Part shown: positions 1-37,097 of the stretch, in pieces
Layout: each line of letters begins with the position of its first letter
Numbering within the stretch: position 1 is the stretch's first letter
Origin: Pseudomonadota bacterium
Lineage (GTDB): Bacteria > Pseudomonadota > Gammaproteobacteria > GCA-001735895
Length of the DNA: 37,097 nt
Direction of reading: 5' to 3'
NCBI GenBank assembly: GCA_022563685.1
Contig: JADFMY010000017.1
Location: forward strand, 1-37,097
The notes under the pieces: model-generated
What the model was told of the DNA's origin: nothing
The model's input: only the letters and a program-made list of their open reading frames with translations
Database searches by the model: none
Translations under genes and position numbers: made by a program

Positions 1-79
1 CTGAAAACCTGCATTTGAAAGATTAATCGAAAAGTCAGTGGATTTGATTATAGCCAGTTTAAAATTGCCCACATAAAAA

Positions 80-107
80 TTCGAATATTAGAAAAATCCG
101 TTATAAT
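80..107 (+). promoter_or_regulatory. candidate sigma70 promoter of the first gene
   Basis: A perfect -10 hexamer TATAAT lies at 102-107. A weak -35 (TTCGAA, 80-85, 3 of 6 consensus positions) sits 16 bp upstream. Transcription would begin near 114, giving a leader of about 60 nt that contains the palindrome at 131-148. This is inferred from sequence only. Confidence 0.4.
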
Positions 108-130
108 CGCGCTGAGGTGATTAAAGCAGC

Positions 131-148
131 TCTCTGACTAGTCAGAGA
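131..148. promoter_or_regulatory. perfect 18-bp palindrome in the leader of the GGDEF gene
   Basis: TCTCTGACTAGTCAGAGA is a perfect inverted repeat with no spacer. It lies 28 bp before the GTG start of the downstream gene and just downstream of the candidate -10. It could be an operator for a dimeric repressor or the terminator stem of a gene lying before the window. No T-run directly follows it, so an operator is slightly favoured. Confidence 0.45.
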
Positions 149-176
149 ATCCCAATTTTATAATGGCGAGAATCTA

Positions 177-1955
177 GTGTCGCAAGACCTAATCCACGAG
201 TATAAAAAATCATTCTGGCTTAAATTCCAGAATGAAGAAATGGAGCACAAGTATCGGGAAGCGCAGTTTATGCGCGGACGCAGTTCTAGTGTCTTTGCTT
301 TCGGTGCCTTACTGGCGATCAGCCTCGCGTTCGCGTACCTCGAGTTCAAGGCTTTCGGTCGCGAAATTCAGATTCCAATGTATGGATTTTTGATTACGGC
401 GGCGATTGCATTATTAAATTTGATGGTCAGTCAGTTTTGCCTCAATTTATACCAACTAAACCTACGCTTAGTCGTAAATGGCGTAATTGGCACCTGTGTC
501 GTAATGGGCGCTATGTACCTGCAGAAATACAGCGCTTATCACACCATTGAGATGACCATGCTGCTGATCTGGCTGGGAAGTTTGAATTCCGTTCGGTTCT
601 ATTTCACCACGCTGCTCAATTTAATTTTGACCGCCGCATTCCTTGGCGTGATGTATGTTACTGAAATATCTGAATTCTGGATTATCCTGGTGCTCGTGTT
701 ATTGCTTGTTGCTGCGTTTATGGGAGGTTATCTGGCCTATCTATTTGAACGACAACGGCGTTTGTTATTTTTGCAATCGACAATCAACGAGAGCATGAAA
801 AACAGACAGGAACTCTGGTCATTTACCCTGTTCGATCTGGATATGGCACTGAGCGGCATACTTGATTTTAAGGAAATGATTGGTGTATTGAAAAAATATC
901 TCGAACCAGTGATCGAATTCGAGTCCTATATTCTTACCGCAATGGAAGGTAAAGAGAAAAAACCAAGTGCGGATAAAATCGAAGGAACATTATTCGAAAA
1001 CGAGGATAAAACGCTATGGTCTGAAGATCTGGTGAGCAAACTTAGTCAAACGCGGCAAGCCACTGTCAGTGCCGAAAGTGAGGAAGTGAAAGGTATTTTC
1101 GGTATCAAAAAAATAAAGTTTTTGTCTTATCGGCTGGATATACCCGTGTTTAGAGATTCGAGAATGTTGGGTATTATCAGCCTGCGCCGTGCTAGCCGAC
1201 CATTTGACGATCTGGATATGATTGCGAGTGTTAGCCTGGCTACCCAGGCGATGCTGATTTTCAAACGGTCCTCGAAGACTTCTGCATTAATTGTAGATAG
1301 TACAGTGCCAGACCCTGTAGTAGGCGCGCCAGACATAACGCTCAGCTCTAAAATGGCGCTCACTCAGTCTGCCAACATGGAATTGACCGACCATAATTAT
1401 TCCGAGCCCGATGAGGTTGTTGCTTCGAGCGAAATGTTGAAAAAAATAAAAAAGGACGAGAAATCAGCGAAGAAAACGATCACTTTGCTGAGCCGGGATA
1501 ATGCCGACAAAATTGCGCTCGAACGGTATCGTGGCGCATCGGCAGATGGAGACCCGTTGTCCGTGTTGATAGTCGAGGTCGATGGGCTGTCCAAACTACG
1601 CGAGCAGGATGGCGACCAGGTTGCCTACAAGGTTTTTGCCGCGATTGTTAAATACATTTTCTCCAGGGTCGACAGGGAAAAAGACGTGCTCGGGCGATAT
1701 GGTCAAAATGGGCTGAGTATTTTGCTGTCAAAAATCGATATGAATGCAGCGGAGAAATTTGCCGAGTCGCTTCGCGAGTTTGTCGAACGGGCTCGCTATA
1801 AAACAGCCTATGGAGAAAAGAGTGCGACTTTGAGCGTTGGCGTAGCCTCAATCACTGACGATACCGGTGACTACAATTCAATGGTTAAACGAGCCGACAT
1901 GGCCCTGTTTGTGGCCAAGAAGAATGGCCGCAATTGCGTCAAGGTTCGCTTATAG
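177..1955 (+). CDS. multi-TM, GAF-like protein with degenerate GGDEF domain
   Basis: A 592-aa protein starting at GTG. The N-terminal third (about residues 35-190) holds five to six hydrophobic membrane segments. Residues about 215-365 look like a GAF-type sensory region, and the last ~135 residues are a GGDEF fold ending in the usual conserved ADMALFVAKKNGRN stretch. The signature loop reads RYG-QNGL (residues 507-513) instead of RYGGDEF, and the usual metal-binding DxDxFK region reads VEVDGLSK. Known diguanylate cyclases need both sites, so this one is probably not a cyclase and may instead be a GTP or c-di-GMP binding sensor. The start is set by the reading frame; an ATG at 163 is out of frame. 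The next gene starts 34 bp downstream on the same strand. Confidence 0.8.
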   Translation: MSQDLIHEYKKSFWLKFQNEEMEHKYREAQFMRGRSSSVFAFGALLAISLAFAYLEFKAFGREIQIPMYGFLITAAIALLNLMVSQFCLNLYQLNLRLVVNGVIGTCVVMGAMYLQKYSAYHTIEMTMLLIWLGSLNSVRFYFTTLLNLILTAAFLGVMYVTEISEFWIILVLVLLLVAAFMGGYLAYLFERQRRLLFLQSTINESMKNRQELWSFTLFDLDMALSGILDFKEMIGVLKKYLEPVIEFESYILTAMEGKEKKPSADKIEGTLFENEDKTLWSEDLVSKLSQTRQATVSAESEEVKGIFGIKKIKFLSYRLDIPVFRDSRMLGIISLRRASRPFDDLDMIASVSLATQAMLIFKRSSKTSALIVDSTVPDPVVGAPDITLSSKMALTQSANMELTDHNYSEPDEVVASSEMLKKIKKDEKSAKKTITLLSRDNADKIALERYRGASADGDPLSVLIVEVDGLSKLREQDGDQVAYKVFAAIVKYIFSRVDREKDVLGRYGQNGLSILLSKIDMNAAEKFAESLREFVERARYKTAYGEKSATLSVGVASITDDTGDYNSMVKRADMALFVAKKNGRNCVKVRL

Positions 1956-1989
1956 CCCTCTGTGCCGATCTAATCGCCCTATACAACAT

Positions 1990-2655
1990 ATGAAGCCTGC
2001 TGACTGGCTTGATCGATGGAAGCAGAACCGAATCGGTTTCCATGAGCCTGGCGTTAACACTTACCTGCGCCAATATTTGCCGGCATTTAATCTTGAACCA
2101 GGCGATACTATTTTTCTTCCGTTATGCGGCAAAGCGCATGATATCGCCTGGCTCGCGCAACAGGGGTTCCAGGTGGTCGGCGTGGAATTGTCCGGGATTG
2201 CGATTGAAGCGTTCTTTTCCGAACAGGGTTTGCACTATCTTCAATCTGAGTCGGGTAAGTTTCTGCTGCGCAAAAGCGGTAATATCAGTTTATACCAGGG
2301 AGATTATTTCGATTTTCCGCAGGAAGTATTGACCGAGTGTAAACTGATTTATGATCGCGCTTCATTGATTGCCTTCGATCTGGGCGATCGAGGGCGATAC
2401 TGCGAATACCTGCGTTCAATTACCCCGCCGCAGACCGATATGTTGCTCATTACGCTGGATTACGATCAAACGCAAATGGACGGGCCGCCATTTGCAGTCT
2501 CACGAACTGAAGTGGAGCAACTTTATCGATCCCACTACCAGTTAGAAGAACTGGTGTCCAACGATGTACTCGATGAAAGACCCCGCTGGCGCGAACGGGG
2601 TTTAACCGCACTCACTGAAACGGTATTTCGGCTAAGGGAGACGAAGCACCAATGA
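1990..2655 (+). CDS. tpm: thiopurine S-methyltransferase family protein
   Basis: A 221-aa SAM-dependent methyltransferase of the TPMT family. The N-terminus DWLDRWKQNRIGFHEPG matches the family opening. PLCGKAHDIAWLAQQG followed by VVGVELS is the family's SAM-binding region. Bacterial members methylate thiopurines and have been linked to selenium and tellurium methylation; the natural substrate here is unknown. The ATG at 1990 was chosen because it places the family N-terminus at residue 1. Reading upstream to 1867 would overlap the preceding gene and add 41 unrelated residues. It overlaps the next gene by 4 bp (ATGA), implying translational coupling. Confidence 0.9.
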   Translation: MKPADWLDRWKQNRIGFHEPGVNTYLRQYLPAFNLEPGDTIFLPLCGKAHDIAWLAQQGFQVVGVELSGIAIEAFFSEQGLHYLQSESGKFLLRKSGNISLYQGDYFDFPQEVLTECKLIYDRASLIAFDLGDRGRYCEYLRSITPPQTDMLLITLDYDQTQMDGPPFAVSRTEVEQLYRSHYQLEELVSNDVLDERPRWRERGLTALTETVFRLRETKHQ

Positions 2656-3467
2656 AATACCAGGGTAATTTACACAAGATGCATACCAGTCTCGATGGGA
2701 CTGTGATCTACCAACTTGAGCTCTCGGGACAAACCCTGTGCCTGAACGACTGGATAGGCGATACCATCCGCATGGAATATTTGCAGCAAATCGAATGTAT
2801 CCATTGCGGGCGTAAAACCAAAAAAAGTTTTAACCAGGGTTATTGTTATCCCTGTTTTATTAAACTGGCACAATGCGATATCTGTATTGTCTCCCCCGAA
2901 AAATGCCATTTTCACCTCGGCACCTGCCGTGAACCCGAATGGGGCCTGTCGTATTGTATGAAGCCGCATATCGTCTATCTGGCAAATACATCCGGCGCCA
3001 AGGTGGGAATAACGCGTGAAAGCCAGATTCCAACCCGTTGGTTCGATCAGGGTGCGATACAGGCTCTACCGATATTACGGGTTTCAAAACGTTATTATTC
3101 GGGCTTGATAGAAACGGAGTTTAAGAAGCACGTAGCCGATAAAACCAACTGGCGAAATATGTTAAAAAACGAAGTCGAGTCGCTCGATCTGTATCAAATA
3201 TTCGAGGACTTTTGGCCTGCTGTGAAGGCAGAACTTGACGACGAAATACTAGATGATATCGAAGTCATCGCGAGTCCGGATGCCGCCCGGTCATTTCTGT
3301 TTCCAGCCTTGCGATATCCGCAAAAGATTAATAGCTTTAACCTCGATAAATCTGCCTTCCTGGAGGGGCAACTCGATGCGATCAAGGGTCAATACCTAAT
3401 CCTGGACGGTGGCGTCATCAATATTCGTAAGTTTGCAGGGTATTTGGTAAGCCTGGAACGACTATAA
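2652..3467 (+). CDS. DUF2797 zinc-binding protein
   Basis: A 271-aa protein matching the DUF2797 family in overall pattern. A cysteine-rich zinc-binding section lies at about residues 50-97 (CIHC, CYPC, CDIC, then CHFH and C). It is followed by HIVYLAN and KVGITR, which resemble the start of a GIY-YIG-like fold often noted in this family. The biochemical role is not known to me. The start ATG overlaps the tpm stop codon by 4 bp, so the two are probably cotranscribed. It converges with pyrD across a 110-bp gap. Confidence 0.8.
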   Translation: MKYQGNLHKMHTSLDGTVIYQLELSGQTLCLNDWIGDTIRMEYLQQIECIHCGRKTKKSFNQGYCYPCFIKLAQCDICIVSPEKCHFHLGTCREPEWGLSYCMKPHIVYLANTSGAKVGITRESQIPTRWFDQGAIQALPILRVSKRYYSGLIETEFKKHVADKTNWRNMLKNEVESLDLYQIFEDFWPAVKAELDDEILDDIEVIASPDAARSFLFPALRYPQKINSFNLDKSAFLEGQLDAIKGQYLILDGGVINIRKFAGYLVSLERL

Positions 3468-3577
3468 AATATGGCCCTGCAGAAATTTTTGTGAGTACTT
3501 GTAGAAAAAATGGACTCTCGCAAAGACGCTAGGCGAGCAAGGGGTTTTTGGAGCTATTCAATCAGACCAGTCCCCGG

Positions 3578-4579
3578 CTATATTTTGACAGCTTGCGCTA
3601 TCTCGCGCACCAGCCCCGGCCCCTGAAAAATCAATCCACTGTACAACTGTACCAGGCTGGCGCCGAGTTTCAGCCGCATTTGTGCTTCTCCGGCCGACAT
3701 TATCCCGCCAACCGAGATGATTGGAATTTCACCCTGTAAGGCCTGGTGAAAAGCGCTTAATACATTTCTCGATTTCTGGCAAAGCGGTTCTCCACTGAGG
3801 CCACCTGCCTCAGCCGCCAAAGCGTGGTCGTTGACCAGCGAATGGTCCAGCGTGGTATTTGTGGCGATGAGTCCATCGACTCGATGTTTGATCATTAGCT
3901 CGGCAATCACCGGTATTGCCCTGTCGTCGAGATCGGGAGCGACTTTCAATGCGATGGGTCGATCGAACTGGTGATCATCCTGTAATGCCTTTCGGGTTTC
4001 GTTGATGCCATGCAACAGGGAATCTAGCGCCTCTTCGCTTTGTAACTGGCGCAACCCTGGCGTATTCGGTGAAGATACGTTGAGGCAGATATAGTCGGCC
4101 TCGGCATAAACTTTTTTCAGCGCCAGGCGGTAATCGTCTAACGCGTTTTCTACCGGCGTATCCAGATTTTTCCCGATGTTGATACCCAGTACATAAGGCC
4201 TCGGGCGCGGGGGTATTCGACTCAAAAGGTAATCCACCCCTTTATTGTTAAACCCCATACGATTGATGATCGCGCGATGGCGGATTAGCCTGAAAAGCCG
4301 GGGTTTGGGGTTTCCATCCTGTGGTTTTGGCGTCACGGTGCCGACTTCGATGAAGCCGAAACCCAGTCTGGCGAGACCAGGCAGATAGTCGCCATTTTTA
4401 TCTAGCCCGGCAGCAAGGCCGACTGGATTGGGAAATTCGATACCCATCACCTTAGTTGGGTTATCAACTCGGGCTTCTGGAACCAGAGCCGGTAGCTCGT
4501 TTAAAAGCTGCAGGCTAACCTCATGCGCCAACTCGGGGTCGACCGAAAAAAGAACAGGTTTAAGCAGGGAATATAACAT
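3578..4579 (-). CDS. pyrD: dihydroorotate dehydrogenase (quinone)
   Basis: A 333-aa class 2 dihydroorotate dehydrogenase, which oxidises dihydroorotate to orotate in pyrimidine synthesis using FMN and passes electrons to quinone at the inner membrane. The N-terminal amphipathic region (MLYSLLKPVLFSVDPELAHE) is the class 2 membrane-docking part. NPVGLAAGLDKNG and NVSSPNTPGLR (catalytic serine about residue 170) are diagnostic, and VSVGGIMSAGEA near the C-terminus is the FMN phosphate site. The start codon overlaps the stop of the upstream glycosyltransferase gene by one base (TAATG), so it is the last gene of the arsS operon. Confidence 0.97.
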   Translation of the reverse strand: MLYSLLKPVLFSVDPELAHEVSLQLLNELPALVPEARVDNPTKVMGIEFPNPVGLAAGLDKNGDYLPGLARLGFGFIEVGTVTPKPQDGNPKPRLFRLIRHRAIINRMGFNNKGVDYLLSRIPPRPRPYVLGINIGKNLDTPVENALDDYRLALKKVYAEADYICLNVSSPNTPGLRQLQSEEALDSLLHGINETRKALQDDHQFDRPIALKVAPDLDDRAIPVIAELMIKHRVDGLIATNTTLDHSLVNDHALAAEAGGLSGEPLCQKSRNVLSAFHQALQGEIPIISVGGIMSAGEAQMRLKLGASLVQLYSGLIFQGPGLVREIAQAVKI

Positions 4580-5187
4580 TAGTAATTATCGACTAGTGCC
4601 AGCAATTCAGGGTAGTAGCTGAGGTCAGCCAGCGTATCAATATCTCTGACGGTTTCAAGCATCGATATTTGATAACCCAGGGATTGTGCATTATTCACGG
4701 TTTGCTTTAATACTTCAGCGCCGCCCCATTTAACGTCTTTAAAGAGTTGCGCATCGATTGTGCGGCAACCGATCAGGGCATAGCCGCCATCGTAGGCAGG
4801 CGCCAGCACGATATCGTGGGTCGATAAGGCATCGAAGGCCTGTTGCAAATGAATACGAGTCAAATCCAGGCAATCGGAGCCTGTCAAGACGATCTTGCCG
4901 TCAGCGAGTGTGTTTTCACGAAGTTGACTGTCGATTGCCTGCAACATGCGAGACCCTAAATTGGCACCCTGTTGCAGGTGGCAGGGCTCCCGATTAAACA
5001 GGGGATCGTTAGTGTCTTCGCTGAGCCATATCTGGTACCCATAACCAGATTCTCTGACCAGGCCCAGGGTATGGCGCAGGCAGTATCGGTAAACTTGCGT
5101 CGCCTTCTGTTCGCCGATGTCGGCAATCAGACGCGTTTTAACCTTGCCTTCTACCGGGGGTTTGGCAAATATTTGAATCAAGGCCAT
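4579..5187 (-). CDS. TIGR04282-type (DUF2064) glycosyltransferase, arsenosugar-associated
   Basis: A 202-aa nucleotidyltransferase/glycosyltransferase-A fold protein. It opens with LIQIFAKPPVEGKVKTRL, the nucleotide-binding start typical of DUF2064/CofC-like proteins. VLTGSDCLDLT and LAPAYDGGYALIG are the family's acidic and glycine-rich motifs. TIGR04282 members are commonly encoded beside arsS and a TIGR04283 glycosyltransferase, as here, and are annotated as arsenosugar biosynthesis glycosyltransferases. The exact reaction is not firmly established. It lies 8 bp after the TIGR04283 gene and overlaps pyrD by one base. Confidence 0.88.
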   Translation of the reverse strand: MALIQIFAKPPVEGKVKTRLIADIGEQKATQVYRYCLRHTLGLVRESGYGYQIWLSEDTNDPLFNREPCHLQQGANLGSRMLQAIDSQLRENTLADGKIVLTGSDCLDLTRIHLQQAFDALSTHDIVLAPAYDGGYALIGCRTIDAQLFKDVKWGGAEVLKQTVNNAQSLGYQISMLETVRDIDTLADLSYYPELLALVDNY

Positions 5188-5195
5188 GGTGCGGA

Positions 5196-5894
5196 TTATC
5201 GATATTGTTGTGGGTAGTAAATTCGGTGCAGGCGTTCAGGACTGATTCCGATCCAAAAACCGAACCTGAGCCACCACATCTGGAGTACTGTTTTTATGAT
5301 ACCGTTTTTGTCCCATCGGCGGCTGGAAGTTAGCACCGGACTTTTCGCGATAAAGGGTCGGGATTTACGCCGTGCAAGTTTGGTGATCGCTATATCCTCC
5401 ATGATCAATATATCAGGATAGCCAGGTAAACTGTCGAAAAATGATTTACGAAAATAAAGGCCCTGATCCCCAGTTGCCACTTTGCTTATTCTGGAACGAA
5501 TATTGATCGCGGTTTCGATAATGCGCAACAGCCAGTGGGTGCCGTCCAGCCTGATCGGGAAAAATCCCCAATTGCTCATACGCATCACCTCGTTATACCA
5601 TTGTTCGGGCAATTCGCTGTCGGCATGTAAAAATAAAAGCAAGTCGCCGTTCGCTTCATGGCTCGCAGTATTCATTTGCGCTGCCCTGCCATTCTTGCTG
5701 GATATCACTCGACAGGGAAATTGATGTGCGATCTCGGTGGTATTGTCAGTGCTGCCACCGTCGCAAACAATGACCTCTATAGCGGGTTTATCAGCTAAGC
5801 TCTGAAACAGCTTGTGCAGGGTGTGGCCCAGTCGCGAGCTTTCGTTGTATACCGGGATAACGATACTAACCGATATCCCGCCGGCTTCAGTCAA
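5196..5894 (-). CDS. TIGR04283 family arsenosugar biosynthesis glycosyltransferase
   Basis: A family 2 (GT-A) glycosyltransferase of about 232 aa. SIVIPVYNESSRL is the N-terminal nucleotide-binding strand, VIVCDGGSTDNT holds the first acidic motif and FLHADSELP is the DxD-like metal site. The C-terminus carries a hydrophobic WWLRFGFWIGI segment. The start is uncertain. The open frame extends to 5978, but that would overlap arsS by 92 bp and add residues outside the family. TTG at 5894 has GGTGGAG just upstream and overlaps the arsS stop by 8 bp; GTG at 5903 is an alternative. The operon position supports a role in finishing an arsenosugar made by ArsS. Confidence 0.85.
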   Translation of the reverse strand: MTEAGGISVSIVIPVYNESSRLGHTLHKLFQSLADKPAIEVIVCDGGSTDNTTEIAHQFPCRVISSKNGRAAQMNTASHEANGDLLLFLHADSELPEQWYNEVMRMSNWGFFPIRLDGTHWLLRIIETAINIRSRISKVATGDQGLYFRKSFFDSLPGYPDILIMEDIAITKLARRKSRPFIAKSPVLTSSRRWDKNGIIKTVLQMWWLRFGFWIGISPERLHRIYYPQQYR

Positions 5895-6852
5895 GCGCTC
5901 CACCGCAGCTACTACCTTGCCCCGCGGTACAACCGTAGCAGTGATCCGCAGTTCGTACTGGAATACTCGAGAAGCCATTCACGAAAATGTCGCGAATATG
6001 CAACGGTTCGCCGGAATTCTGCGAGGTGATATTCATGTTGAGCATCTGGTTAAAATCACAATCGTAAATGTAACCCTGCCAGTCGATACTCAACAGGTTT
6101 TTGCACATCAAACCTGTCAGGTTGGCTGCGTTAAAGGAATTTTTCAGCAAGTCCATATAATTCTCAAACTCGCCCTTCGAAATCAAAGTACTGCCAAAGC
6201 GCGCGATGGGCATGTTGGTGATGGTAAACAACTGGTTGAATACGATGCCAAAATGCTCGTGCAGATAGCTTTTATACTCGGTTTCTAGATCTTTTTGAGG
6301 CGGCGGTAAATAGGGGCCTGTGGGATTGTACACCAGGGTGATAGTCAGCTTGCTGCCATTTTGCCCATACCCAAGCTGGTTGAGCATACGCAGTGCCTTG
6401 ATACTTTTCTGGTATACGCCTTTACCTCTTTGCCCATCGACATTCTGTTCCAGGTAACAGGGTAGGGAAGCGACAATCTGTACCTCGTTATCGGCCAGAA
6501 ACTGCGCCATATTCTCGAATCCGGGTTCCAATAGAATAGTTAAATTACAGCGGTCGATGACTTTTACATCGAAGTTTCGGGCTTCCAGGACAATCTCCTG
6601 GAACGCCGGATTCATCTCCGGGGCGCCCCCGGTCAAGTCCAGCGTATGGACAGTCGGTATTTCGAGAATGGGCAACAGGTATTCAATGGTTTCTCGGCTC
6701 ATCAATTCCTTGCGATTTGGTCCGGCGGCCACATGACAATGCAGACAGGACTGATTGCACAAATAACCGAGGTTGACTTGAAGTATTTCGAGCGTATTGC
6801 GCGTGATGGGCGGAAAATCGGTATTCTTCAATAATGGCCAGGTATCTTTCAT
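5887..6852 (-). CDS. arsS: arsenosugar biosynthesis radical SAM protein ArsS
   Basis: A 321-aa radical SAM enzyme. The [4Fe-4S] motif CNQSCLHC (CxxxCxxC) follows LQVNLGYL, the family signature. The C-terminus has the extra cysteines of the DUF3641 part (CYGCTAGQGSSCGGALD), and the length fits the ArsS family. Known family role: transfer of the 5'-deoxyadenosyl group to methylated arsenic to make dimethylarsinoyl deoxyadenosine. No arsM arsenite methyltransferase is in this window, so the methylated substrate must come from elsewhere. First gene of a four-gene operon with two glycosyltransferases and pyrD. No clear Shine-Dalgarno precedes the ATG. Confidence 0.93.
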   Translation of the reverse strand: MKDTWPLLKNTDFPPITRNTLEILQVNLGYLCNQSCLHCHVAAGPNRKELMSRETIEYLLPILEIPTVHTLDLTGGAPEMNPAFQEIVLEARNFDVKVIDRCNLTILLEPGFENMAQFLADNEVQIVASLPCYLEQNVDGQRGKGVYQKSIKALRMLNQLGYGQNGSKLTITLVYNPTGPYLPPPQKDLETEYKSYLHEHFGIVFNQLFTITNMPIARFGSTLISKGEFENYMDLLKNSFNAANLTGLMCKNLLSIDWQGYIYDCDFNQMLNMNITSQNSGEPLHIRDIFVNGFSSIPVRTADHCYGCTAGQGSSCGGALD

Positions 6853-7325
6853 ATTGCGAGGTATGGGTTCGGTTAATCAGCAATAGACCCGGAATATAAC
6901 ACAGAGTTCCTGTCACCCAGACAGCCAGGTCCGGCAGTCTCCTGGCACCTCACAGAAATCATGGATTGCGACCTTATTAATTGCGATTCCATGCGTTAAC
7001 AGCATTTTTTCGGATCAAAATCATTCAATATCGCGCTATTTTGAGGCAGAATGGTTCAATTCTGAGTTGGTCGGTATATTATAGAACCAAAAAAATGCCA
7101 CGATTAGGTATGGAAAGACTGGTGCGAAGTGTTGGATCATCTGTATTTACCCTTACAATTACTCAAAAATCCCGATTATCGTCCGTTTTTAAGAGCTATA
7201 AAACGGCGTATGCTTTATTTTAGAAAAATTATTGTATTTTTATAGGTTTATCGTGACTAAATTAGAATCTGGTTTAAGTATACTGCTATAGTCAAAGGTA
7301 TGAAATACAGGAATCTAGCCACAAT
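6853..7325. other. 473-bp intergenic region between divergent operons
   Basis: No convincing gene is seen. It must contain the promoters for arsS (minus) and the PP2C fusion gene (plus). The right half is AT-rich (about 7200-7290), with TATACT and TATAGT hexamers near 7280-7291 but no clear -35 partner. Two stem-forming repeats stand out: GCCAGG/CCTGGC around 6924-6946, and CCGTTTT/AAAACGG at 7183-7206 with a 10-nt loop. An 80-codon open frame at 6981-7223 has no recognisable similarity and is not called. Confidence 0.6.
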
Positions 7326-9200
7326 ATGAGAGTAGAGTTCGACATCGCAAGCGATCAGATCGATGGCGCCAGAGACTATCAGGAAGACGCCTACATGGTT
7401 AATCAGATGGGTGAAACTGAAAATGGCGATATCTGCTCGTTGGTGATTATGGCGGACGGCATGGGTGGCCATGCCGCCGGTAATGTCGCCAGCAATATGG
7501 TGATCGCAACCTTTAATAAAACCTTTCAGTCCAGCTTTCCAACCAAAAAAATTGCCGAGTCCTTAACCGAAAGTCTGAATCGTTCCAACGATCAAATCCG
7601 TGCTTCTGTCAAGGAGACGCCGGCATTAAGAGGGATGGGTTGCACCATGGTTTCGGCTTACCTGGAGGGCGACAAACTCTATTGGGTCAGTGTCGGCGAT
7701 AGTCATATTTACCTGATTCGCGATCGAGAGCTGATTAAACAAAATGCCGATCACAGCTATGGCGCTTATCTCGATATGATGAAGGAACAGGGCATGGATA
7801 TCTCCGAAAGGGACGGCATGTCGAGAAATATGCTGATGAGCGCTATGACCGGCGAAGAAATCAGCAGCATCGACGTATCCGAAGTACCGATCAAGGTTCG
7901 CCCCGGTGACAGGGTTATCGTTGCGAGCGATGGCCTCGATACCCTCGGCGCGGGCGCAATCATTCAATACTCCTCCTGGTCTGCGACGGCGAAAGAATGC
8001 GTTTATGCACTGTTAAAGGCGGTTGAGGATGCCAATAAAATCAATCAGGATAACACCACGCTGATTATCATCGACATCAAGGAACGCAAGCAGGAGGAGG
8101 CCGCAGCACAACCGGATGCAGAATCCGAGAAACCGGTTAGCCGGATAGCGGATGTCCGGGTTAAAGAGCAACCCAGCCCTCCAAGAGAACCCCGGTCCTA
8201 CAAAGGACTGGTCTGGCTCGTGATTCTTGGGTTACTGGGCGCCGGCGGATTCTTTGCCTGGGAAAAAGGACTGCTTCAGCAGGTACAGGAGCAGGTTCAG
8301 GAAATGGTGGAAGCACAACTGGAAACGCCCGAAGTGGAACCCATAACGGCTAGCGAAATTGAATCGGAACAACAGGCTGCAGAGCTGGCCGGGCAACAAG
8401 CAGAGCAGGCAGAGCCGCTTCAGGCCGAACCGGCACCCGAACCAGAGCTGGAACCTCAATTTGTCGATAAGGCCGATCCGTTCAGGGATAAGCTTAAATC
8501 GGGTGGTCGAGGGCCGTTGATGGTTCAGGTGCCATCGGGTACTTTTCGTATGGGTGGGGCTTCCGGTATTATTTCAGCGGACGAGGTGCCCCGTCATAAA
8601 GTTAATATAGAGTCGATCATGGTATCGGTGTACGAAGTGACCTATGCAGAATACGATTTGTTCGCCAAATCTAGCAACCGCAAGCTACCCGACAGTAGTG
8701 GTTGGGATCGGAAAACCCATCCGGTGAATAATATCTCCTGGGATGATGCGCTGCGCTATACCAAATGGTTGAGTAAGCAAACCGGTAAGATATATCGGCT
8801 TTTATCCGAGTCAGAATGGGAATACGTGGCGCGGGCTGGAACGACTTCGTCCTTCTGGTGGGGAACCTCTGCAGGGACGAGTAACGCGCATTGCTTCGAT
8901 TGCAAAAGCGATTATAACACCAGCAAACCAGCAAAAGTGGGCACCTATAAACCCAATACGTTCGGCCTGTACGATACTGCGGGTAACCTGTATGAATGGG
9001 TGCATGATTGTTACCATCGAAATTATAAAGAAGCGCCCACCGATGGGTCGGTTTGGGAAGGTGGCGACTGTGAAGTCCGGGTAGTCAGAGGAGGCGCTTT
9101 CCGCAGCCCGGCTGACTCGATGCGCGTAGAGAATAGAGAAAAATTCCCAAGCAAACGGGGGCAGTACAATGTCGGGTTCCGCCTGGCGCGAGATTTGTGA
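7326..9200 (+). CDS. PP2C phosphatase - TM - SUMF1-domain fusion protein
   Basis: A 624-aa protein in three parts. Residues 1-250 are a PP2C/Stp1-type Ser/Thr phosphatase with the metal-site motifs intact: DYQEDAY, MADGMGGHAAG, VGDSH, ASDGLDT and QDNTT. A single membrane helix follows (about 294-313, GLVWLVILGLLGAGGFFAW), then an acidic, Glu/Gln/Ala/Pro-rich linker (about 315-390). Residues about 395-622 are a SUMF1 (formylglycine-generating enzyme-like) fold: VPSGTFRMGG, EVTYAEY, PVNNISWDDA, LLSESEWEYVARAG, RGGAF and VGFRLARD. The cytoplasmic phosphatase would be tethered to a periplasmic SUMF1 module. The two catalytic cysteines of true formylglycine-generating enzymes are absent from the RGGAFRSPADSMRVENRE region, so that domain is probably a binding module. 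Confidence 0.88.
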   Translation: MRVEFDIASDQIDGARDYQEDAYMVNQMGETENGDICSLVIMADGMGGHAAGNVASNMVIATFNKTFQSSFPTKKIAESLTESLNRSNDQIRASVKETPALRGMGCTMVSAYLEGDKLYWVSVGDSHIYLIRDRELIKQNADHSYGAYLDMMKEQGMDISERDGMSRNMLMSAMTGEEISSIDVSEVPIKVRPGDRVIVASDGLDTLGAGAIIQYSSWSATAKECVYALLKAVEDANKINQDNTTLIIIDIKERKQEEAAAQPDAESEKPVSRIADVRVKEQPSPPREPRSYKGLVWLVILGLLGAGGFFAWEKGLLQQVQEQVQEMVEAQLETPEVEPITASEIESEQQAAELAGQQAEQAEPLQAEPAPEPELEPQFVDKADPFRDKLKSGGRGPLMVQVPSGTFRMGGASGIISADEVPRHKVNIESIMVSVYEVTYAEYDLFAKSSNRKLPDSSGWDRKTHPVNNISWDDALRYTKWLSKQTGKIYRLLSESEWEYVARAGTTSSFWWGTSAGTSNAHCFDCKSDYNTSKPAKVGTYKPNTFGLYDTAGNLYEWVHDCYHRNYKEAPTDGSVWEGGDCEVRVVRGGAFRSPADSMRVENREKFPSKRGQYNVGFRLARDL

Positions 9201-9280
9201 GGTATTGGTAATATATCGGCGCGAAAAAAACCACCGCCGATTTAATCCTTCGAGCCCTGGTATAATTTCGGAATATCCAG

Positions 9281-9934
9281 ATGTTTGACTGGAATAGTAT
9301 CGATACTGTGTTGCTCGATATGGATGGCACCCTGCTGGATTTGCACTTCGATAATTATTTCTGGCAGGAATACCTGCCTGCACGCTACGCCGAAATCAAG
9401 CTGCTGGATCCACAGCAGGCGAAACAACTATTAAATCAAAAAATCCAGTCTGTACAAGGGACTTTGGACTGGTATTCGACCGATTACTGGAGTGAGATCC
9501 TGGATCTTGATGTTGTCGAGCTAAAACGCGAAGTCAGCCACAAGGTAGCTATCCGTCCCTATTGCAAAGATTTTCTCGAGGCCTTGCAATGCGCTGGGAA
9601 AGATGTCGTCATGGTAACCAATGCCCACCCGGACAGCCTGAAGCTAAAAATGGAAAAGACCGGCATCGCCGAGAATTTTGATCGGCTGATATCGGTACAC
9701 GAATTTGCACTGCCCAAGGAGAACCCCGACTGCTGGCAGGAAGTCCACAACAGGCATCCGTTTGATCGCAAAAGAACCCTGTTGATCGACGATAATTTAA
9801 AAGCCTTACAATCGGCGCTGGATTATGGCATAGAGCGGGTTTTGGCCATCTATCAGCCAGATTCAAAAGCGCCTCAATTGGATGTAATGCATTTCCCGGC
9901 AATATATTCGTTCGCGGAGATCATGCCGGTATAA
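9281..9934 (+). CDS. yrfG: HAD-family nucleotidase, YrfG-like
   Basis: A 217-aa haloacid dehalogenase-superfamily phosphatase. The nucleophile motif is LLDMDGTLLDLHFDNYFW, motif II is VMVTNAH, and the motif III/IV region is LLIDDNLKAL. The long match in the opening segment (WQEYLPARYAE) is characteristic of YrfG, which in E. coli dephosphorylates GMP and IMP. The ATG at 9281 follows a GGAATATCCAG leader. Its stop codon abuts the stop of the convergent helicase pseudogene with no bases between, so this gene marks one edge of the defence island. Confidence 0.88.
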   Translation: MFDWNSIDTVLLDMDGTLLDLHFDNYFWQEYLPARYAEIKLLDPQQAKQLLNQKIQSVQGTLDWYSTDYWSEILDLDVVELKREVSHKVAIRPYCKDFLEALQCAGKDVVMVTNAHPDSLKLKMEKTGIAENFDRLISVHEFALPKENPDCWQEVHNRHPFDRKRTLLIDDNLKALQSALDYGIERVLAIYQPDSKAPQLDVMHFPAIYSFAEIMPV

Positions 9935-12900
9935 CTAGGCTACTCCAATGATGCATGCCAGTATTCGCTTATCTGTCTGTTTTTGTACAGGAAAAGATCT
10001 GAAATGTTCAATTATCTCGGGCTGTAATGTGTCCTTAGCTAATATTAACTTTTTGCGTATGTCTTTAAGTAGCAACGGTTTGATTCTTGGCTGCTTCAGT
10101 TCTTCATACCAAACCGGTCTGATGATATCTAACCATCTTGCGGCAACCTCGTCCCAGTCTGGTTGATGATCCGGGTTTTCCATTTTTAGCATTTTCAATA
10201 TTCGGTCAAAATGATCGACTTCATCCTGGTTAGAGGCTTTTGCAGCGGTCTTTATGTAGGATCCCAGAACCAATTGCATTTCTTTTAAAGCCCGTTGTTT
10301 TTTACGTGATAATAAGCTGCGTTCCATTTTAGCGACTAAGTTGATAAATGTGCGTAGTACAGTTCCCGCTTTTTCATCCAGGGGCATATCTTCAATAACC
10401 TGGGTTAACGCCTCTCTTAATTTGTCAACAACTGCATCAAGTTCGGTGATTGGTTCTGCATTGTAGTTTGGTAGAAAAATCCAGCGAGGGGCTCCCAGCA
10501 TACCTGCGGTTAAACAAAAAAATGCCCAGGGCTTTTCAGCTCTGACCAAACTTACTCTGGAGAGAACGCGTACTTTTACTCGCCGATAGGCCTCATAAAT
10601 ATCGGTCGCAACTAGCGAATTTTCACCGTGTACCAGTTTACGGACATTTTCAAAAGCATCGCTGATACCATCCCAATTGCTAATTTCTGTTTTCTCGAAT
10701 TCCCGGATCATTTCCTTTGTAGAGACAACCGATACTTTAGATTGCATGCTGTCTGGCAATGGAAGGTTTGAACCGAGTAAATTTTCGACTGTTTCAAACC
10801 TTTCGATAAACCTGTCATCAGACGATAGCGCGAACTCCTCCGCGTCTTTTGGCCACCACGCCTCGATTCGTTTATGCGGGCTATCCATACGATCAATACG
10901 CCCAACACGTTGTTCGGCAATGCGCACAACACTGGGCATATCCAGATGAACCACCGAAGATGCCTGCTGTAAGTTCACACCTTCGGAGAGGCTATCGGAG
11001 CATAGCCCTATGACATTGGATAATTCTGACCCCGGTTTAAAAGCTTCGAGAAATTTCCCCCGATTAGTCGACTTATCGCCTGTAGCGATCATAGTCTTCG
11101 GGGCTAAACTATGTTTTGAAATATGACGGTTGATTTCAGCTAATGTTATTGGGCGACTATCAAAGGCCAGAACCAGCTTGTGTTTATTAAGCAAGTCGAC
11201 AAGAAAACTGCCTTTTCTGGCTTCACGATGATTGCTGAGCTTCTTGGTTAATCTGAATATACCCTCATAATATTTGCCGATCATGAGTACATTGTTTTTT
11301 ATGTGCAACTGGATCTGACAACCAGTCCGGTACTTCAACATTTAGCTTGATATTAGGTGGCTTGCCAGATATTTCATATAACTTGCCAATGATATTGCCC
11401 GTAGGGTTGGATTTGCTAAAGTTTTTCAATTTGAAATATTTGACTGCTGCATCGGTTCCGACGATATGTTCTGCGAGTGCCAACCTGGATGATCTTAACG
11501 ATGCCATCACCATGTAGCGAGACAGGTGACTGGCAGACACCAGTCTTCCGGAAAGATAATTTTCTTCTGATTTTCCCTGCTTGCGCAAGATTTCGGGCAT
11601 TTCCAGCGTTTTTGTAAAGTGAGTAACCCCGGTGAGTTGTTCGGCCAGTTTCCTGATTTCACCGGCAATCAGGCGATCACTACTCGGTTCATTTAATTCG
11701 TAGATTTCTGGTTTATGTTTGGGGAACCGGCATTTTTCTCCTCGATAGTCGGTGTACTTATCGGGTTCCCGGTCTATCAGTGCATTGAGCATTCGCTTTG
11801 TCCGACGTACCGTGAATCTTCTGATCTCAGTTCTCAACTGCTTAGCCTCAAGTTCGGTGAAACTATGTTTAATCGACTGCTTGCCTAAAAGTTTTTTAAA
11901 CATATTTAAGGTGTCATCCTCAAGATTATCCGCACCTAACATATCAACGATGCGAAGCAAATCGACCACGCTTCGGTTGATTGGTGTGGCGGTAAAGAGC
12001 AATACGTGATCCGCCATATTTCTCAAAATTTCCTTGGTACGCTTAGATTTAACATTCAGAAAATTATGACCCTCATCAATACACAGTACCTGCGCGCGTC
12101 TTAGCGCTGAAAGCATTAAATCGTGATGCTGACTCTTAGAGTGGCTTAGCACGCCATGTGAATATATATCCAGGTCGGTCACGCTGTTGTCAGATTCGTG
12201 TTTCCAGTTGGATTCAACCGAGGGCGGGCATACCATTAAAGCCTTGCCGTATTTCAACCGACCCGATCGTAAAATCTGATCGACAACAGCGTTGACTAAA
12301 TGAACACCCATACGGGTTTTGCCCGAACCTGTCGCATCGGCGATCAGAACGCTATCCTGTCTTGATAAAATATACAAAGCCTGTGCAATGCCCTGCTTTT
12401 GCGCGGGCCATAATTTGCTTTCGGAAGATAATTGCGACTCACGTATGTAACGTGCGGCCCAGTCACCTTCCAGTAATTCTGCACAGGCCCTTGCCAGGGC
12501 TTCCTGCCAACTGACAAGCTGTAGCAGCATATCAAGTAGTTTGATCAACTCGTCGTTGTAATCCCGCCCAAGTTGCCAATAATTTTCCGCGATATGTACG
12601 GTCTCATCATAACGGGCCTTATCCCGGTTTCGGGTGAAACGAACATTGGCTTCGAGGTTTGTTTTGAGACCTGGAATAGTGAAATTACTTGAACCGAGCG
12701 TAGCGGCCTGATCGCCGATAAATATTTTTGCGTGTAGTCGCCGATTACCACCGACATAGCGCGATAAAACGCTACGTTTTTGTAAGCGCTGCTTGCACAA
12801 CACCAGTTTGGCGCTATTGCGTAATGAAATTCCCTGTTCCATCCAGTAGGCTTGCATCTCTTCGGTAAAATCCTGCCCGTGCAAGCGATAATTATCGCGG

Positions 12901-13184
12901 TGACTGGCAAAAGGTTCAAACCCCAGCGCTACTCGCACTACACTTTTATCATCAGTCTCAGCGATAAAGTCGATAAGTTGATTAAGTCCCGCATAGCCGG
13001 TAATAATCAGTGGCGATTGTGTTTCCAGCAAGTCTCGCCAGATCACATCAGATGAAGTTTGAGTGTCGAGGTTGAGCGGAAAGCGTCTGGCATCCGGCCA
13101 TTGTAGTTCCTGTAATTCCGAGCGAGTTTCAACCGACTCGCTAAATAAATCATAGGTGTACTGCCTGGGTCGTTCCCTCACCAT
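9935..13184 (-). pseudogene. PLD-nuclease / SNF2 helicase, frameshifted
   Basis: Two overlapping reading frames (13184-11265 and 11341-9935) together encode a protein that would be about 1082 aa if one base were removed. Residues 1-210 are a phospholipase D-like domain with HAK...GSSN (about 151-167). The helicase core follows: Walker A ATGSGKT (284-290), DEGH (370-373) and TATP (398-401). The second frame carries the SNF2 C-terminal motifs EGVNLQQASSVVHLDMPS and QRVGRIDRMDS, plus a ~300-residue tail of unknown fold. The break lies at a run of six A residues (plus-strand T run at 11295-11300): five A would join HK-NNVLMIGKYYEG in frame. Decay is most likely; recoding or a sequencing error are alternatives. 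It follows the mod pseudogene by 5 bp. Confidence 0.82.
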
Positions 13185-13189
13185 GGATT

Positions 13190-14894
13190 TTACGGTATTT
13201 CTGTCAGGATGACTTCTTCACCCAGCATATCGATGATTTTTATTGCAACCGTAGACTTGCCAGGCGTCGCGTCGAATTCGTATTCGCCTATGACCAAATC
13301 CTGTTTTCGTGCGGGAATATCGCTGAGGGCGACATTGAATATTTCGCCATCGTAATCGAGGTCAATCATGATGCAGTCAACCACGGCGCGCCAATCATCG
13401 ATTTGAGCGCGGAAGGAACAGGCCATCGTCCATATTCAGGCGCTGAACAATGCTGGGTGAATAGACATCGTTTATCGTGACTTTCAGTTTATTCTTATGC
13501 CGCTTTATGCTCACGCTGGCGACTAGCGGTTCGTGTTTGATGAAGCCACCGTATTTGCGGTCGCTGCGCAGTTCGATGATGTTGATCTTATTGATCGGGC
13601 GGGTACGGTTGTAGTCCTCTACCCAGGCGCGTGCTTTCAGTTCGAGACCCAGGCAAACGATTGTGATATCGCGTTCTTCCTCGGGGCGGCGCTCAATCTC
13701 CTTGCGCAAATCATCGAGATCGAGCGGCGATAGCGGGTGGTTGAACGGGATGATCTTGACCAGTGGCGTGTTTTCGTCTTCGACCAGCTTAGATTGCCGG
13801 TCTTCATCGATAGCCTTCGCCTGCTCCAGCATGACCTTGTGCAGGCGTTTCGCGGTGGTCTGGATTGCGCCCTTGTTGATATCACAACCGATCCAGCGGC
13901 GGCCTAGTTTTTGGGCGGAAATGCATGTCGTTCCAGAACCAACGAAACAGTCAAGTATCAAATCACCCTCGTTTGACAGAGAAGTAATCAATCGGCCTAT
14001 TAGCTCTAGCGGCTTTTGTGTTGGATAATCTGTGTGCTCACTACTTCTTGTATGTTCACGTCTTATTTCCCATACATCTCGCATTGGCACACCTAAAGAT
14101 ACTTCCTCAGTCTCTCTCTTTACAAAACTACCATCCTCAGTTTCGACCGTGGTTAGACGCTTTCCACCGTAGTCACTTAAAGTTCTTTCAGAAGATTGTT
14201 CATAAAGTTTGTTAAAGGTATGTGAATTATCGTTCGATTTTGTATACCAGAACAAATTATCATGCATCGATTGAAATGAGGGTGTATTTGTTGGCCATCT
14301 CCTATAAAACCATATTAATTCGTTCTTGAAATGTTTCTCAGAACCCATTACTTCATCAAGCAGCATTCTCAGAAAATGAGATCGTTTGTTATCACAGTGC
14401 AATACGATACTCCCTTCGTTTGAGAGCAACTCTCTCAATAGCATCAACCGCTCATACATAAACTGCAAGTAGTTATCGTTGGCCCAGATATCTTCGTACT
14501 GAATCTGTTCGCCCAGGGTATATTCCTCACCATCCACTTTGGTCGTACCGTTAGTACCGCGCAGTTGCACCTTGCGCACATAATCGGCGCCGGAATCAAA
14601 CGGTGGGTCGATGTATATCAACTTTACCTTGCCCCGAAAACCGTTAGCCAGCAGGTGCGCGAGCACGTCTTTATTATCGCCGTGGAACAACAGGCCACCC
14701 GCTTCGAACTTGTCAGGCCAGTCGCTTTGATATGCCTCGCAGTTTTCAAATGCCCGCGTCGCGGCGCTGAAGCTTTCGACAAGCTGCGCCGGGTAGGCTT
14801 TGACCGTGCTCAGTGGCCGCTTGCCCACCCAGGTGAGCATCGGCCGTCCCTTGGCCTTGCGGATTTTAACGTTCCTGTGTTTGTTATCGTCCAT
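13190..14894 (-). pseudogene. mod: type III-like Mod DNA methyltransferase, frameshifted near 3' end
   Basis: The first frame (14894-13395, 499 aa) is an amino-methyltransferase of the beta order. Motif IV IYIDPPFDSGADY (DPPF at 96-99) precedes the SAM motif DCFVGSGTT (315-323), as in type III Mod proteins that methylate adenine N6 or cytosine N4. A second frame (13426-13190) continues with FRAQIDDWRAVVDCIMID and ends with KIIDMLGEEV, the expected C-terminal part of this family. Removing one base within GGAAGGAA (plus-strand 13411-13418) fuses them into about 567 aa. The catalytic motifs lie before the break, so partial activity cannot be excluded. It starts 6 bp after the antitoxin stop. Confidence 0.82.
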
Positions 14895-14900
14895 GTTGTT

Positions 14901-15983
14901 TTATAAAGCCCACTTATATTGTTCTCTGTGACTATGGCAATGATGCGCAATATGCCCATCGTGCTGTAACCGGCCAGTGACGACGCCGGGTGCAATACCG
15001 ATGGATTTGGCAAAGTTGTGTATCGATTGAGCAGTAAAAATTCCCGTTTGGGTAAATGCCGTATAGGCGCTTATGGGTATCAGGGTATTACTGGCAAAAT
15101 GATCGGCTTCCTGCTCCTGTACCCGCGTTTCAGCATCGTCGCTACCATCTTCAAGAAAGATACGGCGCTTGTCGTGTAGCAGGATATGCGCAATTTCATG
15201 GAACAGGCTGAACCAGAAAATATCCGCCCAACTTCCTCGGATGGTCATCATCAAAACTGCCTTATCTGGGTGAATCCAGAAGGTTGCACCATTGGTGTAG
15301 GTTTTGGGTAAATGCGGTAATAGCACCAGTGCGACGCCGACATCGGCCAGGCGTTTGAGTAATTTCTGCTGGAAGCTTTCTGGACTCGTTACCGAGAGCT
15401 GGCGAAATTCGGGTATTAAAGCTTTCAGGGCTTTTTTATCAAATGGACGGGTTGGTATCTGCTCCGCTTCCAGTGCGCCTGCGCGTAACCAGGCGGCCAG
15501 TGTTTCGTGAGACAGGTTTTTGTGCCTGCTTTTTCTAAATGCGGGCGCATAGGAACGCACATCGGGTAAATTCGAGAGCGACGCGACGCCGAAGAATCGG
15601 CGCAGTTCGCGTACTTTTTCTATCGCTTTACGCGTTTTCCTGACCCATCCGAGCCTGGCCATTTCAGCGTAAGGGAAGCAACCGACATCGGCTGCTTCCG
15701 CCTCGATGTGCTGCTCTGCCTGCGCTCTTGCACGGATTAACTGGTAATCGGCTTCCAGCCCGGTCCATATATGAGCGGGTACGCCCAGAACTTCTTCGAG
15801 CTGCAATGCGGTATCGGGCGTAATCGCCTTGATACCCTTGACGATTTCGCTGATGGCCTGTACGGGCCTGCCCATGCGGCGCGCGAGGTCAGCCTGGTTC
15901 AGCCCAAGTTCTGCGCTCGCTTCGAGCAGGTATTCACCGGGCGGTATCGCCAGATCAGAATAATGCTTGTTATTAGTCTCCAT
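14901..15983 (-). CDS. HigA-like antitoxin with ImmA/IrrE metallopeptidase domain
   Basis: A 360-aa protein with an N-terminal HigA-type helix-turn-helix (about residues 12-75: GLNQADLARRMGRPVQAISEIV) and a C-terminal ImmA/IrrE zinc peptidase domain. HEIAH sits at 262-266, and EQEADHFA about 25 residues later supplies the likely third ligand. Such proteins act as antitoxins and autorepressors; the peptidase half may sense or cleave a partner regulator. It overlaps the toxin gene by 11 bp and precedes mod by 6 bp, so it is embedded in the restriction-modification operon. Intact, unlike its restriction-modification neighbours. Confidence 0.9.
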   Translation of the reverse strand: METNNKHYSDLAIPPGEYLLEASAELGLNQADLARRMGRPVQAISEIVKGIKAITPDTALQLEEVLGVPAHIWTGLEADYQLIRARAQAEQHIEAEAADVGCFPYAEMARLGWVRKTRKAIEKVRELRRFFGVASLSNLPDVRSYAPAFRKSRHKNLSHETLAAWLRAGALEAEQIPTRPFDKKALKALIPEFRQLSVTSPESFQQKLLKRLADVGVALVLLPHLPKTYTNGATFWIHPDKAVLMMTIRGSWADIFWFSLFHEIAHILLHDKRRIFLEDGSDDAETRVQEQEADHFASNTLIPISAYTAFTQTGIFTAQSIHNFAKSIGIAPGVVTGRLQHDGHIAHHCHSHREQYKWAL

Positions 15984-16275
15984 AATGCTTACTCACTTCC
16001 TCTATCATTACAATTTCCAACTGCTCACCGGTTAGTTTAAATATCAACCGGTAGTAGCCGGACAGCTTTATCGCATATTCGCCTTTCCTTGCGCCTTTAA
16101 GCGCATGGCAACGCAGGCCGGGTAAAGACATTAATTGTTTCAGACTCTGTGAGTGCTGAATGATATTAATGCGTTGTATATATTTTCGTGCAATTTGTTC
16201 GCCGAATTTTTTGCTGGCTTTGCGATGTTCCTTGAAACAGATTTCCAACTGCCGGGTTTTGAATTTGACGATCAA
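15973..16275 (-). CDS. HigB/RelE-type toxin (killer protein)
   Basis: A 100-aa protein of the RelE/HigB mRNA-interferase fold. LPGLRCHALKGARKGEYAIKLSG and YRLIFKL are the strands typical of HigB killer proteins. Family members cleave mRNA on the ribosome and are neutralised by a HigA antitoxin, which is encoded immediately downstream with an 11-bp overlap. The start is TTG at 16275, preceded by AAGGA at 6 nt spacing; a nearby ATG is out of frame. A good promoter with an operator-like palindrome lies just upstream. Confidence 0.88.
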   Translation of the reverse strand: MIVKFKTRQLEICFKEHRKASKKFGEQIARKYIQRINIIQHSQSLKQLMSLPGLRCHALKGARKGEYAIKLSGYYRLIFKLTGEQLEIVMIEEVSKHYGD

Positions 16276-16302
16276 TGGCCATCCTTGCGTTTCAAATGAT
16301 AT

Positions 16303-16332
16303 AGTATATATTAATTCACCCTAAAGGTGAAT
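16303..16332 (-). promoter_or_regulatory. toxin-antitoxin promoter with operator palindrome
   Basis: Read on the minus strand, TTCACC (16331-16326) and TATACT (16308-16303) form a sigma70-type promoter with a 17-bp spacer. Transcription would begin about 20 nt before the TTG start of the toxin. The inverted repeat ATTCACC-5 nt-GGTGAAT (16314-16332) covers the -35 box and part of the spacer. That is the expected place for autorepression by the HigA-like protein. The binding itself is inferred. Confidence 0.65.
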
Positions 16333-16394
16333 AGTATTATCAATTTGGTGGTCACTTTGCCGACTCTTCATCTAATTGAGTCAGGACGTTGATC

Positions 16395-16416
16395 GGTCGA
16401 ATGAATTCGACCCTAC
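16395..16416. repeat. REP-like palindrome, single copy
   Basis: GGTCGAAT-GA-ATTCGACC followed by CTAC. This is the same unit as in the paired repeat at 20668-20730, in the opposite orientation to its left arm. Its end supplies the TAG stop of the Res remnant (16413-16415). It could form a stable hairpin on either strand. Confidence 0.75.
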
Positions 16417-17677
16417 GCGCCAGTGATGAATTTTCTAGTTTCATCCAGGGCATTATCGGCGAGTGAATCATCTGCGAAAATGACCTGATAATGCAATACG
16501 TCTGGATTGAGTTCCTCCCAGCGTTTGAGTGCCACGGCCTTGCGGCCTTCTGTTGTCACGGGGGCATCGCCTTTTTTGAACCGCTTTAAGTCTTCTGTGA
16601 CTGCTGCATTGTATTGATCCGATTTAATTTCGACGATGAGATGCTTGCCATCCTTGCGGCGAATGACAAAGTCCGGGGTATATCGGTGCCAGCGGTTGTC
16701 TTCTCCGAGGTATTCGGCAAAAAGTTCTGTTTTGCCCGGGTCGCTAAGGCCACCGGTAAACCATATTCCATCGATTTCACTGGCCTGTTGTTTGAGTAGA
16801 TTGAGTACTCGCTCCAGGTATTCGGCTTCAGACTGAGAGTCGAAGTTATAGCCTTCATAGTGGAAGCTGAGCTCACGGGAGATTTCATCGTCAGGCAACT
16901 CCAGTGCAGTTTTATATAAGTGCGCGCGGTTTTTAGCAAAGCTGATGCGTGCTGTGTACACGGGTTGCCCTTTCACGTAATGTTTTTCGAAACCTTCTGT
17001 CTTGATTAATGCCAGTGCAACGTCAATTTCTTCCCAATACTCCTCATAGTCACTTCGTTGCTCTTCGATTTGATGCCCTAACTCGGGCAGATGGTGCGCA
17101 GGTATTAGTGAGTTATCGCTATAAATCATTTTTAGGCTTTCCAGAATTTCACTCGCCTCTAGATGGTAATTGGCCGAAAGTTCAGCCACTGCGCCATCGC
17201 AAATTCGGTGGCTACGATGGTTGCCATCAGGATGGTCTTGCCAGCACCCATCGCCAGTGCCAGTATGTAGCTTGGGTAATCCAGTGTCAGGGTTTCACGC
17301 AGACTTTCGAGATGATTGCGCCGCACGAAGGCATTATCAGTACGGATTTTCTGGTAAAGTGCATCCCAGCTTTCATCCTCAAGATAATCCCTGATTTCAT
17401 CCGATGTCAGGCCCATGGCTGTGCGTCTTTCGCGTGCCATTGGGAAGAGTCGTTCGTAAAGCTGAGGTACTTTTGGGGTATTTTCTACGAGCCTTAAATA
17501 CCAATATATTTCTAATGCTTTAAATTGTGCACTGCGCAAATAACGATACATGCCATCATTAGTATTTTCGGTGGCATACTCGAGAATTTCTCTAATCGAA
17601 GGAAAGTCCTGGCAAGAATAGTTTGATTCTCTCCATTCGGTAACTTTTTTTGTCAGGGCTTCGTGCAGATATGTCAT
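16413..17677 (-). pseudogene. res: type III-like restriction subunit (Res) with internal deletion
   Basis: The N-terminal piece (from ATG 17677, or GTG 17698) reads MTYLHEALTKKV and reaches the Walker A motif LAMGAGKTILMA, then leaves the family after ATEFAMA. The C-terminal piece, in another frame from about 17189, starts AELSANYHLEASEILESL. It keeps the PD-(D/E)xK nuclease signature PDFVIRRKDGKHLIVEIKSD. All helicase motifs between Walker A and the nuclease are missing, so roughly half of a usual 850-900-aa Res appears deleted, with a frame change at the junction near 17185-17195. The gene must be inactive as a motor. It is the expected partner of the downstream mod. Confidence 0.85.
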
Positions 17678-17755
17678 TTTCCGATATCGTTTTGACACCT
17701 GCGGCTATTATTTCTGTGCCAATTGTGTTTGAAACCACACAGGTTTGCAAACACG

Positions 17756-18064
17756 CTAGGGTAGCTGCCCCATCACCATACAATCGGACAAATCGAGCAG
17801 CATGTGGATCACGAGTCCCAGGCCTACGATCCTGGTCTTGTGATGCAATAGCATCAGGCCATAGATGCCGATTGGAATAAACTGGTGCAGGGGGTGAAAA
17901 CCGATACTGCATCGATTCGGGTCGTACAGAGGGTTGGCCAGTAAATGATCCAGATCTACCAACATAGTAGACATGAGTACCAGGCCTGTTTTCCAGGCCG
18001 TTTTTGGAAAAAACAGGATTGCTACCAGCCAGAGTATTACCAGATGCAGGGCGATATGTAGCAA
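17756..18064 (-). CDS. DUF6122 family small membrane protein
   Basis: A 102-aa hydrophobic protein with three or more membrane segments and the conserved stretch LVDLDHLLANPLYDPNRCSIGFHPLH, plus a C-terminal HMLLDLSDC. This matches the DUF6122 pattern, related in style to YdjM-type membrane proteins with Asp/His residues that might bind metal. Function is unknown. The start appears to be TTG at 18064, because the family begins MLHIALH; no ATG is available nearby. It follows the hydrolase gene by 19 bp on the same strand. Confidence 0.75.
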   Translation of the reverse strand: MLHIALHLVILWLVAILFFPKTAWKTGLVLMSTMLVDLDHLLANPLYDPNRCSIGFHPLHQFIPIGIYGLMLLHHKTRIVGLGLVIHMLLDLSDCMVMGQLP

Positions 18065-18083
18065 ACCGTTTAAAACCCGTCAA

Positions 18084-18977
18084 TCAGTTTTGTATAAATT
18101 CGAGTAGTTTGTCTATCACCTGTGGATCGCGCAGGATTCGCCGGTGTCCAAGGCCGGTAGTCTTTAGCAGTTCGGCCTGAGGCCAGTGTTGCGCCAGTTC
18201 GAGCGCATCAGCGATGGATACATCCTGATCGTCCTCATCGTGTATGATTAGACCGGGACAGAGCAGGGATTTAATGTTTTCGATCAGGGACAAATCACGC
18301 ATTATTTCCTTGCCAAATTCCTGTTTCGCCAACGATAAAATGTGGGTAGTTACCTTGTCGGGAATTGAGAGCAGGTCAACAAAGTGTTGAAATAATCTGT
18401 CCATACTGGCTGGGGGCGAAATACAGATCATTTTTTTTGCTATTGGGTTATCACGTAGAGCCAACGCAGCAACGGGTCCACCAAGCGAATGTGTCACTAC
18501 GGCGTCGAGCATGCCCAGGCTTTCGGCAAAAATCTCCAAAGCTTCGGCCATTTCATAGAGATTGGTAGTACGCCCTTCGCTCGACCCATGGGCAGGAAAA
18601 TCAATCGCATGGACATGATACCCTGCAAAATTCAGGGCTTTGATAATTTCGACAAACTGCGTGCTGCGCCCGCTCCAGCCGTGGACCAGCAATACTCTTC
18701 GATGGCCTGTGCCGGGCCAGTGGTAGCTGGTGAGCCACCGTTGATTATTTTTGAAACGCTGTATCCGGGCCTGGTCTCTGATTGATTTTTCAATATCCGG
18801 CAGCGCGAACCTGGGTACTACGAACCAGAGCCGATACAGCAATTTCGCCAGTAACGAAGGCATTAAATACCCAAGGCTACGGACTGCATAATGCCACAAT
18901 TTCCGGCTAAAATGGTTGAGTAGAGAGGGAGGGCGGTGATATTGTAATGCAATACTAGCCTGTTGATAGTTGACCAT
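18084..18977 (-). CDS. alpha/beta hydrolase
   Basis: About 297 aa. VLLVHGWSGRSTQF is the oxyanion-hole strand (HGW), THSLGGPVAA is the nucleophile elbow (GxSxG variant H-S-L-G-G), and GLIIHDEDDQDVS plus GLGHRRIL supply the acid and the catalytic histidine. Substrate unknown; members of this group act as esterases or lipases. The open frame extends to a TTG at 19043, but the first ATG is 18977; a shorter start at 18863 is also possible because no good Shine-Dalgarno marks either. Divergent from the hxlR-type regulator, which may control it. Confidence 0.85.
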   Translation of the reverse strand: MVNYQQASIALQYHRPPSLLNHFSRKLWHYAVRSLGYLMPSLLAKLLYRLWFVVPRFALPDIEKSIRDQARIQRFKNNQRWLTSYHWPGTGHRRVLLVHGWSGRSTQFVEIIKALNFAGYHVHAIDFPAHGSSEGRTTNLYEMAEALEIFAESLGMLDAVVTHSLGGPVAALALRDNPIAKKMICISPPASMDRLFQHFVDLLSIPDKVTTHILSLAKQEFGKEIMRDLSLIENIKSLLCPGLIIHDEDDQDVSIADALELAQHWPQAELLKTTGLGHRRILRDPQVIDKLLEFIQN

Positions 18978-19081
18978 CGTGTCGCAATAGGTATAAAGTT
19001 TCAAAAGAAAACTATTGTATATTGCACTTGAGGCGGCGGGCAAGTGCTGGCGTCTATATTTAACGCAATAAATTTCTCGAT

Positions 19082-19100
19082 TAAGAGCATCCTGCTCTTA
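19082..19100. promoter_or_regulatory. palindrome between divergent hydrolase and HxlR genes
   Basis: TAAGAGCATCCTGCTCTTA is a perfect inverted repeat with 8-bp arms and a 3-bp centre. It lies about 40 bp before the HxlR start and about 105 bp before the hydrolase start. Position and form fit an operator for the dimeric HxlR regulator; this is inference. Confidence 0.55.
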
Positions 19101-19141
19101 CCAGAAGGTTCGTCACACCAGGAGGATTAAGAATTACCGCA

Positions 19142-19666
19142 ATGCAAAAGCCCGCAAAATATGATCCACTAAAACGTTCAGTCGCTCATGTGCTGGATAT
19201 CATCGGCGAAGGCTGGTCTATTTTGATCATCCGAGAAGCTTATTTTGGTACCCGCCGATTCGAAGACTTTCAGCGGCAGCTTGGCATTGCGCGCAATATC
19301 CTGACCGCCAGGCTTAAAAAGCTGTGCCAGAATGAAATACTCGATCGAGTACCGATTAAAGAAGGCGCCAAAAGGCACGAGTATGTTTTGACTACCAAGG
19401 GAAAGGAGTTGATGCCATTACTGATATCGCTGACCCAATGGGGAGATAAATGGGTGTTTGGTGAAAACGCGGTACCGGTAATTTTTATGGACAGAGAACA
19501 TCGAGAGCCGATCGCAAAAATGAAAGTGTATTCATCCAGTGGCGTGGCTTTGCGACCGCGCGACATTATGGTTGTCGCCGGTCCTGGTGCTGGTCCGGAA
19601 GCGAAGCGACGTATCGATGAATTGAATCTGGCACTCGATCGCGTGACTGATGAATCGTCTAGCTAA
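19142..19666 (+). CDS. HxlR family winged-helix transcriptional regulator
   Basis: A 174-aa regulator with an HxlR-type winged helix at residues about 10-105: VLDIIGEGWSILIIREAYFG, RFEDFQRQLGIARNILTARLKKL, then the wing RHEYVLTTKGKELMPLL. The usual N-terminal redox cysteine of many HxlR proteins is replaced by serine (KRSVAHVLD), so thiol sensing is unlikely. AGGAGG ends 16 nt before the ATG, which is far. An in-frame ATT at 19133 sits at ideal spacing and could be the true start, adding three residues. The stop codon TAA coincides with the target duplication of the MITE-like element that follows. Confidence 0.9.
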   Translation: MQKPAKYDPLKRSVAHVLDIIGEGWSILIIREAYFGTRRFEDFQRQLGIARNILTARLKKLCQNEILDRVPIKEGAKRHEYVLTTKGKELMPLLISLTQWGDKWVFGENAVPVIFMDREHREPIAKMKVYSSSGVALRPRDIMVVAGPGAGPEAKRRIDELNLALDRVTDESSS

Positions 19667-19819
19667 GGAAACTCTGCAATAGGCAGAGTTTCTGCAGCAT
19701 AGGGACTTGCTGCCATTTTTTAATAACTGATAAGTTATTGAAAAATGTGAGAATAATAAAAATCACACTTTTTATTATTCGTGCTCTGCTAAGTCATGGA
19801 TGACTTATGCAGAGGTTCC
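19667..19819. mobile_element. 153-bp MITE-like element with terminal inverted repeats
   Basis: The left end GGAAACTCTGCA (19667-19678) and the inverted right end GGAACCTCTGCA (19819-19808) match at 11 of 12 bases. Flanks are CTAA (19663-19666) and TTAA (19820-19823), close to the 4-bp YTAR target duplication of IS5-group transposases. Inside are stacked hairpins: 19669-19691 (9-bp arms), 19722-19739 (7-bp arms), 19751-19780 (12-bp arms, AT-rich) and 19784-19814 (14-bp arms, one bulge). No coding capacity. A non-autonomous element is the best reading; the 19669-19691 stem may also end hxlR transcription. Confidence 0.72.
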
Positions 19820-19957
19820 TTAAGTACCTCGTCGAATATCGATAAACTCTAAATTCCCTCTAGAAACCTATCACTCTTCTCGAAACTGAAATCTGGCAAC
19901 TTACTGCTATACTTTATTTAACAAAGTGCATCGATCCGTTGACGGTTCTCCCGATTT

Positions 19958-20632
19958 ATGAAAAAACCCAAGGATTCCCCATTAACTTGCTCAGCTGGCG
20001 AAGATGCTTGCGACTGGCTGGATGAAGTTAAGAAATTACGTCAGCAAATCAGTGAGCTATCGGGGCTCGTTGCCACCGATGTGCTGACTGGTCTATATAA
20101 TTTTCGCCACTTTAAAAATGTTTTACAGACGGAGATGGACCGATCGAAGCGCAGCGGCATACCGACCAGCCTGGTGATGGTCGACCTGGATCACTTTAAG
20201 AATATCAACCACACCCTGGGCCACGAAGTGGGTAACCGGGCGCTCAAACAGGTTGCGAATATTCTCAGGAATGAAGTCAGAACCACCGATATCGTTTGCC
20301 GCTATGGCCGCAAGGATTTTGCCATGATCTTTCCCGAGACACATTTAAATCTGGCGGTTAAAGCGGCGGATCGGATTCGTGAAACGATTGCTTTCAACCC
20401 GGTCGAATACGAAGGCGGTGAATTTCATATTACCGCCAGCATGGGCATCAGCGTGTATATGAAAACCAGTATTCTGGCGATGGATGCGTTTATCGATTCG
20501 GTCGAAAAATTCCTGTATGAAGCCAAGCAGTCAGGTCGAAACTGTATTTGCCATATCGATTTTGCCGATTTACGCAGAACCACGGAAATCAGCGCTGACG
20601 AGCGTATATTGTTGTACGGAGGCGACGACTGA
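19958..20632 (+). CDS. soluble GGDEF-domain protein with altered active site
   Basis: A 224-aa protein with a short coiled region (about 18-38, LDEVKKLRQQISELS) and one GGDEF domain (about 40-195). DVLTGLYNFRHF, DLDHFKNINHTLGHEVGN and a C-terminal EAKQSGRN are typical. The signature is RYG-RKDF (GRKDF at 117-121) instead of GGDEF, so the second glycine and first acidic residue are lost. The inhibitory-site motif RxxD (RTTD, 108-111) is kept at the usual five-residue distance. This combination suggests a c-di-GMP-binding or inactive protein rather than an active cyclase. No membrane segment. It converges with the PPi-PFK gene across a REP-like repeat. Confidence 0.88.
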   Translation: MKKPKDSPLTCSAGEDACDWLDEVKKLRQQISELSGLVATDVLTGLYNFRHFKNVLQTEMDRSKRSGIPTSLVMVDLDHFKNINHTLGHEVGNRALKQVANILRNEVRTTDIVCRYGRKDFAMIFPETHLNLAVKAADRIRETIAFNPVEYEGGEFHITASMGISVYMKTSILAMDAFIDSVEKFLYEAKQSGRNCICHIDFADLRRTTEISADERILLYGGDD

Positions 20633-20667
20633 GCGGGATAAATTTATGCGCCCTTCCCCTGATTGTT

Positions 20668-20730
20668 GTAGGGTCGAATTCATTCGACCGGTCGCGTTTC
20701 CAATTATTGGTCGAATTCCTTCGACCCTAC
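20668..20730. repeat. paired REP-like palindromes (inverted twin)
   Basis: Two 22-bp units in inverted orientation. The left arm (20668-20689) holds GGTCGAATTCATTCGACC; the right arm (20709-20730) holds GGTCGAATTCCTTCGACC; both carry GTAGG or CCTAC at the outer edge. Each is itself a hairpin, and a 19-bp spacer separates them. This is the layout of a REP doublet of the type mobilised by REP-associated tyrosine transposases. It lies between two convergent stop codons and may serve as a bidirectional terminator. Confidence 0.8.
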
Positions 20731-20739
20731 AGGCATAGC

Positions 20740-21996
20740 TTACAGTTCGAAGGCTTCGAGCTTTTTCTTAACCAGCTCGTTTTTTAATACCACGTAGCGT
20801 GGCATGCCGCGCTCATCGTATTGCGGGTAGGCTTCCCCCTGTATTAACGGGTACAGGTATTCCCGGCAGCGGTCAGTAATACCGAAGCCATCGGCGGTGA
20901 TAAAGTCCAGCGGCATCATCTTTTCGACATTCGCTACTTCCGAGAGATTAGCACTTCCAATTTCCCACCGGTAAGGCCGGTTCGATACGCGCTCGATAGT
21001 CGGCATGATTGCATTCTTGCCATCGAGCGCCATTTCCACGCCGGCTTTGCCAAGCGCATAGGCCTGGTCCAGATCGGTCGCGGATGCCAGGTGTCGTGCT
21101 GCGCGCTGCAAATAATCGGCCACCGCCCAGTGGAATTTGTAACCCAGCGCCTGTTTGATCAGGCTGGCAACCACGGGTGCGGCACCGCCGAGTTGCGCGT
21201 GCCCAAAAGAATCACGCGTACCCTGTTCGGCGAGAAACCGGCCATCGGCATAGCGCGCACCCTCTGAAACCACGACAGTGCAATAACCCTGCGATTCTAC
21301 CTTGTGCCTAACAGCAGCGATAAAACGATCGTGGTCGAATTCAATTTCGGGCAGCAGCAGCAATACCGGGATTCCGTAGTCTTCGATCAAGCCACCCGCG
21401 GCTGCGATCCAGCCCGCGTGTCGACCCATCACCTCCAGGACAAACACCTTGGTCGAGGTTTTGGCCATCGAACGAACATCGAAAGAAGCCTCGAGCGCGG
21501 AGACTGCGATGTACTTCGCCACCGAGCCAAAGCCCGGGCAGTTATCGGTGATCGGGAGATCATTATCGACCGTCTTGGGGATATGGATTGCCTGTACCGG
21601 GAACCCCATCTTTTCCGATAATTGCGAAACTTTATAGCAGGTATCGGCTGAATCGCCTCCGCCATTGTAAAAGAAATAGCCAATATCGTGCGCCTGAAAA
21701 ACCTCGATCAGGCGTTCGTATTCACGCCTGTTTTGCTCGAGACTGTCGAGTTTGAATCGACAGGAACCAAATGCACCGGACGGGGTATTTTTGAGTTCGG
21801 CGATATCCTGCGCCGACTCTTTTGAAGTATCGATCAATTCTTCACTCAGGGCGCCAATGATACCGTTGCGACCGGCAAAAACGTTGCCGATGCGGTCGCT
21901 ATGTTGGCGGCAGGTTTCTATCACCCCGCAAGCCGAGGCGTTGATCACCGATGTAACCCCACCGGACTGGGCATAAAAAGCGTTTTTTTGACTCAT
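20740..21996 (-). CDS. pfp: pyrophosphate-dependent 6-phosphofructokinase
   Basis: A 418-aa phosphofructokinase. The opening FYAQSGGVTSVINASACGVIE is the phosphate-donor loop. NGGGDSADT places Asp at the position where ATP enzymes have Gly, and PKTVDNDLP has Lys where ATP enzymes usually have Gly; both are hallmarks of PPi users. VMGRHAGWIAA binds the sugar phosphate. It reversibly converts fructose 6-phosphate and PPi to fructose 1,6-bisphosphate and Pi; in methylotrophs and some autotrophs related enzymes also act on sedoheptulose phosphates. It lies 70 bp behind an unknown gene and near hppA, which would use the same PPi pool. Confidence 0.92.
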   Translation of the reverse strand: MSQKNAFYAQSGGVTSVINASACGVIETCRQHSDRIGNVFAGRNGIIGALSEELIDTSKESAQDIAELKNTPSGAFGSCRFKLDSLEQNRREYERLIEVFQAHDIGYFFYNGGGDSADTCYKVSQLSEKMGFPVQAIHIPKTVDNDLPITDNCPGFGSVAKYIAVSALEASFDVRSMAKTSTKVFVLEVMGRHAGWIAAAGGLIEDYGIPVLLLLPEIEFDHDRFIAAVRHKVESQGYCTVVVSEGARYADGRFLAEQGTRDSFGHAQLGGAAPVVASLIKQALGYKFHWAVADYLQRAARHLASATDLDQAYALGKAGVEMALDGKNAIMPTIERVSNRPYRWEIGSANLSEVANVEKMMPLDFITADGFGITDRCREYLYPLIQGEAYPQYDERGMPRYVVLKNELVKKKLEAFEL

Positions 21997-22066
21997 GCTC
22001 TCAACTCTGCAAATGATTTTTCATGTGGTTTTGCCCTGGGGTCGGCTAGCAGCTTATCGGCCCCAG

Positions 22067-22435
22067 CTACTTTGCTGGAATCGATTCCGGGAAGGCGCCA
22101 CTACGAGTGCTTTCGTGGTCAGCCTGCAACCGCAGCAGCGAAACGACACACTCGGCCAGGTCATCGTGTTCGCGTTTACCAGTCCCATACTGCTCGCGAT
22201 TGCCATAAAAGAACTGGGTGCGGTAGCGGCGTTCGGCAACTTTAATGATGACGAAATGGCAATCGTTATTTTCCCAGTAAAACGCCGGGCAAGCGGTCAA
22301 TTCCCGGTCTGAAGGGTCAAGCCTGGCTTCGACATCGACCAGTTCCAGCCTGACGGCATCTTTCGCCCAACGCTCATCGAGAGTCGATTGTACTGTCCAT
22401 TGTTCGCTATCGGTAATATCAGGAATATTGATCAT
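22067..22435 (-). CDS. conserved-looking protein of unknown function, between hppA and pfp
   Basis: A 122-aa soluble, acidic protein, not recognised as a named family. It starts MINIPDITDSEQWTVQSTLDERW and contains a beta-rich middle (FYWENNDCHFVIIKVAERRYRTQFFYGNREQ). No signal peptide or membrane helix is visible. Codon use resembles its neighbours, and several overlapping frames are shorter or lack structure. It is transcribed in the same direction as pfp, 70 bp upstream, and comes after the hppA terminator, so it probably shares a transcript with pfp. A role tied to PPi metabolism is only a guess from position. Confidence 0.65.
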   Translation of the reverse strand: MINIPDITDSEQWTVQSTLDERWAKDAVRLELVDVEARLDPSDRELTACPAFYWENNDCHFVIIKVAERRYRTQFFYGNREQYGTGKREHDDLAECVVSLLRLQADHESTRSGAFPESIPAK

Positions 22436-22532
22436 GAATAAACAGGGTTAAATGTCTTTAGCCCGCATACGAACTAATCTGCGTATTTTACACCTGGATG
22501 GCTATTATAAATATCTCTTCAGCTATGGACAT

Positions 22533-22563
22533 AAAAAAGGCAGCCAAAGGTTCTGGCTGCCTT
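22533..22563 (-). terminator. rho-independent terminator of hppA
   Basis: Read on the minus strand, AAGGCAGCCA, a 7-nt loop, then TGGCTGCCTT form a perfect 10-bp stem (22563-22537). More T residues follow (22536-22533). It lies 27 bp after the hppA stop codon and so separates hppA from the 122-aa gene and pfp. Confidence 0.9.
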
Positions 22564-22589
22564 CAATATAGACGATCAATTGGTTGATA

Positions 22590-24596
22590 TTATCCGAGCA
22601 ACGGCGCAATCACCAGGCTGACGATGGCCATCACGTTAATCAAAATGTTCATCGATGGGCCCGAGGTATCCTTGAAAGGATCGCCTACGGTATCGCCGAC
22701 CACGGTCGCGGTGTGGACGTCCGAACCCTTACCACCGAGATTGCCCTTTTCGACAAACTTCTTCGCATTATCCCAGGCGCCACCGGCGTTGGCCATCATT
22801 AATGCCATCAGCACGCAGCTCAATAAAGCACCCGAAAGCATACCCCCGAGTGCTGCAGGCCCGATAACGAATCCAACCAGCGGTGGCGCGCTAACAGCGA
22901 TCACACCGGGCAGGATCATTTTTTTCAGGGCCGCCGTGGTTGCGATGTCGATGCACCGCGCTGTATCGGGTTCGGCCGTACCTTCGAGCAGTCCTTCTAT
23001 CTCCCTGAATTGACGACGGATTTCCTTGATCATTTCGAATGCCGCGTCGCCCACTGCGGTCATCGTAATCGAAGCGATGACAAAAGGAATGAGGCCGCCG
23101 ATAAATAATCCGATCAGTACATCTGGACTATTTAACTCCAGCTTGAAGCCGGGTATGTTCAACGATACGGTCTCGATATAGGCGGTAATGATCGCCAGTG
23201 CTGCGAGCGCCGCCGCGCCGATAGCGAATCCCTTGCCGATAGCCGCTGTGGTGTTACCGAGTTCGTCGAGCGAGTCCGTGATCTTACGCGTATCTTCGCC
23301 GAGTCCGGCCATTTCGGCAATACCGCCGGCGTTGTCCGCTACCGGACCATAGGCATCGATCGCCATGGTCATACCGACCGTGGCGAGCATACCGACCGCA
23401 GCTATGCCCACCCCGTACAGCCCGGCATAACTGCTAGAAACGGCGATAATGCCGCAAATGGTCAGGACAGGAATAGCGACCGACTGCATGCCGAGAGCAA
23501 GCCCGGCGATCATCACGGTCGCTGCCCCCGTTTCGCCGGCTTTGGCAATATGTTCGACCGGTTTGCCTGCGGTGTAGTACTCGGTGACCAGGCCTATGAT
23601 GATGCCACCAACCGCGCCAGACAGAACCGCAATCCAGATCCCGTTGCTGAGATCGAGTAGCGAGATCAGGAAAAATGCAGCAGCGATAAAAATCACCGAA
23701 GAACCCATAGTCCCCATGCGCAGCGCTTTTTCGGGTGACTTTGCAGCATTTACTTTAACGATATAGATGCCAATGATAGAGCAAATCAGCCCCACTGACG
23801 CGAGCGCAAGAGGCAGGAACATCAAATTTTCCCGGCTTCCCATGTCGACCATAGCTGCAACGGTGAGCGTCGAAGCAATTGCGATGGTTGCGATCATCGC
23901 ATTGCAATAGGACTCGAAAATATCCGAACCCATACCAGCCACATCGCCGACGTTGTCACCGACATTGTCAGCTATTACCCCGGGGTTACGTGGGTCGTCT
24001 TCGGGTATACCCGCCTCGATCTTGCCGACCAGGTCGGCGCCGATGTCGGCACTCTTGGTAAAAATGCCGCCACCAACCCGTGCAAACAGGGCGACTACCG
24101 AAGCACCCATGGCGAAACCGTGGATCGCATGGACAGATTCCGGATCACCGCTAAATATGAAATACACTACACCCAGTCCAATCAGACCTAGCGCTGCTAC
24201 CGACAGACCCATGATCGACCCACCAAAGAAGGCCACAGTCAGTGCACTGGCGGCCCCCTCGTTGTGGGCTGCGGTGGTGGTTCGCACATTCGCACGTGTC
24301 GCTGTATTCATGCCTATATAACCGGCGGCGCCGGATGCAAGGGCTCCAAGCAGAAAGCTAAATGCGGTGCCCCAACCCAGGAATATATAGAGTAAAACTA
24401 TCAGTACGGCGGCGAACATCGATAACATTTGGTATTCGCGCTTCATGAAGACCATCGCACCGAGGTGAATCTGGTTGCCGATTTCGACTACCTTGCCTTC
24501 ACCTTCCGGGTATTTTTTAACCAGGCCGTAGATATATGCGGCCGCTACTAGCCCGAGAACACCGATGATCGGTGGCAGCAGATTATTAAATTCCAT
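22590..24596 (-). CDS. hppA: membrane-bound ion-pumping pyrophosphatase
   Basis: A 668-aa polytopic inner-membrane pyrophosphatase with about 16 helices, which couples PPi hydrolysis to export of protons or sodium. Key motifs: [19 protein letters not shown] (about 187-205) and [12 protein letters not shown] (210-221) bind Mg-PPi. In [14 protein letters not shown] (from 447) the residue after NTT is Ala, the mark of the K+-dependent subfamily; K+-independent pumps have Lys. The pumped ion cannot be decided by eye. ATG 24596 was chosen because AGGGGAA lies 5-6 nt before it and the protein then begins with a membrane helix. The open frame to 24698 would run past the predicted transcription start. 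Confidence 0.96.
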
Positions 24597-24670
24597 ACTA
24601 TTCCCCTGAGAAAACCATAATTGATGTGAGCATTTGTGACCCTGGATTGGGCCGAAAAAAATTTGCGTGC

Positions 24671-24698
24671 ATGATATAGGTTTTTTAGCCGGGGTCAA
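24671..24698 (-). promoter_or_regulatory. hppA: sigma70 promoter of hppA
   Basis: On the minus strand TTGACC (24698-24693) and TATCAT (24676-24671) are separated by 16 bp; each matches 5 of 6 consensus bases. Transcription would begin near 24664, giving a leader of about 68 nt. The -35 box is embedded in the small inverted repeat GGGGTCAAAACCCC (24691-24704), which could be a regulator site. Confidence 0.7.
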
Positions 24699-24780
24699 AA
24701 CCCCTTTCCGTTAAATTGATGCAATTCACTAAAAAAAGTGTTGATTAGGCGTTAATCGGGTCGATCAAGCTGAAAAATGA

Positions 24781-24810
24781 GGACTATTACCAGGCATTAA
24801 GCCTTAGTCC
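24781..24810. promoter_or_regulatory. imperfect hairpin upstream of mrdA
   Basis: GGACTA and AGGC pair with GCCT and TAGTCC around a 5-nt loop, with a 5-nt bulge on the left side. It lies 60 bp before the mrdA ATG in the divergent hppA/mrdA spacer. Function unknown: operator or leader structure. No convincing mrdA promoter was identified. Confidence 0.3.
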
Positions 24811-24869
24811 TATTGAATCCCTGTTATCATTGCATTTAACAAACCTTTAGCCGTCCTCACTAGCCGTTG

Positions 24870-26717
24870 ATGTCCAAGCGTGTCCACCTAAAAGACGACT
24901 TTCTCGAACACAGGCTGATTCGCCGCCGTCTGACTGTTTCAGCGGGCATCGTGTTGGCATTGATAGTCGTCGTGTTGGTCAGGCTGTATGTATTGCAGAT
25001 AGTCGACTATGAGCATTTTTCGACCCTGTCCGACAGTAACCGAGTGCGCATCAGGGCCTTGCCGCCGGCAAGGGGATTGATATATGACCGCAATGGGGTG
25101 GTGATGGCCAATAACCTGCCAGCTTATCGGCTCGAAATCATTCGCGAGCAGGTAGAGGATATTGATGAAACCTTGTTGCGGCTCAAACATTATGTAGACT
25201 ATACCGACCAGGATCTCGATCGATTCCAGCAATTGTCGAACCGGCGTCGTCCTTTTGAAAGTATTCCACTACGCCTGAATCTTAATGACGAGGAAGTCGC
25301 CAGGCTCGCGGTCAACTTGCACAAGTTTACCGGGGTTGAAATAAATGCGCGTTTGACACGTAATTACCCCAATGGAGCGCATGCAGTACATGCCCTGGGG
25401 TATGTCGGCCGCATTGACGTAGATGACCTGAGCCGCGTGGACGAAAACAGTTATGCTGGAACCAGTCATATCGGTAAGCTGGGCCTGGAGAAATTTTACG
25501 AAGATGAATTGCACGGCACTGTGGGCGTGCAACAGGTTGAGGTAAACGCCAGGGGGCGCACGCTACGGGTGCTCAGCGAAACGCCGCCGATTCCGGGTAA
25601 AAATCTACATCTAACGATTGACTCCCAATTGCAGAGGGTAGCCGAGCAGGCATTTGGCGACGAATCGGGAGCCGTAGTCGCGATCGATCCGAATAATGGC
25701 GAGATACTGGCCCTGGTCAGCATGCCGATATTCGACCCCAACCCGTTCGTCAATGGCATCAGCTTTGAGGACTACAAAGGGTTACGAGATTCATCCTCCA
25801 GACCATTATTTAATCGCGCCCTGTCAGGCCAGTACCCACCGGGCTCTACTATCAAACCATTTTTCGGTCTTGCAGCACTTGAGGCCGGTACTATTAGCAA
25901 AGATAAAATTGTCACCTGTAAAGGCTTTTATCGCTTACCCGGCGAGGAGCGACTGTTTCGAGACTGGAAAAAAGGGGGTCATGGAGAGATGAATATGAAA
26001 GATGCGATAATTCAGTCCTGCGACGTATATTTCTACGACCTGGGGTATAACCTGGGGATCGATAAAATGTCAGGCCTGCTCGCGCAATTTGGATTTGGCC
26101 AGAAAACCGACGTAGATAGTACCGGAGAAAGGGATGGTATTTTGCCCTCGCGAGCATGGAAGCTTAAAACCAGGGGCGTACACTGGTTCCCTGGGGAAAC
26201 ATTGAATACGGTAATCGGGCAGGGCGATTTTTTGGTAACACCCTTACAGCTCGCAAACGCGACTGCCGCACTCTCGATCAAGGGTAAGCGCTTTCGTCCC
26301 CATCTGGTTAGCGCGATAAAAGACGACAGCAACGGAGAATTGCTCGAAACCCAGCCTGAAATAGCGGGGCAGTACAGATTGATCAAAGAGGCAAATTGGA
26401 AGCATATCCAGGATTCGATGATTAAGGTGGTGCACGGACTGCGCGGTACCGCCTATCGTATTAGCTGGGGCATGGAGTATAAAGCCGCCGGCAAAACCGG
26501 CACATCTCAGGTTTTTGGAATTGCCCAGGACGCCGAATACGATGAGAAAACCGTGGCAAAAAATTTGCGCGATCATGCTCTTTTCATCAGCTATGCTCCA
26601 GTAGAGAACCCGCGTATAGCGGTGGCCGTTATCGTGGAGAATGGGGGGCATGGAAGTTCCACTGCGGCACCCATTGCGCGCCGGGTGATGGACGCTTATT
26701 TGCTCGGCCAGTTATGA
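24870..26717 (+). CDS. mrdA: penicillin-binding protein 2 (MrdA)
   Basis: A 615-aa class B penicillin-binding protein, the transpeptidase of the elongasome. One N-terminal membrane helix (about 22-45) is followed by the PBP dimerisation domain with RGLIYDRNGVVMANN and a transpeptidase domain. Active-site motifs are STIK (Ser about 326), SCD (about 383) in the SxN position as in other PBP2 proteins, and KTGTSQ (542-547). ATG 24870 is preferred over the TTG just before it. It overlaps rodA by 4 bp. The rsfS and rlmH genes that precede mrdA in E. coli are absent; hppA lies divergently upstream instead. Confidence 0.97.
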   Translation: MSKRVHLKDDFLEHRLIRRRLTVSAGIVLALIVVVLVRLYVLQIVDYEHFSTLSDSNRVRIRALPPARGLIYDRNGVVMANNLPAYRLEIIREQVEDIDETLLRLKHYVDYTDQDLDRFQQLSNRRRPFESIPLRLNLNDEEVARLAVNLHKFTGVEINARLTRNYPNGAHAVHALGYVGRIDVDDLSRVDENSYAGTSHIGKLGLEKFYEDELHGTVGVQQVEVNARGRTLRVLSETPPIPGKNLHLTIDSQLQRVAEQAFGDESGAVVAIDPNNGEILALVSMPIFDPNPFVNGISFEDYKGLRDSSSRPLFNRALSGQYPPGSTIKPFFGLAALEAGTISKDKIVTCKGFYRLPGEERLFRDWKKGGHGEMNMKDAIIQSCDVYFYDLGYNLGIDKMSGLLAQFGFGQKTDVDSTGERDGILPSRAWKLKTRGVHWFPGETLNTVIGQGDFLVTPLQLANATAALSIKGKRFRPHLVSAIKDDSNGELLETQPEIAGQYRLIKEANWKHIQDSMIKVVHGLRGTAYRISWGMEYKAAGKTGTSQVFGIAQDAEYDEKTVAKNLRDHALFISYAPVENPRIAVAVIVENGGHGSSTAAPIARRVMDAYLLGQL

Positions 26718-27835
26718 ATCAAATCTTCGACACCAATAGTATTTCTTATTCCAGGCGAATACTCGACGCTTTACGGGTTGACCCCGTGCTAATGCTGATG
26801 CTGTGTATACTGTCCATATTCGGCATGATGCTGCTATATAGTGCGAGTGGCTCCAATATCGATCTGATGTTACGTCAGCTCACGCGACTGACAATGGCGC
26901 TGGTTTTACTCGTGGTGGTAGCCAATATACCCCCGAGAGTGCTCAAGAAGATTTCCGTCTGGCTCTACCTGGGCGGTTTATTGCTGCTGGTCGCAGTCAT
27001 GTTTTATGGCGAAATTGGCAAGGGGGCGCAACGTTGGCTCAATCTCGGGTTTATTCGGTTTCAACCCTCAGAAATATTGAAACTGGCAGTTCCAATGGTA
27101 GTCGCATCTTACCTGGCTGATCGTATTTTACCGGTAGGCTGGAAACATTTGCTGGTTTCGGTACTGCTGGTGCTGATTCCAGTGCTAATGATCGCTCGTC
27201 AGCCAGATCTGGGAACTGCAATACTGGTCGGTAGCGCCGGCTTTTTTGTACTGTTCCTCGCCGGTATACGCTGGAAAATAATGTTGAGTCTGGGCGTATT
27301 GCTCTCCTTAATGGCACCCCTGCTTTGGAAGGTTGCGCTCCTGGACTATCAACGCGAGAGAATTATTACCCTGCTGAATCCAGACAGCGATCCGCTGGGC
27401 TCGGGGTATCACATCATTCAATCGAAAATTGCGATTGGCTCTGGTGGTGTTTACGGTAAAGGCTGGCTCAACGGTACCCAGTCTCAACTGGATTTTATTC
27501 CTGAGCGTGCGACCGACTTCATTTTTTCGGTGTTCGGCGAAGAGTTCGGATTTTTCGGTAGTATTTTGTTGATTTTTCTTTATCTAATCATAATCTATCG
27601 GGGGCTTTATATCGCCGCCCATTCGGCTGAAACTTTCGGGCGTCTGCTGGCGGGCGCGCTTAGCCTGACATTCTTTGTATACCTGTTTGTCAATATAGGA
27701 ATGGTCACCGGCATGCTGCCGGTGGTTGGTGTACCGCTTCCGTTGATCAGTTACGGTGGTACTTCCATGGTAACCTTGATGATGGGTTTTGGACTGATAA
27801 TGTCGATACGATCGGCAAGGCGATATTTGGGATAA
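26714..27835 (+). CDS. rodA: rod shape-determining glycosyltransferase RodA
   Basis: A 373-aa SEDS-family peptidoglycan polymerase with about ten membrane helices, partner of MrdA in lateral wall synthesis. Family motifs include GAQRWLNLGFIRFQPSE near residue 98, ARQPDLGTAILV, and the C-terminal VGVPLPLISYGGTSM. The ATG overlaps the mrdA stop by 4 bp, the usual coupled arrangement. MltB follows 2 bp after the stop codon. Confidence 0.97.
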   Translation: MNQIFDTNSISYSRRILDALRVDPVLMLMLCILSIFGMMLLYSASGSNIDLMLRQLTRLTMALVLLVVVANIPPRVLKKISVWLYLGGLLLLVAVMFYGEIGKGAQRWLNLGFIRFQPSEILKLAVPMVVASYLADRILPVGWKHLLVSVLLVLIPVLMIARQPDLGTAILVGSAGFFVLFLAGIRWKIMLSLGVLLSLMAPLLWKVALLDYQRERIITLLNPDSDPLGSGYHIIQSKIAIGSGGVYGKGWLNGTQSQLDFIPERATDFIFSVFGEEFGFFGSILLIFLYLIIIYRGLYIAAHSAETFGRLLAGALSLTFFVYLFVNIGMVTGMLPVVGVPLPLISYGGTSMVTLMMGFGLIMSIRSARRYLG

Positions 27836-27837
27836 CA

Positions 27838-28830
27838 ATGAGACGGCTACTGCTTTTAATCACCCTGTTCACTACGGTCGTGTCGAATGCCGCCGAGATC
27901 ACCAGGGGTGATTATAAGGACCGTGCCGACGTAAAAACATTTATTGAGAAAATGGTTGGTCAAAGCGACTACACCGAGTCAGAACTGGTCGAGCTGTTCT
28001 CGACTGTTAAGAAACAGGATCACCTGTTTGAACTCTTGAATAAGCCAGCGGAAAAGGAATTGCAATGGCATGAGTACCGCCACATTTTCGTTAGTAAAAA
28101 GCGTATTAAACAGGGTGTGAAATTCTGGCGAACCCATCAGGCGCTGTTATCCGAAGTGTACAGAAAAACCGGGGTGCCAGAACAAATAATCGTCGCCATC
28201 ATCGGTGTTGAAACTTTTTATGGTACCTACAAGGGTGAGGATCCGGTTTTTGATAGCCTGGTGACCCTGGCTTTTGACTATCCGAAACGCGGCCTGTTTT
28301 TTACCCGGGAACTTGAGCAATTTCTGTTATTGGTAAAGGAACAGAACCTGAACGCCAAAGATTTACGCGGTTCGTATGCAGGGGCGATGGGGATGCCGCA
28401 GTTTATAGCTTCGAGCTATCGCAGTTATGCCGTAGATTTCGATAGTGATGGGCAAATCGATTTGTTTGACAGCATTGCGGATAGCGCCGCCAGTGTGGCC
28501 AACTACTTCGTCAAACATGGGTGGCGCGTCAACGAAGCCGTGGCGGGCCCGCTGACGGCGCTCGAAAACAATTCGATCGACCAGTTAATACCCGGGAAAA
28601 AGCCCAGCTACCGGTGGTCGGATCTGGCGCAAAATGGCCTGCACTCAAACACTGAACTCGATCCCGCTACTGAGGTAGCATTGATAAAACTCGAGCAAAA
28701 GAATCGTCTGGAATACTGGGTCGGCCTACAGAATTTTTATGTGATTACGCGTTACAACCACAGTGAATTATACGCCATGGCGGTATACCAGTTGTCGCTA
28801 TTGATTAAAGCCAGCATGGAGTCGGGCTAA
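27838..28830 (+). CDS. mltB: membrane-bound lytic murein transglycosylase B
   Basis: A 330-aa Slt35/MltB-type lytic transglycosylase that cleaves the glycan strand with formation of a 1,6-anhydro end. MRRLLLLITLFTTVVSNA is a signal peptide without a lipobox cysteine, so this form is probably periplasmic rather than a lipoprotein. IIGVETFYG has the catalytic Glu (about 125), and GAMGMPQFIASSY and DFDSDGQIDLF are family motifs. Linked to rodA (2-bp gap) and rlpA (1-bp overlap, TAATG). Confidence 0.94.
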   Translation: MRRLLLLITLFTTVVSNAAEITRGDYKDRADVKTFIEKMVGQSDYTESELVELFSTVKKQDHLFELLNKPAEKELQWHEYRHIFVSKKRIKQGVKFWRTHQALLSEVYRKTGVPEQIIVAIIGVETFYGTYKGEDPVFDSLVTLAFDYPKRGLFFTRELEQFLLLVKEQNLNAKDLRGSYAGAMGMPQFIASSYRSYAVDFDSDGQIDLFDSIADSAASVANYFVKHGWRVNEAVAGPLTALENNSIDQLIPGKKPSYRWSDLAQNGLHSNTELDPATEVALIKLEQKNRLEYWVGLQNFYVITRYNHSELYAMAVYQLSLLIKASMESG

Positions 28831-29621
28831 TGGCCATTGGGCGGCTGGTTCTGGCTGGATGCATCTTAATCTGGTTATCGGCCTGTACCTTCGGGGTGCC
28901 ACTCGACAGTCGTTCTGCCAGGGGCGTAGAAGTCGGCAGTATTCCAAAAACCAGCAAGTCAAAGTCGGGCAATCCATCGTCCTATGTAGTGATGGGTAAA
29001 CGCTATTACGTACTCGACAACGCAGCCGGGTTCGTGCAGCGCGGCATGGCCTCCTGGTACGGTACCAAGTTCCACGGCCGTAAAACCGCGAGTGGTGAAA
29101 TCTATAACATGCATGCACTGACCGCAGCCCACAAAACCCTGCCAATACCGGTGTACGTGCGGGTAAAAAATCTGGAAAATGGGCGCTCGGTAAATGTCAG
29201 GGTCAATGATCGTGGACCATTTGTCGGGGGGCGTATTATTGATCTTTCATTCGCCGCGGCGAAAAAACTCGGCATTATTGTGGCGGGTACTGCGAAAGTT
29301 GAAATCAGTGCCTTAAGAGCTGGGCAGAATCCTGCCAGAGAAGTGATACGCACCATCCCCCTGACCGACAAGACGGAACAGGATGTTCCATTATTTATCC
29401 AGATGGGATCTTTCGGTAGTAAGATCAACGCGATTAACCTGCTGCGCGATTTACGCGATGCTAACGAACTGGCGGCCGCAATTTCTGAATTACGAACCGA
29501 TAGAGGTTCATTTTTTCGGGTCAGGGTGGGACCCCTTTATGATATTGATGAAGCCAATGCAGTCATTCGCCGCCTGAAAAACAAGGGGTTCGTCAGCGTG
29601 CGTATAGTCGTACAGGAGTAA
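28830..29621 (+). CDS. rlpA: septal ring lytic transglycosylase RlpA
   Basis: A 263-aa lipoprotein. The signal peptide ends in the lipobox LSAC (Cys 19). The double-psi barrel domain contains ASWYGTKFHGRKTASGE and VRVNDRGPFVGGRIIDLS, with the conserved Asp needed for glycan cleavage. The C-terminal ~75 residues form a SPOR domain (VPLFIQMGSFGSKINAINL ... VRVGPLYDIDEAN) that binds denuded glycans at the septum. The start overlaps the mltB stop by one base. Confidence 0.95.
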   Translation: MAIGRLVLAGCILIWLSACTFGVPLDSRSARGVEVGSIPKTSKSKSGNPSSYVVMGKRYYVLDNAAGFVQRGMASWYGTKFHGRKTASGEIYNMHALTAAHKTLPIPVYVRVKNLENGRSVNVRVNDRGPFVGGRIIDLSFAAAKKLGIIVAGTAKVEISALRAGQNPAREVIRTIPLTDKTEQDVPLFIQMGSFGSKINAINLLRDLRDANELAAAISELRTDRGSFFRVRVGPLYDIDEANAVIRRLKNKGFVSVRIVVQE

Positions 29622-29688
29622 CTGCCGGATAATTAACAACTCACAGAGTCGTTGCACACAGGGATACTTTTCGTTTGGGCGATACTCC

Positions 29689-29717
29689 TTGTTACCATCG
29701 CGTGTGATCGCTACAAT
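29689..29717 (+). promoter_or_regulatory. sigma70-type promoter of dacA
   Basis: TTGTTA (29689-29694) and TACAAT (29712-29717) are separated by 17 bp, with 4 and 5 of 6 consensus matches. The predicted transcript would begin near 29724, about 30 nt before the dacA ATG. This suggests dacA and the lipoate genes can be expressed apart from the mrdA operon. Confidence 0.55.
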
Positions 29718-29754
29718 CGCGACGTTTTCTAACTGGTCTCAAAACACGAATTTA

Positions 29755-30894
29755 ATGAATATCGTTACCACTGCAATTCTTGCTATCTCGCTGCTCTTTA
29801 GCAATAACCTATGGGCCACGCCGAAGCCGATACCCAATCCGCCCGCACTAAAAGCCGAAAGTTTTTATCTGCTGGACTTTGACAGTGGTCGCGTGCTCGC
29901 CGAGAAAAACCCGGACAAGCGATTAGAGCCCGCGAGTATCACCAAGCTGATGACCGCTTATTTGGTCGACAAGGCGATTGCCGACGGTGATATCACGCTC
30001 GACGATATGGTGCTGATCAGTGAAAAGGCCTGGCGCATGCAAGGCTCGAAAATGTTTGTCGAGGTGGATAAACGGGTGTCGGTACGGGATTTAATGCAGG
30101 GGCTGATCATTCAGTCGGGTAACGACGCCAGTGTTGCGCTGGCCGAACACGTCGCTGGCTCGGAGTCTGCTTTCGCCGGTTATATGAACCATCAGGCGCA
30201 GTTGCTAGGCCTCACCAACACCAGCTTCCAGAATGCTACCGGCTGGCCGGCAGAAGGACATTATAGTACGGCACGCGATATCGCGATTTTGACCCGTGCA
30301 GTCATTCGTGATTTTCCCGATAGCTATCGTTATTACAGGGAAAAGGAATATACCTTTAACAATATTCGTCAATTCAATCGTAATCGTTTACTTTGGCGCG
30401 ATGAGTCGGTAGACGGGGTGAAGACCGGGCACACCGAGGCAGCGGGGTACGGCCTCGTTTTATCGGCCAAAAGAGAAGATATGCGCCTGATTTCGGTGGT
30501 TCTTGGAGCAGACTCGGACAAGACGCGCACGCAAAATAGCCAGTCGTTGTTGAATTACGGGTTTCGATTTTTCGAGACCCACCGTCTTTATCGGGCACAA
30601 GAAGTTTTGAAAACCAGCCGCGTCTGGTATGGCGATCAAAAAGAAGTCGCGATGGGAGTTGCGAAGGATATCTATATCACCATACCGCGTGGCCGTTATC
30701 GCGAACTGGATGCCACGATGGACATAGAGAGTCGGATTTTAGCACCGATCAAGCGGGGCCAGGAACTAGGGTCTGTTAATATCAAACTCGACGAAGAAAC
30801 GATTGTCAGTGAAACGATCGTCGCGATGCACGCCGTCAACGATGGCAACCTGTGGGATAAGGCAATCGACGGTATCAAGTTGATGTTTAAGTAA
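29755..30894 (+). CDS. dacA: D-alanyl-D-alanine carboxypeptidase (PBP5/6 type)
   Basis: A 379-aa low-molecular-weight penicillin-binding protein that removes the terminal D-Ala from pentapeptides. A signal peptide (MNIVTTAILAISLLFSNNLWA) is followed by the peptidase S11 domain with SITK (61-64), SGN (121-123) and KTG (223-225). A C-terminal beta domain and a terminal amphipathic helix (LWDKAIDGIKLMF) for membrane attachment complete the protein. ATG 29755 was chosen because it starts the signal peptide; the open frame to TTG 29689 overlaps the promoter. Confidence 0.95.
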   Translation: MNIVTTAILAISLLFSNNLWATPKPIPNPPALKAESFYLLDFDSGRVLAEKNPDKRLEPASITKLMTAYLVDKAIADGDITLDDMVLISEKAWRMQGSKMFVEVDKRVSVRDLMQGLIIQSGNDASVALAEHVAGSESAFAGYMNHQAQLLGLTNTSFQNATGWPAEGHYSTARDIAILTRAVIRDFPDSYRYYREKEYTFNNIRQFNRNRLLWRDESVDGVKTGHTEAAGYGLVLSAKREDMRLISVVLGADSDKTRTQNSQSLLNYGFRFFETHRLYRAQEVLKTSRVWYGDQKEVAMGVAKDIYITIPRGRYRELDATMDIESRILAPIKRGQELGSVNIKLDEETIVSETIVAMHAVNDGNLWDKAIDGIKLMFK

Positions 30895-30903
30895 GGTTAC
30901 AGG

Positions 30904-31191
30904 GTGTCCAATAAATCATCGCCTGTAGGATCCGCACTGGATTTTCTTGACTACCCAGCCCGATTCCCACTCAAAGTATTTGGAAATCAATCCGCGCAGT
31001 TTGAAGACATCGTGTTGCAACTGATAAAAGCTCGCTGCCCCCAGGCGGAGCATATTGAAGTCAGTCAACGTCAAAGCAGAGGAGGCAAATATATCGCCCT
31101 GACCCTCACCTTTACGGTTTATAATCGGCAGCAAATAGAAAATATTTACCAGGATTTATACGACTGTGAACAGGTCGTGATGTCGCTGTAA
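30904..31191 (+). CDS. ybeD: DUF493 family protein YbeD
   Basis: A 95-aa protein of the YbeD/DUF493 family, a small ACT-like alpha/beta fold. [11 protein letters not shown] and the C-terminal [10 protein letters not shown] are family landmarks. The start is GTG at 30904, 9 bp after the dacA stop. As in E. coli it lies between dacA and lipB; its function is not established. Confidence 0.9.
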
Positions 31192-31226
31192 CTCGAATAC
31201 CCCGTAGATCGCTCCAGAAATTTTTT

Positions 31227-31847
31227 ATGCCCAGTGACCATACCTTAGTTCAATACCTCGGGCGTACCGATTACCGGCAAACCTGGGATAGCATGAAAGA
31301 TTTCACCCACAATCGTGATGCCCAAACAGCGGACGAATTGTGGATTACCGAACATGCACCAGTATTTACCCAGGGCCTCAATGGCAAGGCCGAGCATTTG
31401 CTCGATACTGGTGATATTCCGGTGATTCAAATTGACCGGGGTGGCCAGGTCACCTACCACGGCCCAGGGCAACTGGTGTTATATTGTCTGGTCGATATAC
31501 AACGGCTCGGCCTGGGCATACGTTCTTTTATCACGCGCATCGAAAAGTCGATTATCGGGTTGCTGTGCCAATACGGTTTAGAAGCTGTGGCCAGAGTTAA
31601 GGCGCCAGGTGTCTATGTCGATGAGGCCAAGATAGCCGCGCTCGGATTGCGTATTCGAAAGGGTTGTTGCTATCATGGCCTGAGCCTTAATATCGATATG
31701 GATCTGCGCCCGTTTAAATGCATCAACCCCTGTGGATACGAGGGTCTAGAGGTAACACAGCTGGTGGACTTCGGTGTTAACCCTGGTCTAGAGCGGGCTG
31801 GTCGGGAACTCGCAGGTTTGCTAATCAGGAATATGAAACGTGGATAA
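31227..31847 (+). CDS. lipB: octanoyl-[ACP]:protein N-octanoyltransferase
   Basis: A 206-aa LipB that moves octanoate from acyl carrier protein to lipoyl domains, forming an acyl-enzyme. [14 protein letters not shown] is the family signature, [15 protein letters not shown] holds the catalytic Lys, and CINPCGYEG the catalytic Cys. No clear Shine-Dalgarno precedes the ATG. The end overlaps lipA by 8 bp, so LipB and LipA synthesis is coupled. Confidence 0.97.
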
Positions 31848-32808
31848 AAAGCATCAGGTCGTCCAGGGAGTCAAACTCAAAGGAGCCGATAAAGTAGCGC
31901 GCATCCCGATCAAGGTAGTGCCGTCGAAGTCGGTGCAGCGCAAGCCATCCTGGATTCGAGCCAGGGCGCCAACCGGCGATCTGGTGCGGCAACTGAAATC
32001 CACCCTGCGTGAAAACAACCTGTATACCGTGTGCGAGGAAGCATCCTGTCCAAACCTTGGCGAGTGTTTTTCCCAGGGCACCGCAACCTTTATGATCATG
32101 GGCGATATCTGCACGCGCCGTTGCCCGTTTTGCGATGTCGGCCACGGGCGTCCTAATCCACTCGACCCACAGGAGCCATATCATTTGGCGAAAACAATCC
32201 AGAACATGGGTTTGCGCTATGTCGTGATTACCTCGGTCGATCGCGACGATCTGCGCGATGGCGGCGCCCGGCATTTCATCGACTGTATCGATCAGACCCG
32301 GCGGCTCAATCCGGATATTAAAATCGAAATCCTGACGCCGGATTTTCGTGGCCGCATGGATATTGCGCTGGAAATTATGGCCAGGTCACCCCCCGATGTG
32401 TTTAACCACAACATTGAGTCGGTACCTGCCCTGTACAAAAAAATTCGCCCTGGTTCCGACTACCGGTGGTCGCTCGACCTGTTGAAGAAATTCAAGCAAT
32501 TGCATCCAGAAATTCCGACTAAATCGGGCTTGATGCTGGGACTTGGCGAAGAAATATCCGATGTCGAAGAGGTGCTGCGCGATATGCGTGCGCACGATGT
32601 GAACATGCTGACACTGGGTCAATATTTGCAGCCAAGTCGCGATCATTTGCCGGTAGAGCGATTTGTTACCCCGGACGAATTCGACCAACTGGGCAAGTTT
32701 GCCTATTCGCTCGGTTTCGACCAGGTCGCAAGCGGCCCGATGGTGCGTTCCTCGTACCACGCCGATCTTCAGGCCGAATCGGTGCTCAGAACCATAACTC
32801 AATCGTAA
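31840..32808 (+). CDS. lipA: lipoyl synthase
   Basis: A 322-aa radical SAM enzyme that inserts two sulfurs into protein-bound octanoate. Auxiliary cluster cysteines are C65, C70 and C76 ([12 protein letters not shown]); the radical SAM cluster is CTRRCPFC (C91, C95, C98); the C-terminal VRSSYHA supplies the serine ligand. The start is GTG at 31840, inside lipB, with AGGA upstream. The 3' end overlaps the convergent nadE gene by 10 bp. Confidence 0.97.
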
Positions 32809-33626
32809 ATCGTTGCAATTGCCTGTCGCTTATGTTCGGTGCGGCAATAGATGTCGATGATTCGATTGGCTATTTCGGGGGCTAGAGCTTTCCCTTCAAG
32901 GAAATCGTCGATCTGGTCGTAGCTTAGGCCCAGCGCCGCTTCGTCGGGTTTGGACGGATCCAGTGATTCGAGGTCGGCGGTGGGGGTCTTGGTGATGAGT
33001 TTTTGCGGGGTACCCAGCTTGCTTCCGAGCACTCGTACCTGGCGTTTATTGAGACCGAACAGGGGCGCCAGGTCGCAGGCGCCGTCGCCGTATTTGGTGT
33101 AGAAGCCGGTGACGTTTTCGGCTGAATGGTCCGTGCCGATCACCAGTCCGCCGAGCAGGCCAGCGATTTCATACTGGGCGATCATGCGCATGCGTGCCTT
33201 GATGTTGCCTTTGGCAAAGTCGAGCGCTGATTCACTCTGACCGAGTAGACCCTGCTGCCCGAGTGCCTCCATAGTCGACTGATGAATCGCGTCGGTTCCA
33301 GGTTGTACATTTACGCTGACACTGGTACAGGGTTTGATGAATTGTAAAGCGGTTTGCGCATCGGCCTCATCGGCCTGGGTTGCATAGGGCAGGCGCACCG
33401 CGATAAACTGGTAATTGCCGCCGCGGCTGTTCAGTTCATCCATGGCCAGTTTCGCGAGACGTCCGCAAGTGCTCGAGTCGATACCTCCGCTGATTCCCAG
33501 TATCAGGTGACTGAGTCCTGAATCCTGCAAGGTTTTCCTGATGAAGCCCACGCGTCTCTTGATTTCGAAATCGACATCGATTTCAGGCAACACTTTCATT
33601 TCAGCGACGATGAACTTTTGATCCAT
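32799..33626 (-). CDS. nadE: NH3-dependent NAD+ synthetase
   Basis: A 275-aa enzyme that amidates nicotinate adenine dinucleotide using ammonia and [19 protein letters not shown] is the ATP-pyrophosphatase loop. [41 protein letters not shown] and [17 protein letters not shown] are strongly conserved in the family. There is no N-terminal glutaminase domain, so free ammonia is the donor. It converges with lipA, overlapping by 10 bp. Confidence 0.97.
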
Positions 33627-33731
33627 ATTGAATAGTTACTGGTGATTTAGTCGAAGGCTATTTTCGCAGATTTTATCTTTCCAGGCGAGGCAGCGCCTCC
33701 AGGCTATCTAAAGGAAAAAAGGTATCTCGGG

Positions 33732-33757
33732 AAAAGTGCATTTATAGACGCACTTTT
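33732..33757 (-). terminator. hairpin at the end of the aldo/keto reductase gene
   Basis: AAAAGTGC and GCACTTTT form an 8-bp stem with a 10-nt loop, starting within the stop codon of the reductase gene. The T residues that end the stem on the minus strand could act as a weak terminator. A second small palindrome, GAGGCAGCGCCTC, lies at 33687-33699. Confidence 0.45.
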
Positions 33758-34799
33758 AGAATGGTGCCGGATAACGGCGATATATCTGGTAAATATCCTT
33801 CAGCACTTCGCTACTGAGTTCAAGCTTGCAGGAATCGATATTGATCGCCAGTTGTTCGAGGCTGGTGGCGCCGATAATAATCGAAGTTACGAACGGGCGT
33901 TGGTGGCAAAAAGCAAGTGCCATTTGAGCGGGATCGAGTCCGTGTTTTTGCGCCACATCGACATAAGCATCGGTCGCGGCGTTAGCCAGCTCGTTAACCC
34001 GGCCGTACAATTTCCGGTTGATGGTGATGCGTGATCCGGCCGGTTTTTCCCCGCCCTGATATTTACCGCTGAGCAGGCCGCAGGAAAGTGGCGAATAAGG
34101 CAGTAATCCAACCTGTTCATTGTGCGATAGCTCGGCCAGGTCCAGGTCATGTGAGCGATACAACAGGCTGTATTCATTTTGTATCGAAACCACACGCGGT
34201 AAATCATTCGCATCGGCGATTTGTAAAAATTGAGCAGTACCCCAACAACTTTCGTTGGACAGACCGATTTGACGAATCTTGCCCTGGTCGATGAGCTCCT
34301 TCAGGGCTACCAGTGTTTCCAGAATATGGGCCCTGGTTTCTTCCCGGTCTTGTGAAGTTGGGTCGAAACGCCAGGCCTTCCGAAAATGATAAGACCCCCG
34401 GTTAGGCCAGTGCAATTGATACAGGTCGATAAAGTCTGTTTGTAATCTCTTCAGGCTGCCTTCGATACTGATATGGATTTTTTTTGGCGATATCGGTGCG
34501 CCATCCTGCACCCAGCGAAGCCCTTCGCCAGTGACCTTGGTGGCGAGGATGACCTGATCGCGCTTACCCGAAGCCTTGAACCAGCTACCGATGATCTCCT
34601 CGGTGCGTCCCTGGGTTTCGGCCGACGTCGGGTTTGATGGATACATCTCCGCGGTATCGATAAAATTCACCCCGTGGTCGAGAGCATAGTCGATTTGCTG
34701 GTGGCCTTCGGATTCGCTGTTTTGTGCCCCCCAGTTCATGCTACCGAGACAGATTTCGCTAACCTCGATGTCACTATTGCCGAGTTGATTCAATTTCAT
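33756..34799 (-). CDS. Tas-like aldo/keto reductase
   Basis: A 347-aa NADPH-dependent aldo/keto reductase close in length and pattern to E. coli Tas (346 aa). LGSMNWGAQNSESEGHQQID, NFIDTAEMYPSNP (catalytic Asp and Tyr), ILATKV (Lys), LYQLHWPNR (His) and the C-terminal SIIIGATSLEQL are visible. The substrate is unknown. ATG 34799 was preferred over TTG 34832 because the family starts MKLNQLGNSDIEVS. It follows bamD by 33 bp and is probably cotranscribed. Confidence 0.9.
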   Translation of the reverse strand: MKLNQLGNSDIEVSEICLGSMNWGAQNSESEGHQQIDYALDHGVNFIDTAEMYPSNPTSAETQGRTEEIIGSWFKASGKRDQVILATKVTGEGLRWVQDGAPISPKKIHISIEGSLKRLQTDFIDLYQLHWPNRGSYHFRKAWRFDPTSQDREETRAHILETLVALKELIDQGKIRQIGLSNESCWGTAQFLQIADANDLPRVVSIQNEYSLLYRSHDLDLAELSHNEQVGLLPYSPLSCGLLSGKYQGGEKPAGSRITINRKLYGRVNELANAATDAYVDVAQKHGLDPAQMALAFCHQRPFVTSIIIGATSLEQLAINIDSCKLELSSEVLKDIYQIYRRYPAPF

Positions 34800-34832
34800 A
34801 TATTCGAACTGGCTAGCATGCAGTTGGGTCAA

Positions 34833-35576
34833 TCACGACCCGTCGCTGTAGTTCAAATCGATAATACGCTGCGTATCGGTTGCGAGATCGTCGAGTCCGA
34901 GTTGCTGGTAAGCCTGTAACTGAATTTCCAGGGCTGGTTTAATCGCAGTGGTGCGAGGATAGGATTGCAGGATAGATTTTGCTCGATTGGCTGCAGCCAC
35001 CCAGGCATCGCGCGAGGCATAGTATTGCGCAATTTTCAAATCGGCTCTGGCGATTTCATTACGCAGGAAAACGATGCGCTGCCGTGCATCCAGCGCGTAG
35101 ATGCTTTTTGGATATTTGCGTATTAGTAGTTGAAAATCGTTAAAGGCTGCCTGCAGTATGGTCTTATCGTATTCGGCCAGATCACGTTCATATACCGCAT
35201 CAAGAATGCTCCCGCCGCGTCCGAAATTGACCAGGCCTCTCAAATAGTAGGCATAATCGACGGCTTCGTGGCGCGGATTGAGTTTAATAAAACGTTCTGT
35301 CGCCGCAATCGCTGCTTCAGGTTCATCATACTTATAGTAGGCATAAGCGACATCGAGCTGGGCCTGGGTTGCGAACTTACCAAAAGGGTAGCGCGATTCG
35401 AGTGTTTCATACTGTTCGATAGCGATCGTATAGTCGGCCTTCTCCAGATGTCTTTTGGCACTACGGTAAAGTTGTTCCGCGCTCCATCCGGCAGTGACAT
35501 CAACTTCTTTTACAGCTGTTCCGCAGGCGGCGAGCAATAAACCTAATGTGAATAATAATATTGTGCGCGTGATCAT
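34833..35576 (-). CDS. bamD: outer membrane protein assembly factor BamD
   Basis: A 247-aa lipoprotein of the BAM complex, which folds beta-barrel proteins into the outer membrane. The signal peptide ends in the lipobox LLAAC (Cys 18). The mature part is built of tetratricopeptide repeats, with LYRSAKRHLEKADYTIAIEQYETLESRYPFG and LRGLVNFGRGGS as family marks. It is divergent from rluD, the same arrangement as in E. coli. Confidence 0.96.
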   Translation of the reverse strand: MITRTILLFTLGLLLAACGTAVKEVDVTAGWSAEQLYRSAKRHLEKADYTIAIEQYETLESRYPFGKFATQAQLDVAYAYYKYDEPEAAIAATERFIKLNPRHEAVDYAYYLRGLVNFGRGGSILDAVYERDLAEYDKTILQAAFNDFQLLIRKYPKSIYALDARQRIVFLRNEIARADLKIAQYYASRDAWVAAANRAKSILQSYPRTTAIKPALEIQLQAYQQLGLDDLATDTQRIIDLNYSDGS

Positions 35577-35601
35577 GAAAATTTTTAACTCGCGGATTGA
35601 C

Positions 35602-35630
35602 TTGCTGAAGGTGCAAACAAGCAGTATAAC
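35602..35630 (+). promoter_or_regulatory. candidate promoter of rluD, close to the start codon
   Basis: TTGCTG (35602-35607) and TATAAC (35625-35630) are 17 bp apart, matching 3 and 5 of 6 consensus bases. The -10 box ends only 6 nt before the rluD ATG. If used, transcription would begin at or next to the start codon, giving a leaderless mRNA. No Shine-Dalgarno is seen before the ATG. Confidence 0.45.
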
Positions 35631-35636
35631 CAGTAC

Positions 35637-36581
35637 ATGAAATTATTACAGCAACAGATCAGAATCGATAGGGAATACTCTGGCCACCGCCTGGATCAGG
35701 CGCTTAATAGCCTGCTGCCAGACTACTCGCGAGGGAAAATTCAGGACTGGATTAAGAATGGATTCGTCTGTCTCAATCGCAAATCCTGTAAGTCCAAACA
35801 GCGTGTCTATAGCGGGGACCTGATCGATCTCGATATCCCCTGTGTCGCCAGGCTGTCAGACCAGCCTGAGATAATCGAGTTCGAGGTGCTTCATCAGGAT
35901 GACGATATTTTTATTATCAATAAACCGGCCAATCTGGTGGTGCACCCGGCTGCCGGCCATGAAACCGGAACACTGGTAAATGGATTGTTAAATCTGGATG
36001 CAAATCTGGAGCAACTACCGCGCGCGGGTATAGTGCATCGCCTGGATAAAGATACCACCGGCATTATGGTGGTGGCCCGAACCCTGGGCGCGCATACCAG
36101 CCTGGTAGATCAGTTGCAGCAACGCAAGGTGAGGCGCGAATACATCGCGATTACCCAGGGTGTCGTTACCGCGGGTAGAACCATAGAAACGGGTATCGCG
36201 CGGCATCCGGTGGAGCGCAAAAAAATGTCGGTTCAGGCCCGTGGCAAACCGGCGATCACCCATTTTCAGGTAGCGCGGAAATTTGCCCACCATAGCTTGA
36301 TCGATGTGCAACTTGAAACCGGCAGAACCCACCAAATTCGGGTGCATCTCGCCCACATCCACCACCCATTACTGGGGGACCCGCTATACGGTGGCCGGGA
36401 GCGTATTCCTGCAGGTATAACCCCGGCACTTGCCGGGCATATCAGGACATTCAAACGCCAGGCGCTGCATGCCCGATACCTTAGCTTTAACCATCCCGCA
36501 TCGAAGCAGTCCTGTAGTTTCGAGGTGAAGATTCCAGATGATTTCCAGCAAATGCTCGATGCGCTGAGCGAAAAAAACTAG
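35637..36581 (+). CDS. rluD: 23S rRNA pseudouridine synthase RluD
   Basis: A 314-aa RluA-family enzyme that makes pseudouridines in helix 69 of 23S rRNA. An N-terminal S4 RNA-binding domain (about 15-75) precedes the catalytic domain, which has IVHRLDKDTTGIMVVA with the catalytic Asp. ETGRTHQIRVHLAHIHHPLLGDPLYGG is the second signature. The neighbours bamD (divergent) and pgeF (downstream) match the E. coli order. Confidence 0.96.
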   Translation: MKLLQQQIRIDREYSGHRLDQALNSLLPDYSRGKIQDWIKNGFVCLNRKSCKSKQRVYSGDLIDLDIPCVARLSDQPEIIEFEVLHQDDDIFIINKPANLVVHPAAGHETGTLVNGLLNLDANLEQLPRAGIVHRLDKDTTGIMVVARTLGAHTSLVDQLQQRKVRREYIAITQGVVTAGRTIETGIARHPVERKKMSVQARGKPAITHFQVARKFAHHSLIDVQLETGRTHQIRVHLAHIHHPLLGDPLYGGRERIPAGITPALAGHIRTFKRQALHARYLSFNHPASKQSCSFEVKIPDDFQQMLDALSEKN

Positions 36582-36590
36582 GCCTCTCAG

Positions 36591-37097
36591 GTGTTGAGTG
36601 GAATTATCCAAGCAACCTGGAGCGCACCGAAACAGGTAAGGGCACTGTGTACCACGCGTCAGGGTGGCTATAGCAAAGTCCCTTACGATGCGTTCAACCT
36701 GGCCGCGCATGTCGGAGACGATGCGAGCAATCTGCAACGTAATCGAGAATTTCTTCGGCAATCGCTGAAGCTGCCGGGCGAACCCTGTTGGTTGGAACAA
36801 ACTCATAGCGCCGATGTGGTCAAACTCGACCGGGAGGATAACCGTAAAGCTGATGCCGCAATAACCAGTCGAGTCGATACCGTAGCCGTGGTCATGATTG
36901 CCGATTGCCTGCCAATATTGCTGTGCAATCGCGCGGGCACCGAAGTCGCCGCGGTTCACGCTGGTTGGCACGGATTGGTTGATGGTGTAGTTCAGGCAGC
37001 CGTGGAGCAGATGGAATCCCCAGCGAATCAGTTGCTGGCCTGGATTGGTCCTGCGATCAGCCAGCCCCACTTCGAAGTCGGAGAGGAAGTGCGTAAT
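36591..37097 (+). CDS. pgeF: peptidoglycan editing factor PgeF (laccase-domain), partial
   Basis: The first 169 codons of a YfiH/PgeF protein; the window ends inside the gene. TTRQGGYSKVPYDAFNLAAHVGDD, the copper/zinc-site motif VMIADCLPILL and AAVHAGWHGLV are diagnostic, and WIGPAISQPHFEVGEEV leads into the C-terminal part. PgeF hydrolyses wrong amino acids in peptidoglycan precursors (L-Ser in place of L-Ala). The start is GTG 36591 or TTG 36594, 9-12 bp after the rluD stop. Confidence 0.92.
   Translation, partial: MLSGIIQATWSAPKQVRALCTTRQGGYSKVPYDAFNLAAHVGDDASNLQRNREFLRQSLKLPGEPCWLEQTHSADVVKLDREDNRKADAAITSRVDTVAVVMIADCLPILLCNRAGTEVAAVHAGWHGLVDGVVQAAVEQMESPANQLLAWIGPAISQPHFEVGEEVRN

Follow-up and report, generated by a model that had tools for sequence, protein, structure and literature searches.

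Gene and domain organization

The window, by which we mean the whole stretch of DNA analysed (37,097 nucleotides of a gammaproteobacterial contig), carries on its plus strand, at 7326..9200, an open reading frame with an ATG start which encodes a 624-aa protein of the type PP2C, membrane helix and SUMF1/PvdO-type domain. The PP2C (PPM) phosphatase domain takes up residues 1-252 (7326..8081) and is followed, all on the same strand, by a variable, presumably cytoplasmic linker (residues 253-292, 8082..8201) which is K/R-rich immediately ahead of a predicted single membrane helix (residues 293-313, 8202..8264), by an acidic and poorly conserved linker predicted to be extracytoplasmic (residues 314-386, 8265..8483), and by a domain of the SUMF1/FGE fold, PvdO type (residues 387-624, 8484..9197). 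In Pfam, the first domain matched PP2C_2 and PP2C at residues 6-205 (42 and 38 bits, above the cut-offs), and the last matched PF03781 (FGE-sulfatase) at residues 397-622 (168 bits, cut-off 23.3). Orthologues align over the whole length with 63-83% identity, and M1 is kept in 32 of them. Since full-length orthologues occur in dozens of genomes, a chance match of the domains is excluded, a fusion or assembly artefact is equally ruled out, and the PP2C-SUMF1 protein is confirmed as real and conserved. The mean pairwise identity is higher in the PP2C domain (86%) than in the SUMF1 domain (74%), and lowest in the linkers (about 40%). A structure model of the full-length protein was poor (pLDDT 63).

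The conserved neighbours of the gene are NUDIX, HAD, ArsS-cluster and HrpA genes, and no T6SS cluster with PpkA and Fha alongside was found at PP2C-SUMF1 loci. In the window, the ArsS cluster lies at 3578-6852 and includes an ArsS-type radical SAM protein (453 bits, cut-off 300), a family 2 glycosyltransferase, DUF2064 and PyrD, an arrangement which is syntenic in 27-28 relatives. At 6853-7325 the window is missing the NUDIX-like gene by which PP2C-SUMF1 is immediately preceded in 29 relatives, this label being derived from the sequence of the gene and not from a family search.

Phosphatase domain and membrane topology

An earlier note on this DNA, made from the sequence alone, had described the phosphatase motifs as intact, and this was borne out. 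The metal-binding Asp and the DGMGG motif of the PP2C/PPM family are present, and the metal- and phosphate-binding residues, assigned by alignment with PstP as R16, D44, G45, D125, D202 and D242, show no variation among PP2C-SUMF1 proteins, whether in the 32 close or in the 32 diverse ones. Against the Stp1/IreP equivalog of NCBIfam (NF033484) the score was 132.6 bits, below the cut-off of 230.

The strongest hydrophobic segment is one and the same helix (residues ~292-313) in 32/32 close orthologues, and a charge count in these shows that K and R are usually more numerous before the helix than after it. Hydropathy and charge bias predict an N-in topology, with PP2C inside and SUMF1 outside, which agrees with the single helix proposed in the earlier note and does not place both domains on the same side. 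The acidic linker that it had recognized was also found, with 18 D/E and 2 K/R in 73 residues. The protein is likely to sit in the inner membrane of the bacterium and to expose a folded domain on the outer side.

This predicted layout recalls PstP of Mycobacterium tuberculosis, in which a single membrane helix joins an N-terminal PP2C to an extracytoplasmic part, and which serves many kinases. Its extracytoplasmic part is small, with no SUMF1 domain, and its gene shares an operon with PknA/PknB. PstP (PDB 1txo) has the same PP2C catalytic residues (phmmer E 5e-22). Unlike PstP, the protein of the window has a SUMF1 domain of 238 aa, and no kinase gene lies beside its own.

Cysteines and fold of the outer domain

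By Pfam score and by fold, the outer domain belongs to the SUMF1/FGE-sulfatase superfamily. FGE itself has two catalytic cysteines, a redox-active, copper-binding pair, while alignment with FGE revealed a Cys at either position in 0/58 PP2C- and cNMP-type relatives; in the protein of the window the matching stretch (9096..9125, plus strand) reads AFRSPADSMR. FGE activity of the outer domain was thus rejected, because both catalytic cysteines are absent, and the loss of the formylglycine cysteines claimed in the earlier note stood, none being recovered on alignment. Nevertheless, its description of the domain as cysteine-less was true of this pair only, since all 58 domains keep four further cysteines, C523, C526, C562 and C582. 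C562 and C582 (9009..9071, plus strand) are common to PvdO and probably form a disulfide, whereas C523 and C526 make up a CxxC (8892..8903, plus strand) which is found neither in PvdO nor in FGE.

The oxidation state of this putatively periplasmic CxxC might control the phosphatase, which would be a specific form of the explanation favoured below. Its strict conservation in PP2C- and cNMP-type domains, together with the rhodanese domain (sulfur chemistry) of the cNMP relatives, is in line with such a thiol sensor. We nevertheless hold it to be quite improbable, given that C523 and C526 may simply form a structural disulfide or a metal site, and that kinases with other partners also carry CxxC-bearing SUMF1 domains.

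A model of the SUMF1 domain, with 51 sequences as input (pLDDT 91.7, pTM 0.91), found its best solved fold match in PvdO of Pseudomonas aeruginosa (PDB 5hha; Z 33.1, rmsd 2.4, 240 residues), followed by Treponema variable protein 1 and then by FGE (Z about 28). PvdO was also the top sequence match (2e-39), and like the outer domain it is devoid of the FGE cysteines; unlike it, PvdO is free-standing, takes part in pyoverdine synthesis and has no phosphatase attached. As this nearest solved relative is listed in NCBIfam as dihydropyoverdine dehydrogenase, the outer domain could be imagined as still catalytic, carrying out a PvdO-like oxidation or another non-FGE reaction which the PP2C regulates or accompanies. 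Such a bifunctional enzyme is very hard to reconcile with the score against the PvdO equivalog NF051459 (161.8 bits, cut-off 500), with the fact that no conserved biosynthetic gene cluster adjoins, and with the swapping of the domain among signalling proteins, and we give it little credence.

SUMF1 domains related to the PP2C-SUMF1 outer domain are also encoded in at least 205 stretches of a viral contig collection (L165-L243); matches with internal stops were left out of the alignments. DGR-diversified SUMF1/C-type-lectin variable proteins were considered, and no reverse transcriptase was found among the annotated neighbours.

The outer domain on other proteins

The earlier note had proposed a survey of domain architectures, which found the outer domain joined to kinases and to cNMP-rhodanese proteins as well as to PP2C. 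At about 27 loci, proteins of roughly 1,260-1,980 aa carry the same SUMF1 domain together with cNMP-binding domains, a rhodanese, a long stretch resembling a coiled coil and a helix, and L090 unites cNMP, rhodanese, PP2C and SUMF1 within one protein. The long cNMP-cNMP-rhodanese-coiled-coil-TM-SUMF1 family (L092, L093, L095, L096, L098, L099, L100, L115, L116, L123, L145-L160) often has genes for a PfkB-like kinase and a Rieske-like protein adjoining. Ser/Thr kinases bearing SUMF1, with the kinase as cytoplasmic output, occur in the genus of the window (L105, L106, L107) and beyond it, with L110, L161, L163 and L164 as further examples, their SUMF1 domains falling outside the main PP2C-type clade; at L110 and L164 a PP2C gene directly adjoins the SUMF1-kinase gene. 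Judged by sequence, then, the outer domain is a shuffled, putatively extracytoplasmic module, which is what one would expect if it serves as an input domain, and since it is exchanged among kinases, PP2C and cNMP-rhodanese proteins, an input role is supported, favouring the sensor that the earlier note had suggested.

The main rival to the input module is an anchor or scaffold, in which a structural SUMF1 domain would sense nothing and would dock a PP2C of constitutive activity to a pole or an envelope complex. SUMF1-fold proteins can indeed be structural, as in the PorK/GldK ring proteins, which match the SUMF1 model at Z 27, and the linkers are long and variable. The sharing of the domain with kinases and cNMP-rhodanese proteins is compatible with an anchor but not predicted by it alone, and no conserved envelope-complex gene was found near the PP2C-SUMF1 loci. 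We consider the anchor unlikely, and retain the input module as the better account.

The PP2C and cNMP types are not one locus, a candidate ruled out by their different neighbourhoods (HrpA in the first, PfkB-like/Rieske-like in the second). As separate genes, both types were found together in 0 sampled genomes; nevertheless, the case for mutual exclusion is weak, with p 0.05 over all genomes and p 0.0002 among genomes with any hit, both values uncorrected for kinship.

Distribution and ancestry

The architecture occurs in nearly every member of the genus and of the family. The protein is absent from two (G014, G019) of the 31 members of the genus searched, but present, whole or as contig-broken pieces, in the others and in 10/10 members of the two sister genera. 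PP2C and SUMF1 were found in one frame in about 40 of 369 sampled gammaproteobacterial genomes, spread over 17 families and including two larger cNMP fusions (G127, G250), while in other classes, among the matches listed for 398 genomes drawn from the phylum, none spanned both domains. PP2C-SUMF1 proteins thus form a widespread, apparently undescribed family.

In the SUMF1 tree, 30/31 PP2C-type domains make up one group (support 91/65) which adjoins the cNMP type; PvdO and most kinase types fall outside. At L144 and L090 the joining to PP2C seems to be a separate event; the PP2C tree agrees, though long branches weaken it. At 10/31 PP2C-type loci, hrpA lies in the neighbourhood of the gene, usually divergent from it, which points to old vertical inheritance.

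Kinases and phosphatases in carrier genomes

In the 34 PP2C-SUMF1 genomes the median number of Ser/Thr kinase hits is 10 (3-28), compared with a median of 3 in carriers of cNMP-SUMF1 and also of 3 in genomes with neither, in a set of 77 genomes in which weak hits were counted and those with neither were hand-picked. Family means of kinase number per Mb gave p 3e-5 against the cNMP-SUMF1 carriers and 1e-5 against genomes with neither, kinship being only partly corrected. The association of PP2C-SUMF1 with large kinase sets is best taken as a lead, albeit a strong one. In addition, the carriers have 2-5 PP2Cs each, so that, with about 10 kinases per genome, PP2C-SUMF1 probably opposes several of them.

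The genome of the window has about eight good Ser/Thr kinases and three PP2Cs. The two other PP2Cs adjoin kinases, one with a CHASE2-like kinase and FHA (C62) and one with a kinase (C116), but the PP2C-SUMF1 gene does not. The earlier note had reported no partner kinase in the window and advised searching the genome for a kinase with the same outer domain. No SUMF1-bearing kinase was found in either; in fact, the genome has one SUMF1 domain only, so that the kinase sought is absent from it, in an assembly which is 92% complete. The dedicated partner that the note implied was not sustained, since the protein tracks a large kinase set and no single neighbouring kinase. Neither a conserved kinase nor a T6SS neighbour was found across 39 close loci or 31 PP2C-type loci, and a kinase lies within 4 kb of the PP2C-SUMF1 gene only in family f112 (L126, L129). 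The cNMP-kinase of the genome was rejected as a single partner, as it has clear full-length orthologues only inside its own family.

The closest free-standing PP2C found among plasmids is encoded on a Leisingera plasmid (L251:6631-12927), beside an FHA protein, two substrate-binding proteins and a Ser/Thr kinase.

Proposed function

The explanation that we consider the most probable is a receptor-type PP2C of the inner membrane, with the outer SUMF1 domain as its input, opposing several kinases. In this mechanism, the N-terminal PP2C would dephosphorylate Ser/Thr-phosphorylated proteins in the cytoplasm, while one helix and the long acidic linker would hold the PvdO-type SUMF1 domain in the periplasm. 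This domain, its formylglycine chemistry lost, would serve as the input, where a ligand, an envelope partner or a thiol state may alter the activity or the membrane position of the PP2C, and the phosphatase would act against several kinases rather than one. A shared, receptor-type off-switch with PstP-like topology is what fits best. Sensing, gating and breadth of substrates are what we infer here, and long disordered linkers are not obvious transmitters of conformation and would also suit an anchor.

A more specific reading, which is possible though we put it forward tentatively, is that the periplasmic PvdO-type module with its invariant CxxC would respond to a signal from the envelope or to a redox signal, and would so determine one common off-rate for an enlarged set of Ser/Thr kinases. 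The protein would then represent an undescribed class of bacterial receptor phosphatase in many Gammaproteobacteria, with a module common to receptor kinases and cNMP-rhodanese proteins.

A related logic may be seen in the type VI secretion system of P. aeruginosa, where TagR is SUMF1-like. In the TagQRST-PpkA-PppA pathway, periplasmic TagR controls a kinase of the membrane, and a PP2C counteracts that kinase (PMC6082577). That system consists of separate proteins, is T6SS-linked and has an input acting on the kinase, whereas in the PP2C-SUMF1 family the phosphatase carries its putative input in the same chain, and no T6SS gene was noticed beside the members. PknS of Xanthomonas was discarded as a related system, its outer domain being TPR-rich. 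PP2Cs, membrane PP2Cs such as PstP, and sensors or regulators of the SUMF1 fold are each already known, while their combination is apparently undescribed, a search mostly without subscription journals having found no description of it.

In bacteria, the inputs to Ser/Thr phosphorylation known so far mostly target the kinases. Since this family occurs in bacteria with many protein kinases, outside conditions may control the switching-off of kinase signals. A phosphatase with its own extracytoplasmic domain, conserved in 17 gammaproteobacterial families and associated with large kinase sets, would make signal-controlled dephosphorylation directly testable, and the SUMF1 fold without FGE cysteines would be defined as a general signalling input module.

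Putative defence island

Downstream of the gene, a putative defence island (9935-18083) has been inserted between the HAD gene and those genes which come next after it in the nearest relative (L042). It encodes a SNF2/PLD helicase, a DNA methyltransferase and an HTH-M78 protein which matches PD-Lambda-2_B (4e-45). The helicase is read in two overlapping frames on the minus strand, 9935-11341 and 11265-13184, with an N-terminal PLD and SNF2 part followed by a Helicase_C part, a split which is probably due to a frameshift or a sequencing error.
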